Origin: an uncultured Bacteroidota bacterium
Lineage (GTDB): Bacteria; Bacteroidota; Bacteroidia; Flavobacteriales; Flavobacteriaceae
Direction: 5' to 3'
Length of the DNA: 64,000 nucleotides
NCBI GenBank assembly: GCA_902613595.1
Contig: CACMHY010000006.1
Location: 1-64,000 of the forward strand
Numbering within the stretch: the first letter of the stretch is position 1; every line of letters begins with the position of its first letter. A program made the position numbers and the translations under genes. Positions 1 to 64,000 of the stretch are shown here, piece by piece. The notes under the pieces are model-generated. The model saw only the letters and a program-made list of their open reading frames with translations. It was not told the DNA's origin and did not search any database.

Positions 1-1
1 T

Positions 2-598
2 TGGGATACATCAAATGTAACGTCAATGAAAAAAATGTTTTGGGGTGCTGTCTCATTTAATCAGGATATGAGTAAGTGGGATGTATCAAATGTTACTGAT
101 ATGGAAGGATTATTTTACCAAGCAGAAAATTTTAACCAAGATATTGGGAATTGGGATACTTCAAAAGTTATAAATATGGAACGCGTATTTCAGTTAGCAA
201 ATTCCTTTAACCAAGATATTGGGAATTGGGATACTTCAAATGTAACTTCAATGTTGGGACTATTTTTATCCAACCAATCTTTTAATCAAAATATTGGGAG
301 TTGGGATGTTTCTAAAGTTACTAATATGTTATGGATTTTTAGAGCCAGTATTTTCAATAAGGATATCAGCAATTGGGATGTCAGTAACGTTACAAGTATG
401 GAAGGAGCCTTTCACGATAATACATCATTTAATCAAAATATTGGGAATTGGAATACCTCCAATGTTGGTAGAATGATGGACATGTTTTATGGTGCCACTG
501 CTTTTAATCAACCAATTGGAAACTGGAACGTTTCAAATGTTAGTCAAATGAATCAAATGTTTTATGGAGCCACTAATTTTAATCAAGACCTAACTGAT
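2..598 (+). repeat. Tandem ~75-bp coding repeats (BspA/DUF285 units)
   Basis: Eight consecutive units start at bases 2, 77, 152, 227, 302, 374, 449 and 524. Each begins with a Trp codon and encodes W-[DN]-x-S-[NK]-V and ends in FNQDIGN-like residues. Seven are 75 bp; the unit at 302 is 72 bp (one codon shorter). A ninth, degenerate half unit follows at 599. The regular spacing shows internal duplication of one coding module, not a CRISPR array. Confidence 0.9.
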
Positions 599-1429
599 TG
601 GTGTGTTATAAACATTACATCTAAACCTACCCAGTTTGATTATCTTTCTGGATTATCAAATGCCAACAGTCCAATCTGGGGAAGATGTCCTGCTCTTGAA
701 ACATATATACCTGACGATAATTTTGAACAACGTTTGATAGACTTAGGATATGACAATGTTTTAGATGATTATGTGATTACTTCAAATATATCAAGTGTAA
801 CAATTTTAAATGTTGACCGTAAAAGTATTTCTGATTTGACTGGAATAGAGGATTTTACATCACTTGAAGAATTAAGAGTAGAGGTGAATAATTTATCATC
901 TCTTGATTTATCTCAAAACCCCAACTTAATACATCTTTCAGCTGATAGAAATAATTTAACTTGTATAGAGTTAAATGATAATGTTTACAATAATGTTCTT
1001 CCTAATCTTTGGGCAAATGGACTAACTAGCTGGAGTAGGGCTTGTTGTAGTATGGATTTCAATTCAGTTATCTATAATACAGATTGTTCAAATCCTAATA
1101 TGGATAATATAATTTATGTGACTTCAAGTGATGATTCTGATTACACTATCATAGGAAAAGATTCGAATGGAGATGTAGATGCATTAGACCCAACTTTAAA
1201 CTTTAATGTTGGTGATGTAATATATTTTTATGTTTATGCAAACAGTAATGGGACACCTGATTTTTTCCATCTAAAAACACAACCAACGACTGGCTTGGGA
1301 GACCAGATTTCAATTCCATCTGGAACATATGCAGGTAATATTATTTGGAAACCTGACACTGCTGGAACCTTTTACTATCAGTCAAGGAATAACAGTGGTC
1401 AAGGTGGACAAATTATAATTTCTGATTAA
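2..1429 (+). CDS. BspA-like repeat surface protein with LRR-like and degenerate cupredoxin domains (5' end outside window)
   Basis: The reading frame is open from base 2, so the N-terminus lies upstream of the window. It begins with eight near-perfect 24-25-residue units (bases 2-598) of the pattern WDxSNVTxMxxxFxxAxxFNQDIGN, the BspA/DUF285 leucine-rich-repeat-like family common on surface proteins of Bacteroidota and mollicutes. After a cysteine-containing half unit comes a segment starting near YIPDDNFEQ with DLTGIEDF and LDLSQNPNL, a flavobacterial LRR type. The last ~100 residues resemble a cupredoxin fold (FNVGDVIYF, FFHLKT, AGTFYYQS), but the Cys, second His and Met of a type 1 copper site are missing. 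No C-terminal secretion-sorting domain is visible. It is probably a secreted or surface adhesion-like protein; its role is inferred only from the repeats. It lies in the accessory segment left of mnmE. Confidence 0.8.
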   Translation, partial: WDTSNVTSMKKMFWGAVSFNQDMSKWDVSNVTDMEGLFYQAENFNQDIGNWDTSKVINMERVFQLANSFNQDIGNWDTSNVTSMLGLFLSNQSFNQNIGSWDVSKVTNMLWIFRASIFNKDISNWDVSNVTSMEGAFHDNTSFNQNIGNWNTSNVGRMMDMFYGATAFNQPIGNWNVSNVSQMNQMFYGATNFNQDLTDWCVINITSKPTQFDYLSGLSNANSPIWGRCPALETYIPDDNFEQRLIDLGYDNVLDDYVITSNISSVTILNVDRKSISDLTGIEDFTSLEELRVEVNNLSSLDLSQNPNLIHLSADRNNLTCIELNDNVYNNVLPNLWANGLTSWSRACCSMDFNSVIYNTDCSNPNMDNIIYVTSSDDSDYTIIGKDSNGDVDALDPTLNFNVGDVIYFYVYANSNGTPDFFHLKTQPTTGLGDQISIPSGTYAGNIIWKPDTAGTFYYQSRNNSGQGGQIIISD

Positions 1430-1446
1430 CAAATATCATGACCTAA

Positions 1447-1805
1447 GTTACCAATATAGGACAAATGTTTATTGAAATTGATTCTAAAATTGTTTCAGAA
1501 TCATTATCAATATTATCTGAAACTTCAGTTTACTCTGCGGAACAGACATGATGGGTATTGTATCAGGTAGTGACCCTAACCTAACTTTTAGTGTTGGTGA
1601 CACCATAAGTTTTGTTGTAAATGCCTCTGGTCATCCTTTTTATCTTAAGACAGTTAGAGGAACAGGAACAGGTGATATCATAAGTGGTTTAACAAATAAT
1701 GGTACAGAAAGTGCGATAATTTCTTGGACACCAACAACAGCAGGAACCTTCTATTATCAGTGTTCTTTACACGCAGGAATGGTAGGAACGATTACTATTC
1801 AGTAA
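1447..1805 (+). pseudogene. Cupredoxin-domain fragment with an intact type 1 copper motif, probably frameshifted
   Basis: The clean part is bases 1548-1805 (ATG to TAA, 85 residues). It encodes a cupredoxin-like domain with SVGDTISFVVNASGHPF and YYQCSLHAGMVG. His29, Cys72, His75 and Met78 match the four type 1 copper ligands. There is no signal peptide and the first beta strand is missing. Bases 1447-1547 are open in another frame and end in SETSVYSA, just where the missing strand should be; a one-base loss near 1541 would join that frame to GTDMMGIVSG. I read it as a second cupredoxin domain, once part of or copied from the neighbouring surface protein, now separated by a stop at 1427-1429 and a frameshift. 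It could instead be a real 85-residue protein starting at 1548. Confidence 0.55.
1448..1461 (+). other. Possible degenerate distal attachment site
   Basis: TTACCAATATAGGA matches 12 of 14 bases of TTACCAATACAGAA at 5041-5054, in the same orientation. It lies between the surface-protein gene and the detached cupredoxin fragment. In AT-rich DNA a chance match of this quality is possible. Confidence 0.25.
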
Positions 1806-1878
1806 TATGCTATTTTAGAAATACTGAGGTGTTAGGTTATACTATCTATCACACGAAATTCCCTGTTTCCGAAAGTGA

Positions 1879-1938
1879 TTAAATCATCGGTATGTATTCT
1901 TCATTTAGTTCAAGTAGTTATTTGTATATTGGAGTTAT
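1879..1938 (-). pseudogene. Decayed copy of an unidentified gene's 3' tail (left copy)
   Basis: On the minus strand the bases up to a TAA at 1879-1881 encode LELNEEYIPMI-stop. This matches ELNEEDMPML-stop encoded at 2936-2968: 26 of 33 bases agree and the differences keep the peptide recognisable. Weaker similarity continues upstream (CAATATAC versus CAATACGC) but needs an indel, so this copy is frameshifted. I do not recognise the parent protein. Together with the right-hand copy it brackets the SnoaL-like gene. Confidence 0.45.
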
Positions 1939-1958
1939 TATCAAAAATTTATTTTCAA

Positions 1959-2882
1959 ATGAAAAATTACTTTTTATTATTTATTTTTCTTCAAACACTT
2001 GTAATTGCTCAAAAAAAGAAAAATGGAACTATATATATTGAACATCCAACAATTGAGTTAGTAAAAAAATTTGATAAAGCTTTTACTTCTGGGGACACTG
2101 AAAAAATCAAGAAATTAGTTACAGAAGACTTCAAGCTTTATAATGGTCTCTCAACCAATTTTGCGAACAACACTGGAAGCACATTAGATGGTTTATTAAG
2201 AAACTCAAAGTATTGGAGCGAGAAATTAGACGAATTTAAAATTGAATCTAGAGGAGCTGCGTATCCTGACGCTTTAGAGTTTAAAGGAGGTAGAATTTGG
2301 GTTTATACCTATGACATTTTAAGTGGATACGACAAAGAAAATGGATTTAAAATAAAAACTCCTTATGACCGTTCAATTTTATTCAATGAAAAAGGGGATA
2401 AGATTAAATACATAATTGAAAGCTTTAATACTCTTCATTTATCTAAATACAATAATTCACTTTCAACTATTGAAAATGGTAAAATATTTAAAGACCATCC
2501 ATTTATTGGTGTTGTAAGAAGAATGATGTCAAATTTTGAAAGAGGAAAATTAGATAAAGCTTACGAGGACTTTTTACCAAACGCAAAATTTTACGATATA
2601 AACCTTCCCTTTGGAGAGTCAAGAACATTAGAAGAACATAAAAAAGGGAATCAAGAACTTTTAAAGAAATTTGAAATAGTCTCCATAAATGAATCGGGCT
2701 ATCCTGATTTATTAAAATACAATGGAGATGGCTTCACAATAATTGCTTGGTGGGTTGTTGTATTAAAACATAAAAAATCAAAAAAAGAAACGAAATTATA
2801 TTTGCATAATCAATTAACTCTTAACAATGAAGGTAAGATTCAAAGATTAGTTGATTATTATAATGGTTCATTGCTTAATTAA
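1959..2882 (+). CDS. Secreted SnoaL/NTF2-like two-domain protein
   Basis: I choose the ATG at 1959 because it gives a typical signal peptide (MKNYFLLFIFLQTLVIAQ); the upstream in-frame ATG at 1875 would bury it and starts inside a decayed gene tail. The mature protein (~290 residues) shows two similar halves, each starting with a helix of the type HPxIxxVxxFxxAFxxGDxEKI / HPFIGVVRRMMSNFERGKLDKA, followed by strand-rich sequence ending in IQRLVDYYNGS-type motifs. This is the pattern of SnoaL-like (NTF2-fold) domains. Members of this fold serve as enzymes or ligand binders, and no specific activity can be assigned. It sits alone in the mnmE-linked accessory segment, flanked by two copies of the same unidentified gene tail, so it looks like cargo. 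Confidence 0.65.
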   Translation: MKNYFLLFIFLQTLVIAQKKKNGTIYIEHPTIELVKKFDKAFTSGDTEKIKKLVTEDFKLYNGLSTNFANNTGSTLDGLLRNSKYWSEKLDEFKIESRGAAYPDALEFKGGRIWVYTYDILSGYDKENGFKIKTPYDRSILFNEKGDKIKYIIESFNTLHLSKYNNSLSTIENGKIFKDHPFIGVVRRMMSNFERGKLDKAYEDFLPNAKFYDINLPFGESRTLEEHKKGNQELLKKFEIVSINESGYPDLLKYNGDGFTIIAWWVVVLKHKKSKKETKLYLHNQLTLNNEGKIQRLVDYYNGSLLN

Positions 2883-2935
2883 TAAAATTTTTTTAGCAGG
2901 CTTTTTTTAAATACAATTTTCTTTTTAATAGGTTT

Positions 2936-3043
2936 TTATAACATCGGCATATCCTCTTCATTAAGTTCAGGAGCACTATGCGTATTGAACACAAACGATT
3001 TGTCAAAAGCATTTAAATCTCTTTTGATGAGGCTTTTGCCTGC
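2936..3043 (-). pseudogene. Unidentified gene tail (right copy), overlapping the end of the excisionase-like gene
   Basis: Minus-strand bases 3043 to 2936 are an open frame of 35 codons ending in TAA. It has no start codon and follows a stop at 3044-3046. The end reads NTHSAPELNEEDMPML-stop. The same tail recurs at 1879-1911, so this is a real coding remnant rather than chance. Its first third overlaps the last codons of the excisionase-like gene in another frame, so it might be that gene's own ancestral C-terminus after a frameshift, or the end of another lost gene. Confidence 0.4.
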
Positions 3044-3273
3044 TCAATTATATCTTCTTTTGAATTAAACTTATAATGAAGCAAATAGTTTAAAACATCC
3101 TTTCTAATAAAAACTCGGTTACCATTGTTTGGCTTGTAGAAAGTTATTTTACCATCCATACAATACCTATTGAGAGTGTCAATGCTAACATTCAGCATCT
3201 TACAAACATCATGGCTTGACAAAAAATCTTTTATATCTGTATTAGCGAGTTCTTGTGTGATATTACCTTTCAT
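3013..3273 (-). CDS. Excisionase-like helix-turn-helix DNA-binding protein
   Basis: This 86-residue protein carries a MerR/excisionase-type winged HTH (HTH_17 style) at about residues 17-70: LSSHDVCKMLNVSIDTLNRYCMDG, then a wing and FIRKDVLNYLL. Such proteins act as recombination directionality factors or small regulators in Bacteroidota integrative elements. It lies downstream of, and in the same orientation as, the tyrosine integrase in the segment attached to mnmE, which fits an Xis role. A TAnnTTTG promoter box lies 20 bases upstream of the ATG, so it has its own transcription. A remnant coding tail overlaps its 3' end, so the C-terminus may be truncated by a frameshift. Confidence 0.75.
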   Translation of the reverse strand: MKGNITQELANTDIKDFLSSHDVCKMLNVSIDTLNRYCMDGKITFYKPNNGNRVFIRKDVLNYLLHYKFNSKEDIIEQAKASSKEI

Positions 3274-3292
3274 AATTTGAAATTATATATCA

Positions 3293-3300
3293 CAAAACTA
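3293..3300 (-). promoter_or_regulatory. -7 box (TAGTTTTG) of the excisionase-like gene
   Basis: The minus strand reads TAGTTTTG, an exact match to the Bacteroidota -7 consensus TAnnTTTG, 19 bases before the gene's ATG. A TTTG lies upstream but at only 13 bases, shorter than the usual spacing, so the -33 element is unclear. Confidence 0.5.
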
Positions 3301-3363
3301 AAGTATTTGGATGCAAAAAAAAGGGAAAGATATTAAAAATAGAAGGGAGTTTTCAACAATAAC

Positions 3364-3380
3364 TAACTGATAATCAGTTA
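3364..3380. repeat. 17-bp near-perfect palindrome
   Basis: TAACTGAT and ATCAGTTA (8-bp perfect arms) flank a single central base. It lies between the excisionase-like gene and the cysteine-rich peptide gene, upstream of the former. It could be an operator or an integrase/Xis accessory site; no function can be shown. Confidence 0.5.
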
Positions 3381-3512
3381 TTAACAAGTTATTAAAAAAG
3401 TGAGTTTGCGTTATTCGTAGAGGTGATAATACTTGTTACAGGGCCATGCTCTAGGAATTCAAGAACATAAAAAATTAAAAAAAATGAAATGCAAGAATTC
3501 TTTAGTGATAAA

Positions 3513-3602
3513 CTAACAATCACAAGGAGAACAACTACAGGGTTCACAAATACATGCTGAACAATCTAATTCTTTACAAGGGGAACAATCACAACTACAC
3601 AT
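3513..3602 (-). CDS. Cysteine-rich 29-residue peptide, metallothionein-like
   Basis: An ATG at 3602 opens a 29-codon frame ending in TAG at 3513-3515. The peptide starts MCSCDCSPC and ends CEPCSCSPCDC. Eleven of 29 residues are Cys (positions 2, 4, 6, 9, 14, 17, 19, 22, 24, 27, 29), in CxC and CxxC spacing separated by Ser, Pro, Asp and Ala. There are no aromatic residues and only one Lys. An in-frame TAA stands three codons before the ATG. The composition is that of a metallothionein or metal-cluster peptide; no listed family is claimed. The first and last eight residues are near repeats. A TAATTTTG promoter box with an upstream TTG precedes it. It lies between the integrase and excisionase-like genes of the mnmE-linked element and is probably cargo. 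Alternative: a chance product of an ACA-rich tract, which the clean start, stop, promoter and residue pattern argue against. Confidence 0.65.
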   Translation of the reverse strand: MCSCDCSPCKELDCSACICEPCSCSPCDC

Positions 3603-3620
3603 GCCAAATATTTATGTACA

Positions 3621-3647
3621 CAAAATTATTAATTTTTCATGAAACAA
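3621..3647 (-). promoter_or_regulatory. Promoter of the cysteine-rich peptide gene
   Basis: On the minus strand TTG (3647-3645) is followed after 16 bases by TAATTTTG (3628-3621), an exact TAnnTTTG -7 box. The ATG follows 18 bases later, leaving a short leader without a Shine-Dalgarno site. The spacing is one base below the range I recall for Flavobacterium. Confidence 0.5.
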
Positions 3648-3684
3648 TAACAGGAGTATTAAAATTATGCACTAGGCACAAATG

Positions 3685-4893
3685 TTAAAAATCTAATGAT
3701 GCACCTTCTTCCATTATTTCACCACCTAACAATGAGTTAAGGTATCGTTGGGTAGTGGATAAGTTATTGTGTTGTAAAGCTTTCATTAAACTTCCTAAAT
3801 GTCTACCCTTATTTTTCCTATAAAACATAGATGCAAAATTGTTTTTTGAAGTGTGAAATGTTATAGGTTGCTTTCTAATACCTGCATCAAGCATTATCCA
3901 TTTCAATTGTTGCTTATTGTAAGAATGTATTTTAACCTTAAAAACAAACTCATCATTACCACCTTTTGGAAGTATAAAAGACATTGCCTTTTCACTTACA
4001 AGTAAACGAGCAGGTTTTCCTGTTTTTTGCCTTTTAACATTAACGTACCACTTGTCATTTTCTTTGTCGTGGCTAAAATCTCCCCATTTTAATTCAAGTA
4101 ACTCTGACCTTGTAATTGCTGAATATGATGCAAATAAATACGCTTGTTTCAAAGGTTGATATTTGGTTTCTAATTGTTCAAGTTGGTCTAATTCATGCTT
4201 TTCAAGAAATACTTTGTTCTTTTCTGGGCTTGCTTGACCAACTCTAATTCCTTTTGCAGGTGATAAACCGTCCAGAACATTACCATTATATAGTTGTTCC
4301 AAATAATACTTAAATGACTTCATATATCCCTTGTAAGCGGACTCAGACAATTTATTTCCATTAGTGCCAGTTCTTTTTTGGAGATGATTATAAAAATCAA
4401 TACAGGTTATTTTATCAAGTTCGGTAATTAAAATATCCCTGCCCTTGAATTCCATAAAGTGTTTACGAAGAATTTCATATCTATCCCTTGTACTTTTTTC
4501 ATAATTTTTACTTGGCAGAAAATTGTGCATCATGTAGTCCAACAAGTAGGTGTTACTAACGTTCAAACCCCCACGCTTATATGTGCCTTTTGCTATATCA
4601 GCCCTAATAATAGTTGCTTTTTCTTCTACAAGCTCCCTTACGTGTTTGTTTTGTTGTCTTTCTTTGTCATTCTTTGGTTTGATGTAGGTAGTAAAATCTG
4701 AAAAATACTTATCCTCTTTGTCTTTAACCATTATTGGGTTACCATCAGAATCAAACAATTGCTTTTTGCTTTTCTTGTCAATTTTAGGTTTTTGCCCATA
4801 GTAAATTACTATGTAAAAACCTCTTCTATCAACTTTTTGAACATCCTTTGGGTAAACGTGAACTTTAACTCTATTTTGCCGTAAATTAGACAT
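3685..4893 (-). CDS. Tyrosine recombinase (integrase) of the mnmE-linked element
   Basis: I choose the ATG at 4893 (402 residues, MSNLRQNRVKV); a longer frame to 4962 would put the start inside an inverted repeat. The order is an N-terminal arm-type region, a SAM-like core-binding region (~112-205) and the catalytic domain (~225-390). Visible catalytic residues are Arg262 (ITRSELLELKW), Lys290 (RQKTGK), His347 (FHTSK), His375 (LQHNNLSTTQRY) and the nucleophile Tyr384. The second conserved Arg, expected at HxxR, is Lys350 here, which is unusual. The protein probably integrates and excises the adjacent element at the 3' end of mnmE, which ends 143 bases upstream and points the same way. An HTH protein of excisionase type lies downstream. 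Whether the Lys350 form is active is unknown. Confidence 0.85.
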   Translation of the reverse strand: MSNLRQNRVKVHVYPKDVQKVDRRGFYIVIYYGQKPKIDKKSKKQLFDSDGNPIMVKDKEDKYFSDFTTYIKPKNDKERQQNKHVRELVEEKATIIRADIAKGTYKRGGLNVSNTYLLDYMMHNFLPSKNYEKSTRDRYEILRKHFMEFKGRDILITELDKITCIDFYNHLQKRTGTNGNKLSESAYKGYMKSFKYYLEQLYNGNVLDGLSPAKGIRVGQASPEKNKVFLEKHELDQLEQLETKYQPLKQAYLFASYSAITRSELLELKWGDFSHDKENDKWYVNVKRQKTGKPARLLVSEKAMSFILPKGGNDEFVFKVKIHSYNKQQLKWIMLDAGIRKQPITFHTSKNNFASMFYRKNKGRHLGSLMKALQHNNLSTTQRYLNSLLGGEIMEEGASLDF

Positions 4894-4896
4894 ATA

Positions 4897-4922
4897 TGTC
4901 GTATAAAAATACTTGTACGACA
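4897..4922. promoter_or_regulatory. 7-bp inverted repeat at the integrase start
   Basis: TGTCGTA (4897-4903) and TACGACA (4916-4922) are perfect inverted arms around 12 AT-rich bases, three bases before the integrase ATG and within 115 bases of the mnmE 3' end. It could be an operator for int autoregulation or a recombinase-binding site. Confidence 0.5.
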
Positions 4923-5036
4923 AATATACGGCACTTAAATGAAATTTATCCCCATTGAACAAAATTTATTAAAATCGCTATACAGCAGTGTATTAGCAGG
5001 AATTAAAAGGAAATAAAAGCTTGTGAAATTACAGTT

Positions 5037-5054
5037 TTATTTACCAATACAGAA
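5037..5054 (-). other. Putative attachment site at the mnmE 3' end
   Basis: The last 18 bases of mnmE read TTCTGTATTGGTAAATAA on the minus strand. From memory, the SGI1 attB in Salmonella trmE is TTCTGTATTGGTAAGTAA, differing at one base. The integrase gene is the next gene out. A matching end elsewhere would prove it; a partial match is at 1448-1461. Confidence 0.5.
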
Positions 5055-6488
5055 TTGGCTGAAAATAGACCCTAAAACATCTCTATCGTTATCAATTTCC
5101 CCTGTAATTGAACCAATATGATGAATTGCCTCTTTCAACTCCACGCTTAACAAATCTCCACTTAATTTATTATTAAGATCCTTTTGAATTTTTTCAACTG
5201 ACACGAGAGATTCCTTTAGTGCATTGTAGTGCCTTGTATTTTGAATAATATAGTTAGAGTTAGTTCTTAGACCCTCAACAAGTTTTACAAGCATCTTTTT
5301 AAGGGGAATTAGACTTTTAGGATTGAAGGTTGAAATACCTAGTTGTCCATAAATTTTTACTGAATTTAATTTGCTCTCAATTTTTGAAGCTAATGATGAG
5401 TTAAACTTGTTATTATTTTTATCAATTTTATTTTCAATAGTAATGAGAGTAGGGGAGTTATATAATAATTCGCTTATTTCATTATCTATATCTGTCAAAT
5501 TAGAATCACTGTCATACATGTAAATTAGAATTGAGGATTTTTTGACCTTTTCTTTTGCTTTTTTAACTCCAATTGCTTCAATTACATCATCTGTGTCTCG
5601 AAGACCAGCTGTGTCAATAAATCGAAACAAAATACCCTCTATAGTCAGTGTATCTTCAATTGAATCTCTTGTTGTACCAGGGATTTTTGAAACGATTGCT
5701 TTATCCTCATTAAAAAGAGCATTTAACAATGACGATTTTCCTGTATTTGGTTTACCTGCTATGGCTACGGGTACTCCATTTTTTATAGCATTTCCATAAT
5801 TAAAGGATAGTTTTAAATCACTAATTTCTTTATGGAGATTCTCAAGTAATAATTGTAGTTGATTTAAATTCGCAAACTCAACATCCTCTTCTCCAAAATC
5901 AAGCTCCAATTCGATTAATGATTTAAATTTTATAAGCTCCTGCCTCAATTTTTTCATTCTATTAGAATAGCCACCACGCAATTGTTTTATTGCAATCTCA
6001 TGTGCTGCTGAGCTTTCAGAGGCTATAATATCGCATACAGCTTCTGCCTGACTTAGGTCCATTTTTTTATTTAAATAAGCACGTAGAGTAAATTCTCCTT
6101 CCTTGGCAAGCATTATGCCTTCTTCAATAAAACTTGAAACTATCTTTTGCAGAATATAGTTAGAGCCATGGCATGAAATTTCAACTACATCTTCACCAGT
6201 GTAAGAATTTGGTGATCCAAATTTTGTGACAAGAACCTCATCAAGAATAGTATTATTAATAACAAGGTCCCCAAAGATTACCTTATTAAAAGGGAGCTTT
6301 TCAAAGGATTTATTTGATTTGGGTCTAAAAAAAAGATTTGTTTTTGTTATGGATTCTGGTCCTGATAAACGAATTAATCCGATCGCTCCTTTGCCCGCTG
6401 GAGTGGCAATTGCAATAATTGTTCCCTCATTAATCACCTTATATGCTCTTATTATATGTAGCTCTTCTTTTATGAAGCCTGTGCTCAT
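5037..6488 (-). CDS. mnmE: tRNA uridine-5-carboxymethylaminomethyl(34) synthesis GTPase MnmE
   Basis: MnmE with MnmG modifies U34 of certain tRNAs in the cytoplasm. The N-terminal formyl-folate-binding domain (TIIAIATPAGKGAIGLIRLSG) is followed by helices and an inserted G domain with G1 GKPNTGKS (~245-252), DTAGLRDT and NKID, and ends in the family's C-terminal FCIGK. The ATG at 6488 gives 483 residues; E. coli MnmE has 454. A GTG at 6437, just past the stop of the upstream gene, would give 466 and align better with the family start, so the first 17 residues are doubtful. It overlaps the upstream GNAT gene and probably shares its transcript. Its 3' end looks like the integration site of the neighbouring mobile segment, which leaves the gene intact. 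Confidence 0.95.
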   Translation of the reverse strand: MSTGFIKEELHIIRAYKVINEGTIIAIATPAGKGAIGLIRLSGPESITKTNLFFRPKSNKSFEKLPFNKVIFGDLVINNTILDEVLVTKFGSPNSYTGEDVVEISCHGSNYILQKIVSSFIEEGIMLAKEGEFTLRAYLNKKMDLSQAEAVCDIIASESSAAHEIAIKQLRGGYSNRMKKLRQELIKFKSLIELELDFGEEDVEFANLNQLQLLLENLHKEISDLKLSFNYGNAIKNGVPVAIAGKPNTGKSSLLNALFNEDKAIVSKIPGTTRDSIEDTLTIEGILFRFIDTAGLRDTDDVIEAIGVKKAKEKVKKSSILIYMYDSDSNLTDIDNEISELLYNSPTLITIENKIDKNNNKFNSSLASKIESKLNSVKIYGQLGISTFNPKSLIPLKKMLVKLVEGLRTNSNYIIQNTRHYNALKESLVSVEKIQKDLNNKLSGDLLSVELKEAIHHIGSITGEIDNDRDVLGSIFSQFCIGK

Positions 6489-7572
6489 AATTTTTCCATA
6501 GCTTTTGGATAGCTGTGTTTTCTTCTAATTCTGGATTAGTTTCCACACTTATAATTTGTTTTTTATTAAATAGCTTTTGCATCTCATTGAAAATGATAGC
6601 TGTAATTCCTTTGTTCTGGTATTCTGGGTGGACTCCAATTAGGTAAAACGAGGCACGATTATTCTTTCTCATAGCCTTCAGCAGATAGTAGGTATTAAGG
6701 ATAGTAATTTTACCATTAATTTTTTTTAGAGCTTCGGTGAAGGAAGGCATTGTTATTGAAAAACATATAAGTTTTCCTTCTTTATCAATAATACATTTGA
6801 TGTAGTCGGGATTTACAAACTTTAAAAATCTTTTTTTATAATTTTCTATTTGATAATCTTGAATAGGAACGTACGTTTGAAGCTGATTATAGGTTTTGTC
6901 CAACAATTCAAACATTTGATCTACATACGGTATAATATCTTTTCGTTTTTTAAAGTTTAATAATGTTAATTCATATTTATCCATTATTAATTTTGAAAAT
7001 CTTTTAACTCTTTCAGGTGAAGATTCAAAATCATCAATTTTTATTTCGTATTCCACCCATTTAGCTGCTACATTAAAACCAAGCTTCTCTAAATGCTTAG
7101 AATAGTAAGGAAAGTTGTAAAGAGTAATTATAGTATTCGGTTCATTAAAACCTTCAATTAGTAGACCCGCCTTATCTAAATTTGAAAAACCCACAGGTCC
7201 TTCAATAGTTTCCATTTTATGTTTTTTTCCAAATGAAATAACAGCCTCAAGCAAAGTTTTGGAAACATTTGTGTCATCTATAAAGTCAAACCATCCAAAG
7301 CGGACTTTATTTTTTTTTATTTCTTTAACTTCAATCCAGTTAATAATTGCTGCAATTCTACCAACCACCTCACCATTTTTATATGCTAGAAATAAAGATG
7401 CAGTTGCATTCTGATAAACAGGATTGAGCTGTGGATCTAGTGTTTCAATTTCATCCTTAACTAGCGGGGGTACCCAAAAGGGATTGTCTTGATATAAGGT
7501 AAATGGAAACTCCACAAAGGTTTGATAATCCCTTTTTGTACTGACTTTTTTGATATCGATCCCCTGATTCAT
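6439..7572 (-). CDS. GNAT-fold N-acetyltransferase family protein (~377 residues)
   Basis: A conserved Bacteroidota protein starting with FVEFPFTLYQDNPFWVPPL and LDPQLNPVYQ, with a C-terminal GNAT-like segment (ASFYLIGVHPEYQNKGITAIIFNEM) holding the QNKGI acetyl-CoA-binding turn. The central part (EGPVGFSNLDKAGLLIEGF) is typical of YghO-like proteins. Substrate unknown. It lies directly upstream of mnmE in the same direction, with overlapping ends if mnmE starts at 6488, so the two are probably cotranscribed. Confidence 0.75.
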   Translation of the reverse strand: MNQGIDIKKVSTKRDYQTFVEFPFTLYQDNPFWVPPLVKDEIETLDPQLNPVYQNATASLFLAYKNGEVVGRIAAIINWIEVKEIKKNKVRFGWFDFIDDTNVSKTLLEAVISFGKKHKMETIEGPVGFSNLDKAGLLIEGFNEPNTIITLYNFPYYSKHLEKLGFNVAAKWVEYEIKIDDFESSPERVKRFSKLIMDKYELTLLNFKKRKDIIPYVDQMFELLDKTYNQLQTYVPIQDYQIENYKKRFLKFVNPDYIKCIIDKEGKLICFSITMPSFTEALKKINGKITILNTYYLLKAMRKNNRASFYLIGVHPEYQNKGITAIIFNEMQKLFNKKQIISVETNPELEENTAIQKLWKNYEHRLHKRRATYNKSI

Positions 7573-7577
7573 AATTC

Positions 7578-8624
7578 TCAGTTTCTTTTAGCCTTACGAT
7601 TCCTTTTTTTCTCAGTTTTTGTATTTTTCTTGAGGGTTTTCTTTAGATTTTTTTCTTGTTTTTTTAACTCTTTTTCTTCTTTTTCTTCTCCTGAAATAAA
7701 ATCTTTGTGAAAATCTAGTCGATAAGATACTCCAATATTTGCTAAAAAACTACTTGGTGTTGTTTTTGTTGACGTACCAAGAGTAGCTTCAATTTGTAGA
7801 TCATCAGAGTAGAGGTAAGCAACACCGGATCGGAAAAGAAAATTTCTGTAAAGGTCACTCTTTAAGCCTTGGTTCTCTATATAAACAGACCAATAATTAT
7901 TAATTGTATGGGTTAGGGTCAAAATATAATTAATTTCAGGGTAGTCAGACAGAAAACGATCATATATAAAATTAGTTACAAATACCCATGATCCCAAAAA
8001 GTGTGATTGAGTTGCTAATATTCCTTTAAGATGAAAAAAGGGTTCTTTATCCGGTGGTATTCCCAAATTCTGAAAAAATAATGGACGATAAATATTTCCA
8101 AAAAAATTGTTGTAAGGAAATGGATTATTCTTTTCAAAATTTACATTAGTTCCAAATGTCAATGAGATTGCAGGGATTAGATCTCTTAACTTGAAACCAT
8201 TATTAGCTTTCCAACTATAAACATTAACTTCTCTCTCTTTTTTAAAAGGATCAAAAAACAAATATTTAAAGCCAACAAAATTTTGTAGAAAACCTTGTCT
8301 TTTTGACTTTTGGTTTAGTGAAGATAATTTAGAATTTAAACTTCCGATGGCATATTTACTATCAATTGTTAACTCTAAATTTTCACTTAAAAATCCCCAT
8401 CTAAGGGATAGAAATCCAATTGCTGCATCAAAAGTTGAATTATTGTAACCGCTATGAGCATAGTTTCTATATGCAAATCCCAATTCTGATTGAAAAACAT
8501 TCTTACCTACAGAAAAAGCTCCTATTGACGCACCTGGCCTATTTGAATTTATTTGATCTGTATACTGGGCAATTGCGATACTCGATATAAATAAAAACAA
8601 AAAGGGGAACTTTTTGAAAACCAT
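7578..8624 (-). CDS. Outer-membrane beta-barrel protein (transporter-like) with a lysine-rich tail
   Basis: Starting at the ATG at 8624 gives a clear signal peptide (MVFKKFPFLFLFISSIAIAQ), which the longer frame to 8645 would extend pointlessly. The body starts ITDQINSNRPGAS-like (YTDQINSNRPGASIGAF) and alternates short amphipathic strands, the pattern of the MetA-pathway/phenol-degradation transporter family of barrels common in Flavobacteriia. The last ~40 residues form a Lys/Glu-rich tail (repeated KK, EEKEEKELKK) beyond the barrel, which is unusual. Probably an outer-membrane protein; cargo unknown. It ends five bases before the GNAT gene and may share its transcript. Confidence 0.65.
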   Translation of the reverse strand: MVFKKFPFLFLFISSIAIAQYTDQINSNRPGASIGAFSVGKNVFQSELGFAYRNYAHSGYNNSTFDAAIGFLSLRWGFLSENLELTIDSKYAIGSLNSKLSSLNQKSKRQGFLQNFVGFKYLFFDPFKKEREVNVYSWKANNGFKLRDLIPAISLTFGTNVNFEKNNPFPYNNFFGNIYRPLFFQNLGIPPDKEPFFHLKGILATQSHFLGSWVFVTNFIYDRFLSDYPEINYILTLTHTINNYWSVYIENQGLKSDLYRNFLFRSGVAYLYSDDLQIEATLGTSTKTTPSSFLANIGVSYRLDFHKDFISGEEKEEKELKKQEKNLKKTLKKNTKTEKKRNRKAKRN

Positions 8625-8703
8625 ATAACAAATATAAAAGAACATTCTAGCATTTATGTGATACGGAACTTCTTATTGGACTGTAAAATTTCGCTAATTA
8701 ATT

Positions 8704-8940
8704 ATGAAATACTTAATTTTAAAAAAAATAAAATCATTGATAATAATTTTAAAATTCTTAATATTTTTTCTAGGTGGGATTTACATTCTCAGGTTACTTT
8801 CTCCTTTTTTATTTAAAATTTTAATATCAAGTTTATTTAAAAAAGCTAAAGAGCCTAAGACTAGTGTATATAAAAAAAGAACGAAAAAGAGAACATCACA
8901 ATCTTTCGGTGAATATATAGACTATGAGGAAGTTGAATAA
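8704..8940 (+). CDS. DUF4834 family small membrane protein
   Basis: 78 residues with an N-terminal hydrophobic helix (LIIILKFLIFFLGGIYIL), a basic linker and the family's typical C-terminus SQSFGEYIDYEEVE. DUF4834 proteins of Bacteroidota have this length and ending; function unknown. The gene overlaps the start of the yfhO-like gene by 17 bases, a strongly conserved-looking pairing that implies translational coupling. Confidence 0.8.
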   Translation: MKYLILKKIKSLIIILKFLIFFLGGIYILRLLSPFLFKILISSLFKKAKEPKTSVYKKRTKKRTSQSFGEYIDYEEVE

Positions 8941-11359
8941 CAGAATTTTACACTTTACATTTCTTCCTCATTCAGTAATTATTATAAGTTTCGCAATCAT
9001 ATCATTATTATTTTACTATCCACTTTTATCAGGTAAAGTGCTTTTTCAGTCCGATATACGTCAATATGATGGAATGTCACGGCAATTAAAAGATTATAGA
9101 GCACAAACAGGTAAGGAGACCTATTGGATTGATAATGCTTTTGGTGGTATGCCAACTTATCAACTAGGTGCAAAATACCCAGCAGATTTTTTAAGTCCGA
9201 TCTACTCTTTTTTCCGAATTCTTCCTCGTCCTGCACACATACTATTTGTCTATTTACTTGGATTTTATCTTTTGATGGTGGTATTAAAATTTCCATGGCA
9301 AATTGGGCTTTTTGGATCTATGGCATTTGGATTTTCAACTTATCTACTCATAATTTTACAGGTAGGTCACAATACTAAGGCATTAGCAATAAGTTTTATC
9401 CCTTTTGTTATTGCAGGTATACTTTTACTTTTTAGAAAACAATGGTTTTGGGGATTTATTTTAACATCCTTGTCTTTTGCAATGCAAATTAGATCAAATC
9501 ATTATCAAATGACTTATTACCTTCTATTTCTTGTTGGTATTTTTGTAGTTGTTTATGGTTATGACTTTTTTAAACATAAAAAAATAAAGCTTTTTATATC
9601 GTCAATTTTACTATTGTTTTCAAGTGTTATAATTTCTTTAGGCTTAAATTCTACTCCCTTATTGGCAACAGCTGAATATGCCAATTTTAGTACTCGTGGT
9701 GCAAGCGAATTAACTATTAACCCAGATGGAACTCCTAAAGAGAGGTCTACTGGTCTAGACTTTGATTACATTACTGAATATAGCTATGGAATCTTTGAAA
9801 CACTTAATCTTATCGCCCCTAGAATACAGGGTGGAGCTTCACGTGAAAATCTAGAAAAAAAACATGGTATTTATGATTTTCTAATAAAAAATGGGGTTAG
9901 CTCTAATCAAGCACTTCAATTTTCAAAAAATGTTCCAACTTATTGGGGTGAACAACCTATTTTAGAAGCTCCCGCCTATATTGGTATATCTGTTTTTTTC
10001 TTTGCCTTATTATCACTTATTTTAATAAATGGACCCTTAAGAAATGCTCTAGCTGTAGGTATTATTTTTGCATTAATTCTCTCTTGGGGAAAAAACTTGA
10101 GTTTTGTCACCGAGTTTTTTATAAAATATATCCCGTTTTATAATAAATTTAGAGCGGTTTCTTCAATACAAGTAATTTTAGAATTTTGTTTTCCGGTTCT
10201 ATCTTCAATAGGTATTTATAATCTTTATTTTAAAAAAGAAAAAGTTCAAATTAATAAAGTTTTTAAAATAGCTGTCTTTCTAATTTTATTATTAGTACTT
10301 GTTTATCTTTCGCAAAGCCTACTATCCTTTTCTGGAATGAATGATTCTTATTATAGAGAGTTATATGGGAATGAACTTTTATTAAAAATTAGAGAAGCAA
10401 GAATATCGATTTTCAAGACAGATATAATAAGAGCTATTGTTTTTTGCATCCTTTTGATGGGCACATATTTTCTTTTTTACCTAGATAAAATTAAAAAAAA
10501 TTTAGCATTAGGTCTCACATTTATTTTAATGCTTATTGATTTACTTGGTGTTGCCAATAGATACATTGATCGTAACGCATTTGTTAGCTCAAAGGTTCTT
10601 TCTAATCCATTTCAAATTACTAAAGCTGATAAAAGCATTCAGAATGACAAAACACGTTACAGAGTATTTGAGCCAAGACTTGGTTTAACTGGTGCTAGAA
10701 CCTCATATTTCCATAACTCTTTAGGTGGTTATCATGGAGCTAAACCAAGGAGATTTCAAGAATTGATCGATACTTATAAAACTCAACAAAACGCTGGAAT
10801 TTTAGATTTTTTAAATGTTAAATACATACTTTATCCTGATGAAGAAAGTGGAGAGTTAAAAACTTTTTTAAATTCTGGAGCACTAGGTTCGGCCTGGTTT
10901 ATTAATGAAATAAATGAATTCAATACACCCGATGAACTTCTTAAAGCAATGGATAGTAATAATTTTAAGAAAACCGCTTTAATACTAAAGAAGGATATAC
11001 CTGAGGGTCTCACAAAAAGCTATGCTAATGATTCTTTAGATAATATTAATCTTATAAAAGCTAAACCAAATTATTTATTATATAGCATTAATACAGCTAA
11101 AGATGCTTTTGCCGTTTTTTCTGAAATGTATTATCCAAAAGGATGGAAAGTCTTTATAGACGACACCGAAAAAAATATTTTAAACGTAAATTATGTTCTT
11201 CGTGGACTAAAGATTCCTGCAAACTCTTCAAAGCTAGAATTTAGATTTGAGCCAGATATAGTAAAACAAGGAACTTATTTAAGATGGCTTAGTTTACTAA
11301 TTTTTATTTCAGCTAGTACCGCTTTGGCATACTTTCAGTATTTTAGAAAAACTACTTAA
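8924..11359 (+). CDS. YfhO family membrane protein
   Basis: An 811-residue polytopic inner-membrane protein. It opens with a transmembrane segment followed by the conserved periplasmic stretch LSGKVLFQSDIRQYDGMSRQ and AFGGMPTYQLGA, then about twelve more membrane helices, and ends with a soluble C-terminal domain (FAVFSEMYYPKGWKVFID) and a last helix. This is the YfhO layout; in Firmicutes YfhO is linked to glycosylation of cell-envelope polymers, and related proteins are GT-C fold glycosyltransferases. It follows DUF4834 with overlap and precedes a flippase by five bases, which suggests an envelope glycan role. Confidence 0.85.
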   Translation: MRKLNNRILHFTFLPHSVIIISFAIISLLFYYPLLSGKVLFQSDIRQYDGMSRQLKDYRAQTGKETYWIDNAFGGMPTYQLGAKYPADFLSPIYSFFRILPRPAHILFVYLLGFYLLMVVLKFPWQIGLFGSMAFGFSTYLLIILQVGHNTKALAISFIPFVIAGILLLFRKQWFWGFILTSLSFAMQIRSNHYQMTYYLLFLVGIFVVVYGYDFFKHKKIKLFISSILLLFSSVIISLGLNSTPLLATAEYANFSTRGASELTINPDGTPKERSTGLDFDYITEYSYGIFETLNLIAPRIQGGASRENLEKKHGIYDFLIKNGVSSNQALQFSKNVPTYWGEQPILEAPAYIGISVFFFALLSLILINGPLRNALAVGIIFALILSWGKNLSFVTEFFIKYIPFYNKFRAVSSIQVILEFCFPVLSSIGIYNLYFKKEKVQINKVFKIAVFLILLLVLVYLSQSLLSFSGMNDSYYRELYGNELLLKIREARISIFKTDIIRAIVFCILLMGTYFLFYLDKIKKNLALGLTFILMLIDLLGVANRYIDRNAFVSSKVLSNPFQITKADKSIQNDKTRYRVFEPRLGLTGARTSYFHNSLGGYHGAKPRRFQELIDTYKTQQNAGILDFLNVKYILYPDEESGELKTFLNSGALGSAWFINEINEFNTPDELLKAMDSNNFKKTALILKKDIPEGLTKSYANDSLDNINLIKAKPNYLLYSINTAKDAFAVFSEMYYPKGWKVFIDDTEKNILNVNYVLRGLKIPANSSKLEFRFEPDIVKQGTYLRWLSLLIFISASTALAYFQYFRKTT

Positions 11360-11364
11360 TACCG

Positions 11365-12828
11365 ATGGGAATAATTACAAAGCAGTCTATTTACAATGTA
11401 ATAAGTATTGGCTTTGCATTTATAATTGGAGCTGTAAATATGCTTTTCCTTTATCCTTCATTCCCTGGTAAGGAATTTCAAGGACTTATAATTGCTTTAT
11501 TGGCAAATTCAAACCTTATACAACCATTTATTTCTTTTGGTGTTCAGCACACTTTAATAAAGTTTTATAGTGATGCTAGGAATAAAGATCAACAAGACCG
11601 CTTATTATGGTTTTCACTATTTCTTCCACTTTTGGTCTTAATTCTTCTGACCCCATTTTATATTTATTTCAATGTAGAAATACTAAACTTTCTATCGAAT
11701 GAAAATATTTTAGTTACTAAGTTCCCTTTTTTAATTATTCTAATTTCTATTTCTACAGCATATTTTGAAATCTTTTTTAGTTGGTTACGTATTCAATTAA
11801 AATCTGTATTTGGAAATTTCTTGAAAGAAGTATATCCGAGACTTTTAACATTTTTCCTTCTTATATTATTTGCCTTTAAATTTATTGATTTAGACACTTT
11901 TATCATTTACTTGATTTGCGGGTATTACCTCCGTTTGATTATCATAATGATATATAGTTTTAGTATTTATTTACCGAGTTTTAACGGATTAATTCCATCA
12001 TCATGGAGAAATATGTTAAGATATAGTAGTTTGATATTTCTCTCTGGTGCTGCCGCAAGTTTTATTTTAGATATAGATAAGTCAATGATTTTTTCTTTAA
12101 CCTCTGATGCTAATGTAGCCTATTATGCTGTGGCGATATATGTTGCGGCTATAATTGAGGCACCAGGCAGAGCGATGTTTCAAATAACTAGCCCACTAGT
12201 TGCAAGAGCATTAAACAAAAACGAAAAAACTACTCTGGAAAATCTTCTAAAAAAAAGTAGTCTTAATTTATTAATTGTATCAGGTTTCGTTTTTTTATTA
12301 ATTAATCTCAACTTAATAGATTTTTATCAAATTATTAACCAAGAAGGTTATTCTTCAGCTATTGGAGTAGTTATTATTGTTTCATTGGGGAAGCTTTTTA
12401 GTATGTCTATGGGTTGTTTAAATAACATAATAATTAATTCAAAAAAATACTATTACGTATTTTGGTTTTCAGTCATATCAGCAATTCTTGCTGTAATACT
12501 TAATTACTTCATGATTCAGAGTTGTGGAATTATTGGAGCAGCCCTTGCAACTCTTATTGTTATTATTATTATCAACCTCAGTAAAATTATATTAGTTTAT
12601 TTTTTGTTTAAAATTCATCCATACTCAGCAAAAACTGTAAGTATTTTAATCAATCTAGTCATTATATATCTTATTGTATATTTCGTTCCGAGCGTGCTAA
12701 ACCCATGGTTATCAATTTCTTTAAGAAGCTTTTTAATTTTAGGTTTGTTTATCATTGCCATAATAATTTTTAAGTGGTCGGATGAAATTGAAACCCTTCT
12801 AAAAGAGATTAGAAAAAGATTATATTAA
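11365..12828 (+). CDS. Oligosaccharide flippase family protein (Wzx/MATE-like)
   Basis: 487 residues with about 12-14 hydrophobic helices, beginning GIITKQSIYNVISIGFAFIIGAVNMLFLYP, and with the internal motif YAVAIYVAAIIEAPGRAMFQI. This fits the polysaccharide biosynthesis/oligosaccharide flippase branch of the MOP superfamily, which moves lipid-linked glycans across the inner membrane. It follows the yfhO-like gene by five bases and is surely cotranscribed. Its stop overlaps the convergent uvrA stop by nine bases. Confidence 0.8.
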   Translation: MGIITKQSIYNVISIGFAFIIGAVNMLFLYPSFPGKEFQGLIIALLANSNLIQPFISFGVQHTLIKFYSDARNKDQQDRLLWFSLFLPLLVLILLTPFYIYFNVEILNFLSNENILVTKFPFLIILISISTAYFEIFFSWLRIQLKSVFGNFLKEVYPRLLTFFLLILFAFKFIDLDTFIIYLICGYYLRLIIIMIYSFSIYLPSFNGLIPSSWRNMLRYSSLIFLSGAAASFILDIDKSMIFSLTSDANVAYYAVAIYVAAIIEAPGRAMFQITSPLVARALNKNEKTTLENLLKKSSLNLLIVSGFVFLLINLNLIDFYQIINQEGYSSAIGVVIIVSLGKLFSMSMGCLNNIIINSKKYYYVFWFSVISAILAVILNYFMIQSCGIIGAALATLIVIIIINLSKIILVYFLFKIHPYSAKTVSILINLVIIYLIVYFVPSVLNPWLSISLRSFLILGLFIIAIIIFKWSDEIETLLKEIRKRLY

Positions 12829-15600
12829 TTTTTTAGATAAAAAACTCGCAGTATTCGATTTTGAAATTTTAGAAATTACTTCAGGTGTACCTTGTCCAAC
12901 TAAAAACCCCCCTTTGTTTCCGGCTTCTGGTCCTAATTCAACTACATAGTCAGCACATTTAATTAACTCTAAATTATGCTCAACTACTATGATTGTATGT
13001 CCTCTGTCGATGAGCATATTGAAAGAAGTTAATAATTTGTTCACATCATGAAAATGCAAGCCTGTTGTTGGCTCATCGAATATGAATAAAATTTTCTCTT
13101 TTGTCGCTCCTTGGCTTATAAAAGATGCAAGTTTAATTCTTTGTGCTTCACCTCCAGATAATGTTGTTGATGATTGACCTAATTTAACGTAACCTAGACC
13201 GACTTCTTTAAGAGGTTTAAGTTTTTTTATAATTCGAGTTTCATTATGTGTGTCAAAGAAAATAATAGCGTCATCAATTGTCATATTTAGCACATCGTCG
13301 ATATTCACGCCATTAAATTTAATTTCTAAAATTTCTTTTTTGAATCGTCTTCCTTTGCATTCTTCACATTCTAAAATGACATCTGCCATGAATTGCATCT
13401 CCACAGTTAGAGTTCCTTCACCTTTGCATTTTTCGCAGCGTCCACCATCGACATTAAATGAAAAATGTTTAGGTTGATAATTTCTGTTTTTAGATATTTT
13501 TAAAGAGGCAAAAAGACTTCGGATTTCATCGTAAGCTTTAACATATGTTACAGGGTTTGATCGTGAAGATCGGCCTATAGGTCTTTGATCAACATACTCA
13601 ACACTTTTAAGAGTATTAATATTTCCATTTAACCCTGAAAATGATCCAGGTTTCTCTAAAAAAATTTCAAAATGTCTTAGTAGGGCAGGATAAAGGATTT
13701 TTCTAACTAAGCTAGACTTTCCACTTCCAGATACTCCACAAATTACCGTAAGGGCTGAAAGAGGAATTTTCACATTGATGTTTTTTAGATTATTTTCTCT
13801 TGCTCCAATTATTTCTATAAAATTTTTTAATGAGCGTCTTTTTTCTGGTAGTTCAATCTTTCTATCTCCATTAAGATATTCTGCAGTTAGGCCATTACTC
13901 GTTAAAATTTTTTTTATGCTTCCAGAGGCAATTACCTTGCCACCATCACTTCCAGCTTTTGGCCCTATATCAATAATATTGTCGGCAGCATTCATAATCT
14001 CTTCATCGTGTTCTACAACAATTACAGTATTCCCTAAATCTCTTAAATCCTTAAGTACTTTAATCAGGTTTTCATTATCTCTTGGGTGCAGTCCTATGGA
14101 AGGTTCATCTAAAATATACATCGAGCCTACTAAACTACTTCCCAAGGATGTAACTAGCTGAATCCGTTGGGATTCACCTCCTGAAAGAGTATCCGATCTG
14201 CGGTTTAACGTTAAATAACCCAATCCAACATTTTTAATAAACTTTAATCGATTTTTAATTTCAATTAATAATCGCTCAGATATTTTTTTTTCATTTGAAC
14301 TTAACTTTAGATTTTCAATAAAATCATCAAGATCATCTAATGAAATTTGAAGAAGGTCACAGATTGATCTATCATTAATTTTGACATTTTTTGATGCATT
14401 TGAAAGCCTTGAACCATAACATTCATTGCATTTAGTTTTTCCCCTATATCGAGATAGAAGAACCCTGTTTTGGATCTTATAGTTCTTTTTTTCAATTTTT
14501 TTAAAAAAAGAATAAATTCCGGTAAAATATGAGTTTCCGTTCCAAAGTAATTTCTTTTGTTCTTCATTTAACTCAAAATAAGGTTTATGAATTGGAAAGT
14601 CAAAATGATAAGAACTATCAATTAATTTTTTGTAATATTTTATCATTGTAGTACTTTTCCACGGTGCAATTGCAAAATCATAGATTGATTTACTCGTATC
14701 AGGAATTACTAATTCTGGATCAATTCCAATAATATCGCCAAAACCTTCACATTTTTTGCATGCGCCAAGTGGATTATTAAAGCTAAATAAATGAATATTT
14801 GGCTTTGTAAACTTGATGCCGTCTAATTCAAAAGCATTGGAATAAGTTATACTTTTATTGTTTTTCAAATCAAACAATCTACACGTCCCATTACCTTCAT
14901 AAAATGCAATTTCAATCGCATCAGCTGTTCGATTATAAAAGTCCTGTTCATGCCTGACTATTAAACGATCGATAACTAATTCAATATTTTTTTGTGGAAT
15001 ACCTTTTAAATCTTCTATTCGAATCATATCTCCATTGTAGAGGACTCGAGCGTATCCTTGCTGAGTAAAAATTTTTAATTTATCTGCTATTGAGCGGTTA
15101 AGACCAGACTTTATTGGAACTAAAATAAGTAGTTTAGTTCCACTTTTAAATTTTTTAATTTGGTTCAATACATCAACCGTCTCGTCTTGTTTCACAAGAT
15201 TTCCACTTACTGGAGAATATGTTTTTCCTATTCTGGCATAAAGTAATTTAAGATAGTCGTAAATCTCTGTCTTAGTACCGACTGTTGAACGTGGATTTGA
15301 ACTATTGACTCTTTGTTCAACAGCTATAGCGGGAGAAAGACCTTTAATAAATTCAACTTTGGGTTTATCTAATCTTCCCATAAATTGACGAGCATAAGAT
15401 GATAGACTTTCAACATAACGTCTTTGTCCTTCTGCATAAAGTGTATCAAATGCCAAAGTTGATTTACCCGAGCCAGATAACCCTGTAATTACTGTGAGTT
15501 TATTTCTTGGAATTGCAACGTCTATTTGCCTAAGATTGTGCAAATATGCTCCTTTTACTATGATATGGTCTTTTGGATTATAATCCAAAATATCCTTCAT
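12820..15600 (-). CDS. uvrA: Excinuclease ABC subunit A
   Basis: UvrA recognises bulky DNA lesions with UvrB. The 926-residue protein has two ABC modules: Walker A GLSGSGKST (N-terminal) and GVSGSGKSS (second half), signatures LSGGESQRI and LSGGEAQRI, and Walker B segments with DEPSIGLHPRD and DEPTTGLHFHD. The C-terminal zinc finger is intact (CEKC, 19 residues, CEEC). Length and motif order are normal. It is monocistronic on the minus strand, overlapping the convergent flippase stop by nine bases. Confidence 0.98.
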   Translation of the reverse strand: MKDILDYNPKDHIIVKGAYLHNLRQIDVAIPRNKLTVITGLSGSGKSTLAFDTLYAEGQRRYVESLSSYARQFMGRLDKPKVEFIKGLSPAIAVEQRVNSSNPRSTVGTKTEIYDYLKLLYARIGKTYSPVSGNLVKQDETVDVLNQIKKFKSGTKLLILVPIKSGLNRSIADKLKIFTQQGYARVLYNGDMIRIEDLKGIPQKNIELVIDRLIVRHEQDFYNRTADAIEIAFYEGNGTCRLFDLKNNKSITYSNAFELDGIKFTKPNIHLFSFNNPLGACKKCEGFGDIIGIDPELVIPDTSKSIYDFAIAPWKSTTMIKYYKKLIDSSYHFDFPIHKPYFELNEEQKKLLWNGNSYFTGIYSFFKKIEKKNYKIQNRVLLSRYRGKTKCNECYGSRLSNASKNVKINDRSICDLLQISLDDLDDFIENLKLSSNEKKISERLLIEIKNRLKFIKNVGLGYLTLNRRSDTLSGGESQRIQLVTSLGSSLVGSMYILDEPSIGLHPRDNENLIKVLKDLRDLGNTVIVVEHDEEIMNAADNIIDIGPKAGSDGGKVIASGSIKKILTSNGLTAEYLNGDRKIELPEKRRSLKNFIEIIGARENNLKNINVKIPLSALTVICGVSGSGKSSLVRKILYPALLRHFEIFLEKPGSFSGLNGNINTLKSVEYVDQRPIGRSSRSNPVTYVKAYDEIRSLFASLKISKNRNYQPKHFSFNVDGGRCEKCKGEGTLTVEMQFMADVILECEECKGRRFKKEILEIKFNGVNIDDVLNMTIDDAIIFFDTHNETRIIKKLKPLKEVGLGYVKLGQSSTTLSGGEAQRIKLASFISQGATKEKILFIFDEPTTGLHFHDVNKLLTSFNMLIDRGHTIIVVEHNLELIKCADYVVELGPEAGNKGGFLVGQGTPEVISKISKSNTASFLSKKLI

Positions 15601-15742
15601 TGCGATTTTTTTTATACTAATTTACAATTTTTAAACCTCAAAAGAATTATTTAAAATTTTAAAACAACTTTTTAACATCATAAATATTATTAAAAAATCA
15701 GTTAAGAAACATTTGATTTAATTACGATAAATTAAAAAAATG

Positions 15743-15750
15743 TATATTTG
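15743..15750 (+). promoter_or_regulatory. -7 box (TATATTTG) of the ECF sigma gene
   Basis: TATATTTG exactly matches TAnnTTTG and would place the transcript start near 15757, giving a leader of about 74 bases. A TTTG at 15712-15715 is 27 bases upstream, longer than the usual -33 spacing. Confidence 0.45.
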
Positions 15751-15774
15751 TAAAAATTTATGTGCCTATAATAT

Positions 15775-15827
15775 AAAATTACTTTAAACATTTGGAAGTT
15801 TAATAGCCTTACGGCAGAAGTAATTTT
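15775..15827 (+). promoter_or_regulatory. Hairpin leader ending four bases before the ECF sigma start codon
   Basis: AAAATTACTT (15775-15784) and AAGTAATTTT (15818-15827) form a perfect 10-bp stem around 33 bases that include a small GCC-TTAC-GGC hairpin. The AUG starts three bases after the stem. The structure could hide or present the start region, so it is a candidate cis-acting RNA; I do not match it to a named family. Confidence 0.5.
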
Positions 15828-15830
15828 ATT

Positions 15831-16421
15831 ATGGACATAAAGAAAACAAACATACCCGATGCTGACCTTATCACAGAATACTTAAAAGGGTCTGAAACGT
15901 CACTTGAAAAACTTATAAATCGCCATCAACTTCAAATTTTCAACTTTATAAATTCTAAAGTTAATGATAGAGATAAGTCCGAGGACATATTTCAAGACAC
16001 GTTTATTAAAGTTATTAGAACTTTAAAAAACGGTTCTTATAATGAAGAAGGAAAGTTTTTACCCTGGGTTATGCGCATAGCACACAACTTGGTAATTGAT
16101 CATTTTAGAAAAAATAGTCGTATCCCAATAATTGAGAACAAAGAAGAATTTGATATTTTTCAGTTTCTCTCTGACACTACACCTAACGCTGAGGTTGCAC
16201 TTGTTCAAGAGCAAGTCCTGAAAGACATACAAAACTTAGTCGACGAACTTCCCGAAGACCAAAAAGAAGTTCTAATCATGAGACTTTACCGTGATATGAG
16301 TTTCAAAGAAATAGCTGAAAATACAAATGTTAGTATAAATACAGCTCTTGGAAGGATGCGTTATGCAATAATTAATCTCAGGAAGATGATTAGTGATAAC
16401 AAAATAGCTTTAGAAACTTGA
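15831..16421 (+). CDS. ECF (RpoE-like) RNA polymerase sigma factor
   Basis: 196 residues with sigma-70 region 2 (INRHQLQIFNFINSKVNDRDKSEDIFQDTFIKVI and FLPWVMRIAHNLVIDHFRK) and region 4 (LPEDQKEVLIMRLYRDMSFKEIAENTNVSINTALGRMRYAI-type HTH). This is a group IV sigma factor. No anti-sigma gene is adjacent, unlike FecI or RpoE systems. In Flavobacteriia close relatives are found as lone housekeeping-like ECF factors; its regulon cannot be inferred. A hairpin leader ends just before the start codon and a conserved-looking 47-residue gene follows 45 bases downstream. Confidence 0.93.
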   Translation: MDIKKTNIPDADLITEYLKGSETSLEKLINRHQLQIFNFINSKVNDRDKSEDIFQDTFIKVIRTLKNGSYNEEGKFLPWVMRIAHNLVIDHFRKNSRIPIIENKEEFDIFQFLSDTTPNAEVALVQEQVLKDIQNLVDELPEDQKEVLIMRLYRDMSFKEIAENTNVSINTALGRMRYAIINLRKMISDNKIALET

Positions 16422-16466
16422 AACAATAATTTTTAAATTTTGTCGTTTAAATTAAAAATAATTTAT

Positions 16467-16610
16467 ATGGCAAAAGACTACGATAAAGAAAATCAAATTT
16501 TAAGCAAAGACTTACCACGTAAAATAGTAATAACCAGGATTTTAGCATTTTCTAAGTCTTACAAGTACAATGGAAGCGGAAAAAATTATTTAGAATTTCT
16601 TAAGAATTGA
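16467..16610 (+). CDS. Small protein downstream of the ECF sigma factor (47 residues)
   Basis: ATG at 16467, TGA at 16608-16610. The peptide starts MAKDYDKENQ and contains LPRKIVITRILAFSKSYKY, a short basic amphipathic helix. I recall similar 45-60-residue proteins with a LPxRIxxxILAFSKS-like core after such sigma genes in other Flavobacteriia, but no function is known to me. The position suggests cotranscription with the sigma gene, perhaps as a small regulator. Its end overlaps the convergent nth stop by 11 bases. Confidence 0.65.
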   Translation: MAKDYDKENQILSKDLPRKIVITRILAFSKSYKYNGSGKNYLEFLKN

Positions 16611-17256
16611 TTTTTTGGAGTAAAGACCTTCTTCCTATAGTTTTAAAAATAATATCTTTTTCTAAGTTTAATCCTCTTGCTGGTGAGTATTCTCTTCCAT
16701 ACCATATTATTTGAAGATGCAAATCATTCCAAAGTTCTTTTGGAAATAAACGTTTAGCATCTTTTTCTGTTTGAATAACATTTTTCCCATTAGACAACCC
16801 CCATCTATACATTAATCGATGAATGTGAGTATCAACAGGAAAAGTTTGAATTCCAAAAGCTTGAGCCAAAACCACTGCAGCAGTTTTATGTCCAACAGAA
16901 GGTAGACTTTCTAACTCTTCATACGATTTTGGCACCTTTCCTTTATATTTTTCAATTAAAATTTTAGAAAGTCCAAATATTCCCTTTGATTTCATCGGTG
17001 ATAAGCCCACTGGCCGAATTATTTCACGAATTTCTTCAACACTCAGTTTGACCATTTCATATGGAGTTTTTGCTCTAGCAAAAAGTTTGGGTGTAATTTG
17101 ATTTACTCTAACATCAGTGCTTTGAGCTGACATTAAAACAGCGATTAAGAGCGTATAAGGGTCACTATGGTCAAGTGGTGTTGGAATGGTTGGATAAAGT
17201 TTACGAAGTGTTTTAATAACAAAATCTACTTTTTCTTTTTTTGTCATATTTTTCAT
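16600..17256 (-). CDS. nth: Endonuclease III-like DNA glycosylase without the iron-sulfur cluster
   Basis: 218 residues. The helix-hairpin-helix ESLPSVGHKTAAVVL carries the catalytic Lys124, and VDTHIHRL carries Asp142, so the glycosylase/AP-lyase site for oxidised pyrimidines is complete. After WYGREYSPARG, where E. coli Nth has four Cys ligands of a [4Fe-4S] cluster, this protein has none and ends TIGRRSLLQKINS. I recall other Bacteroidota Nth proteins with the same cysteine-free end. It faces the small gene after the sigma factor and is divergent from bcp. Confidence 0.92.
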   Translation of the reverse strand: MKNMTKKEKVDFVIKTLRKLYPTIPTPLDHSDPYTLLIAVLMSAQSTDVRVNQITPKLFARAKTPYEMVKLSVEEIREIIRPVGLSPMKSKGIFGLSKILIEKYKGKVPKSYEELESLPSVGHKTAAVVLAQAFGIQTFPVDTHIHRLMYRWGLSNGKNVIQTEKDAKRLFPKELWNDLHLQIIWYGREYSPARGLNLEKDIIFKTIGRRSLLQKINS

Positions 17257-17295
17257 TTCATAAATGGTTTTGTAATTTAGAAAAAAAAATATGTT

Positions 17296-17751
17296 ATGGC
17301 TATATTAAAAGTAGGTGATAATGCTCCTAACTTTTCATTGACAGATAATGAAGGCAAATTTCATTCACTTAAAGATTATTTTGGTAAAAAGTTAATTATT
17401 TTCTTTTATCCAAGAGCCAATACTCCTGGATGTACAGCTGAAGCCTGTAATCTTAGGGACTATTTTAAGGATTTAGAGGATCAAGGCTATTCAATTTTGG
17501 GAGTTAGTGCTGACTCAGAAAAAAGCCAACAAAGCTTTTCTAAAAAATACGATTTTCCTTTTCCTTTGTTGGCTGATATTGAAAAAGTAATGATTAACGC
17601 ATATGGTGTTTGGGGGCCAAAGAAGTTTAGGGGAAAGGAGTATCATGGAATTATCCGCAAAACTTTTTTAGTTGATGAAAAGGGTATAATTACACGTATT
17701 ATTGATAAAGTAAAAACAAAAGACCACGCAGCTCAAATATTAGAAACATAA
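17296..17751 (+). CDS. bcp: Thioredoxin-dependent thiol peroxidase (BCP/PrxQ peroxiredoxin)
   Basis: 151 residues with the motif FFYPRANTPGCTAEACNLRD: peroxidatic Cys46 and, five residues on, the resolving Cys51 of the BCP/PrxQ subgroup. The C-terminus (GIIRKTFLVDEKGIITRIIDKVKTKDHA) is typical. It reduces peroxides using thioredoxin in the cytoplasm. It is divergent from nth with 39 bases between starts, a pairing that puts peroxide defence next to oxidised-base repair. Confidence 0.95.
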   Translation: MAILKVGDNAPNFSLTDNEGKFHSLKDYFGKKLIIFFYPRANTPGCTAEACNLRDYFKDLEDQGYSILGVSADSEKSQQSFSKKYDFPFPLLADIEKVMINAYGVWGPKKFRGKEYHGIIRKTFLVDEKGIITRIIDKVKTKDHAAQILET

Positions 17752-17755
17752 GTAT

Positions 17756-19186
17756 TCAACCCGTTATTCCGAACATTTGATTTTTCATTATTAAATCTGC
17801 TATTCCACCGGGTAAGTTTTTTTGCCAATTACTTTCTCCTCTCTTTATTTGCTTCAAGATCTCTCTGCTAAAAATATTAAGGTAATCCTCTTCAAAGTCA
17901 AAAATATCGACCACCTTACCATTATATTTGAAAAATTTATAAAAATCTTTCATTCTTGGGTCTAACTTAAGGTTTGTACTATTTATTATATTTCCATTAT
18001 TATCTTTCATGGGATATAGGTAAACTTTTAAATTATTGTAAAACATCTTACCAAAAGCTTCTAGTATACCACCTCCTAAATCTTGGTAATATTGTTCATC
18101 AAAAATTTCAACAAAATTATTGACACCCATACTCAATGCAAGTTGATTTTTGGTATACTGTGATAAATAATCAACAAGTTTGTAATACTCTTTAAAATTT
18201 GAAATCATAACAACATGTCCTAAAGAACATAGCAGTTTTGCTCTGTCCATGAAATCTTTTTCATCGATTTCTCCTTGCGCACGAAGGTTGGAAAGAGTTA
18301 TTTCAAAAATAACAACAGTTTTATCTTCATCTACTCCAGGTTCACGGATAAATGCATCTAAAGCTTTTTCGAACATATCAATATTGACCAAGGTAACAGG
18401 ACGAAAACTTCCACGTAAGGCTAAAATGTTTTTTTTGTATAGCTCACGCGCTGGTAAAATATTATTTCCTTCGGGATTGAACATTACAGCATCAGTCATG
18501 CCATTTCTCACTAATTGTAAACTCATTAATCTATTGTCTACATTTTCGAATAATGGACCACTAAAGTTGATTGTATCAATTTCAATTGCATCATTATCTA
18601 TATGATCATATAAATACCTCAAAAGTTTCTTTGGTTCATCATTTTTGTAGAATGCACCATAAATTAAGTTTACCCCAATTAAACCCAACACTTCTTGCTG
18701 GAGACGCGCCTCAGATTGGTGAAATCTTACGTGGAGAGTAATTTCACTGTAATCTTCTTTTGGATTGGTTTGAAATCTTATACCCATCCAACCATGTCCT
18801 TTAAATTTTTTTGCGAAGTCAATAGTTGCGACTGTATTAGCGTAGGTAAAAAACATTTTGTCTGGATATTGATTTCTTGGTAATCTGTTTTCTAGAAGCT
18901 CCATTTCGTGATCAAGCATCTTATTTAATCTGGCTTCTGTCACATATCTTTTATCGTTTTCACCTCCATATATGTTGTCACTAAAATTTTTATCATAAGC
19001 ACTCATAGTTTTTGCAATGGTTCCAGAAGAACTTCCTGCTCGAAAAAAATGTCTTACTACTTCTTGACCTGCTCCAATTTCTGCAAAGGTTCCATATATG
19101 TACTCATTTAAATTAATTCTGAGTGCTTTTGCTTCTATTGAAGGACGGTTTTCAAGTTTTTTTTCTCCCGGTAAATTGACTGTCAT
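17756..19186 (-). CDS. Conserved protein of unknown function (476 residues)
   Basis: A soluble, well-conserved-looking protein with segments such as GTFAEIGAGQEVVRHFFRAGSSSGTIAKTMSAYD, FTYANTVATIDFAKKFKGHGWMGIRF, INFSGPLFENVDNRLMSLQLV and SLGHVVMISNFKEYYKLVDYL, and no signal peptide or membrane helix. I recognise it as a family widespread in Flavobacteriia and carried in databases under unreliable names (for example nicotinate-nucleotide adenylyltransferase). No catalytic motif that I know can be pointed to. The stop is four bases from the convergent bcp stop. Confidence 0.6.
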   Translation of the reverse strand: MTVNLPGEKKLENRPSIEAKALRINLNEYIYGTFAEIGAGQEVVRHFFRAGSSSGTIAKTMSAYDKNFSDNIYGGENDKRYVTEARLNKMLDHEMELLENRLPRNQYPDKMFFTYANTVATIDFAKKFKGHGWMGIRFQTNPKEDYSEITLHVRFHQSEARLQQEVLGLIGVNLIYGAFYKNDEPKKLLRYLYDHIDNDAIEIDTINFSGPLFENVDNRLMSLQLVRNGMTDAVMFNPEGNNILPARELYKKNILALRGSFRPVTLVNIDMFEKALDAFIREPGVDEDKTVVIFEITLSNLRAQGEIDEKDFMDRAKLLCSLGHVVMISNFKEYYKLVDYLSQYTKNQLALSMGVNNFVEIFDEQYYQDLGGGILEAFGKMFYNNLKVYLYPMKDNNGNIINSTNLKLDPRMKDFYKFFKYNGKVVDIFDFEEDYLNIFSREILKQIKRGESNWQKNLPGGIADLIMKNQMFGITG

Positions 19187-19255
19187 CTAATAGCTTAATA
19201 TTATTCAAATTTACGAAGATTGTAGAATTAATTGACAAAGATTACCTTTGAAAAG

Positions 19256-20026
19256 ATGCTTAAAATTACTTTTTTAGGGACAGGAACTTCTCAGGGAATA
19301 CCAGTCATTGGAAGTAAACACCCTGTTTGTCAAAGTTCAGACAGTAAAGATAAGAGATTACGCGTTTCGGTTCTGATACAATGGGATAATTTAAATCTGG
19401 TCATTGATTGCGGCCCTGACTTCAGACAACAAATGTTAAGGGAAAAAGTAACACATTTAGATGGAATTTTTTTTACTCATGAACATGCCGACCATAGTGC
19501 CGGTATGGATGACGTTCGACCATTTTTTTTCAGACAAGGTGATATCCCAGTATTTGCAAGTCAGAGAGTAATTGATAACTTCAAAAAACGCTTTGATTAT
19601 ATATTTTCTAATGAAAACAAGTATCCTGGTGCACCTTCAGTGAAAATAAAAGTAATATCTCCAAAATTAGAATTTAATTTTGGTGGTAAAAAGATTGTTC
19701 CAATTGAAGTAATGCATAATAAATTACCTGTGATGGGTTACAGAATCGATAACTTCTGCTATTTGACTGATATAAAAACAATAAATGATACAGAGATAAA
19801 AAAACTTAAAGGCCTTGATATATTAGTCCTTAGTTGTTTGAGAATAGATGAACATCCAAATCACTTAAATCTTCAAGAGGCTATTGATCTAATCGCTAAA
19901 ATTTCTCCAAAAAAATCTTATTTAACTCACATAAGTCATTTAATGGGTTTTCACAATGAAGTAAGCACTTCTTTACCGAAGAATATTTTTTTAGCGTATG
20001 ATACTCTAAGTATATATTCTGAATAA
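19256..20026 (+). CDS. Metallo-beta-lactamase-fold hydrolase (PhnP/RNase Z-like branch)
   Basis: I choose the ATG at 19256 (MLKITFLGTGTSQGIP), since the family starts at this beta strand; the upstream in-frame start is a TTG. Residues 75-80 are HEHADH, the HxHxDH zinc motif, and later His occur in MHNKLPVMGYR, HPNHLNLQEA and THISHLMGFH, enough for a two-metal site. The TGTSQGIPVIG(S/C)xHPVC start is typical of PhnP-like phosphodiesterases (lipoate-protein/cyclic phosphate branch). No phn genes are nearby, so the substrate is unknown. Convergent with the esterase gene. Confidence 0.85.
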   Translation: MLKITFLGTGTSQGIPVIGSKHPVCQSSDSKDKRLRVSVLIQWDNLNLVIDCGPDFRQQMLREKVTHLDGIFFTHEHADHSAGMDDVRPFFFRQGDIPVFASQRVIDNFKKRFDYIFSNENKYPGAPSVKIKVISPKLEFNFGGKKIVPIEVMHNKLPVMGYRIDNFCYLTDIKTINDTEIKKLKGLDILVLSCLRIDEHPNHLNLQEAIDLIAKISPKKSYLTHISHLMGFHNEVSTSLPKNIFLAYDTLSIYSE

Positions 20027-20029
20027 TTT

Positions 20030-20656
20030 TTATAAATCGGTTTTTTTTAACCACTTTAAGAAAAGGTTCATATTTTCTTGAGAAACAGTATGACCTTCTG
20101 GAAATTCATAAAATTCAATTTCGCTATATTTTTTGCTCAACTGTAAAATCGAGTTTCTCGCTTTAGAAATTGGTATAACCATATCTGTCGTACCGTGTGC
20201 AGCGTAAGCTAAAAAAGTTGGCTTAGAGGATGTGTCAACACTTTCATGTATAAAACCACTTAAAGCGACAATACGTCTTACCTTATTTGCTCTACTGTAA
20301 GCAAGTGCCCAGCTGAGTATTGATCCTTGACTGAATCCCAATAAACAGAGATCTTTTTTGTTCAATTTATATTTATCAACTAAATGATCTAAATTTTTTT
20401 CTAATAAATTAACTGCACCCCACGCCTCATCAGGTTTAGAATCAAAAGTTCCATCGTTTTTTGGATAAAGAGGATACCAAGCATAGCTATTATAAGACAA
20501 TGTTAGTGGTGCCTGAATAGCAATTATATTATAATTATCGGGCAAGTAAGGTTCAAATGAGAATAAATCTTCTGCATTACTACCGTACCCATGAATTAAA
20601 ACTATAGTTGGACTATTTTCAATACTTTTTGCTTTTCGGATAATGTAATTCAACAT
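20030..20656 (-). CDS. Alpha/beta hydrolase (phospholipase/carboxylesterase family)
   Basis: 208 residues with oxyanion-hole HGYGSN, nucleophile elbow GFSQGS, acid GTTDMVIPI and catalytic His in EGHTVS, the complete triad of the small carboxylesterase/acyl-protein thioesterase family. No signal peptide, so cytoplasmic. Substrate unknown. It follows the dihydroorotase-like gene by three bases and is probably cotranscribed. Confidence 0.85.
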   Translation of the reverse strand: MLNYIIRKAKSIENSPTIVLIHGYGSNAEDLFSFEPYLPDNYNIIAIQAPLTLSYNSYAWYPLYPKNDGTFDSKPDEAWGAVNLLEKNLDHLVDKYKLNKKDLCLLGFSQGSILSWALAYSRANKVRRIVALSGFIHESVDTSSKPTFLAYAAHGTTDMVIPISKARNSILQLSKKYSEIEFYEFPEGHTVSQENMNLFLKWLKKTDL

Positions 20657-20659
20657 TTA

Positions 20660-21913
20660 TCAGGCATTAAGAAGAATATTATTTTCCCTTATACATCCAT
20701 AAACTTTACCTTTTATTGGCATATCTAAAAACATGCAATTTTTATTTGTAGAATAGAGATTTTTGTCTGAAAGAATTCCATTTCCTTTTGGGGTAAAAAG
20801 AGTTAGGTCAGCAGGTGTGTTTAATTTAAAATTGTGATCCTCTATTCCAAAACGTTTTTTTCCTCTTGTTAAAAACGAAATTATTTTTTCAATAGGAAAT
20901 TTATCTTGAAGAACAACAAAACAAGCCTCAAGGCCAATACTTCCGGGTTCAGACTGAACAAAATCTAAATCTTTTAACTCAGGATTAATAGGTTGATGCA
21001 TACTAGTTATCATATCAATAGTACCATCTAAAAGGCCTTCACGAAGTGCATTTTTGTCTGTATCAGTTCGTAAGGGAGGAATAATTTTGAAGTTTGGATC
21101 AAAATCTTCTAGTTTTTTATCTGTAAATAAGAGATGTGGTACCCCAACCGCACAACTGATATTTAAACCCTTTTTTTTTGCTTGACGAATTAAGTCTACA
21201 CTTTTTTCAGTTGATACGTAAGGTATGTGTATTTTTCCTTGAGTATATTCGAGTATTTGAATATCACGTGCAAGTGGGACTGATTCTGATATTGAAGGGA
21301 TCCCCCTTAATCCTAATTTTACACTAATTTCGCCTTCATGGATTTGTCCATCTTTACATAGTTTTTTATCTATTGGATAGCTTTGAACAATTCCATCAAA
21401 AGTTTGCATATAATCTAAGGCAATTTTTAATTCATTTGGGTTAATTATAGTCTCATTAAAATTACCAAATGCTTTTGCACCAGCTATATGCATGTCATAA
21501 AGAGATGCCATTTTTTCCCCATATTTTTTTTCTGAAAGCACTGCACTAACATGTAATTTAGTGGTGTGTGAAAGAGTTGATTGAATCAAATGATTTACAT
21601 CTGCTAGTGTCGAAGTTTTAGGGTTAGTATTTGGATTTAAAAGCACATGAGTGAAACCACTTTTAGCAGCTGTGAGTAATCCATTTTCCAGTGTCTCTCT
21701 TTCTTCAAAACCAGGTTCACCAAAAGATACGTTAGGGTCAAACCATCCTGAGGACACATAGAGTTCTTCGAGATCTATTAGATGGTCAGCTTTAACGTCT
21801 ATGCTATTATCAATTTTTCTAAGCAAACCGTCATCTATAAGAATATCAACTTTTTTGTTGTGAAAAACACTTTTATCATTAATTAGGGTAGCCTTTTTTA
21901 GGAGTATTTTCAT
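20660..21913 (-). CDS. pyrC: Dihydroorotase-like amidohydrolase lacking the metal HxH motif
   Basis: 417 residues of the type I dihydroorotase family: GWFDPNVSFGEPGFEERET occupies the place of DxHxHxREPG, followed by LLTAAKSGFTHVLLNPNTNP. The two metal-binding His are replaced (Asn61 and Ser63 region), and later active-site His and Lys are also not in canonical form (GAKAFGNF). Such proteins are annotated as dihydroorotase in most Flavobacteriia. Either they carry the activity with altered chemistry or they act as a non-catalytic partner of aspartate carbamoyltransferase; the sequence cannot decide. The symbol is given by family convention only. The esterase gene follows at three bases. Confidence 0.75.
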   Translation of the reverse strand: MKILLKKATLINDKSVFHNKKVDILIDDGLLRKIDNSIDVKADHLIDLEELYVSSGWFDPNVSFGEPGFEERETLENGLLTAAKSGFTHVLLNPNTNPKTSTLADVNHLIQSTLSHTTKLHVSAVLSEKKYGEKMASLYDMHIAGAKAFGNFNETIINPNELKIALDYMQTFDGIVQSYPIDKKLCKDGQIHEGEISVKLGLRGIPSISESVPLARDIQILEYTQGKIHIPYVSTEKSVDLIRQAKKKGLNISCAVGVPHLLFTDKKLEDFDPNFKIIPPLRTDTDKNALREGLLDGTIDMITSMHQPINPELKDLDFVQSEPGSIGLEACFVVLQDKFPIEKIISFLTRGKKRFGIEDHNFKLNTPADLTLFTPKGNGILSDKNLYSTNKNCMFLDMPIKGKVYGCIRENNILLNA

Positions 21914-22016
21914 TTATTACAAATACAGGACAAAAATAATAAACAATTTATTTAAAGACTTTTAATGTCCATTTATTTATATTTTTCCAAGTATAATTTT
22001 TATTTTCAGTTATAAA

Positions 22017-22871
22017 TCATATAATTTTTGGAAGTATTTTAAATTGTATTTTACTGTTTGTTGTTTTTTGAGAAATCAATTGAATTGAGCTTTCTGTAAG
22101 TTGAAGTAACCTTGGATAACCACCCGTAATTTGTGAATCTCGCATTAAAATTATCATACTTCCGTCTGGTGTGCATTGAACTGTTCCAGGGATTACTGGA
22201 GATGTCCAAATTTGTGGTAGACTGTGCGTAAACTTTTCTTTCAATTGATAAGCCATTCGGTTGTTTAATGAGGAAATTTGAAATATTTTTTTTTCAATTA
22301 ATTTTTGTTGTTCTTTTCCTAAATATTTAAACTCTGGACCCCTGTATACTTCAATTTTTTTATTTGTATAATTAATTTTTTGCTCTTTTACTTTTGTTCC
22401 AAAAGCTGGTTTAAAATTCGACCTACCAATAGGTATTATTGTGTTTTTTGAAATCTTATCTGAAGAAGTAATATATTTATACTGACTTCTACTTCCAAGA
22501 ACTTTTTCGGTTTTAATACCCCCGCTAATCCCTAAATATGTTCGACATCCTGATTTAGCAATACCAAAAGATAACACGTCTTCTTTTTTTACAAAATAAG
22601 GTTTGTAATTTTTTAAATTTTCATCATTTAATCTCGCATTCATTTCTGCCCCTGTTAAGCATATATAAAAGTCATCATGAAATTTTAATTTTGGTCCTTT
22701 TATACAACATTCCAATACTGCAGCTTTTGGTGAATTATTTAATAAACTATTAGCAATTAGATATGCTGATTGGTCTAATGCTCCTGAAACAGGAACTCCA
22801 AAATTTTTGAAGTGATGCCGACCGATGTCTTGTATTGAGGTGTGAATACCAGTTTGTAGAATTTCAATCAT
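22017..22871 (-). CDS. pxpC: 5-oxoprolinase subunit C (biotin-dependent carboxyltransferase-like)
   Basis: 284 residues, starting IEILQTGIHTSIQDIGRHHFKNFGVPVSGALD, the hallmark of the KipA/PxpC family, with VYRGPEFKYL and SRMAYQL-like (NNRMAYQL) segments. With PxpA and PxpB it forms the ATP-dependent enzyme that opens 5-oxoproline to glutamate. It overlaps pxpB by eight bases and is last in the operon. Confidence 0.93.
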   Translation of the reverse strand: MIEILQTGIHTSIQDIGRHHFKNFGVPVSGALDQSAYLIANSLLNNSPKAAVLECCIKGPKLKFHDDFYICLTGAEMNARLNDENLKNYKPYFVKKEDVLSFGIAKSGCRTYLGISGGIKTEKVLGSRSQYKYITSSDKISKNTIIPIGRSNFKPAFGTKVKEQKINYTNKKIEVYRGPEFKYLGKEQQKLIEKKIFQISSLNNRMAYQLKEKFTHSLPQIWTSPVIPGTVQCTPDGSMIILMRDSQITGGYPRLLQLTESSIQLISQKTTNSKIQFKILPKII

Positions 22872-23580
22872 ATTTATTTAATTGATAATTACCATTCTGT
22901 TGTTCAGATTCTATTTTAGTGTAGGTATCAGAGTCTATTTGTTCAAATGAAATCCAATCACCTGGTTTTGCGAAACAAGGTGGGTTTTTTTTGGGATTAA
23001 ATAAGTTTATGGGTGTATTGCCTATTAAATGCCATCCACCTGGACTTATATTTGGATAAATTCCTGTTTGCATACCTCCAATAGCGACAGCACCCTTTGG
23101 AACTTTCAGTAAAGGCTTTTTCTTTCTTCGTAGATATAATCTATTATCCAAACCGCCTAGATAGAGGAATCCAGGTAAGAATCCCAGAAAATAAACTCTG
23201 TAGCGAGCACTTAAATGCAATTTAACTACTTCACTTGCATCAAGATTTATTTCTTTTGATAGATTTAAAAGATCTGGAGCATATTTTAGATCATAACAGA
23301 CCGGAATTTTCCAATGATTTCCTTTAATGATAGTCTTATTTTTTTTTTGTAGTTTTTTTAAATATTCTTCCCAATAGTTTAGGCTTTTAATTTTGTTTTT
23401 AATTTCAATTAATAAAGATTGATATCCTGTAACACATCTTTCAACTTGAAAATCTTTTTCTATTATACTTTTTAATTTAATTATATGCTCTAAAAGAGTA
23501 TCAGAAGGTTCCATTCTCCATTCGAGAAGAATTGTTTTAGTATTTAACGCTGAAAGTTTAAACTTAAGTAAATCACTCAC
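22864..23580 (-). CDS. pxpB: 5-oxoprolinase subunit B (KipI family)
   Basis: 238 residues with the family motifs IPVCYDLKYAPDL, YRVYFLGFLPGFLYLGGLD and VPKGAVAIGGMQTGIYPNISPGGWHLIGNTP. It is the PxpB/KipI cyclophilin-like subunit of 5-oxoprolinase. Its stop overlaps pxpC by eight bases and its start overlaps the end of pxpA by eight bases, giving tight translational coupling of the complex. Confidence 0.94.
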   Translation of the reverse strand: MSDLLKFKLSALNTKTILLEWRMEPSDTLLEHIIKLKSIIEKDFQVERCVTGYQSLLIEIKNKIKSLNYWEEYLKKLQKKNKTIIKGNHWKIPVCYDLKYAPDLLNLSKEINLDASEVVKLHLSARYRVYFLGFLPGFLYLGGLDNRLYLRRKKKPLLKVPKGAVAIGGMQTGIYPNISPGGWHLIGNTPINLFNPKKNPPCFAKPGDWISFEQIDSDTYTKIESEQQNGNYQLNKYD

Positions 23581-24304
23581 CCTTTTTAAGATAATTTTTA
23601 TATAATCTGAGCAACAGCACTAAATTTTCTAATACATTTTTATGGTCTCCATGTATACAAAACGTATCAGCGGTAATATTAATCCAATTACGATTAACTG
23701 TTCTTACTTGTTTTTTCTCAAGAATATTATAAAGTTGATCAAACATAGATCTTCCATCTTCTAAAATTGCCCCTTTTTTAGCTCTATCTTCTAATTGTCC
23801 GTTATCTTTATATCCACGGTCAAGGAACGCTTCACTATAAACATTTAATCCTCTCGAGAGAGCTTGTTTATACAATTCTCCATTGTGAATAGTATAAATT
23901 AAAATTTCAGGATAATATTTCTCTATAATTTCGACTATAATTTGAGCTATATTCTCGTTTTTAACACAATCATTGTATAATGCACCATGAGGTTTAATAT
24001 GGTTTAAATCTTTAGGATGGTCAAGTTGTTGAACAAATCCTAACAATTGATTTTTTATACTTTTTTTTAATTCACTCCTAGTAATTTTCATTGAAATTCT
24101 TCCAAAATTTTTCCTGTCAGGGTAGGAGGGGTGTGCCCCAATCTTTACACCGTTAATTTTAGCTAAACCTATTACTCTTTTAATTTCTGAGGTGCTTCCA
24201 GCGTGTGCTCCACAAGATATATTACAAGAACTGATTAATGGCATTAATTTTTTTTCAACATTAAAACCTTCTCCCATATCAACATTAATATTTATTTTGT
24301 TCAT
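23573..24304 (-). CDS. pxpA: 5-oxoprolinase subunit A (LamB/YcsF family)
   Basis: 243 residues with INVDMGEGF, SCNISCGAHAGS, IGAHPSYPDRKNFGR and HIKPHGALYND, the metal-binding and catalytic signature of the LamB/YcsF/PxpA family (TIM-barrel-like deacetylase fold). It supplies the hydrolytic part of the PxpABC 5-oxoprolinase. The gene starts right after the stop of the Nramp-like transporter gene, so all four genes form one operon on the minus strand. Confidence 0.94.
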   Translation of the reverse strand: MNKININVDMGEGFNVEKKLMPLISSCNISCGAHAGSTSEIKRVIGLAKINGVKIGAHPSYPDRKNFGRISMKITRSELKKSIKNQLLGFVQQLDHPKDLNHIKPHGALYNDCVKNENIAQIIVEIIEKYYPEILIYTIHNGELYKQALSRGLNVYSEAFLDRGYKDNGQLEDRAKKGAILEDGRSMFDQLYNILEKKQVRTVNRNWINITADTFCIHGDHKNVLENLVLLLRLYKNYLKKGE

Positions 24305-25525
24305 TTAATTAACTAGAATTAAAAGTGTTCTAAAGCTCAAAAACAATGAAATAATTACTATAGCACTCCCGACTAAATTTTGATAAATATTGTACTTGAA
24401 ATTACCTAATATTGAAGATTTATTCATCATCCAAAGAAGAATAACTACTATAATTGGAAGTAATATTCCATTTGCAATTTGAGCGAATTCAATTACTCTT
24501 ATCAATTTAAGTCCTAATGCTGATATTAAAACACCGCATAAAATAATAAAAACCCATGTTATCCTGAAGTGAGCTGACTTTAAATTTGGAATCCATCCAA
24601 AACATGCGCAAACCACATAAGAAGCTGCCATAGGAGCTGTTATTGTGCTTGTTATTCCAGCAGAAAAAAGCCCTACCGCTAAAAAATATTTTGCAAATTT
24701 TCCAAATAGAGGTTCTAATCCTAACGCTAAATCGCTAACACCTGAAATGCTTGCATTCTCAATACCTGAAGCAGAAATTATTATACTTAAAGAAATAATA
24801 CCTCCAAGACCTATGGATATGTATAAATCTTTAAGTGCATATTCAAGTTCGTTTGTTTTGGACCATTTATTTTTTGCTAATTCAGAATGAAGAAAAAGAT
24901 TGTAGGGCACAATCGTAGTTCCAATTAACCCTATGATGGTTAATAAGCTACCTTTAGGTGTTTCAAAAGAGAATAAGCCTGAAATTATATCTCTTATTGA
25001 GGGTTTTGTAAAGAGAACAGTTGCTAAAAAGGATATACTCATAATTATTACCAAACCAATTAAAAAACCTTGAATAATTTTGTATCTGCCAGTCCAAAGA
25101 ATAGATGCAGCGATAATACCAATCGCTAAAGAATAAAAGTTAAACGGGATATATCCTAAATCAAATTTAAATTTTCCAAGTAAAGTTTCAATACCCAATA
25201 TTGTTCCGCTTATATTTCCTGCCTCATAAGCTGTATTTCCAAAAAGAATTGCTACAAGAATTAATCCTAATACCAAATTTTTAGCAATTGGATGTTTTAG
25301 CTCTTCCTTTATAGCCTGAGTTAAATTTTTTTTTGCTAGTATACTCACTTTTATAGCCATTGATTGCAAAATTATAGCAGCTAAAATGGATATAATAATT
25401 GTCCACAAAAGGGACATACCAAATTTTGCACCAGCCAAAGAACAAAGTGTAACTGTCCCAGGTCCTATAAAAGCTGCTGCTATTAAGGGACCTGGGCCAA
25501 AATATTTTGAAATTTTTTTAAACAT
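24305..25525 (-). CDS. Nramp-family membrane transporter lacking the canonical metal-binding motifs
   Basis: 406 residues with about eleven membrane helices in the Nramp (LeuT-fold) arrangement. In helix 1 the usual DPGN is GPGT (AAFIGPGTVTLCSLAG). In helix 6 the usual MPH is VPY (GTTIVPYNLFLHS). So the Asp, Asn and Met that bind Mn2+/Fe2+ in classical MntH are all absent. The gene leads the pxpABC operon with no gap, which points to a substrate linked to 5-oxoproline breakdown rather than to a metal. That link is inference from position. The name 'Nramp divalent metal transporter' would be misleading. Confidence 0.85.
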   Translation of the reverse strand: MFKKISKYFGPGPLIAAAFIGPGTVTLCSLAGAKFGMSLLWTIIISILAAIILQSMAIKVSILAKKNLTQAIKEELKHPIAKNLVLGLILVAILFGNTAYEAGNISGTILGIETLLGKFKFDLGYIPFNFYSLAIGIIAASILWTGRYKIIQGFLIGLVIIMSISFLATVLFTKPSIRDIISGLFSFETPKGSLLTIIGLIGTTIVPYNLFLHSELAKNKWSKTNELEYALKDLYISIGLGGIISLSIIISASGIENASISGVSDLALGLEPLFGKFAKYFLAVGLFSAGITSTITAPMAASYVVCACFGWIPNLKSAHFRITWVFIILCGVLISALGLKLIRVIEFAQIANGILLPIIVVILLWMMNKSSILGNFKYNIYQNLVGSAIVIISLFLSFRTLLILVN

Positions 25526-25551
25526 ATTTTAGTACTACTCAATGAATCAAG

Positions 25552-26352
25552 TTACCTAATTTTATTATTTAACTTCATATCCTTGTTATTAAAACCTTCA
25601 TAAACACCTAGGCCAAAAAGTGCAAAATCATATTTTACTGGGTCTGATGCATCAAAACTCCTTAAAATTTCATCTAACTCTTTTAAGGCTTTTAGATCAT
25701 TAATTTTACGATTTAGTAAACCAAGTTTACGAGCAATGTTACCAGTATGAATATCTAATGGACAAGAAAGTTGATTGGAATTTAACTTTTTCCAAATCCC
25801 GAAATCAACTTTATTTTTTGAGGATCTCACCATCCATCTTAAATACATATTTATTCTTTTAGCTGCAGATCCATTCAAAGGATTCGAAACATGTTTCTTT
25901 ACTCTTTTATCATGGGATAGTTCAAAAAAACACTTCCTAAAGTGATAAATATTCTCGTCCATTCTAGAAGACTCAGGGAATTTTGAAAAAGCTTTTTCAA
26001 GACCGCCATATTTTATATATATATGACGAAGAGCTTTTATAAAATATATAAAGTCATAACCATTAAATGTTCTGTGAATAAAAGAGGAAAGGGGTATTAG
26101 ATCTCTTTTGTTATGGTGAATCACAAAGTTGTAAGGGTCATTTCCCATCAATTCCATCATTCGAATACCATTTTTTATTATAGTTAAACGATTTCCCCAA
26201 GAAATAGAAGCAACTAAAAATCCAGAAATTTCGATATCTTCTTTTTTTTTAAATAAATGAGGGATTTTAATTGGGTCCTTCTCTAAAAAATTTGGGTTTT
26301 CGTAAGCTAAAGATTTTTCATCCAAAAAATCTTTTAAATCATTAATAAACAT
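25552..26352 (-). CDS. TIGR02757 family protein (DUF2400)
   Basis: 266 residues, with the family's features DFLDEKSLAYENPNFLEKDPIKIPHLF, SWGNRLTIIKNGIRMMELM and CPLDIHTGNIARKLGLL, which resemble helix-hairpin-helix DNA glycosylase-like folds. The family is common in Bacteroidota and spirochaetes; function unproven. It begins exactly where the LolD-like ATPase gene ends (one shared base), so the two are cotranscribed. Confidence 0.85.
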   Translation of the reverse strand: MFINDLKDFLDEKSLAYENPNFLEKDPIKIPHLFKKKEDIEISGFLVASISWGNRLTIIKNGIRMMELMGNDPYNFVIHHNKRDLIPLSSFIHRTFNGYDFIYFIKALRHIYIKYGGLEKAFSKFPESSRMDENIYHFRKCFFELSHDKRVKKHVSNPLNGSAAKRINMYLRWMVRSSKNKVDFGIWKKLNSNQLSCPLDIHTGNIARKLGLLNRKINDLKALKELDEILRSFDASDPVKYDFALFGLGVYEGFNNKDMKLNNKIR

Positions 26353-27017
26353 TAGTTAATCTGCCCATCTTTTAGATTTATTATTCTATCCGCTCGCTTT
26401 GCTAAGTGATTATTATGAGTAACAATGACGAAACTGCAGTTGAGTTCATTACGTAAGTCAAAAAATATGTTGTGAAGTTGATTTGCGTTATCTGAATCCA
26501 AGTTTCCACTAGGTTCATCTGCAAAAATTATCTTTGGTCTATTAATTAGTGCTCTAGCCACAGCAACTCTCTGCCTTTCGCCCCCTGATAGTTCATTTGG
26601 TTTGTGATTAATTTTATCAATTACACCCATACTTGATAAAAGATCTTTGGCTTTAGCTTTTACATTAACATTTTTTTTGTTCAACCAACTTGGAATACAA
26701 ACATTTTCAAGTGCTGAGAATTCAGGTAGTAATTCATGAAATTGAAAAATAAAACCAATATTATCATTTCTAAATTTAGCCATTGACTTTTCAGTCATTT
26801 TTGTAACATCTTTACCATCAATAATTAATGAAGTTTCATTATCAGGATTTGGATCATCAAGAGTCCCTAAAATATTTAAAAGAGTTGTTTTGCCTGCACC
26901 AGAGGGACCAACAATAGTAACAATTTCTTTTTCTTCGACTTTAAGACTAATCTTATCTAAGACTTTCAAATCCCCATAGTTTTTTGAGATATTATTTGCT
27001 TTCAAAAGTGTATTCAT
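26352..27017 (-). CDS. ABC transporter ATP-binding protein (LolD/MacB type)
   Basis: 221 residues: Walker A GPSGAGKTT, Q-loop FQFHELLPEFSALENV, signature LSGGERQRV, Walker B IIFADEPSGNLD and H-loop VTHN. The PSGNLD after Walker B and the sequence style place it with LolD-like ATPases that work with FtsX/LolCE-type permeases on lipoproteins or envelope substrates. No permease gene is adjacent, which is common for lolD in this group. It shares a base with the following TIGR02757 gene. Confidence 0.9.
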   Translation of the reverse strand: MNTLLKANNISKNYGDLKVLDKISLKVEEKEIVTIVGPSGAGKTTLLNILGTLDDPNPDNETSLIIDGKDVTKMTEKSMAKFRNDNIGFIFQFHELLPEFSALENVCIPSWLNKKNVNVKAKAKDLLSSMGVIDKINHKPNELSGGERQRVAVARALINRPKIIFADEPSGNLDSDNANQLHNIFFDLRNELNCSFVIVTHNNHLAKRADRIINLKDGQIN

Positions 27018-27160
27018 ACCATCTCAAATTTAAAATATTATTGCTTATATCAAAGAATAAAAATAATTGACACTAGTAATAAAGTAATCAAGTTTAATAA
27101 ATAAATATCAATCAAAAACTCAATATCACTAATTAATATTTCATTATTTTGTTTAACTTT

Positions 27161-27177
27161 AAAAAAAAAAAAAAAAA
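27161..27177 (+). repeat. 17-base poly-A tract at the start of msrA
   Basis: Seventeen consecutive A residues end at the first base of the ATT that begins the msrA reading frame. Such tracts are prone to slippage in replication and in sequencing; see the msrA entry. Confidence 0.9.
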
Positions 27178-27713
27178 TTAAAATCATCTATTTAGCAGGA
27201 GGTTGCTTTTGGTGTACAGAAGCAATTTTTCAAAATATTAAAGGTGTAATTGAGGTTAAACCAGGTTATATCGATGGAACTGTAAAAAACCCTTCCTATG
27301 CACAGGTTTGTACAGGAAAAACAGGCCACACAGAGGCCATCGAGTTAAAATATAATCCAAAAAATATCAATTTAGAAGATATATTTTTTATATTTTTTAA
27401 CACTCACGATCCTACTACTTTAAATCGACAGGGTAATGATCTTGGTACTCAATATAGGTCTGGTATTTATTACACAGATGTTAAACAAAAAAAGGTTGCA
27501 TTTGAAATTATTAAACAAATAAATTCAGAAAAAATATATGAAAATCCCATCGTGACCGAGGTAAAAAAAGCAACTCCTTTTTATATTGCTGAGGAGCATA
27601 TAAATTATTACAGTCAAAATTCTAATCAAGCCTATTGTAGTTATACAATCACACCTAAGATTAACAAATTAAAAACCTATTTTAATAACTATATTGATAT
27701 AAAAAATGAATGA
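27177..27713 (+). CDS. msrA: Peptide-methionine (S)-S-oxide reductase without an ATG start
   Basis: The frame encodes [19 protein letters not shown], then [19 protein letters not shown] and [27 protein letters not shown], all hallmarks of MsrA with the catalytic Cys in GGCFWC. It runs to TGA at 27711-27713 (178 residues). The family normally starts MKxxxxAGGCFWC, so the start should be the ATT at 27177, directly after 17 A residues; the open frame upstream (to 27105) has no ATG, GTG or TTG. Options are a rare AUU start, a lost ATG, or a wrong poly-A length: 16 or 19 A would put a TTG at 27149 in frame. The body is intact with no frameshift. It overlaps folE by eight bases and repairs oxidised methionine. 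Confidence 0.85.
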
Positions 27714-28299
27714 AAATTTTAACATCGAAACCTTACCAATAACCGATCAAATTAAATCTTATTTTGAAGAAATAATTGATCTTTTGGGTGAAAATAAAAA
27801 TCGTGAGGGCTTGTTAAAAACCCCAGAACGTGCATCAAAAGCACTAAAATTCCTTACAGAGGGATATGAAAAAGATCCAGAACAAGTATTACAAAGTGCA
27901 ATGTTTCAAGAAAACTACAATGAAATGGTTATTGTAAAGGATATTGAATTATACTCGCTTTGTGAACATCATTTGCTGCCTTTTTTTGGGAAAGCTCATT
28001 TAGCTTATATTCCTAACGGGCATATCGTTGGTTTAAGCAAACTCCCAAGGATTGTTGACATATTTTCTAGAAGATTACAAGTTCAAGAACGTTTAACTGA
28101 GCAGATTTTGGATTGTATTAACACAACTCTTAATCCAAAAGGTGTCGCTGTAGTAATCGAAGCTTCTCATATGTGTATGATGATGCGTGGGGTACAAAAG
28201 CAAAATTCAACCACAACAACTTCCGGTTTCAGAGGTGCATTTAAAGATACTGATACACGTAATGAGTTTCTGAATCTCGTTAAATCAAATTTATCCTAG
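27706..28299 (+). CDS. folE: GTP cyclohydrolase I
   Basis: 197 residues with the zinc-site motif [20 protein letters not shown] and CMMMRGVQK, where Cys and His ligands and the GTP-binding region of GTP cyclohydrolase I are conserved; [12 protein letters not shown] at the N-terminus is also typical. It makes dihydroneopterin triphosphate for folate and other pterins or queuosine. The start overlaps the msrA stop by eight bases (coupled), and the stop overlaps the convergent DUF6787-like gene by four bases. Confidence 0.97.
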
Positions 28300-28625
28300 G
28301 AATCTTTAAAAAAGCGTTTAAAGCCAATTTTTTTCAAGATTTTTTTCTCAAAATTCCAAAAAAAACGAAATTGAAAAAAGACAGCTCCCACTATTATTAA
28401 TAAAAGTTGATATAGTGGAAAAATTACAATGATTCTTATGGACCAATAAATAATCTTTCCAAATGGTATAGATTCAAACTTTTCAGGCACGAGTTTTATA
28501 AAATTTAACAATGGCTCTCCTAAGCGAACACTTAATGAACCAGTAATTCCAAAAACAATAAAAATAATAATCAGTTGGAAGTTAGAACTAACTCCCCATT
28601 TCTTCTTTAATTGACTGAAATACAA
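28296..28625 (-). CDS. Small membrane protein (DUF6787-like)
   Basis: 109 residues with an N-terminal [30 protein letters not shown], a second membrane helix ([22 protein letters not shown]) and a basic C-terminus ([15 protein letters not shown]). This matches a small two-helix family in Flavobacteriia (DUF6787, from memory). Function unknown. It follows the serA-like gene by ten bases, so it is probably the last gene of the serC operon. Confidence 0.6.
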
Positions 28626-28635
28626 TTTTTTAGAT

Positions 28636-29586
28636 TTATTTAAGCAATTTTGATATTTGAGTAGCTAACTCTTCACCTATTCGATTTTGAGCCTCAAGTG
28701 TAGCGGCTCCAATATGAGGTGTTAATGAAATTTTTTCATGCATTAGTAACTTTACCTCAGGTTTTGGTTCATTTTCGAAAGTGTCTAATCCAGCAAACGA
28801 TAAATGACCGTCATCTAAAGCTTTTACAAGTGCTACCTCATCAATTACTCCGCCCCTTGCAGCATTAATTATTCCAGCACCTTTTTTCATTTTAGATATC
28901 ACATTCGAATCTATAACATACTCTTGTTGAGCAGGAACATGGAGGGAAATAAAATCTGAATTTGTTATAAGTTTATCAAATGGCTGAATAATAATTTCAG
29001 CTTTAATACTCTGACCTGTTGAAATGCTTATTTCAATTGTTACCTTATCCAAGAATTTATCAGTTGCAATAACATTCATTCCTATTCCTAAAGCAATTTT
29101 AGCAACTTCCTGTCCAATTCTTCCAAAGCCAATAATTCCAAGGGTTTTTCCTCTTAGTTCTATTCCCTCAGCATATGCCTTTTTAAGACCTTTAAAATTG
29201 GCTTCGCCCTCTAAGGGCATGTTTCGGTTTGAATCAAATAAAAAACGCACACCCCCATACAAGTGAGCGAATACGAGCTCAGCAACAGAAGCAGATGAAG
29301 CAGCCGGAGTATTTATTACATGAATACCTTTAGATTTTGCATATTCAACATCAATATTGTCCATTCCTACACCACCCCGTCCAATTAACTTCAAACTTGG
29401 ACAGCTATCAATAAGATCTTTTCTTGCAGTTGTAGCACTTCTTACAAGTAGCCCCACTATATTATTTTCATTTATAAAATTAATTAGTTGCTCTTGAGCC
29501 ACATTGGTTGTTATAATCTCAAATCCATTTTCAGTAAGATTATCTATGCCTGATTTTGAGATTCCATCATTTGCTAGAATTTTCAT
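28636..29586 (-). CDS. serA: D-2-hydroxyacid dehydrogenase (3-phosphoglycerate dehydrogenase type)
   Basis: 316 residues. The Rossmann motif GFGRIGQEVAKIALGIGMNVIATD binds NAD; the catalytic Arg, Glu and His lie in INAARGGVIDE, DTFENEP and LTPHIGAAT. GRGGVGMDNID is typical of 3-phosphoglycerate dehydrogenases. No C-terminal ACT domain is present, so serine feedback of the E. coli type is unlikely. It starts five bases after serC ends, so the pair makes the first two steps of serine synthesis in one operon. Confidence 0.88.
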   Translation of the reverse strand: MKILANDGISKSGIDNLTENGFEIITTNVAQEQLINFINENNIVGLLVRSATTARKDLIDSCPSLKLIGRGGVGMDNIDVEYAKSKGIHVINTPAASSASVAELVFAHLYGGVRFLFDSNRNMPLEGEANFKGLKKAYAEGIELRGKTLGIIGFGRIGQEVAKIALGIGMNVIATDKFLDKVTIEISISTGQSIKAEIIIQPFDKLITNSDFISLHVPAQQEYVIDSNVISKMKKGAGIINAARGGVIDEVALVKALDDGHLSFAGLDTFENEPKPEVKLLMHEKISLTPHIGAATLEAQNRIGEELATQISKLLK

Positions 29587-29591
29587 AAAAA

Positions 29592-30659
29592 TTATTTACT
29601 TTTTTGTTCTAAAATTTGCATGCATTCAACTAAGGCTTTGACGCTACTTATTGAAAGTGCATTATACATTGAAGCACGATAACCTCCAACGGAACGATGA
29701 CCTTTTATACCACTTATTCCAGCGTTTTGACATAATGTATCAAATGAATCTGCAAGTGACGGTTCAGATAAGTTAAAGGTAGCGTTCATTGTACTTCTAC
29801 TCTCCTTATCAGCAAAACCTATGAATTTAGAATTCTTATCAATTTCATCATATATTAAATCAGCTTTTATTTTATTCTTTTTTCCTATCTCATCTAATCC
29901 TCCATTGTCTTCAATCCATCTAAGGGTTAAAAGACAAGTGTATACAGAAAATACAGGAGGTGTATTAAACATACTTCCTGATTTGATTTGTATGGAGTAA
30001 TCCAGGATTGAAGGGATTTTTCTAGTAACCTTTCCCAATATATCTTCTTTTACAATTACAAGAGTTGTTCCTGCGGGGCCTAGATTTTTTTGTGCGCCTG
30101 CATAAAACAAACTAAATTTAGAATAATCAAAATTTGTTGAAAAGATATCCGAACTCATATCTGCTACGAGAGGTACTAAAGTTTCCGGAATTTCTTTAAA
30201 CTGAGTTCCAAAAATTGTATTGTTAGTAGTTAAATGAAGGTAATCAAGATCGGCTGGAATACTATTGGTTTTTGGTATGTAGTTAAAATTTTTATCTTTT
30301 GAGCTAGCAACCTCAATTACTTCTCCTAACAATTGTGCTTCTTTGATTGCTTTTGTTGACCAAGTGCCAGAATTTATAAATCCAGCTTTTTTTTCTAAAA
30401 GATTGTAAGCAGACATTAAAAATTGTTGACTAGCACCACCTTGTAAAAACAATGCTTTGTAGCCTTTTCCTCTTAGTTTAGTTATATTAAGCGCTTTATC
30501 ACACGCCTCATCCATTATATCAACAAAGTTTTTACTCCTGTGTGAAATTTCGATAAGTGACAATCCAGAGTCATCAAGTTCCTTGACCGCTAGAGAAGCT
30601 TTTTGCATTACCTCTTTAGGAAGTATAGAAGGGCCAGCACTAAAGTTATGGATTTTCAT
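29592..30659 (-). CDS. serC: 3-phosphoserine/phosphohydroxythreonine aminotransferase
   Basis: 355 residues beginning IHNFSAGPSILPKEV, with SHRSKNF, the pyridoxal-phosphate Lys in FYAGAQKNLGPAGTT and the C-terminal GIKGHRSVGGYRASMYNAL. All match SerC. It converts 3-phosphohydroxypyruvate (made by the adjacent serA-like product) to phosphoserine. A TATTTTTG promoter box lies about 57 bases upstream of the start. Confidence 0.97.
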   Translation of the reverse strand: MKIHNFSAGPSILPKEVMQKASLAVKELDDSGLSLIEISHRSKNFVDIMDEACDKALNITKLRGKGYKALFLQGGASQQFLMSAYNLLEKKAGFINSGTWSTKAIKEAQLLGEVIEVASSKDKNFNYIPKTNSIPADLDYLHLTTNNTIFGTQFKEIPETLVPLVADMSSDIFSTNFDYSKFSLFYAGAQKNLGPAGTTLVIVKEDILGKVTRKIPSILDYSIQIKSGSMFNTPPVFSVYTCLLTLRWIEDNGGLDEIGKKNKIKADLIYDEIDKNSKFIGFADKESRSTMNATFNLSEPSLADSFDTLCQNAGISGIKGHRSVGGYRASMYNALSISSVKALVECMQILEQKSK

Positions 30660-30715
30660 AATTTTTTAAATGATTTAATAGTGAGACGAAGGAATCTACA
30701 AAACAATATTTTTGA

Positions 30716-30723
30716 CAAAAATA
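30716..30723 (-). promoter_or_regulatory. -7 box (TATTTTTG) of the serC operon
   Basis: The minus strand reads TATTTTTG, an exact TAnnTTTG match, 56 bases upstream of the serC start. No -33 element is clear. Confidence 0.35.
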
Positions 30724-30819
30724 TTATTACTCAGATAATTTAAGTTAATTACACTGTTTTTTTTTTTCAGACTTGTTAACATTCAATTTCCTTTTTACGT
30801 CTCAGGTTTTCAGAATAAT

Positions 30820-31842
30820 TTACAAACTAATAAGAAATTCTAATGTGTCAATTTCGTCAGAATATTCAAATAAACTTGGCTTTTGTGATTCTCCAAATGA
30901 GATAGCATTTTTAAAATTTAAATTTGAAACAATGCACTGGACAGAATCTATATTTTTTGATAGTTCCATTCTTAATCCTTCTATCTCTTTATAATATTCA
31001 TAATGTAAACACGCTATAGGAGCAGCAATTTTCTTATCCTCTTTTAAGATAAAAAATCCATTGTCTTTAAAAGGCTCATTATTTAATGAAAGAATTGTTT
31101 TGTGGTAATTATAGTTGTTTAGATATTTAAAATTATTGATTACGCTCTCATGAGAGCGAAGACTTTTTAAAATTTTTTCTAAATCAAAACCAATTGGGAT
31201 ATATATTTTTGAAACATTTCTACAGCCCATCCCAAAATATTGCAGTATGTCAATACAAAGTTTATTTAGATCTTCAGCACTTTCTTTGCCGCTTAAAACC
31301 GCAATGCCATTTCTGTTTTTTCTTATGATGTTGGGGTATTTTTTAAAATAATAATCAAAATATCGGGCAGAGTTATTTGATCCTGTAGCAATTACAGCAT
31401 CAAAATTCCTAATTATTTTTTTCTGATAAGTGAAGTATTCCTTTCCAATTTGACTTTCTAAAAAATCAGTCATGTATGGCATAAGTAAATCATCTTTTGA
31501 GGAACATTTTACAATCGATTTTAAACCGCTAACCCAAACGCAAATTAGATCATGTAAACCAACCATAGGGATGTTTCCTGCCAATATAATTGCAACTGTT
31601 TTGTCTTTTTTTGACTCAAATTTGTATCTGCTTATCCAATCCAAAATTTTATCTTCTTCCAATGTTTCAGACCAAATACGAAATACATTCTCAATATTTT
31701 CTTGGTTAAACCAATCGTTTTTATTGATAGATTGCTCAATAATAGTCTGCAATTTTGTGTATTTGGGATTTAATCTGTCAAATTCTCTAAGATGTAGGCC
31801 TAATTTGATTAAAGCCTTTATTTGTTCTGAGTTTGTGTTCAT
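30820..31842 (-). CDS. Acyl-CoA reductase (LuxC-like)
   Basis: 340 residues with FESKKDKTVAIILAGNIPMVGLHDLI, KCSSKDDLLMP, ATGSNNSARYFDYYFKKYPNIIRKNRNGIAVL and a Cys in YFGMGCRNVSKIYIP as the likely thioester nucleophile. This is the acyl-CoA reductase (LuxC/aldehyde dehydrogenase superfamily) branch found in Bacteroidota next to ferredoxin and serC. Its physiological substrate is not known. Divergent from the ferredoxin gene. Confidence 0.85.
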   Translation of the reverse strand: MNTNSEQIKALIKLGLHLREFDRLNPKYTKLQTIIEQSINKNDWFNQENIENVFRIWSETLEEDKILDWISRYKFESKKDKTVAIILAGNIPMVGLHDLICVWVSGLKSIVKCSSKDDLLMPYMTDFLESQIGKEYFTYQKKIIRNFDAVIATGSNNSARYFDYYFKKYPNIIRKNRNGIAVLSGKESAEDLNKLCIDILQYFGMGCRNVSKIYIPIGFDLEKILKSLRSHESVINNFKYLNNYNYHKTILSLNNEPFKDNGFFILKEDKKIAAPIACLHYEYYKEIEGLRMELSKNIDSVQCIVSNLNFKNAISFGESQKPSLFEYSDEIDTLEFLISL

Positions 31843-31870
31843 TTGTCTTGTGGGAAAGTGATTTAGGCCT

Positions 31871-31878
31871 TATTTTTG
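31871..31878 (+). promoter_or_regulatory. -7 box (TATTTTTG) of the ferredoxin gene
   Basis: TATTTTTG is an exact TAnnTTTG match 18 bases before the chosen ferredoxin ATG, which supports that start over the upstream in-frame ATG at 31876, which lies within the box. Confidence 0.5.
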
Positions 31879-31896
31879 AACAAATGTACACAAGAG

Positions 31897-32250
31897 ATGG
31901 CTATTATCATTACTGAAGATTGCATAAACTGCGGGGCATGCGAGCCTGAATGCCCAAATACTGCTATTTATGAAGGTGCTGAGGACTGGCGATATAAAGA
32001 TGGAACTTCACTAAACGGTGATGTTATCTTACCTAGTGGTGAAAATGTGAATGCAGATGTTTTTCAAAAGCCTGTTTCTGACGAGTTTTATTTTATTGTT
32101 CCTAATAAGTGTACAGAGTGCAAAGGTTTTCATGAAGAGCCTCAATGTGCAGCTGTTTGCCCAGTTGATTGCTGTATACCAGATGAAAATAATATTGAGT
32201 CTGAAGAAAAGCTTTTGGGGAAGCAAAAATTTATGCACCCAAATAATTAA
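31897..32250 (+). CDS. 4Fe-4S dicluster ferredoxin
   Basis: From the ATG at 31897 (117 residues; MAIIITEDCINCGACEPECP). The first cluster motif is CINCGACEPECP, the second CTECKGFHEEPQCAAVCPVDC, each with a supporting Cys, so two [4Fe-4S] clusters in the Allochromatium/Fdx style with a 60-residue insertion between them. It carries low-potential electrons in the cytoplasm. It is divergent from the acyl-CoA reductase gene, a conserved pairing. Its stop overlaps the convergent deacetylase by 20 bases. Confidence 0.93.
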   Translation: MAIIITEDCINCGACEPECPNTAIYEGAEDWRYKDGTSLNGDVILPSGENVNADVFQKPVSDEFYFIVPNKCTECKGFHEEPQCAAVCPVDCCIPDENNIESEEKLLGKQKFMHPNN

Positions 32251-33076
32251 TAACTTCTTGACTTTTCCAGTTTACAAGTTTAATATTATTGTCATCCAAT
32301 TTTTTTTTGCAGCTCTCACTTTTGAAGTAGTTGATATCATCATGTCTCCATTTTGCCCCAAAATTAGGGTGATCAATCGTGATTTGTCTCATCTCTTCAC
32401 TATCATATGCAGGATGTATCAAGATAATTGATAATCCGTATGGCAAATTATCTAAAATATTATCATAGAATTTATTCAGCCCATTACCTATGAATTCATC
32501 ATATGAACCCATAAATACATTTTCAATAAATTTACCGCTTGAAAGATTTAATGAGTTAGGATCACCTCCTGCAACTGAAATCAACTTTTTACTTAAAAGT
32601 ATAGGTAGATTGTATTCTTTTCCTAGTTTATAGTAAATTTCCAAAAGATCTTGTCTTAAACCTAAAGTATACATGTGTGAATCTAAATGACTAGGTTTCA
32701 ATCCTATAGATATTGCAATATCAATTTGATTTTTTAATTCGGTATATACTTCATTTTTATCAGCATTTATTAATATATGATTTCGGTTTGGGTGAAAATA
32801 TCCATTTTTATTAATTAGGGAATGAACTTCTTCTTTGTTTGAACACGGTTTAAAGGGATAATTTTTCCATTCACCTGTTAATGTTAAGTGGATGCCATAA
32901 TCTAAACTTTTGTTTTCTAAACAAAATTTAGCCATTTCATAAAACCATGGGCAGGGAACCATTAGACTAGTTGAACTGATGCTTCCATTGATCATGCCAT
33001 CTTGTGTTGCCAAATTTTCTGACCAAGCAAGACCAGCGTCATCTGCATGAATCATCAGATATTTTTTGTTTTCCAT
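32231..33076 (-). CDS. ChbG/HpnK-family carbohydrate deacetylase (YdjC-like)
   Basis: 281 residues with the metal-site motifs MIHADDAGLAWSEN (Asp-Asp), GIHLTLTGEW and PSHLDSHMYTL, all of the ChbG/YdjC family that removes acetyl or similar groups from N-acetylated sugars. No signal peptide, so cytoplasmic. Neighbours give no substrate. The 3' end overlaps the convergent ferredoxin gene. Confidence 0.82.
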   Translation of the reverse strand: MENKKYLMIHADDAGLAWSENLATQDGMINGSISSTSLMVPCPWFYEMAKFCLENKSLDYGIHLTLTGEWKNYPFKPCSNKEEVHSLINKNGYFHPNRNHILINADKNEVYTELKNQIDIAISIGLKPSHLDSHMYTLGLRQDLLEIYYKLGKEYNLPILLSKKLISVAGGDPNSLNLSSGKFIENVFMGSYDEFIGNGLNKFYDNILDNLPYGLSIILIHPAYDSEEMRQITIDHPNFGAKWRHDDINYFKSESCKKKLDDNNIKLVNWKSQEVINYLGA

Positions 33077-33151
33077 TTGTTAGGATTTGATTTCTATCTT
33101 TTAAAATTAAAAGTTAATAAAAAAGAAAGCTATTTTTGATAAAAATTTTTG

Positions 33152-34246
33152 ATGAAAGCAGGGATAGTAGGTTTACCAAATGTTGGGAAATCAACATTGT
33201 TTAATTGTTTATCTAATGCTAAAGCACAGAGCGCAAACTTTCCATTTTGTACTATAGAGCCAAACGTAGGTGTTGTTAATGTACCTGATCTTAGACTTCA
33301 AAAGCTTGCAAAGCTTGTTAAACCTCAGAAAGTAATTCCAGCAACTGTAGAAATTGTAGATATAGCAGGATTGGTAAAGGGGGCTAGTAAAGGAGAAGGA
33401 TTGGGGAATCAGTTTTTAGCTAACATTCGAGAAACTGACGCGATAATTCATGTATTGAGATGCTTTGATGATGAAAATATTTCTCATGTTGATGGATCTG
33501 TAGACCCTAAAAGAGATAAAGAAACCATAGATATTGAATTACAGCTTAAAGACTTAGAGACTATTGAAAATAGACTAAATAAAGTAGGTCGTTCAGCTCG
33601 ATCAGGAAACAAGGATTCAATCAAAGAGAATAATATACTGATGCAAATCCGAGAAACACTTCAACAATCAAAAAATGTCCGAATTATGGATATAAATGAA
33701 AAGGACAGGATTGAATATGTGCAACCCTTACAATTAATAACTGATAAACCTGTATTATATGTTTGCAATGTGGATGAGGCTTCAGCAAGTCAAGGAAACA
33801 ATTATGTTGAAATAGTTAAAGAATTTGCAAATTCAGAAAAAACTAAGTTTTTATTTTTAGCAGTTAATATTGAAGCTGATATTAATGAATTAGAGAGTTT
33901 TGAGGAAAGATTACTTTTTTTAGAGGACTTGGGTCTTAAAGAGGCAGGAGCATCAAAATTGATAAGATCTGCGTATAACCTTTTAAACAGACAAACATAT
34001 TTTACTGCCGGTGAAAAAGAAGTTCGTGCTTGGACTATACCAGTTGGTGCTTCAGCACCAGAGGCTGCTGGTGTAATACATACTGATTTTGAAAGTGGTT
34101 TTATAAAAGCTGAGGTAATAAGTTTTAGTGACTACATTCAATATGGATCAGAAATTAAAGTAAAAGAGGCGGGTAAAATTAGGGTAGAGGGAAAAGAATA
34201 TTTAGTAAAGGATGGGGATGTTATTCATTTTCGATTCAATGTATAA
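33152..34246 (+). CDS. ychF: Ribosome-binding ATPase YchF
   Basis: I choose the ATG at 33152 (MKAGIVGLPNVGKST), one codon after an in-frame TTG. The protein has an OBG-type G domain with an altered G4 (NVDE, in place of NKxD), which explains ATP preference, the LRCFDD segment, and a C-terminal TGS domain (AWTIPVGASAPEAAGVIHTDFESGFIKAEV, ending VIHFRFNV). Length (364) is typical. Conserved across bacteria and associated with ribosomes and redox stress. Confidence 0.97.
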   Translation: MKAGIVGLPNVGKSTLFNCLSNAKAQSANFPFCTIEPNVGVVNVPDLRLQKLAKLVKPQKVIPATVEIVDIAGLVKGASKGEGLGNQFLANIRETDAIIHVLRCFDDENISHVDGSVDPKRDKETIDIELQLKDLETIENRLNKVGRSARSGNKDSIKENNILMQIRETLQQSKNVRIMDINEKDRIEYVQPLQLITDKPVLYVCNVDEASASQGNNYVEIVKEFANSEKTKFLFLAVNIEADINELESFEERLLFLEDLGLKEAGASKLIRSAYNLLNRQTYFTAGEKEVRAWTIPVGASAPEAAGVIHTDFESGFIKAEVISFSDYIQYGSEIKVKEAGKIRVEGKEYLVKDGDVIHFRFNV

Positions 34247-34278
34247 TTCTAGCAGGGGTGTTTTTTAAAATATAATTT

Positions 34279-34608
34279 TTAAATGGATAAAGAATCGTAG
34301 ACTTTTACTTTCTCCCATAAGTGTTTAGCTTCTTCAATAAACAAAAGATGGTGAGGATCAATTTGATATTTATTTTGATCCTCCAAAGAAGGAAAATTCA
34401 CAATATAACAATAAGTATAGGAGCTATCAACCACATCGCGTTGTTCAGAATCTGCAGGAGTTCCCAAGTGACATGATATTGACAGATGGTTATTTCGAAT
34501 TAATTTTTTTATGGCATTTTCAAATTTGAATCTATCTTTTTTATTGTTAGGATTTTTCAACCAAAACAAAACTGTGTGATATAATGTAGTATTGGATTTT
34601 AATGACAT
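34279..34608 (-). CDS. Dabb (stress-response dimeric barrel) domain protein
   Basis: 109 residues with TLYHTVLFWLKNPNNKKDRFKFENAIKKL and SYTYCYIVNFPSLEDQNKYQIDPHHLLFIEEAKHLWEKVKVYDS, the ferredoxin-like dimeric alpha/beta barrel (Dabb) pattern. Enzymatic role unknown. A single gene between ychF (convergent) and parE (divergent). Confidence 0.8.
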   Translation of the reverse strand: MSLKSNTTLYHTVLFWLKNPNNKKDRFKFENAIKKLIRNNHLSISCHLGTPADSEQRDVVDSSYTYCYIVNFPSLEDQNKYQIDPHHLLFIEEAKHLWEKVKVYDSLSI

Positions 34609-34779
34609 TATTATTTTTTCGATAAATGTAAACTATTTAATGTCAAAATAAATAATTAAAAATGTGGCTCGCTAATATCAGTTTCCAACTATTAACTTTT
34701 TAACAATATTGTCATGTCGATTGTTGATTTCTTGGGGGATAAACAGGTTTTCTTTAATAAAGCAATAATTATATTAGCA

Positions 34780-36660
34780 ATGAATTCCATGAAAAATACA
34801 AGCACCTACACAGAAGATAATATTCGATCTCTTGATTGGAAAGAGCACATTAGGTTACGTCCTGGAATGTATATTGGAAAGCTTGGTGACGGTTCCTCCC
34901 CTGACGACGGAATTTATATACTATTGAAAGAAATTTTGGATAACTGTATCGACGAGTTTGTTATGGGTGCGGGCAAAACTATAGAAATAATTATCAATGA
35001 AAACAATGTAAGTGTCCGTGATTACGGAAGAGGAATCCCTTTAGGTAAAGTAATTGACGTTGTTTCAAAGATGAATACTGGAGGTAAATATGATTCTCGA
35101 GCATTTAAAAAGTCAGTAGGTCTTAATGGTGTTGGGACTAAGGCAGTTAATGCCTTATCTGAAACTTTTGTTGTTGAGTCAATAAGGGAGAATCAGACAA
35201 AGAAAGTAAAATTTGAGTTTGGAATAGTTACAGAAGATTCTCCATTGGAAAAATCTAACAAGCGAAGAGGCACCAAAGTAATTTTTTCGCCAGATAGAAA
35301 AATATTTAAAAATTTTAAATATAGACCAGAATATGTCGAGCGCATGATTAAAAATTATGTTTTTCTTAATCCTGGTTTGACAATTGACTTTAATGGCGAA
35401 AAGTTTTTCTCTGAAAACGGTTTAAAGGACCTCTTAGAAGATCAGTCAAACGAAAAAGACATATTATACTCAATCATTCACCTTAGAGGTGAAGATATAG
35501 AAATTGCGATTACGCACAGTAAAACTCAATACAGTGAAGAATACCATTCTTTTGTAAATGGCCAGCATACTACCCAAGGTGGAACACACCAAGCAGCATT
35601 TAGAGAAGGTTTGGTAAAAACAATCAGAGAACATTTTGGCAAAAACTTTGAGGCAGCTGATATTAGGAAATCTATAATTGCTGCGTTAAGTATTAAAGTC
35701 ATGGAGCCTGTTTTTGAATCGCAGACTAAGACAAAGCTAGGATCAACTGAAATGGGTGATGGATTACCATCGGTTAGAAGTTATATAATCGATTTTTTAA
35801 ACAATGAATTAGATAATTTTTTACACAAAAATCAGGATGTAGCAGAGTTAATTTTGAAAAAAATTCTACAGGCAGAAAAAGAACGAAAAGAACTTTCAGG
35901 AATAAGAAAACTCGCAAGAGAAAGGGCTAAAAAAGCAAACCTGCATAACAAAAAATTAAGAGACTGTCGTGTTCATCTTTCAGATTTAAAAAAAGATCAT
36001 AGGCTTGACTCTACTTTATTCATTACAGAAGGAGACTCAGCGAGTGGCTCAATTACTAAGTCAAGAGATGTAAATACACAAGCTGTTTTTAGTTTAAGGG
36101 GTAAACCTTTGAATAGTTTTGGGATGAGTAAAAAAATTGTTTATGAAAATGAGGAATTTAACCTGCTGCAAGCAGCTCTTAATATTGAGGAAAGTTTAGA
36201 AAACTTGCGTTATAATAATATTGTTATTGCTACAGATGCTGATGTAGATGGAATGCATATTCGATTACTTTTAATTACATTTTTTTTACAATTTTTTCCT
36301 GAACTCATAAAGGAGGGGCACCTGTATATTTTACAAACACCATTATTTCGTGTTCGTAATAAAAAGGAGACAATATATTGTTATAATGAGGATGAAAGAA
36401 AAGAAGCATTAGTAAAGCTCAAAGGCAAACCAGAAATCACAAGATTTAAGGGCCTTGGCGAGATATCTCCTGATGAGTTTAAATATTTTATTGGTGATGA
36501 CATAAGATTAGATCCTGTGATGCTAGACAAACAGACGACTATAGAAGAATTACTTCTTTTTTATATGGGGAAAAACACTCCTGATCGTCAAAAATTTATA
36601 ATTAATAATCTTAAGGTAGAACTTGATTACGCTGAAGAAATAATTGAATTAGCTAAGTGA
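34780..36660 (+). CDS. parE: DNA topoisomerase IV subunit B
   Basis: Start is placed at 34780 ([33 protein letters not shown]); the ATG at 34789 is equally likely, while 34714 adds a non-family hydrophobic stretch. It has the GHKL ATPase domain ([38 protein letters not shown]), the TOPRIM motif ([24 protein letters not shown]) and a short C-terminus. With the following parC-like gene four bases downstream it forms the decatenating type II topoisomerase. The pairing and the partner's sequence favour ParE over GyrB. Confidence 0.93.
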
Positions 36661-36664
36661 AGAT

Positions 36665-39247
36665 ATGAATGAAGATGGAAATTTTATAAACTCAGAAGAA
36701 TCGGTTGCCCTGAAAAGAGTTACTGGAATGTATAAGGATTGGTTTTTGGATTATGCCTCATATGTAATTTTAGAGAGGGCTGTTCCTGCAATTGAAGATG
36801 GGCTTAAGCCTGTCCAAAGAAGAATCTTACATTCAATGAAAGACCTTGATGATGGCCGATACAATAAAGTTGCAAATATTGTTGGTCACTCAATGCAATA
36901 CCATCCACACGGTGACGCAAGTATTGGAGATGCAATGGTCCAAATTGCTCAAAAAGAGTTATTAATTGATATGCAGGGAAATTGGGGGAATATTTTGACT
37001 GGAGACGGAGCTGCAGCATCCAGATATATTGAGGCTAGACTGTCTAAATTTGCTTTAGAAGTAGTTTTTAGTCCAAAAGTTACTCAGTGGCAGCTTTCTT
37101 ATGACGGGAGGAAAAAAGAACCAATTCATTTACCAGTAAAGTTCCCATTATTACTTGCACAGGGAGCTGAAGGGATAGCAGTTGGGCTTTCAACAAAAAT
37201 TTTGCCCCATAATTTTAACGAACTTTTAAATGCAAGTGTTAATTATCTAAAAGGAAAAAAAATTACTTTATATCCTGATTTCCAAACAGGTGGTATTATA
37301 GATGTTCAAAATTATAACGATGGAAATCGTGGTGGTAAAGTTAGAGTTCGTGCACGTATCAGTAAAATGGATAAAAATACCTTAGTTATTAATGAGATTC
37401 CTTATGGTACAAATACTTCATCATTAATAGATAGTATACTAAAGGCAAATGATAATGGGAAAATTAAAATTAAGAGGATTGAAGATAATACATCGTCCAA
37501 AGTTGAAATTTTAGTACATCTACCTAATGACATTTCCCCAGACAAAACAATAGATGCACTTTATGCCTTTACTTCTTGTGAAAATTCAGTTTCACCATTG
37601 GGCTGCCTAATTATTGATAATAAACCCAATTTTATGGGTGTTTCGGATATGCTTAAAATATCTACCGATCACACCGTCCAGCTTCTAAAGATGGAATTAG
37701 AAGTTCAATTATCAGATTTAGAAGATCAATGGCACAATGCCTCTTTAGAGAGAATTTTTATTGAAAATAAAATCTATCGAGATATTGAAGCTGCTGAAAC
37801 ATGGGAAGAGGTAATTTTCAAGATACAAATTGGTTTAAAGCCCTTTACGACGAATCTAAAACGAAATGTTGTTGAGGATGACATAATTAGGCTTACTGAA
37901 ATTAAAATTAAGAGAATTTCAAAATTTGATTTAGATAAGGCGCAACAAAAAATCGAAATACTTGAAACAGATATAGAGGAGGTTAAAAATAATCTTAACC
38001 ATATAATTGATTATACAGTAAGATATTTCAATCATTTAAAAAAATCTTATGGAACGAATAGAGAAAGAAAATCTGAAATAAGAATTTTTGATGATGTCGA
38101 TGCAAGAAAGGTAGTTACTAGGAACCAAAAACTCTACATGAATAAGGAAGAGGGTTTTATAGGAACCTCCCTAAGAAAAGATCTACTAGTATGTGAATGT
38201 TCAGATATTGACGACATTATAGTATTTACTAAAGACGGAAAAATGCAAGTTGTTAAGGTAGATACTAAAGTTTTTGTTGGTAAAAATATCGAATATGCTG
38301 CCGTTTTTAAAAAGAAAGACCAACGCACTATATATAATATGATTTATAGAGATGGGAAGAAAGGGACTTCGTTTATAAAACGTTTTGCTGTTACTGGAGT
38401 TACTCGCGATAAAATATATGATTTAACTCAAGGGAAGCCTCACTCTGAAGTACTTTATTTTTCAGCAAATGCTAATGGAGAAGCCGAAATAGTTTCAATC
38501 TTACTAAAAAATACAGGAAGTATAAAGAAACTAAAATGGGATTTAGATTTCGCTGATCTGCAAATAAAAAATCGTGCAGTTAGAGGTAATACAGTTACCA
38601 AATATTTTATTAAAAAGGTAGAATTAAAAGAGAAAGGCATATCAACACTTCAACCTAGAAAAATTTGGTTTGACAGAACGGTTTTTAGATTAAATTTAGA
38701 AGAAAGAGGTGATCTTTTAGGGGAATTCAAAGGTGACGACAAATTAATCGTCTCAACCACGAAAGGAACAATTAAAGTATTTACCCCTGATATGTCTCTA
38801 CATTTTGAGGAATCAGTCGATAAAATTGAAAAGTGGTATCCTAAAAAACCTCTCACTGCAATTTATTTTGACCCTGGAAAGCAAAGATATTTTATGAAGA
38901 GATTTGTTGTTGAAAACACTAATCGTGAGGATAGTTTTGTTGTTAATAAAGGTGAACTTATATACTTTTGCTCTGATTGGAAACCATTTCTTAGAATTAT
39001 TTTTGAAAAACCTAGAGGAAAAGATCCAATTCCAAATTTAGAAGTTGATGTTGAAAACTTTATTTCTGTTAAGGGGTTCAAAGCTCAAGGAAATCTGTTA
39101 ACCAAGAAAAAAATCAAAAAAGTAGAGCTTATTAACTCATCAAAATATGAGGAAATAGAACAAACAAATCCCCTTGAAATAGAGGTATCAAATGATGAAA
39201 CAGTCAATGCAAGCGACGACACTAGTCAAATCACTTTAGATATATAG
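36665..39247 (+). CDS. parC: DNA topoisomerase IV subunit A
   Basis: 860 residues. The catalytic Tyr lies in AAASRYIEARLS after the QLR-like GNWGNILTGDG; LKPVQRRILHSM and HPHGDASIGDAMV mark the breakage-reunion domain. The C-terminal beta-pinwheel lacks a GyrA box and ends in an acidic tail, fitting ParC of Bacteroidota (GyrA is longer and has a box). Follows parE by four bases, so the subunits are made from one transcript. Confidence 0.93.
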   Translation: MNEDGNFINSEESVALKRVTGMYKDWFLDYASYVILERAVPAIEDGLKPVQRRILHSMKDLDDGRYNKVANIVGHSMQYHPHGDASIGDAMVQIAQKELLIDMQGNWGNILTGDGAAASRYIEARLSKFALEVVFSPKVTQWQLSYDGRKKEPIHLPVKFPLLLAQGAEGIAVGLSTKILPHNFNELLNASVNYLKGKKITLYPDFQTGGIIDVQNYNDGNRGGKVRVRARISKMDKNTLVINEIPYGTNTSSLIDSILKANDNGKIKIKRIEDNTSSKVEILVHLPNDISPDKTIDALYAFTSCENSVSPLGCLIIDNKPNFMGVSDMLKISTDHTVQLLKMELEVQLSDLEDQWHNASLERIFIENKIYRDIEAAETWEEVIFKIQIGLKPFTTNLKRNVVEDDIIRLTEIKIKRISKFDLDKAQQKIEILETDIEEVKNNLNHIIDYTVRYFNHLKKSYGTNRERKSEIRIFDDVDARKVVTRNQKLYMNKEEGFIGTSLRKDLLVCECSDIDDIIVFTKDGKMQVVKVDTKVFVGKNIEYAAVFKKKDQRTIYNMIYRDGKKGTSFIKRFAVTGVTRDKIYDLTQGKPHSEVLYFSANANGEAEIVSILLKNTGSIKKLKWDLDFADLQIKNRAVRGNTVTKYFIKKVELKEKGISTLQPRKIWFDRTVFRLNLEERGDLLGEFKGDDKLIVSTTKGTIKVFTPDMSLHFEESVDKIEKWYPKKPLTAIYFDPGKQRYFMKRFVVENTNREDSFVVNKGELIYFCSDWKPFLRIIFEKPRGKDPIPNLEVDVENFISVKGFKAQGNLLTKKKIKKVELINSSKYEEIEQTNPLEIEVSNDETVNASDDTSQITLDI

Positions 39248-39293
39248 AATTATTAATGTTAACTAGATTGATATTTTATAGCGGGTAGTTAAA

Positions 39294-39671
39294 TCAATTT
39301 ATTTTTTCAATCTTTCCCTTTTTTTTATTTTTTCTGTCACCGACAAGTGAATATTCAAAATTGTAGCTGTTTTGGTTAGTGCTTAAGATTCTAATTTGAA
39401 TAGGTCTTTTTTCATTATAGTTATCTGCATTTAATTTGGTCAAAATACACTCACAATCATTAACCCATCGAATTTTTGCAGTATCGATTATACCGTCAAA
39501 AAATTCTATTTCATATAAAGAATCTCTTACGAAATATGATGTTTTTATTTCATTGTTAATTACATGACTAAATTTAAATTTTCCTTCATGAAAAGGCATG
39601 CAATTCCTTTCTAGAGAGTAGCAAGAAAAAAATATAATTATGAGAAAATAATATACTTTGTAATTCATCAA
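39294..39671 (-). CDS. Small predicted lipoprotein next to the topoisomerase IV genes
   Basis: 125 residues; start could be the first or second Met. An N-terminal hydrophobic stretch ends in FFSC, a plausible lipobox, followed by a beta-rich domain with GKFKFSHVINNEIKTSYFVRDS and AKIRWVNDCECILTKLN. I recall this small family beside parC in many Flavobacteriia, sometimes wrongly named topoisomerase IV by adjacency. Probably periplasmic or outer-membrane facing; function unknown. Convergent with parC; follows the XRE regulator by ten bases. Confidence 0.65.
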   Translation of the reverse strand: MMNYKVYYFLIIIFFSCYSLERNCMPFHEGKFKFSHVINNEIKTSYFVRDSLYEIEFFDGIIDTAKIRWVNDCECILTKLNADNYNEKRPIQIRILSTNQNSYNFEYSLVGDRKNKKKGKIEKIN

Positions 39672-39681
39672 AACAAAAATA

Positions 39682-40086
39682 TCAAGATTTTGGTGAAAAT
39701 GTTAAAAAGCTACCGTCCTTATATATTTGTATAATTTGAACTACATCAGAATTTGTTTTAATCTCCATTGGACTCTTTTTATTGGTTAAAACATTTGGTG
39801 ATTTTTTTAAATCTGAGTCTATTTTAGTTTTGACAAATTTACTATCAGATTTTGAAGAAGGGGAGGGCATGAGTTTATTATCAAATAATAACCAGTCAAG
39901 AGTCACTTCTTCAAAGCTATTCACAATTTTTAAAATAAAATCTAAGCTAGGTTTATTTCTTTTCGACATAATATGTGAAACAGATGAACGCTGAACCCCA
40001 ATTTGTTCAGCAAATGAGGCAGAATTTAAATTGTTACTTATCATTATCTCATTTAGACGTGAAATGAAAAAATCTATGTTTAACAT
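39682..40086 (-). CDS. XRE-family helix-turn-helix regulator
   Basis: 134 residues. Residues ~7-65 form a Cro/CI-type HTH (NSASFAEQIGVQRSSVSHIMSKRNKPSLDFILKIV), followed by a low-complexity Ser/Lys-rich linker and a short C-terminal segment. It is upstream of the lipoprotein gene and divergent from the M14 peptidase gene; the 251-base gap between holds a 14-bp inverted repeat and three TTTACA repeats, likely operator DNA for this protein or another regulator. Confidence 0.85.
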   Translation of the reverse strand: MLNIDFFISRLNEIMISNNLNSASFAEQIGVQRSSVSHIMSKRNKPSLDFILKIVNSFEEVTLDWLLFDNKLMPSPSSKSDSKFVKTKIDSDLKKSPNVLTNKKSPMEIKTNSDVVQIIQIYKDGSFLTFSPKS

Positions 40087-40203
40087 TGTGAATTTTTAAA
40101 GTTTATTCTTCAATTTATTAAATTAATTTTAATAAAACAAGTCTTATTATATTGAATATATACTTCATATATTTTATATAAATACTTGAAAAACAACAAC
40201 ATA

Positions 40204-40248
40204 AACTACTAAATTTATAATTCGTACACATTTGTAAATTTAGTAGTT
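40204..40248. promoter_or_regulatory. Perfect 14-bp inverted repeat between divergent genes
   Basis: AACTACTAAATTTA (40204-40217) and TAAATTTAGTAGTT (40235-40248) are exact reverse complements around 17 bases. The site lies 117 bases from the XRE gene start and 89 bases from the M14 peptidase start. It could be a dimeric operator or, as RNA, a stable hairpin. Confidence 0.65.
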
Positions 40249-40286
40249 ACATATAATAAAAAATGAATTCTGTTGAATTAATACAT

Positions 40287-40321
40287 GTTTACATATGTTT
40301 ACAAATCGTTGTTTACATTTG
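40287..40321 (+). promoter_or_regulatory. Three GTTTACA repeats and -7 box upstream of the M14 peptidase gene
   Basis: GTTTACA occurs at 40287-40293, 40297-40303 and 40311-40317, the first two exactly ten bases apart (same helix face). The third overlaps TACATTTG (40314-40321), an exact TAnnTTTG box 16 bases before the ATG. A protein binding these repeats would block this promoter. Confidence 0.45.
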
Positions 40322-40337
40322 TATGTATAGTTTGTAG

Positions 40338-41435
40338 ATGAATTATAAAAGATATTTCCCTCCATCTTATTTAGAAGAACAATTAAAAAATTTTAATTCT
40401 AATGTTAAAAGAACTGTTCTTGGAACATCTGTGAATGGTCTACCGGTCTATCAATTGCAAATTGGTAATGGTGATCAAAATATTTTGATGTGGTCTCAGA
40501 TGCATGGAAATGAAACGACTACTACAATAGCTTTGTTAGATTTTATTTCGTGGGTATTAAAGCCTCAGCAGTCTGAATTTTTAAAGTTTTTTAGTTTTTT
40601 TATTATTCCCCAACTAAATCCTGATGGATCTAAATTATATACTCGCGAAAATTTTAACGGTGTTGATTTAAATCGTGATGCAATCCATTTAAGTCAACCT
40701 GAAAGTATAATACTTCGTAATGCATATGAGAAAATTTTACCACAGTATGCTATTAATCTTCATGGGCAAAGAACCATTTATGGCTCTGGGCCTGAAGGCC
40801 CCCCAGCAACAATTTCGTTTCTCTCTCCAAGCGCTGACTCGAAAAAGTCAATTACCTCTTCAAGAACGAAAGCTATGATTGCTATTGCTTCAATTAGAAA
40901 TGAATTAGAAAAACAGCTTTCGGGAGCGATAAGTCGTTATGATGACCAATTTAATCCTAACTGTGTTGGAGATTATTTCTCAAAATGTGGGACTCCAACT
41001 ATTTTATTTGAAGCAGGGCATTATATGAAAGATTATTTTAGGGTCAAAGTAAGGCTTTTTGTCCTAGAAGCATACAAAATCTTATTTAAGCATCTTATGC
41101 TGAAATCAAACGAAGGTTCAGTTGAATCTTACCTTTCCATTCCCCAAAACACAAGTAATTATGTTGACTTAATTGTAAGTAATATCACAATAAAAGAGGA
41201 TAAAAATCTATATAAAAATCAACAGTTAGCAATTCAATATATTGAGAAATTGAAAAATCAAAAGATAATTTTTTTACCCTCCCTTGTGACTTATGGAAAA
41301 AATTTAAAATTAAAAGCGCATAATTTTCTTGATTTTACTGATGTTAAAAAGGACAATTACATTATTTTCAAAAAAGGCGCAATTATAAATACCGACCCAT
41401 TTAATAAATTATTTTCATTAAACACGTTTATTTAA
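40338..41435 (+). CDS. M14-family zinc carboxypeptidase
   Basis: 365 residues. MHGNETTTT holds the zinc ligands His56 and Glu59; INLHGQRTIYGSG supplies the third His; ILFEAGHYMKDY carries the likely catalytic Glu; NPDGSKLYTRENFNGVDLNRDA is the substrate-binding stretch of the family. No signal peptide, so probably cytoplasmic, unlike secreted carboxypeptidases. The substrate (peptide or acyl-amino acid) is unknown. It is divergent from an XRE regulator and precedes the lrp-ppc pair. Confidence 0.85.
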   Translation: MNYKRYFPPSYLEEQLKNFNSNVKRTVLGTSVNGLPVYQLQIGNGDQNILMWSQMHGNETTTTIALLDFISWVLKPQQSEFLKFFSFFIIPQLNPDGSKLYTRENFNGVDLNRDAIHLSQPESIILRNAYEKILPQYAINLHGQRTIYGSGPEGPPATISFLSPSADSKKSITSSRTKAMIAIASIRNELEKQLSGAISRYDDQFNPNCVGDYFSKCGTPTILFEAGHYMKDYFRVKVRLFVLEAYKILFKHLMLKSNEGSVESYLSIPQNTSNYVDLIVSNITIKEDKNLYKNQQLAIQYIEKLKNQKIIFLPSLVTYGKNLKLKAHNFLDFTDVKKDNYIIFKKGAIINTDPFNKLFSLNTFI

Positions 41436-41469
41436 AGAATTATTCTCAATAAAAAACAAATATTATCAT

Positions 41470-41477
41470 TAAATTTG
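41470..41477 (+). promoter_or_regulatory. -7 box (TAAATTTG) of the lrp-ppc pair
   Basis: TAAATTTG exactly matches TAnnTTTG and lies 22 bases before the Lrp-family start codon. No -33 element is clear. Confidence 0.4.
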
Positions 41478-41499
41478 CATTCATTTCAAACATATAAAA

Positions 41500-41982
41500 A
41501 TGAGTAAAGTAACCTTAGACGAAATAGATCACCAAATTCTCGACATACTTATTGATAATACTCGCATCCCTTTCACTGATATTTCAAAGCGTCTTTTAAT
41601 CTCAGCAGGAACTGTACATGTTCGAGTAAAAAAAATGGAAGAAGCAGGAATAATTAAAGGATCATCTTTAAATCTTGATTACGTTAAACTAGGTTATTCC
41701 TTTATAGCATACGTTGGTATATTTTTGGAAAAAACCGCTGCAACCGAACAAGTTCTTAATTCCTTAAAGCAAATTCCCTTTATAACTGTGGCTCATATAA
41801 CTACAGGAAAATTCAATGTTTTTTGTAAGGTTCGAGCACGTGATACTCATCATGCAAAAGACATAATATTTATGATCGATGATGTTGAGGGCGTTTCAAG
41901 AACTGAAACAATGATTTCCCTAGAAGAAAGTATAAATGATAAAAAAAGGTTAATGCATCATATTTTTAATGAATTAAATTGA
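41500..41982 (+). CDS. Lrp/AsnC-family transcriptional regulator
   Basis: 160 residues: an N-terminal HTH (LDEIDHQILDILIDNTRIPFTDISKRLLISAGTVHVRVKKMEEAGIIKG) and a C-terminal RAM ligand-binding domain (YVGIFLEKTAATEQVL through GKFNVFCKVRARD). It probably senses an amino acid. The stop shares bases with the ppc start (TGATG), so regulator and PEP carboxylase are translationally coupled; control of ppc is a reasonable inference. Confidence 0.93.
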   Translation: MSKVTLDEIDHQILDILIDNTRIPFTDISKRLLISAGTVHVRVKKMEEAGIIKGSSLNLDYVKLGYSFIAYVGIFLEKTAATEQVLNSLKQIPFITVAHITTGKFNVFCKVRARDTHHAKDIIFMIDDVEGVSRTETMISLEESINDKKRLMHHIFNELN

Positions 41983-44570
41983 TGGCACGTAAAACTAAAA
42001 TTGAAAGATTTAACGAAAAAGTTCTCTCTCGATTTCAAATTTACAATAGCTTATTCTTAACTCTTCCATTTAAAACTATTAAGCAAACGTCGCTATTAAT
42101 GCCGCTTTTTGCTGAACATTGCCGTATCGAATACGAAAAAAATTCAAATCCAACTGAAATTCTAAAATCCTTTTTTAGTCAGTATGCACCTGATTTAAAG
42201 CCTCAAGAAGAGCAAGACTTATTATTTAATTTTATTCAATACATTGAACGCCAGGTTGTACTTTTTGATGCTATTGAAGATGCAGGGTTTTCATATGTAA
42301 ATAATATGCATGGTAGGGGAACAATTCGAAGCATAAAGGAAGAGGCTTCTAATAAACAGTTAGAGACAGAGTTAATAGATTATATTAAGCGTTTTAAAGT
42401 TCGCATTGTTCTAACTGCTCATCCTACACAGTTTTATCCAGATAATGTTTTAGTTATTATTAATGAGTTATCAAAATCTATTGCATCCGATGATTTGGAT
42501 AATATCAAAAAGCTTCTTGTTCAACTTGGGAAAACACCTTTTTATAAAAAGGAAAAGCCCAGTCCATATGAGGAAGCTGTAAGTTTAATATGGTTTCTTG
42601 AAAATATTTTCTACCATTCTGCAAGTACAATCTACAATTATATTGATGAACATATAATTAATTCAGAAGACCTTGATAATTCAATCTTTGACTTTGGTTT
42701 CTGGCCAGGTGGAGATAGAGACGGTAATCCTTTTGTTACCCCAGAAATAACTCTTAAAACCGCTGAGCGCCTTCAATTTTCAATTTTAAGAAACTATTAT
42801 CGTGATTTAAGAAAGCTAAAAAGGAAAATAACATTTCCGGGTCTTGAAAATCGTATTGAATCTCTTGAAAGTTTAGTGTTTAATCAACTTTTTTACCCAG
42901 AGCGGAATAAACATTTTTCTATTGAATTTATTAATTCTGAGTTAAAAATAGTTTTTGATTCTTTGGTAAATGATCATGATGGCCTCTACAAAAATGATGT
43001 TTTAGATTTAATTCACAAAGTGCGCCTTTTCGGTCTTCACTTTGCCAGTTTAGATATTCGACAAGACTCACGAATTCATCACAAGGTTTTTAATAAAATT
43101 GTTTCACACCCCAATATTTCAAAATATACTAAAAATTTACCTAAAAATTATTTGAGTTTAAGCACAGAAGACCGTTGTAAATGTCTTATCGAAATGAGTG
43201 GCGATATACCACCAAAAATATTTAAAGATGAATTAACATACCAAACTTTGGAGAGTATCCGAAGCATGCAGAAAATACAAACTAAAAATGGTGAAAGAGG
43301 ATGCAATAGATACATAATTAGCAATTGTCAAACTTTAGAAAATATACTTGAATTATTTGCTATGTGCCGCTTAAGTAACTGGAGTAAGCCAAAAGTAGAT
43401 TTTATTCCATTATTTGAAACTATTCCAGATTTAGAAAATGCAAGTAAAGTGATGAGATCTTTATTTAATAATCCAATTTATTTAAATCATTTAAAGACTA
43501 GAGGCATGAAACAAACCATTATGTTGGGTTTTTCTGATGGTACCAAAGATGGGGGATATTTTATGGCGAATTGGAGCATCTATCTTGCAAAAGAATCACT
43601 TAGTAAACTTTCCAACGAATATGGTATTAGAGTTGCTTTTTTCGATGGTAGGGGAGGGCCACCAGCAAGAGGAGGTGGAAACACTCACGAATTTTATGCC
43701 TCAATGGGAGATACAATTCAAAGTGATGATATTCAGATAACAATACAAGGGCAAACAATAAGTTCAAATTTTGGTACTTTGGATTCTTCACAATTTAATT
43801 TAGAGCAGCTTTTGAGTTCTGGGATTGAGAATCAAATTCTGAATCCAGGAAAAAATAATTTGACAGATAATGACCGTAAATTAATGGATAGTATAGCAAA
43901 AATAAGCTACAAAGCTTATAAAGATTTTAAGGCTCACCCTTCATTTGTACCTTATCTTCAGCACATGTCTACATTACCTTATTATGCCAAAGCAAATATA
44001 GGTAGTAGACCTTCAAAACGAGGTAAGTCAGATACCTTTAAATTTGAAGACTTAAGAGCAATACCATTCGTAGGAAGTTGGAGCCAACTAAAACAAAATG
44101 TTCCAGGTTTTTTTGGTCTAGGAATTTCATTAAAGACCATCATTGATAAAGGGAAATTAGATGAATTAAAAAAACTATTTAAAAGTTCTAAGTTTTTTCG
44201 AACTCTCATCTTCAATAGTATGATGAGCCTCTCAAAGTCATTTTTTAAATTGACTACATACATGAAAGACGATAAAGTATTCGGTGAATTTTGGAGTCTA
44301 ATTTTTAAAGAATATAAACTTACAAAAGAAGTTCTTTTAAAAATAAGTGGATTCGAATCTTTAATGGAAAATGAGGCTGCCGGTAGGGCATCCATTAAAG
44401 CAAGAGAGGAAATTGTTCAACCTCTTTTAACAATTCAGCAATATGCTTTAATGGAGCTACAAATTTTAAGAAAACAAACTAGTTCTGACACAAAAAAAAT
44501 AAAAGATCTAGAGGCAATGGTAACTAGATCTCTTTTTGGAAACATAAATGCGAGCAGAAATTCAGCTTGA
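41982..44570 (+). CDS. ppc: Phosphoenolpyruvate carboxylase
   Basis: I choose the ATG at 41982 (MARKTKIERF), overlapping the upstream stop. 862 residues with the catalytic His motif LTAHPTQF, the GGDRDGNPFVTPE motif, FDGRGGPPARGGGN and GSRPSKRG, all diagnostic of Ppc. It makes oxaloacetate from PEP and bicarbonate to refill the TCA cycle. Of the family's C-terminal motifs, only the residues up to IKAREEIVQPLLTIQQYAL are similar to the E. coli type; the end is more diverged, as in other Bacteroidota. Confidence 0.95.
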   Translation: MARKTKIERFNEKVLSRFQIYNSLFLTLPFKTIKQTSLLMPLFAEHCRIEYEKNSNPTEILKSFFSQYAPDLKPQEEQDLLFNFIQYIERQVVLFDAIEDAGFSYVNNMHGRGTIRSIKEEASNKQLETELIDYIKRFKVRIVLTAHPTQFYPDNVLVIINELSKSIASDDLDNIKKLLVQLGKTPFYKKEKPSPYEEAVSLIWFLENIFYHSASTIYNYIDEHIINSEDLDNSIFDFGFWPGGDRDGNPFVTPEITLKTAERLQFSILRNYYRDLRKLKRKITFPGLENRIESLESLVFNQLFYPERNKHFSIEFINSELKIVFDSLVNDHDGLYKNDVLDLIHKVRLFGLHFASLDIRQDSRIHHKVFNKIVSHPNISKYTKNLPKNYLSLSTEDRCKCLIEMSGDIPPKIFKDELTYQTLESIRSMQKIQTKNGERGCNRYIISNCQTLENILELFAMCRLSNWSKPKVDFIPLFETIPDLENASKVMRSLFNNPIYLNHLKTRGMKQTIMLGFSDGTKDGGYFMANWSIYLAKESLSKLSNEYGIRVAFFDGRGGPPARGGGNTHEFYASMGDTIQSDDIQITIQGQTISSNFGTLDSSQFNLEQLLSSGIENQILNPGKNNLTDNDRKLMDSIAKISYKAYKDFKAHPSFVPYLQHMSTLPYYAKANIGSRPSKRGKSDTFKFEDLRAIPFVGSWSQLKQNVPGFFGLGISLKTIIDKGKLDELKKLFKSSKFFRTLIFNSMMSLSKSFFKLTTYMKDDKVFGEFWSLIFKEYKLTKEVLLKISGFESLMENEAAGRASIKAREEIVQPLLTIQQYALMELQILRKQTSSDTKKIKDLEAMVTRSLFGNINASRNSA

Positions 44571-44572
44571 AT

Positions 44573-45625
44573 TTAGCTTTCATAGAAGTCAAAAGCGTTA
44601 TGCAATAACTTTTGGCCAACATTTACATCAATAACAGGTTTACTTATATCTTCCAACAATACAAAATTTATTTTCCCGCGATCATTTTTTTTATCATGGC
44701 TTAAGAGTGATATGATAGAATGTTTTTCTTTAGATTTAAACATCACTTTTGGGAAGTATTTATTAAATGTATTTTTGATATCCAACGCCTTGTTGTATGG
44801 GAATCCGCAGATTTGAGTTGAAATATAAGCTTCCAATATCATACCTATGGATATTGCTTCGCCGTGAAGTAAACGGTTTTTATCCTTATGCTCAAGGAAA
44901 TAAGATTCAATTGCGTGTCCAAAAGTGTGCCCAAAATTTAATATTTTCCGTAAATTTTTTTCCTTATAATCTTTTAAAACAATTTTCTTTTTGATATTAA
45001 TAGAAGGCAATATATGTTTAGAAAGATTAGATATACTTAACAAATTGATTTTTTTTAATTTATCCCAATAAGAGGCGCTAGCAATTAAGCCATGCTTTAA
45101 CATTTCTGCAAAACCGCTTCTAATTTCTTCTTGTTGTAACGTTTTTAACCAATTGGAATCAATAATTACTTCTTTTGGTTCTTTAAAAATTCCTATTTGA
45201 TTTTTTAATGATCCCAGATCAATCCCGGTCTTACCTCCCACTGAGGCATCTACCATTGATAGAAGGGTAGTGGGAATATTATAAAAATCAATACCACGCT
45301 TAAACGTACATGCCACAAAGCCTCCTAAATCACAAACAACACCTCCACCAAGGTTTATTAAAATAGAGTTGCGATCAGCACCTCTTTCAGTTAGTTTATG
45401 CCAAATCATTTCACAAGTTTTTATATTTTTAAACTCCTCACCTGCATGCATTTCTATCAACTCATAATTAGTAAGTTTAGTTTGCGAAATGAAATCCGAT
45501 AAACATAGCTTTTTGGTATTACTATCAACTAAAATAAAAATACTAGAGGTTTTACTTTTTAAAAGTTTTTTCGAAAGGTCAAATAGAGCAGTTGACCCAA
45601 ATGAGATTTTTACTTTATTCTTCAT
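44573..45625 (-). CDS. aroB: 3-dehydroquinate synthase
   Basis: 350 residues with NAD-binding GGGVVCDLGGFVACTFKRGIDFYNIPTTLLSMVDASVGGKTGID, and the zinc ligands in GFAEMLKHGLIAS, LNFGHTFGHAIE and LLHGEAISIGM. This is AroB, the second step of the shikimate pathway. Length normal. Monocistronic, two bases from the convergent ppc stop. Confidence 0.97.
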   Translation of the reverse strand: MKNKVKISFGSTALFDLSKKLLKSKTSSIFILVDSNTKKLCLSDFISQTKLTNYELIEMHAGEEFKNIKTCEMIWHKLTERGADRNSILINLGGGVVCDLGGFVACTFKRGIDFYNIPTTLLSMVDASVGGKTGIDLGSLKNQIGIFKEPKEVIIDSNWLKTLQQEEIRSGFAEMLKHGLIASASYWDKLKKINLLSISNLSKHILPSINIKKKIVLKDYKEKNLRKILNFGHTFGHAIESYFLEHKDKNRLLHGEAISIGMILEAYISTQICGFPYNKALDIKNTFNKYFPKVMFKSKEKHSIISLLSHDKKNDRGKINFVLLEDISKPVIDVNVGQKLLHNAFDFYES

Positions 45626-45684
45626 GACACCATATGTTTAATAAAATAATCATTAATTCTTTTGAGCAAATAATCACTGCCCAG

Positions 45685-46158
45685 TTATAAATTTTTATTT
45701 TTTTTAAAATTTTTTTTTATGCGGTCAAGGTTTCTCTTATTTTCTCTGTCTTTTATACTCTCTCTTTTATCATAAAGTTTTTTACCTTTAGCTAGAGCAA
45801 TTTTTATTTTAGCAAAACCATTTTCATTAATAAAAACACGCAAAGGTACAATTGTTAATCCGCTGTTTTTAACATCTTTGTAAAGCTTCTTTAGTTCTTT
45901 TTTTTTTAATAGAAGTTTTCTTTGAGCTTTTGGTTTATGGTTAAATTTATTTGCAAACCCATATTCCTCTATGTTCATATTTACTGTGAATAATTCACCC
46001 TTTTCATTGAATTCACAAAAGCTTTCTGAAATTGATGCTTTTCCATTTCGTATTGACTTTATCTCAGTTCCTGCAAGTACAATCCCAGCAGTATATTCGT
46101 CAATAAGATCGTATTCAAACCGCGCACGTTTATTTTGTATGTTAATCTTTTTAATCAC
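45685..46158 (-). CDS. smpB: SsrA-binding protein SmpB
   Basis: 157 residues: [46 protein letters not shown] is the SmpB beta-barrel, with the basic tail [23 protein letters not shown] that reads the empty mRNA channel. It delivers tmRNA in trans-translation. No ssrA gene was seen in the window. It lies 15 bases downstream of the clpB stop in the same direction, giving a stress/quality-control pair. Confidence 0.96.
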
Positions 46159-46173
46159 ATTACAAAGATAATA

Positions 46174-48780
46174 TTAATCCTTGCTTGAGATAAGTTCACC
46201 ATTTCTAAAAATAAATGTTGAATCTATGTAATCAAAAATAATTTGTTTTTTACGTTGTATGTTATTAGATAATAATTCCTTACTTAATGGATTAATTAAT
46301 TTTTGTTGTATTACTCTTTTAACTGGACGTCCACCGTATTGAGGATCAAATCCTTTCTTTGCTAAATTTAAAATGGCTTCATCAGTTACAAATAAATTTA
46401 TTGATTTTTCTTTTAGCTTATTTTGGGTTATTGTTATTTGTAGCTTTACAATTTTTTCAATTTCATTCCGAGTAAGCGGAGTAAAAAGTATAGTTTCATC
46501 TATTCTATTTAAAAACTCAGGGCGAATATTTTTTTTCAAAAGTTCCATTACATTCAAAGTCGCCAATTCTTCTGCTTTTTCAAAAGATTGATTATTTTTA
46601 AATGCTTTTTGAATTTCATCACTCCCTAAATTACTTGTCATAATTATTATACAATTTTTAAAATCTGCAACACGCCCTTTGTTATCGGTCAACCTGCCTT
46701 CATCAAGAACTTGTAGAAGAATATTAAAGGTGTCGGGATGAGCCTTTTCTATCTCGTCTAAGAGTACAACCGAATATGGTTTTCTTCTTATTGCCTCAGT
46801 TAGTTGTCCGCTTTCATCATAACCTACGTATCCCGGAGGAGAACCTATAAGTCTGCTAATCGAGTGTCTCTCTTGATATTCGCTCATATCAATTCTTGTA
46901 ATATTATTTTCATTATCAAAAAGAAGCTCAGCTAAGGCTTTTGCAAGTTCTGTTTTCCCAACACCTGTTGTCCCTAAAAACATAAAGCTCCCTATAGGCC
47001 TGTTTTCATCTTGTAGATCTGCCCTGCTTCTTCTGATGGCATCACTTACCGCTATTACAGCTTTCTCCTGTCCTACAAGCCTTTTATGTAAATTCTTTTC
47101 GAGGTTTAAAAGTTTTTCCCGTTCAGATTGAATCATTTTCGCAACTGGTATACCTGTCCATTTTGAAACAATTTCAGCAATATCATCATAAGTTATCTCT
47201 TCTCTAATTAATGAATTTTCTGACTTAAATTTTGCGAGTTTATTTTTAAGTTCAGACATCTTTAATTCCTCGTCTTGAAGTTTTCCATATCTAATTTCTG
47301 CAACTACACCATAATCCCCCTCTCTTTCTGAACGGTCTGCTTGAAGCTTCAAGTCTTCAATATTTGATTTTGTTTGCTGAAGGTCATCAACAATTTGTTT
47401 CTCTTTTTGCCATTTAGCATAAAGAGATTTTCTGTTTTCTTTCAATTCAAAAACCTCTTTATTTAATAGTACAACCTTCTTTTCGTCTTTTTCTCGCTTT
47501 AAAGCAACTATTTCAATTTCAATTTGTCGAATCCTACGATCTAGTATATCTAGTTCTTCAGGCTTTGAATTCATTTCCATTTTTAATTTTGATGCTGCTT
47601 CATCAATTAAATCAATTGCTTTGTCTGGTAAAAATCGATTTCTGATATAACGATTAGAAAGAGAAACAGCACCGATTATCGCATCGTCTTTTATCCTAAC
47701 TTTGTGATGCATTTCATATTTTTCTTTTATCCCTCTTAGAATAGAAATAGTACTTTCCGTATCGGGTTCATTGACACTAACTTTTTGAAATCTCCTTTCT
47801 AATGCTTTATCCTTTTCGATGTATTTTTGATATTCATCCAAAGTAGTAGCCCCAATTGCACGCAAATCACCTCTTGCAAGTGCTGGTTTAAGTATGTTAG
47901 CGGCATCAATAGAACCTTCACTTCCCCCTGCACCTACTAGTGTGTGGATTTCATCAATGAAAAGGACTAAATCACCATCGCTTTTTATTACTTCTTTTAT
48001 TACGCTTTTAAGTCTTTCTTCGAATTCACCTTTATATTTTGCACCTGCAATAAGTGTCCCCATGTCTAAAGAATAAATCAACTTGTTTTTTAAATTTTCA
48101 GGAACATCACCGTCAATTATTCTATGAGCAAGTCCTTCTGCAATTGCAGTTTTACCAGTTCCAGGTTCACCAACTAATACTGGATTATTTTTTGTACGTC
48201 TACTTAGTATTTGTAAAAGTCTTCTTATCTCTTCGTCTCTTCCAATTACAGGATCAAGTTTACCCTCAACAGCCATTTGATTCAGATTGATGGCATATTT
48301 GTTTAAAGAATTATAGTTACTTTCAGCAGAAACCGAAGTTACTTTTTCTCCTTTACGAAGTTCTTCTATTGCCAATTCTAATTTTACTTTGGTTATCCCT
48401 TCGTCTTTTAAAATATTTGAGATTTTACTTTTTGACTCAAAAATCGAAATCAAAAGATGTTCAACTGTAACATATTCATCTCCAGTTTTTTTTGCAATAT
48501 TAATCGAATTCATTAAAGTTTGGGAGGCACTTTTAGATAAATTTTGAGTATTTCCTTCAACTTTTGAAAAGGTATCTAAAATGTTTTCATTTAAACTCTT
48601 GACTATAGATAAATTGACTTTTAGTCTATTAAATACAAATGGCAAAACATTCTCATCAACCTCAAGTATTCCGGAAAATAAATGCTCGTTTTCAACTTGT
48701 GGATGTTTATTTTCATAGGCGTTTTGTTGAGCAGCTTGCAAAGATTCTTGTGCTTTTAAAGTTAGTTTATTCAAATTCAT
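46174..48780 (-). CDS. clpB: ATP-dependent disaggregase ClpB
   Basis: 868 residues with an N-terminal Clp repeat domain (~1-145), two AAA+ modules (Walker [10 protein letters not shown] and [20 protein letters not shown]), and the long coiled-coil M domain between them ([20 protein letters not shown]), which defines ClpB rather than ClpA/C. It works with DnaK to resolve protein aggregates. Its leader holds nested inverted repeats, possibly for heat-stress control. Confidence 0.97.
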
Positions 48781-48820
48781 AACAATTTTTTATTTCTAAA
48801 AGGCAAACTCTATTCCAATT

Positions 48821-48852
48821 ACAGTTCTATGTCCTTTTGACATATAAACTGT
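48821..48852 (-). promoter_or_regulatory. Nested hairpin in the clpB leader
   Basis: On the transcribed strand ACAGTT-ATGTC and GACAT-AACTGT pair as two stacked stems separated by a small internal loop, with a five-base apical loop, 40 bases before the clpB start. A second short palindrome, GTCAT-T-ATGAC, lies at 48863-48873. It could be a leader structure, an operator or a thermosensor; no function is shown. Confidence 0.4.
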
Positions 48853-48981
48853 TGTTTATTAAGTCATTATGACAGATTAAATTAATATATAGTTGGTAAA
48901 ATTGTCTATTGCTTGTTAATTAATCTTGAATAAATCATTAATATTTAAAAAAATTGATGATAAAAAGGATATCTAATTGTT

Positions 48982-48989
48982 TAATTTTG
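48982..48989 (+). promoter_or_regulatory. -7 box (TAATTTTG) of glyA
   Basis: TAATTTTG is an exact TAnnTTTG match 16 bases before the glyA ATG. An upstream TTG at 48954-48956 is 25 bases away, slightly beyond the usual spacing. Confidence 0.4.
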
Positions 48990-49005
48990 AAATTAAAATT
49001 AGGTT

Positions 49006-50280
49006 ATGAGGAGCGATAGGGCAATATTTGATTTATTAGAAGCAGAGAAGGATCGACAATCAAATGGTATAGAATTAATAGCTTCTGAAAACTTTACTAG
49101 TCCTGAAGTAATGGAGGCTTGTGGATCGATTTTAACTAATAAATATGCTGAGGGCTACCCAGGGAAAAGATATTACGGAGGGTGTGAGGTTGTTGATAAA
49201 GTAGAGCTAATTGCAATTGAAAGAGCAAAAGTGCTTTTTGGTGCAGCTTATGCAAATGTTCAGCCTCACTCTGGATCTCAAGCAAACACTGCGGTTTTTC
49301 ATGCATTTTTGAAGCCAGGTGATAAAATACTAGGTTTTGACTTATCTCATGGTGGTCATCTTACCCATGGATCACCAGTTAACTTTTCTGGGCGTTTGTA
49401 TAGGTCTCATTTTTATGGAGTAGATAAAAATTCCGGACGTTTGGATTACGAAAACATTCTAAAAATTGCAGGTAAAGTTAAACCGCAAATGATCATTGCT
49501 GGAGCCTCAGCATATTCTCGAGATATCGATTTTGCCAAATTTCGTGAAATAGCTGACTCAGTAGGTGCATTTCTTTTAGCTGATATTTCGCACCCATCAG
49601 GGATGATCGCTACAGGTCTTTTAACCGATCCAGTTCCACACTGTCATGTTGTAACAACAACAACTCATAAAACTTTGAGAGGTCCTCGTGGTGGACTAAT
49701 CCTTATGGGAAAAGATTTTGATAATCCATTTGGTCTTACTCTTAAAAACGGGAAACTCCAAAAAATGTCACATATTTTAAACATGGCTGTTTTTCCTGGA
49801 AATCAAGGTGGACCATTAATGCATGTTATCGCTGGTAAGGCAATTGCATTTGAAGAGGCACAACAGCCAAGTTTTAAAAAATACATGAATCAAGTCAGGA
49901 ATAATGCTAAGGCTATGGCTAATTCTTTTTTAAAGTTGGATTATAATCTAATATCTGGGGGTACTGACAATCACATGATGTTGATTGATCTTAGGAACAA
50001 AAATATCTCTGGGAAGGATGCTGAACTTGCACTGGTAAAGGCAGATATTACTGCAAATAAAAATATGGTTCCTTTTGATGATAAATCTCCATTTGTTACT
50101 TCTGGAATCAGAGTTGGAACAGCAGCAATAACTACTAGAGGTCTTAAAGAAGACCAAATGGAAGAAATTGTAAATATGATTGACCGGGTAATTTTAAATT
50201 ATAATGACGATCTAATTATAAGCGAAGTTGCAAAACAAGTTAATTCTTTAATGCGTGGCAGACCTTTATTTAATTCTTAA
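49006..50280 (+). CDS. glyA: Serine hydroxymethyltransferase
   Basis: 424 residues with [31 protein letters not shown], the pyridoxal-phosphate Lys in [14 protein letters not shown], and [27 protein letters not shown]. This is GlyA, converting serine and tetrahydrofolate to glycine and methylene-tetrahydrofolate, downstream of the serC/serA-like products encoded elsewhere in the window. Convergent with the glutaminyl cyclase gene, three bases apart. Confidence 0.98.
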
Positions 50281-50283
50281 AAG

Positions 50284-51306
50284 TTAGTCTTTTGACAAAA
50301 TTTTAATCTCAAACATCTTATTCCAATTTTTACCAGTTACAAAAAACGTCTTACGCTTTTTATTGTAAGCAATTCCATTTAGTACATTTAACTTAGTATG
50401 TTGTTTAACCTTTTCCTTAAGTCCTGAAAAGTCTATAACACCATCAACACTGCCAGTAACAGGATTTATTATAACCACAACGTCTTTTTGAAATTGATAA
50501 GTATTAGCATATATTTTCCCAGAAACCCATTCTAATTCATTAATTTTTCTAAGTGCTGATTTATTTGTAACAACTTGAATTCTGCTTTCTTCCTTAAAAT
50601 CATTTGGATTAAGAATCCATATATTTTCACTTCCATCAGATTTGTAGAGCTTATTTCCATCATTACACAATCCCCACCCCTCTTTGCTATCAAAATATGG
50701 GAACGATTTGATCATTTCTAAATTTGTTTTTTTATAAATAAAGCCTTTTAAAGATTTCCAAGTTAATTGGATTATTCTGTTATTTATTAATGTAATACCT
50801 TCCCCAAAAAATGCATCATCTAATTTTTTAATTTCTATGATTTCACCAGTTTTATAATTAACCTTTCTCAAAGTTGATTTTCCGTTTAGTCCTGTACTTT
50901 CGTAGAGATGGTCTCCATCGAATTCTAATCCCTGTGTATATGCTTCTATGTCATGAGGAAAAATGTTTACTATTTCATATTTATAAAGTTTTGGTGGTTT
51001 GTCTGCTAAAAGGGTATAAACTATCTTTCTTTCAAACACTTTATCTCCCTTTCTTAATTCTACTTTTATAATATACTCACCTAAGGGGTCTGTTTCCAAA
51101 AATTTATGTGTTTGGTTAATCTGCTTATTATTTAAGTAGTATGAAATATCAAAATCTTCAATTGATGTTTTAACAGCTAAATTCAAAACTTTCTCAAAAC
51201 TACCTTTATTGCCTTTTACACCTGTTGAAATTTGAATTTTTGGATCAGTATTGCTGTTACAATTAAGAATAAGTATTGTAATAATAATATTTAAAAAAAA
51301 CTTCAT
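50284..51306 (-). CDS. Glutaminyl-peptide cyclotransferase, predicted lipoprotein
   Basis: 340 residues. The N-terminus (FFLNIIITILILNCNS) is a lipoprotein signal with a lipobox Cys. After a linker, the PF05096-type beta-propeller starts at YKYEIVNIFPHDIEAYTQGLEFDGDHLYESTGLNGKSTLRKV and contains ELEWVSGKIYANTYQ and KLNVLNGIAYNKKRKTFFVTGKNW. Members cyclise N-terminal Gln to pyroglutamate. Envelope location fits modification of secreted proteins; pyroglutamate peptides could feed the 5-oxoprolinase operon elsewhere in the window, though that link is speculation. Confidence 0.88.
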   Translation of the reverse strand: MKFFLNIIITILILNCNSNTDPKIQISTGVKGNKGSFEKVLNLAVKTSIEDFDISYYLNNKQINQTHKFLETDPLGEYIIKVELRKGDKVFERKIVYTLLADKPPKLYKYEIVNIFPHDIEAYTQGLEFDGDHLYESTGLNGKSTLRKVNYKTGEIIEIKKLDDAFFGEGITLINNRIIQLTWKSLKGFIYKKTNLEMIKSFPYFDSKEGWGLCNDGNKLYKSDGSENIWILNPNDFKEESRIQVVTNKSALRKINELEWVSGKIYANTYQFQKDVVVIINPVTGSVDGVIDFSGLKEKVKQHTKLNVLNGIAYNKKRKTFFVTGKNWNKMFEIKILSKD

Positions 51307-51362
51307 TTTATTTATTTAGCTTATTACTTTAAACTGTTTGGCAAATTAAGAATTTAAAATCA

Positions 51363-51393
51363 TTGTTGATATCAGAGTAACAAGTTATATTTG
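51363..51393 (+). promoter_or_regulatory. Promoter of the SRP RNA gene
   Basis: TTG (51363-51365, or 51366-51368) lies 20 (or 17) bases upstream of TATATTTG (51386-51393), both within the flavobacterial -33/-7 spacing. The RNA begins four bases after the -7 box. This is the best-formed promoter in the window. Confidence 0.65.
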
Positions 51394-51396
51394 CTG

Positions 51397-51496
51397 ATGG
51401 GCAAGTTCTACACAACCAGCTCCTGTTGAATCCCCCAGGGCGGGAACGCAGCAAGGGTAGGCGGTCGTAGCGGTGTGATGTAGGTAGCTTGCCCAT
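51397..51496 (+). ncRNA. ffs: Bacterial small SRP RNA (4.5S)
   Basis: About 100 bases closed by ATGGGCAAG (51397-51405) pairing with CTTGCCCAT (51488-51496). The apical domain has the conserved GGAA tetraloop side and GCAGCAAGG (GGGCGGGAACGCAGCAAGGG), the Ffh-binding site of small SRP RNA. It forms the signal recognition particle for membrane protein targeting. It is followed by a short T-rich stretch, a weak terminator at best, before the SDR gene 14 bases on. Confidence 0.93.
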
Positions 51497-51509
51497 TTTA
51501 TTTGAAAAT

Positions 51510-52313
51510 ATGGGAAAAGTAGTTTTAATTACAGGAGCATCTTCAGGATTAGGTCTTGAATCAGCACTTTATTTATCAAAAAAGGGCTACGTAGTTTTCG
51601 GGACGAGTCGAAACCCAGATAAATTAAATAAATCAACACCATTCGAATTAATAAAACTAGAAATTACAGATCTGACCTCAATTAAAGATTGTGTATCAAA
51701 AGTATTGTCTTTGAGAGGGAAAATTGATATTTTAATTAATAATGCTGGAGTAGGTATTACTGGACCTTTAGAAGAATTAAACTCTGAAAAAGTAGTTGAA
51801 AATTTTGCTACAAATTGCTTTGGACCTCTAAATTTAATTCAAGCAGTACTCCCTCACATGCGAAAGCAACAGTCGGGTACTATAATTAATGTGACATCAA
51901 TTGGCGGATACATGGGTCTTCCTTTCCGAGGAGTATTTTCAGCTTCTAAAAGTGCATTCATGACTATGACAGAGAGTTTACGAATGGAAGTCAAAGAATT
52001 TGGAATTAAAGTATGTACGCTCGCACCCGGTGATTATGCTACTGATGTAGCATCTAGAAGATATCATTCCCCCGTTTTAAAAAACTCTCCATACAAAAAA
52101 TATGCTGAAGGAATTAAAACAATGGATGAACACGTTGATAAAGGTAATCCCCCGATAGAAATTGCAAAAGCAATCTATAATATTCTAAATAATAGCAATC
52201 TTAAAGTACATTATCGAGTTGGAGCTATTTTACAAAAGTTATCAATATTTTTAAAAAAAATACTGCCAAGCCAGATATTTGAAAGACTAATCATGAATCA
52301 TTATAAATTATAA
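51510..52313 (+). CDS. Short-chain dehydrogenase/reductase with Phe in place of the catalytic Tyr
   Basis: I choose the ATG at 51510 (MGKVVLITGASSGLG); a TTG at 51489 would start inside the SRP RNA. 267 residues: cofactor motif TGASSGLG, NNAG, catalytic Ser in NVTSIGG, and VFSASKSAF where YxxxK is expected: residue 143 is Phe (codon TTT) and Lys147 is present. Loss of the Tyr should disable normal SDR chemistry. It may be a mutation, a non-catalytic member or a sequence error of one base. It lies six bases before the transaldolase gene and probably shares its transcript. Confidence 0.88.
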   Translation: MGKVVLITGASSGLGLESALYLSKKGYVVFGTSRNPDKLNKSTPFELIKLEITDLTSIKDCVSKVLSLRGKIDILINNAGVGITGPLEELNSEKVVENFATNCFGPLNLIQAVLPHMRKQQSGTIINVTSIGGYMGLPFRGVFSASKSAFMTMTESLRMEVKEFGIKVCTLAPGDYATDVASRRYHSPVLKNSPYKKYAEGIKTMDEHVDKGNPPIEIAKAIYNILNNSNLKVHYRVGAILQKLSIFLKKILPSQIFERLIMNHYKL

Positions 52314-52319
52314 AATCAT

Positions 52320-52973
52320 ATGAAATTTTTTATTGATACAGCAAACCTAAGTCAAATCAGAGAAGCACAAGATTTAGGGGTTTTAGACGGAGTTACTACA
52401 AATCCTTCTTTAATGGCTAAGGAAGGTATAACAGGAAATAGTAACATAATTAAGCATTACAAGGATATTTGTGAGATAGTTAATGGAGATGTCTCTGCTG
52501 AGGTAATCTCTGTTGACTTTGAGGGTATGAAACGAGAAGGTGAGATGCTAGCAAAGCTGAACCCTCAAATTGTTGTCAAGGTTCCTATGATTGAAGAAGG
52601 TGTTAAAGCTTTAAAATACTTTTCTGATGTAGGAATAAAGACTAATTGCACCCTTGTTTTCTCTTCAGGACAAGCTCTTATAGCTGCAAAAGCCGGAGCT
52701 AATTATGTTTCTCCATTTATTGGTCGATTAGATGATAATTCAACAGATGGGTTAGAATTGATTAAAGAAATTCGTCTTATTTACGATAATTTTGCATTTG
52801 GAACAGAAATTCTTGCAGCCTCAATAAGACACACAATGCATATTGTAAATTGTGCCAAAATTGGAGCAGATGTAATAACAGGTCCCCTTTCCTCCATTAA
52901 AGGTCTTTTAAATCACCCACTTACAGACATAGGATTAAAAAAGTTTTTAGAGGATTACAAAAAAGGAAATTAG
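52320..52973 (+). CDS. fsa: Fructose-6-phosphate aldolase/transaldolase
   Basis: 217 residues, the short TalC/FSA type: MKFFIDTANLSQIREAQDLGVLDGVTTNPSLMAKEG, Schiff-base Lys in QIVVKVPM, and NCTLVFSSGQALIAAKAGANYVSPFIGRLDD. It acts as a transaldolase in the pentose phosphate pathway or as an F6P aldolase; the two cannot be told apart by eye. Its stop overlaps the convergent lipoprotein gene by four bases. Confidence 0.92.
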   Translation: MKFFIDTANLSQIREAQDLGVLDGVTTNPSLMAKEGITGNSNIIKHYKDICEIVNGDVSAEVISVDFEGMKREGEMLAKLNPQIVVKVPMIEEGVKALKYFSDVGIKTNCTLVFSSGQALIAAKAGANYVSPFIGRLDDNSTDGLELIKEIRLIYDNFAFGTEILAASIRHTMHIVNCAKIGADVITGPLSSIKGLLNHPLTDIGLKKFLEDYKKGN

Positions 52974-54349
52974 AGAGTATTTAAAACTTTTTCGAATTCA
53001 ATATCGAAGAAATTTCCAAATCCCTCGACTATAAATCCTTTTTCGTCTAATGCGATACTTTTATTTAAAAGGGTGAGCACCCAGACTTTACTAGCTTTTT
53101 CAAAATTGGTTAATGCAAATTGATCTTTATTTTCTAAACCCATCATTTTTTGAATTTGATCTGTTAGAGCATTAAAAGGCTGAATACAGATGCCTATAAA
53201 TCTTATTTTGGGATATACCTTTTTTAATTTTTGCAAACGATTTAGAGTGTTACGATATTGATTCATCTGAGTTTGTGACCAAAAATATATGACTGTTGGC
53301 CTACCGTAATCTATGGAAGCACTATTAACTGTATTTCTGTCAAAATTTTGAAGCAAAACTTTAGGCAAGGGTTTCCCATAACTCATTTTGTTTATGCCCT
53401 GATGTAATGCCAATACTTCTCTTAAATAATCTTTGGAGCTGTTTACAGTTGCATAATATTGAAGAAATAGATCGTGTTCAGTCTGATTTTTAAATTTTAA
53501 CATTTCCTCAAATGCTATAGCACGTGAAACATTGTTTCTTAGTAATTTACCAGAAATCATTTTATCCAATATCTCTAATCTTTTAATATTGAAAGATGTT
53601 GTCTCCTTTGTTTTAAAATATGACTCTTCCTCATTTAATGCTTCTAGACTAATATAGTTTAAAATATAATTAACATAGGGGTCAAAAAAAGCCAAATCGT
53701 TATCGCCATAGTTTAGAAATTTACGATAACTAAAAAACAGACTATCTTTTGCTTCTGTCAATTTTGAACTGCGTAATAATGCGTACCTTTCTCTAATACT
53801 TGCATAAGGATAAATGTAGGCTGCCTGAGTAACCTTTTGAGCAATTGGACTTAAATCATTTATTGAATCCATTTTAATCCAAGAAGCTTTTTTTTCAAGT
53901 AACAACGAATCTATTATTTTTTTAAATACTATTTGATTACTTGAGTATTTTGATGATAGAAAATTTACTTCTTCTTCTTGCTTGAGGTATAGATCAATAA
54001 GAAAATTATTTTTTGTTGCTCCGATACCAGAAAATACGATAGATTCATTGAAAGTAGTAGCATTAATCCTTATCCAGAGACTATCAGCTTCTTCCAAAAG
54101 AACAGTCTGATATTCTGGTAAATGTTCAAGTTTATATATGCCACTTGTGAGTGAGTCATATTTTCTTTGAAATTTAAAGTTATCATCTAAATCAAGCATA
54201 TCAATAACATTAGATCCTTGATACAACGTTACATCACGGGAGGATGGATTAATTATTTGTCCGCCCAAGAAAATTCCATCTCGTGTTTTTGTATTTGAAT
54301 TACATCCAAGTAGAATTAAAAAAATAAAAATGAATTTTAATTTTTTCAT
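52970..54349 (-). CDS. Thioredoxin-fold lipoprotein (TlpA-like), redox Cys absent
   Basis: 459 residues. MKKLKFIFIFLILLGCNSN is a lipoprotein signal with the lipobox Cys. A DUF4369-like beta domain follows (FLGGQIINPSSRDVTLYQGS), then a helical middle, then a thioredoxin-like domain near the end (PTVIYFWSQTQMNQYRNTLNRLQKLKKVYPKIRFIGICIQP). The usual WCxxC is WSQTQ, so a disulfide-exchange site is missing. Probably an outer-membrane-anchored protein with a structural or binding role; Bacteroidota encode many such TlpA-like lipoproteins. Confidence 0.72.
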   Translation of the reverse strand: MKKLKFIFIFLILLGCNSNTKTRDGIFLGGQIINPSSRDVTLYQGSNVIDMLDLDDNFKFQRKYDSLTSGIYKLEHLPEYQTVLLEEADSLWIRINATTFNESIVFSGIGATKNNFLIDLYLKQEEEVNFLSSKYSSNQIVFKKIIDSLLLEKKASWIKMDSINDLSPIAQKVTQAAYIYPYASIRERYALLRSSKLTEAKDSLFFSYRKFLNYGDNDLAFFDPYVNYILNYISLEALNEEESYFKTKETTSFNIKRLEILDKMISGKLLRNNVSRAIAFEEMLKFKNQTEHDLFLQYYATVNSSKDYLREVLALHQGINKMSYGKPLPKVLLQNFDRNTVNSASIDYGRPTVIYFWSQTQMNQYRNTLNRLQKLKKVYPKIRFIGICIQPFNALTDQIQKMMGLENKDQFALTNFEKASKVWVLTLLNKSIALDEKGFIVEGFGNFFDIEFEKVLNTL

Positions 54350-54443
54350 ATGGATTCTAAAAATACAGATTTTTCAATTTGTAAAATATTCAAAGTCATT
54401 TTAGATTCAAATCACTTATTGTGTATGTTTGCAAAAAATAATT

Positions 54444-56069
54444 ATGCTAACTGTTTCAAATCTATCGGTTCAATTTGGTAAACGGGTATTATTTGATGAT
54501 GTAAATATAAGTTTTACTCCTGGAAATTGTTATGGAATTATCGGGGCTAATGGCGCAGGAAAGTCGACATTTTTAAAAATTATTTCAGGTAAACAAGAAG
54601 CAAATTCTGGAAGTGTTTCTTTAGAACATGGTAAGCGACTTTCGTTTCTAGAACAAAATCACAATGCTTATGATGGGGATATTGTTTTAGACACTGTCCT
54701 TAAAGGAAATAAAGTCCTTTTTGATGTAAAAACTGAAATGGATAATTTATATGCGAAAGAAAATTTTACTGACGAGGATGGTGATAGAGTAGGAGTTCTC
54801 CAAGTAAGTTATGAAGAGATGGGTGGCTGGAATTCTGATAGTGAGGCGGCATCACTTCTCTCCAATTTAGAAATTCCAGAACAATTACATAATATACTAA
54901 TGAGCGAGTTGGATGGCAAACAAAAAGTACGTGTTTTGCTAGCTCAAGCACTATTTGGAAATCCTGATGTTTTAATAATGGATGAACCAACAAATGATCT
55001 AGATTACGACACAATTATGTGGCTGGAAGATTTTTTAGCTAATTATGAAAACACTGTTATTGTAGTATCGCATGACCGACATTTTCTTGATTCTGTTTGC
55101 ACTCACATTTCAGACATAGATTTTGGAAAAATCAATCATTATTCTGGTAATTATACTTTCTGGTATGAGTCGAGCCAGTTGGCTTTAAGGCAGCGCGCTC
55201 AACAGAACAGAAAAGCCGAAGAGAAAAAAAAGGAATTAGAAGAATTTATATCCAGATTTTCAGCTAACGTTGCAAAATCAAAACAAGCTACTTCAAGAAA
55301 AAAAATGATCGAAAGGCTAGATATCGAGGAAATCAAGCCTTCTAGTAGAAGATATCCTGCTATTATTTTTGATCAAGAGAGGGAGGCTGGAGATCAAATT
55401 TTAAGTGTTGATAATCTTTCATGCTCAATAGGTGGGGAGCTTTTATTTAAAGACATACATCTGAATCTTGCAAAAAAAGATAAAGTTATTATTTATTCTA
55501 AAGATACTCGCGCTGTTTCTTCATTTTATGATATAATAACTGGAGCATCCCAATCTTATACCGGTAAATTTAACTGGGGTATCACTACTAGTCAGGCATA
55601 CATGCCTGCAGATCACGAATTTTATTTCCACGAGCCTATTTCGTTAGTTGATTGGTTACGTCAGTACGCTAAAACTGAAGAAGAGAAAGAAGAAGTTTTC
55701 CTTAGAGGTTTTTTAGGGAAAATGCTCTTTAGTGGTGACGAAGCACTAAAAAAGTCAAACGTATTGTCAGGTGGTGAAAAAGTTCGTTGTATGCTTTCAA
55801 AAATGATGATGCAACGAGCAAACGTTCTTTTATTAAATGAACCTACAAATCATTTAGATCTAGAATCAATAACTGCATTAAATAATTCTCTTAAAAATTT
55901 CAAAGGAACCCTACTATGTAGTACATCTGATAATACTTTTTCTCAAACTCTTGGTAATAGAATTATCGAGTTAACTCCAAACGGTGTCATAGATAGACAT
56001 ATGAGTTTTGATGAATATATGACAGACCATAAAATAAAAGAGCTACAATCCAAAATGTGGGTTAAATAA
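54444..56069 (+). CDS. ABC-F family ATP-binding protein
   Basis: From the ATG at 54444 (MLTVSNLSVQFGKRVLFDDVNISF); an upstream TTG is not credible. About 541 residues with two ABC domains: Walker A GANGAGKST in the first, degenerate (YSKDTRAVS) in the second, a first signature SELDGKQKVR replacing LSGGQ, second LSGGEKVRC, and Walker B DVLIMDEPTNDLD and VLLLNEPTNHLD. The linker is ABC-F-like (RKAEEKKKELEEFISRFSANVAKSKQATSRKKMIERL). No membrane segments. ABC-F proteins act on ribosomes; the altered signature and second Walker A are also seen in the Ettub-like branch of Bacteroidota YbiT-type proteins. Confidence 0.85.
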   Translation: MLTVSNLSVQFGKRVLFDDVNISFTPGNCYGIIGANGAGKSTFLKIISGKQEANSGSVSLEHGKRLSFLEQNHNAYDGDIVLDTVLKGNKVLFDVKTEMDNLYAKENFTDEDGDRVGVLQVSYEEMGGWNSDSEAASLLSNLEIPEQLHNILMSELDGKQKVRVLLAQALFGNPDVLIMDEPTNDLDYDTIMWLEDFLANYENTVIVVSHDRHFLDSVCTHISDIDFGKINHYSGNYTFWYESSQLALRQRAQQNRKAEEKKKELEEFISRFSANVAKSKQATSRKKMIERLDIEEIKPSSRRYPAIIFDQEREAGDQILSVDNLSCSIGGELLFKDIHLNLAKKDKVIIYSKDTRAVSSFYDIITGASQSYTGKFNWGITTSQAYMPADHEFYFHEPISLVDWLRQYAKTEEEKEEVFLRGFLGKMLFSGDEALKKSNVLSGGEKVRCMLSKMMMQRANVLLLNEPTNHLDLESITALNNSLKNFKGTLLCSTSDNTFSQTLGNRIIELTPNGVIDRHMSFDEYMTDHKIKELQSKMWVK

Positions 56070-56116
56070 AATTATTAATCAACTTTAAATATGAGATTAT
56101 TAAAGATTTGATGTAT

Positions 56117-57778
56117 TTACCAAAAAAATGAGTACAAAAATGCAAGTACTATCATCAAAATAAAGGATCCTACATTATAAATTGATGATGTATCAAAAAT
56201 CCCTTTGTCAAGTTTTATAGCTTTTTTATCATCACTTATTTTATTCTCTTTAATACTTACAATTGCAATAACAACCATTGAAAGAATTGCAGTTAATCCC
56301 ATTTGATCTAAAAATGGAAGTGTTGGAAAAAATTCTTCTACTGGAGAATTCGCTAACCAACCTTTTGGACCGACTTTAAAAAATAGTGCTATTGGAATTG
56401 AAGCTAGAGCTCCATAAACTGCACCTTTGTTTGAGGTTTTTTTCCAAAATAGCCCTAATACGAATACAGAAAGAATACCTGGACTTACAATTCCTGTGTA
56501 CTCTTGAATAAATTGAAAAGCCTGGTCAATACCACCAAGTAAGGGGGCCATTATTGTTGCAATTATTAAGGCGACAAGTGCAGAAAGACGTCCCACATTT
56601 ACAGTTTTTGATTCACTTGCATTTTTGTTAATTAACTGCTTATAAATATCCATTGTGAAAATCGTGGCAGTTGAGTTTAACATAGATGCTAAAGAGGAAA
56701 CTATTGCAGCAGCAAGTGCAGCTACAGCAATTCCTTTCAAACCAGTGGGCAGAAATTGCATCAACCAAGGATAGGCCTTGTCGGCTTGAGCTAAAGAGGG
56801 AAGATTGGTCATTCCTGATTCTCCTAATTTTTCCATCAGCAATGGATCATTTATAATTACATACGCAGCAATTCCAGGAATTACAACAATAAGTGGTATT
56901 ATCATTTTTAAGCCCGCAGCAAATAAAATTCCATTTTGTGATTCTTCTAAGGATTTTGCAGCAAGTGTTCTTTGAATGATATATTGATTAAATCCCCAGT
57001 AGTATAAATTAGCAATCCACATTCCTCCAATTAAAACACCAATACCTGGTAAGTTCATGTATTCGGGATTATTTTTATCAAGAATCATATCAAAACGTTC
57101 AGGAACTGCGGCATAAATTGAAGTCAGACCTTTAATAAAACCTTGTCCACCAGAAACGGTATCAAGTGCAAGATATGTTGTAACGAAGCCTCCTAAAATT
57201 AAAACAACTACCTGAATGATATCAGTCCACGCAACTGCCGAAAGACCTCCATAAAGCGAGTATGCAACAGCAAATACAGCCAACCCAATTACTGCTGAGA
57301 TCAAATTAACTCCCAATATTGTCTGAAGAGCTAATCCACCGAGATAAAGAACTGAAGCCAGATTTACAAAAACATATAGCGCAATCCAAAATACAGCTAA
57401 AATTGTCTTTAATTGACTTGAGTATCTTTGCTCAACGAATTCAGGTATTGTATAAATTTTTTTCTTTATAAAAATTGGTAAAAAAAACTTTCCAACGACT
57501 ATTAAAGTCAATGCGGCCATCCATTCGTATGTTGCTATAGCAAGACCGCCAGCGAATCCAGAGCCTGACATTCCAATGAATTGTTCTGCGGAGATATTTG
57601 CTGCTATCAGAGAAGCTCCGATTGCCCACCAAGGAAGGGATTTACTTGCAAGAAAATAATCTTCCGTACTCTTCGTTTCACCTTTTTTTGACCTTGATAC
57701 CCAAAGCCCAACACTTAAAATTATTATAGCATATATAGCAAAAATAATATAATCTAGAGTTTCAAAATTGGTATTCAT
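56117..57778 (-). CDS. Sodium/solute symporter (SSS family, SGLT-like)
   Basis: 553 residues with about 14 membrane helices: ILSVGLWVSRSKKGETKSTEDYFLASKSLPWWAIGASLIAANISAEQFIGMSGSGFAGGLAIATYEW is the family start, with the sugar-transporter-like GGLSAVAWTDIIQV. This subgroup (SLC5 or vSGLT-like, sodium:galactoside type) imports sugars or related solutes with Na+. Substrate unknown; no catabolic neighbours. Confidence 0.88.
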   Translation of the reverse strand: MNTNFETLDYIIFAIYAIIILSVGLWVSRSKKGETKSTEDYFLASKSLPWWAIGASLIAANISAEQFIGMSGSGFAGGLAIATYEWMAALTLIVVGKFFLPIFIKKKIYTIPEFVEQRYSSQLKTILAVFWIALYVFVNLASVLYLGGLALQTILGVNLISAVIGLAVFAVAYSLYGGLSAVAWTDIIQVVVLILGGFVTTYLALDTVSGGQGFIKGLTSIYAAVPERFDMILDKNNPEYMNLPGIGVLIGGMWIANLYYWGFNQYIIQRTLAAKSLEESQNGILFAAGLKMIIPLIVVIPGIAAYVIINDPLLMEKLGESGMTNLPSLAQADKAYPWLMQFLPTGLKGIAVAALAAAIVSSLASMLNSTATIFTMDIYKQLINKNASESKTVNVGRLSALVALIIATIMAPLLGGIDQAFQFIQEYTGIVSPGILSVFVLGLFWKKTSNKGAVYGALASIPIALFFKVGPKGWLANSPVEEFFPTLPFLDQMGLTAILSMVVIAIVSIKENKISDDKKAIKLDKGIFDTSSIYNVGSFILMIVLAFLYSFFW

Positions 57779-57871
57779 TACAAAGTTATTTTAAGGTTTA
57801 AATGCTGAGTGACTGACAGTTTTAGTACAAAAAAATCAACTTGATAATGCAAAATAAAAAATTAAAGGTGC

Positions 57872-58093
57872 TTAAAAAAGCTGTTTTAATATTTTTTCAC
57901 CTATCTCAACTTCATCTTTGTGAAGAAATACTTGTTGGGTTGATGGGTTAGAAATTCCAAAGCCAGCTAGTCTAGCTGATTCCGATTCATCTTTTACTAC
58001 AGGGAAAATTTTTTTTTCAGCTAAAGCATGCTTCAAGGCAAGAACCTCGACAATTGATCCAGTAAATAGATGATAATAATCTGAATGAGGCAC
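57872..58093 (-). CDS. DUF2007-like small protein
   Basis: 73 residues: YHLFTGSIVEVLALKHALAEKKIFPVVKDESESARLAGFG and STQQVFLHKDEVEIGEKILKQLF. This resembles the DUF2007 (putative signal-transducing/PII-like) domain in which a short alpha/beta unit of ~70 residues is seen. No function known. It follows the 226-residue membrane protein gene by seven bases. Confidence 0.75.
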   Translation of the reverse strand: MPHSDYYHLFTGSIVEVLALKHALAEKKIFPVVKDESESARLAGFGISNPSTQQVFLHKDEVEIGEKILKQLF

Positions 58094-58100
58094 TACCTTT

Positions 58101-58781
58101 TTATGCCTTATTATAACGATTATCCCAGATAGCAGGATTAAAGTTTTTACCTAGTGCAAATCCAAAATATAAAACAATTGAAGCGATAGCTTTAAACATA
58201 AAAAATAAAAGCATCCAGTAAGATGAATCGTTCTGGTTTTTTGTAAATAATGATAGTGGTGTTAGTTCTGTAAGAAACCAACTTAAAACTAGAACCGTCA
58301 AAAGTAAGTTCCAAATATTTTTAAATGGCCACATTAATGCCTTACGAAAGGGGTGCAAATCGTTTCCCCATTTATGAACTAAATAATAATAGTCATTTCC
58401 TATAGGAACAAATAGTAGGGGATCATCTTTTTTTTCTAGTCTGAAAAGGACAGAAGGTGCCATTATTTTAAATTCTGAAAGTTTGGTTTTGTGATTTTTT
58501 TCTAACTTTTTAATTATGTTAGTTGCTTCGATTGGAAGTTTATTTTTAAAATATTTAATATCTAGAAATCTTAATCTATAATCAATACTCACTTTCTTAA
58601 TATGGTCAATGTGATATATCCTAGCTTTGGATAGTTTATTGAAATCAAAGTTATTTATAATACTGATATTTAAATTTCCGATAAAATTTTCAAGATTTGA
58701 ATTATGTTCTTCGTAAGTACTGCTTCTTTTTTTCTTTAATGCAGATTCGATATTAGTCCTTTGGATAAGTTTCATCTTCAT
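58101..58781 (-). CDS. Hypothetical membrane protein (226 residues)
   Basis: A basic, soluble N-terminal half (~1-140, with DPLLFVPIGNDYYYLVHKWGNDLHPFRKALMWPFKNIWNLL) is followed by two hydrophobic helices (LLLTVLVLSWFLTELTPLSLF and WMLLFFMFKAIASIVLYFGFA) and a short tail. I do not recognise a named family, although similar proteins next to pheT are plausible in Flavobacteriia. It follows pheT by 52 bases in the same direction. Confidence 0.6.
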   Translation of the reverse strand: MKMKLIQRTNIESALKKKRSSTYEEHNSNLENFIGNLNISIINNFDFNKLSKARIYHIDHIKKVSIDYRLRFLDIKYFKNKLPIEATNIIKKLEKNHKTKLSEFKIMAPSVLFRLEKKDDPLLFVPIGNDYYYLVHKWGNDLHPFRKALMWPFKNIWNLLLTVLVLSWFLTELTPLSLFTKNQNDSSYWMLLFFMFKAIASIVLYFGFALGKNFNPAIWDNRYNKA

Positions 58782-58833
58782 GATTCAATTTCATTTTTGT
58801 AAAATTAACAATATTTAAATCAAATTTAAAATA

Positions 58834-61242
58834 TCAACGCAATTCTGCATTAAAATTTTCAACAAAGTTTTTTTCTAATTTTTTCATTATTTTATCCACA
58901 TGTTTATCAGTTAGGGTTCTGTTCTCGTCTTGAAAATTAAAGCTGACCCCATAAGATTTTTTTCCAGAAGGCAGTTTGTCACCAGAATAAACGTCAAAGA
59001 GTTCAACTGACTTTAATATTTTTCGCTCTGTTTTTAAAGAAACTTCTTCTATTTCTTCAAATGTGATTTCTTTATTTAGTAATAATGCAAAATCTCGCTT
59101 TATCGATGGAAACTTTGGTAAATCTTTGAAATATGTAGGTTTCTCAAAGCAGTTTTCAATGAATCGTGACCAATTAATTTCGGCTAAATAAATTTCTTTT
59201 TCTATACTATATCTTTCTTTAACTTTTTTTGAAATTAAACCATAATAGCCGAATGCTTTATTTTGTGATGAAATTTCACACACAAAGTCAAAGTCAGGAT
59301 GATCTGTGTTGTTAAACTTGATATTGTCAAAACCGAAAGTTTCAAAAAGATCTATTATTACACCTTTTCCATAAAAAAAGCTATCGGGGGATTGTTGAAT
59401 ATTCCAATTGGATTCAAACGGCTCACCTACAATCGAAATACTTAAGCGTCTTTCCTCCACATATTTGTTATTATTTTTTCCATATACATTACCAAGTTCA
59501 AAAAGTTTTAATCTATTGTTTTGTCTATTTAAATTGTATGCTACAACCTCTAATGAATTATAAATTAGAGATTGACGCATATTAGAAAACTCTTTACCAA
59601 GTGGATTAATTATTTTGACTGGATCATAAAAATCAGATGTTTCCTCTAGGCTTGAAATTGAATTATTTATAATTTCAGAGAAACCTATTCCATTTAATTT
59701 TTCTGAAATTATCCTTTCTAATTTATATGAATCATCCCACTTATAATATTCATCCGATTGATACTTTAGTGGTTTTTCCCCTATGTTATTAAACCCATAA
59801 ATCCTGAGAATCTCTTCAATAACGTCATAGGTTCGTTTTACATCAACCCTGTATCTCGGAACAGAAATGTTCATTCCAGATTTAGATTCATTTTCAATTT
59901 TGATTTCTAAAGAGTCTAAAATTAATTTTATAGTTTTTTTACTTATGTTTTGACCAATAATTTTATTCAATTTTTTGAATGATAGGAAAATTTTTGATTC
60001 ATCATTTAATTTTTGGCTAACCTTTTGAATTTCGCTTGAAATTTTAGCACCTGTCAGTTCAGATATTAAAATAGCAGCTCGCTTTAAGGCAGTAATACCA
60101 ATATCAGGATCTATACCTCTTTCAAAACGAAAAGAAGCGTCAGTATTTAAACCATGTCTTTTTGCAGTTTTACGAATACTTATAGGATCAAAGAAGGCGC
60201 TTTCCAAAAATATATTTTTTGTTTCATTTTCTACTCCAGAATCCTTTCCACCAAAAATTCCAGCAATACAGTGTGGCTGGATATTATCACATATCATCAA
60301 GTCATCTTTATTTAAATTACGTTTTATTCCATCTAGGGTCGTAAACGAGGTATTCTCTTTACACGTTTTTACTATTATTTGATTATCTAATTTATCAGCG
60401 TCAAATGCATGTAAAGGTTGTCCCAGCTCATGAAGTACATAATTTGTTACATCCACAACATTATTTTTTGGAGATATTCCTATTGCATTTAGACGGTTTT
60501 TTAACCAACCAGGTGAAGGTTTAACTTCAACATTCGTTAGGGTAAGTCCATAATATTGTGAGCAGCGATCAGCATCATTAACTTTCACAGTTATCGTTTT
60601 ATTTGTATTATCAATTTTAAATGAAGATATATCTGGCATTGACCATTTGTAAGGAATATTCTTGACAATACAAACAGCTTTTAAATCACGAGCTACACCC
60701 ATATGACTCATTGCGTCTGCTCTATTTGGTGTTAAACCAATATCAAAAACTGAATCTTGTTCCAAGTCAAAAATTGTGGATGCATGCGTACCAGGAGTGC
60801 TTTTTTTATCTAAAACCAAGATGCCCTCGTGATTATCACTTAGTCCGAGTTCATCTTCAGCACAAATCATACCCTCACTAATTTCACCGCGGATTTTTCC
60901 TTTTTTTATTTTTAAAACTGAACCATCATACATGTTGAGTGTAGTACCAATTGTCGCAACTAGAACAGTTTGCCCCTGCATAACGTTTGGTGCACCACAA
61001 ACGATAGAAAGTAAATTTCCACTACCTACATCAACTTTTGTGAGTTTAAGTCTGTCAGCATTGGGATGTTTTTCACATTCCACAATTTCTCCTACCAATA
61101 CACCTTTCAAACCACCCTTTATACTTTCATATTTTTCCAATTGTTCAACTTCCAAGCCGATGTCTGTTAATAAATTAGAAATGTCTTCTATCGGAAGGTC
61201 TATTTCAATAAATTGCTTTAACCAATTATAGGATATTTTCAA
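58834..61242 (-). CDS. pheT: Phenylalanine--tRNA ligase subunit beta
   Basis: 802 residues: N-terminal tRNA-binding domain (VLVGEIVECEKHPNADRLKLTKVDVG), B3/B4 editing region (VDVTNYVLHELGQPLHAFDADKL), B5 domain, core, and a C-terminal ferredoxin-fold anticodon-binding domain (KDLPKFPSIKRDFALLLNKEITFEEIEEV, ending KKLEKNFVENFNAELR). Complete. PheS is not in the window. Downstream are two small unknown genes in the same direction. Confidence 0.97.
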   Translation of the reverse strand: MKISYNWLKQFIEIDLPIEDISNLLTDIGLEVEQLEKYESIKGGLKGVLVGEIVECEKHPNADRLKLTKVDVGSGNLLSIVCGAPNVMQGQTVLVATIGTTLNMYDGSVLKIKKGKIRGEISEGMICAEDELGLSDNHEGILVLDKKSTPGTHASTIFDLEQDSVFDIGLTPNRADAMSHMGVARDLKAVCIVKNIPYKWSMPDISSFKIDNTNKTITVKVNDADRCSQYYGLTLTNVEVKPSPGWLKNRLNAIGISPKNNVVDVTNYVLHELGQPLHAFDADKLDNQIIVKTCKENTSFTTLDGIKRNLNKDDLMICDNIQPHCIAGIFGGKDSGVENETKNIFLESAFFDPISIRKTAKRHGLNTDASFRFERGIDPDIGITALKRAAILISELTGAKISSEIQKVSQKLNDESKIFLSFKKLNKIIGQNISKKTIKLILDSLEIKIENESKSGMNISVPRYRVDVKRTYDVIEEILRIYGFNNIGEKPLKYQSDEYYKWDDSYKLERIISEKLNGIGFSEIINNSISSLEETSDFYDPVKIINPLGKEFSNMRQSLIYNSLEVVAYNLNRQNNRLKLFELGNVYGKNNNKYVEERRLSISIVGEPFESNWNIQQSPDSFFYGKGVIIDLFETFGFDNIKFNNTDHPDFDFVCEISSQNKAFGYYGLISKKVKERYSIEKEIYLAEINWSRFIENCFEKPTYFKDLPKFPSIKRDFALLLNKEITFEEIEEVSLKTERKILKSVELFDVYSGDKLPSGKKSYGVSFNFQDENRTLTDKHVDKIMKKLEKNFVENFNAELR

Positions 61243-61291
61243 TTAATGAGTTTTTAATTGACTACAAATATAAGAATCTCTTTCCCCATAT

Positions 61292-63391
61292 TTAACTTAT
61301 TAAATTCCAAATATTTGATTCATTTTGAAGATTAGAAAGATTTCTTTTTATAATTTGATTTTCACTGTTTTCAAGTTTAGGATCTTTCTTTAATATTTCC
61401 TTAGCTAGTTCACGTGCTATTTTAAGAAGTTTGCTATCCTTTACGATGTCAGCTATTTTCATCCGTAAAATACCACTTTGCTGGGTTCCAAGAATATTTC
61501 CAGGACCTCTAAGTTTAAGGTCTGCTTCAGCTATTTCAAAACCATTATTGGTTTTAACCATTGTTTGAATTCTTATTTTACTATCATCTGATAAGTTACT
61601 CCCGGTCATTAAAATACAAAAGCTCTGTTTATTTCCTCTCCCAACTCGACCTCTAAGTTGATGAAGTTGAGATAAGCCAAACCTTTCTGCACTTTCTATT
61701 ATCATAACAGATGCATTTGGAATATTTACACCAACTTCGATTACTGTAGTGGCTATCATTATTTGAGTTTTTCCTTCCTCAAAACGTCTCATTTCATATG
61801 CTTTATCGACAGCCTTCATTTTTCCGTGTACTATACTTATTTGATATTTTGGAATAGGGAAACTTCGAGAAAGACTTTCATAGCCATCCATTAAATCTTT
61901 AAAATCTAATTTTTCAGATTCTTGTATTAATGGATATACAATATAAATTTGTTGCCCTTCATCAATTTTCTCTTTGATGAACTGAAAAACTTTAAGCCTA
62001 TTATTGTCATACCTGTGTATTGTCTTTATAGGTTTTCTTCCTGGTGGCATCTCATCAATCAATGAAACATCTAGATCACCATATAGGCTCATTGCAAGTG
62101 TTCTTGGTATTGGAGTTGCTGTCATTACAAGTATATGGGGAGGAATACTATTTTTTGACCATAATTTTGCTCTCTGTGCAACTCCAAAACGATGTTGTTC
62201 GTCGATAATAGCAAGCCCCAAATTTTTGAATCGTACATTTTCTTCAAATATCGCATGTGTTCCAATAAGTATAGAAAGTGTTCCATCTTCAAGCTCATGA
62301 TTTATTATTTTTCGATCTTTTACTTTTGTACTACCTGTAAGAAGATTAAGTTTCACAGGACTATCTGATAGTAACATCTGAAGAGAAGCAAAATGTTGTT
62401 GAGCCAAAATTTCTGTGGGTGCAACAAAACAAGCTTGATAGTTATTTCCAATTGCAATTAGAATTGCAAATAATGCAACAATTGTTTTTCCTGACCCAAC
62501 ATCACCCTGAAGTAATCTATTCATTTGTCTTCCTGATCCCATATCTTCACGTATTTCTCTTATTACTCTTTTTTGAGCAATAGTTAATCTATAAGGTAAT
62601 TTATGGTTATAAAAGCTGTTTAAAAGACTTCCAATTTCAGAAAATAAAAAACCTTTTATTTTCCTTTTTCTTTGTTGATTTTTGAGAATTAATTGCAATT
62701 GGGTATAAGTTAATTCTTCAAATTTGAGTCTAATTTGTGCTTGGCTTAATTTTTTTTGAGAGGTAGGAAAGTGTATTTCTTTTAAAGCATCACTTTTATC
62801 AAGTAATTTGTAATAATCTAAGACATATTTTGGCAAAGTTTCAGAAAACAAATTACCACCCATTTCGATTAAATTTAAAACCAACTTTTGAATAACTTTT
62901 TGCGATATACCATTTCTAATTAACTTTTCAGTTGATGGATATATTGGGTAAAATGATTTTTTAATCGATTTTCTAAAATTTATTTCTAGTTCCATTTCAG
63001 GATGTGGCATACTTACATATCCCTTAAACCAATTCAATCTTCCAAAGATTATATATGATTGGTTTAATTTTAAATTCTCTCTTATCCATTTGTAACCCCT
63101 GAACCAAATCAAGTCCATCTTTCCATATTTATCTTCAAAACGTGCAACCATTCTCTTACCTCTTTTTTGCGTCAAAATTTCTATTTCTGTAATTTTTCCC
63201 TTAATCTGAACTTCAGAATTATTTTTTGGGAGTTCATTTATTAGATGAAATTGACTCCTATCGATGTAGCGACTGGGAAAAAAATGGAACAAATCATCAA
63301 AGGTTACTATTTTAAGCTCCTCCTTAAGAATACGTGCACGTTCAGGCCCAACACCTTTCAAATATTCAATGGATGTCTGTTTTGAATTCAT
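61292..63391 (-). CDS. recG: ATP-dependent DNA helicase RecG
   Basis: 699 residues: an N-terminal wedge/OB domain (KGVGPERARILKEELKIVTFDDLFHFFPSRYIDRS), Walker A LLQGDVGSGKT, motif II DEQHRFG, motif III MTATPIPRTLAM, motif VI QLHQLRGRVGRG and the conserved TRG region. Length normal. RecG regresses and processes branched DNA at stalled forks. It is divergent from the uvrD gene, 103 bases apart. Confidence 0.97.
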   Translation of the reverse strand: MNSKQTSIEYLKGVGPERARILKEELKIVTFDDLFHFFPSRYIDRSQFHLINELPKNNSEVQIKGKITEIEILTQKRGKRMVARFEDKYGKMDLIWFRGYKWIRENLKLNQSYIIFGRLNWFKGYVSMPHPEMELEINFRKSIKKSFYPIYPSTEKLIRNGISQKVIQKLVLNLIEMGGNLFSETLPKYVLDYYKLLDKSDALKEIHFPTSQKKLSQAQIRLKFEELTYTQLQLILKNQQRKRKIKGFLFSEIGSLLNSFYNHKLPYRLTIAQKRVIREIREDMGSGRQMNRLLQGDVGSGKTIVALFAILIAIGNNYQACFVAPTEILAQQHFASLQMLLSDSPVKLNLLTGSTKVKDRKIINHELEDGTLSILIGTHAIFEENVRFKNLGLAIIDEQHRFGVAQRAKLWSKNSIPPHILVMTATPIPRTLAMSLYGDLDVSLIDEMPPGRKPIKTIHRYDNNRLKVFQFIKEKIDEGQQIYIVYPLIQESEKLDFKDLMDGYESLSRSFPIPKYQISIVHGKMKAVDKAYEMRRFEEGKTQIMIATTVIEVGVNIPNASVMIIESAERFGLSQLHQLRGRVGRGNKQSFCILMTGSNLSDDSKIRIQTMVKTNNGFEIAEADLKLRGPGNILGTQQSGILRMKIADIVKDSKLLKIARELAKEILKKDPKLENSENQIIKRNLSNLQNESNIWNLIS

Positions 63392-63494
63392 TCGAAAGTG
63401 TTTTTGATTTATAATCTGTATTAATATGAAGATACAATGTTTATAATAAAAAAGTAAAAGTGATCAACTAGATAAACGAAATAGTTATTTTTAA

Positions 63495-64000
63495 ATGTTT
63501 ATGAAAGACGAACTTAAAATAAACCTAGATACTTTAAATGATGCTCAAAGGAAACCCACTTTACATAAGGACGGCCCACTTATTGTAATTGCTGGCGCAG
63601 GTTCAGGTAAAACGAGAGTACTTACATATAGAATTGCTTACTTAATGTCCCAAGGAGTTGATTCATTCTCAATTTTAGCTTTAACATTTACTAATAAAGC
63701 TGCAAGAGAAATGAAATCACGCATTGGAGAATTGGTTGGTGAAAGTGAAGCAAAAAATCTCTGGATGGGCACTTTTCATTCAGTTTTTGCGAGGTTGTTA
63801 AGATCTGAAGCAGAGAAGCTTGGATTCCCGTCTAATTTTACTATTTATGACACTCAAGACTCAGATAGATTGATTGCATCTATAATTAAGGAGATGGGTC
63901 TTGACAAAGATCTCTATAAATACAAACAAATAAGAACAAGAATATCTTCATTTAAAAATAGTCTTATTACGGTTAAGGCCTATAATGATAATCCTGAATT
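63495..64000 (+). CDS. uvrD: UvrD/PcrA-type DNA helicase (3' end outside window)
   Basis: ATG at 63495, or 63501 two codons later. The 168 residues present include the Q motif (LNDAQRKPTLHKDGPLIVIAGAGSGKTRVLTYRIAYL, with Walker A AGAGSGKT), motif Ia ALTFTNKAAREMKSRI and GTFHSVFARLLR. This is the start of a superfamily I 3'-5' helicase of the UvrD/PcrA/Rep group. The gene runs off the right edge of the window. Divergent from recG. Confidence 0.93.
   Translation, partial: MFMKDELKINLDTLNDAQRKPTLHKDGPLIVIAGAGSGKTRVLTYRIAYLMSQGVDSFSILALTFTNKAAREMKSRIGELVGESEAKNLWMGTFHSVFARLLRSEAEKLGFPSNFTIYDTQDSDRLIASIIKEMGLDKDLYKYKQIRTRISSFKNSLITVKAYNDNPE

Follow-up and report, generated by a model that had tools for sequence, protein, structure and literature searches.

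A putative miniature metallothionein-like peptide of Flavobacteriaceae, with relatives linked to SigZ-like sigma factors

In the window, by which we mean the whole 64,000-nucleotide stretch of DNA analyzed here, a short frame on the minus strand (3513-3602) runs from ATG to TAG and encodes the 29-residue peptide MCSCDCSPCKELDCSACICEPCSCSPCDC, in which 11 residues (38%) are Cys in a CxC/CxxC arrangement and none is Phe, Trp, Tyr, or His. A reading made from the sequence alone (hereafter, the sequence-only reading) had described a complete Cys-rich frame with its own start and stop codons and an in-frame stop upstream of it, and both observations are borne out, the upstream stop lying four codons 5' of the ATG. 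When the 64-kb window was simulated 60 times with a first-order Markov model, the highest number of Cys per 29 residues in any frame was 8, and this value was reached once. Genes of ~30 codons commonly fall under gene-calling limits. As had also been supposed, no named family matches the peptide: searches returned no Pfam family at E≤10, no NCBIfam family at E≤1, and no match in PHROGs, and no PDB chain matched either the peptide or a profile of 25 members at E≤10.

Upstream of the peptide gene, the promoter-like pair of TTG (3647-3645) and TAATTTTG (3628-3621; minus strand), separated by a 16-bp spacer, ends 18 bases before the ATG; we name it a housekeeping-type promoter on the assumption that it follows the Bacteroidota consensus. 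The sequence-only reading had written this box as TAnnTTTG; the box is indeed present at 3628-3621, but its final G is not conserved because the four nearest relatives read TAATTTTA. No SigZ-type promoter of the kind described below was found upstream of the window copy. Promoter and gene lie within a 203-bp block on the minus strand (3463-3665; upstream region, peptide gene, and downstream region), which is delimited by its match to relatives: the whole block, or 187–190 bp of it, recurs with ~89–91% identity in four other genomes of the genus. These copies occupy two other loci with unrelated flanks and, because the block matches while the flanks differ, the shared unit is the upstream–gene–downstream block rather than an integrase module.

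The peptide gene is located between genes for a tyrosine integrase of 425 residues (3685-4962; domain matches to Phage_integrase and Phage_int_SAM_5) and an excisionase-like HTH_17 DNA-binding protein of 86 residues (3013-3273; domain match), with all three on the minus strand. Except for the 203-bp block, a segment of ~2.05 kb (2986-5036) is unmatched in 12 stretches from relatives. Its left edge is where 96.6% identity with a relative stops, and its right edge is the 3' end of a minus-strand gene (5037-6488) that we take from its sequence to be mnmE/trmE. At the mnmE 3' flank, relatives carry different genes, and in the three relatives compared (window position 5036 against L322, L323, and L330) the flank is different in each, as would be expected of a hot spot for insertions. 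An exact 11-mer search of window positions 5001-5130 against 1-4990 found no att repeats. One partial copy of a repeated upstream element is present just before the start of the 2.05-kb segment; this element, in its fullest form CATCGGCATATCCTCTTCATTAAGTTCAGG..CTAATTTGTATATTG..TATTAATCATAAATCAATTAAAATG (window 1879-1990 and 2933-2985; L322-L333), precedes many small genes in variable regions of the window's genus, as if these belonged to one regulon or to a system of shuffled gene units.

The sequence-only reading had regarded the peptide as cargo of an integrase module. For the window copy, it is possible that the gene is cargo of an integrative element, but the family is not generally tied to integrases. 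Specifically, the window integrase has a counterpart at E≤1e-20 in only 1 of 38 genomes of the genus, i.e., its own; a viral scan found no relative; and the peptide's relatives are either next to a SigZ-like sigma gene or in settings where no integrase was noticed among the frames listed. We therefore rejected integrase linkage as a general rule of the family; the integrase setting is incidental to it.

The family counts that follow include the window's own genome. A single-sequence search found the peptide in 7 of 397 Flavobacteriaceae genomes, which is an undercount in that G142, G288, and G168 carry the peptide outside these 7 matches; one of the 7 (L003 in G249), close to the end of a contig, has a frame interrupted by a TAA 20 residues in and was dropped from the locus counts. 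A profile search identified 16 copies in 14 of the 38 genomes of the window's genus at E≤1.8e-5, and two weaker matches (L028 and L029; E = 0.23 and 0.34) that have no core motif were dropped. Further afield, the profile found the peptide in 11 of 395 genomes of the order, and in a sample of the phylum it was present in 5 of 395 genomes, the window's own among them, all from the same family. Named hosts among the matches listed include Polaribacter, Tenacibaculum, Winogradskyella, Gelidibacter, Lutibacter, Oceanihabitans, Leptobacterium, and one Cytophagales bin. Over all loci, there are at least 62 frame matches. One DNA-pattern scan of genome contigs and two of viral sequences give no prevalence, because their results are known from the matches listed, most of which lack the motif in an open frame. 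In plasmid records, the only match, from an insect symbiont, covered 12% of the query and is taken as chance, and tblastn of phage records gave no match under a low-complexity filter that may mask matches. Among the literature matches listed, no title or abstract opening dealt with the peptide or with SigZ together with a metallothionein.

Members of the family are 28–37 residues long with 11 Cys, and the Cys ladder CxCxCx2Cx4Cx2CxCx2CxCx2CxC is exact at 70 of 74 loci, which include some places counted twice and correspond to 68 distinct peptides. Because the loci were gathered with a 9-Cys regular expression, part of this invariance is due to their selection. The exceptions are L002 and L021, which are one residue shorter, L031, which has x5, and L007, which ends in CRV. 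The 64 distinct peptides with exact spacing, likewise selected by the regular expression, all share the 11 Cys, and positions other than Cys are also constrained, with Gly at position 11 in 51 of 64 and Thr at position 17 in 45 of 64. At two loci (L018 and L019), the next gene downstream of the peptide gene, in the same orientation, encodes a protein of 70–87 residues that ends in SCGCC in both; the L019 protein has no Pfam match.

Among seven copies from the window's genus, substitutions are mostly at third codon positions (1/1/11 over the three positions in the largest pair), all Cys are retained while TGT and TGC codons are exchanged, and pN is 0–0.07 compared to a pS of 0–0.67. pS exceeds pN in 20 of 21 pairs, and the sole other pair (L014/L020) differs by one change; by raw counts, silent changes do not exceed replacement changes in 7 of the 21 pairs, which are of low divergence or involve L019. 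Thus, the two findings that could have spoken against a gene, namely a lack of homologous frames with conserved Cys codons or substitutions spread evenly over codon positions, were not what we observed. The copies in the window's genus are under purifying selection, and the window frame is a real peptide gene.

In the larger Flavobacteriaceae, the peptide gene mostly lies just upstream of a gene for an ECF sigma factor, and these sigma factors belong to a single SigZ-like clade. Among 32 cellular loci outside the genus that were found via the peptide, a SigZ-like gene comes next on the same strand at 21, 3 are cut by the edge of the locus, and 8 are without such a gene in the stretch compared. 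Starting from the sigma factor, the SigZ model (TIGR02959) matched in 75 of 299 Flavobacteriaceae genomes at E≤1e-25, with 6 of 299 over the curated cut-off. At the best 30 of these SigZ loci, the peptide gene is upstream in 18, at 12–124 bp before the sigma gene, and absent in 12. In a tree of the 30 sigma factors, the 18 peptide-linked ones make up one side of one branch, with a moderate support of 90/75 and 92% of 200 bootstraps and with the long-branched L338 adjoining the peptide-linked group; none of 500 shuffles was as low. All 35 distinct peptide-linked sigma factors have a C-terminal tail of the form CC...CxxC, although some species, or pairs of sister species, may be represented twice among the 35 loci because two collections were used; L049 alone was retained of two loci (L049 and L355) sharing one peptide. 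Between sigma2 and sigma4, the linker contains a single conserved Cys and no CxC as judged by eye in 18 sequences, and the best NCBIfam matches of the two sigma proteins scanned were SigZ models. None of the 30 unlinked peptide loci, the window and the viral loci included, has a SigZ-like frame in the stretch examined. At one locus of the other SigZ group (L357), a different short frame ending in CCGGGGCC precedes the SigZ-like gene.

The sigma-linked loci have in common a near-invariant pair of boxes upstream of the peptide gene, typically TGCATCTTTTT-N12-GTCT. In its relaxed form, GC(A/G)TC-N17-GTCT, this pattern is present at all 35 linked loci and all 3 edge-cut ones, at none of the 30 unlinked loci, and before none of the 12 SigZ-like genes without the peptide; at L346, it matched once, before a different frame downstream of the sigma start, which we take as chance. 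Because the pattern was derived from the loci on which it was scored, the genome-wide and cation diffusion facilitator-type (CDF) tests below, which alone are independent, matter. In the gap between the peptide and sigma genes, a hairpin is predicted; against 100 mononucleotide shuffles per intergenic region, 32 of 34 gaps fold with z < -2, and the median z is -5.5.

In 25 genomes with the peptide–sigma pair, the strict pattern GCATCTTT-N14-GTCTW gave 28 matches, of which 22 are at the peptide operon and 6 elsewhere, and 3 of the 25 genomes had no match; the reversed control pattern gave 3 matches in the same genomes. Four of the six off-operon matches precede a CDF gene (Cation_efflux, PF01545, with ZT_dimer), one of them via an intervening gene that we take to be rpiB-like; of the remaining two, one (in G711) precedes a TonB receptor gene followed by one of the four CDF genes and one is inside a coding sequence. 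In 25 control genomes, defined by having no peptide match and of which 13 were shown to be SigZ-negative, there were 11 strict matches; 10 were examined, of which 8 are inside open reading frames and none is ahead of a CDF gene. CDF-linked promoters are thus present in only 4 of the 25 peptide–sigma genomes. A second pattern, spanning the SigZ promoter to the CDF start, recovered only G083 and G131 again from 80 genomes, in addition to a match in G293 that is inside a coding frame. In G711, a further gene, for a 264-residue Cation_efflux protein (L388:2104-2898; L380), is located two genes upstream of the promoter-bearing TonB receptor and CDF genes.

The motif also occurs in open frames of at least ten viral stretches, frames with Cys runs of more than 13 per 28 residues having been dropped. 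Six of these frames are short (31–68 residues) and four encode head maturation proteases, with the 11-Cys ladder in a late part of the protein or close to its end (L176:6914-6997; L190:2117-2200; L195:9399-9482; L409:6808-8004, minus strand). The best PHROG matches of these proteases differ in type, being PHROGs 94 and 53 in some and PHROG 80 in others, which we take to be ClpP-like and HK97-like, respectively. In this way, the family points to a Cys module in phage capsid maturation proteases.

Taken together, we favor, as the likely explanation, that the window gene encodes a miniature, single-domain, metallothionein-like peptide that is an orphan member of a family controlled by a sigma factor in a Zn/Cd-type response. 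That the peptide is probably a miniature metal-binding protein is suggested by its relatives, which occur in marine-type bacteria, are paired in related genomes with a switch protein, and have a promoter that also precedes zinc-type metal pumps. In this working model, the 11 thiolates would hold d10 metal ions in a small cluster, with Zn(II) and Cd(II) the likeliest, and the peptide would buffer the metal. In most of the Flavobacteriaceae outside the genus in which it was found, the peptide gene heads an operon of two genes, the other encoding the SigZ-like ECF sigma factor; metal would act on the CC...CxxC tail of this factor, which would then use GCATCTTTTT-N12-GTCT to transcribe its own operon and, in some genomes, also a CDF exporter, while the intergenic hairpin would leave more peptide transcript than sigma transcript. 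For the window copy, we found no SigZ match in the organism's genome (85% complete) and no sigma gene nearby, and we suggest that it is an orphan of the sigma-linked family whose SigZ gene was lost or never present, that it would be expressed from its housekeeping-type promoter, and that it may travel as a short promoter–gene block. Because the window organism is without a SigZ match, the regulon evidence reaches the window copy by homology only. The metal carried by CDF exporters varies from one member to another; the metal of the peptide is therefore not fixed, and Cu(I) is a less likely candidate.

We considered whether the peptide might instead be chiefly a regulator, i.e., not a metal sink but a metal- or redox-labile anti-sigma factor or co-sigma partner acting with the SigZ-like factor. 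Its pairing with one SigZ clade bearing a Cys tail of its own, and a promoter found before the pair but not before SigZ-like genes without the peptide, are in line with this idea. We nonetheless regard it as unlikely because all 30 unlinked loci, including viral ones, are without a SigZ-like frame in the stretch examined and the window's genome is without a SigZ match; moreover, hairpin and gene order suggest that the peptide would be made in excess, and 28–37 residues with 11 Cys would leave little room for an anti-sigma fold. Slightly less probable still is a thiol redox buffer or a copper or iron–sulfur peptide in place of one for Zn/Cd. Cu(I) binds to 11 thiolates just as readily as Zn does, and one copy in the genus is near a gene of the DUF411 family, which we take to be copper-linked; however, the sigma-type promoter also precedes CDF genes with zinc-transporter dimerization domains, and no copper ATPase gene is among its six off-operon matches.

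The order of a short Cys-rich frame, a hairpin, and a regulator gene could also be that of a cysteine-responsive leader, in which ribosomes stalling at Cys codons would control the downstream gene via the hairpin, and polycysteine leader attenuators have been reported in mycobacteria. This we consider quite improbable: none of the 25 aligned members has two Cys codons in a row, so that the run of adjacent Cys codons of such an attenuator is lacking and a fixed protein spacing is present instead, Gly 11 and Thr 17 are constrained, and orphan and viral copies retain the protein without a sigma gene. Finally, the near-repeated ends of the peptide would suit the precursor of a modified peptide (RiPP), a possibility raised in the sequence-only reading, or a non-functional repeat, but purifying selection on the peptide, no evident division into leader and core, and no maturation genes noticed by eye among the neighboring frames listed make this highly implausible.

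Returning to the metallothionein-like reading, the wider picture that we regard as about evenly balanced is that of a metal-response module in which an ECF sigma factor serves hardly anything but a metallothionein-like peptide of 33 residues, with a near-invariant promoter and, in some genomes, CDF exporters. In that picture, the peptide would have spread alone, as a promoter–gene block, into relatives with small genomes, and viruses would use a module of identical spacing, either as a free peptide or within capsid maturation proteases of two unrelated kinds. The 11-Cys ladder makes the family findable by pattern, and our analysis points to a possible function for one SigZ-like clade of sigma factors. 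Because a sigma factor, a promoter, and in some genomes an exporter accompany the family, the identity of the metal and the regulation are directly testable.

Among known systems, the closest to the sigma partner that we compared are the ECF sigma factors CorE and CorE2 of Myxococcus (ECF44/ECF238), of which CorE2 responds to Cd/Zn (PMC8999054). They share with the partner sigma factor a Cys-bearing C-terminal tail (PMC8999054). The partner differs in being SigZ-like and in having a linker without CxC, and its operon is unlike theirs in that the first gene encodes the 11-Cys peptide. The phage head maturation proteases (PHROGs 94, 53, and 80) have the identical 11-Cys spacing but, unlike the free peptide, carry it embedded in a protein of 271–410 residues, and may have it by homology or by convergence.

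To our knowledge, few bacterial metallothioneins are known. The bacterial SmtA type, which we take to be represented by Metallothio_Pro (PF02069), has ~56 residues, His ligands, and a zinc-finger-like fold. The window peptide resembles it in being small and Cys-rich and in its presumed cytosolic metal binding, and differs in its 29 residues, its lack of His, and its lack of a profile match (Pfam at E≤10; NCBIfam at E≤1), and on these grounds we rejected this assignment: the peptide appears not to be an SmtA-type metallothionein, while being metallothionein-like in its design. The resemblance to metallothioneins noted in the sequence-only reading is the best fit among the comparisons made, and the apparent metal-handling regulon of the relatives strengthens the metal-handling interpretation. 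The window peptide, for which we infer metal binding, differs from animal metallothioneins in its even CxC/CxxC ladder and its single free-standing domain. Like metallothioneins in general, it combines a short chain, a high Cys content, and CxC/CxxC spacing with few or, as here, no aromatic residues, and it is also without His. The alpha domain of mammalian metallothionein holds an M4S11 cluster with 11 Cys, and the window peptide matches this M4S11 domain in its number of Cys, its length of ~30 residues, and its CxC/CxxC motifs.
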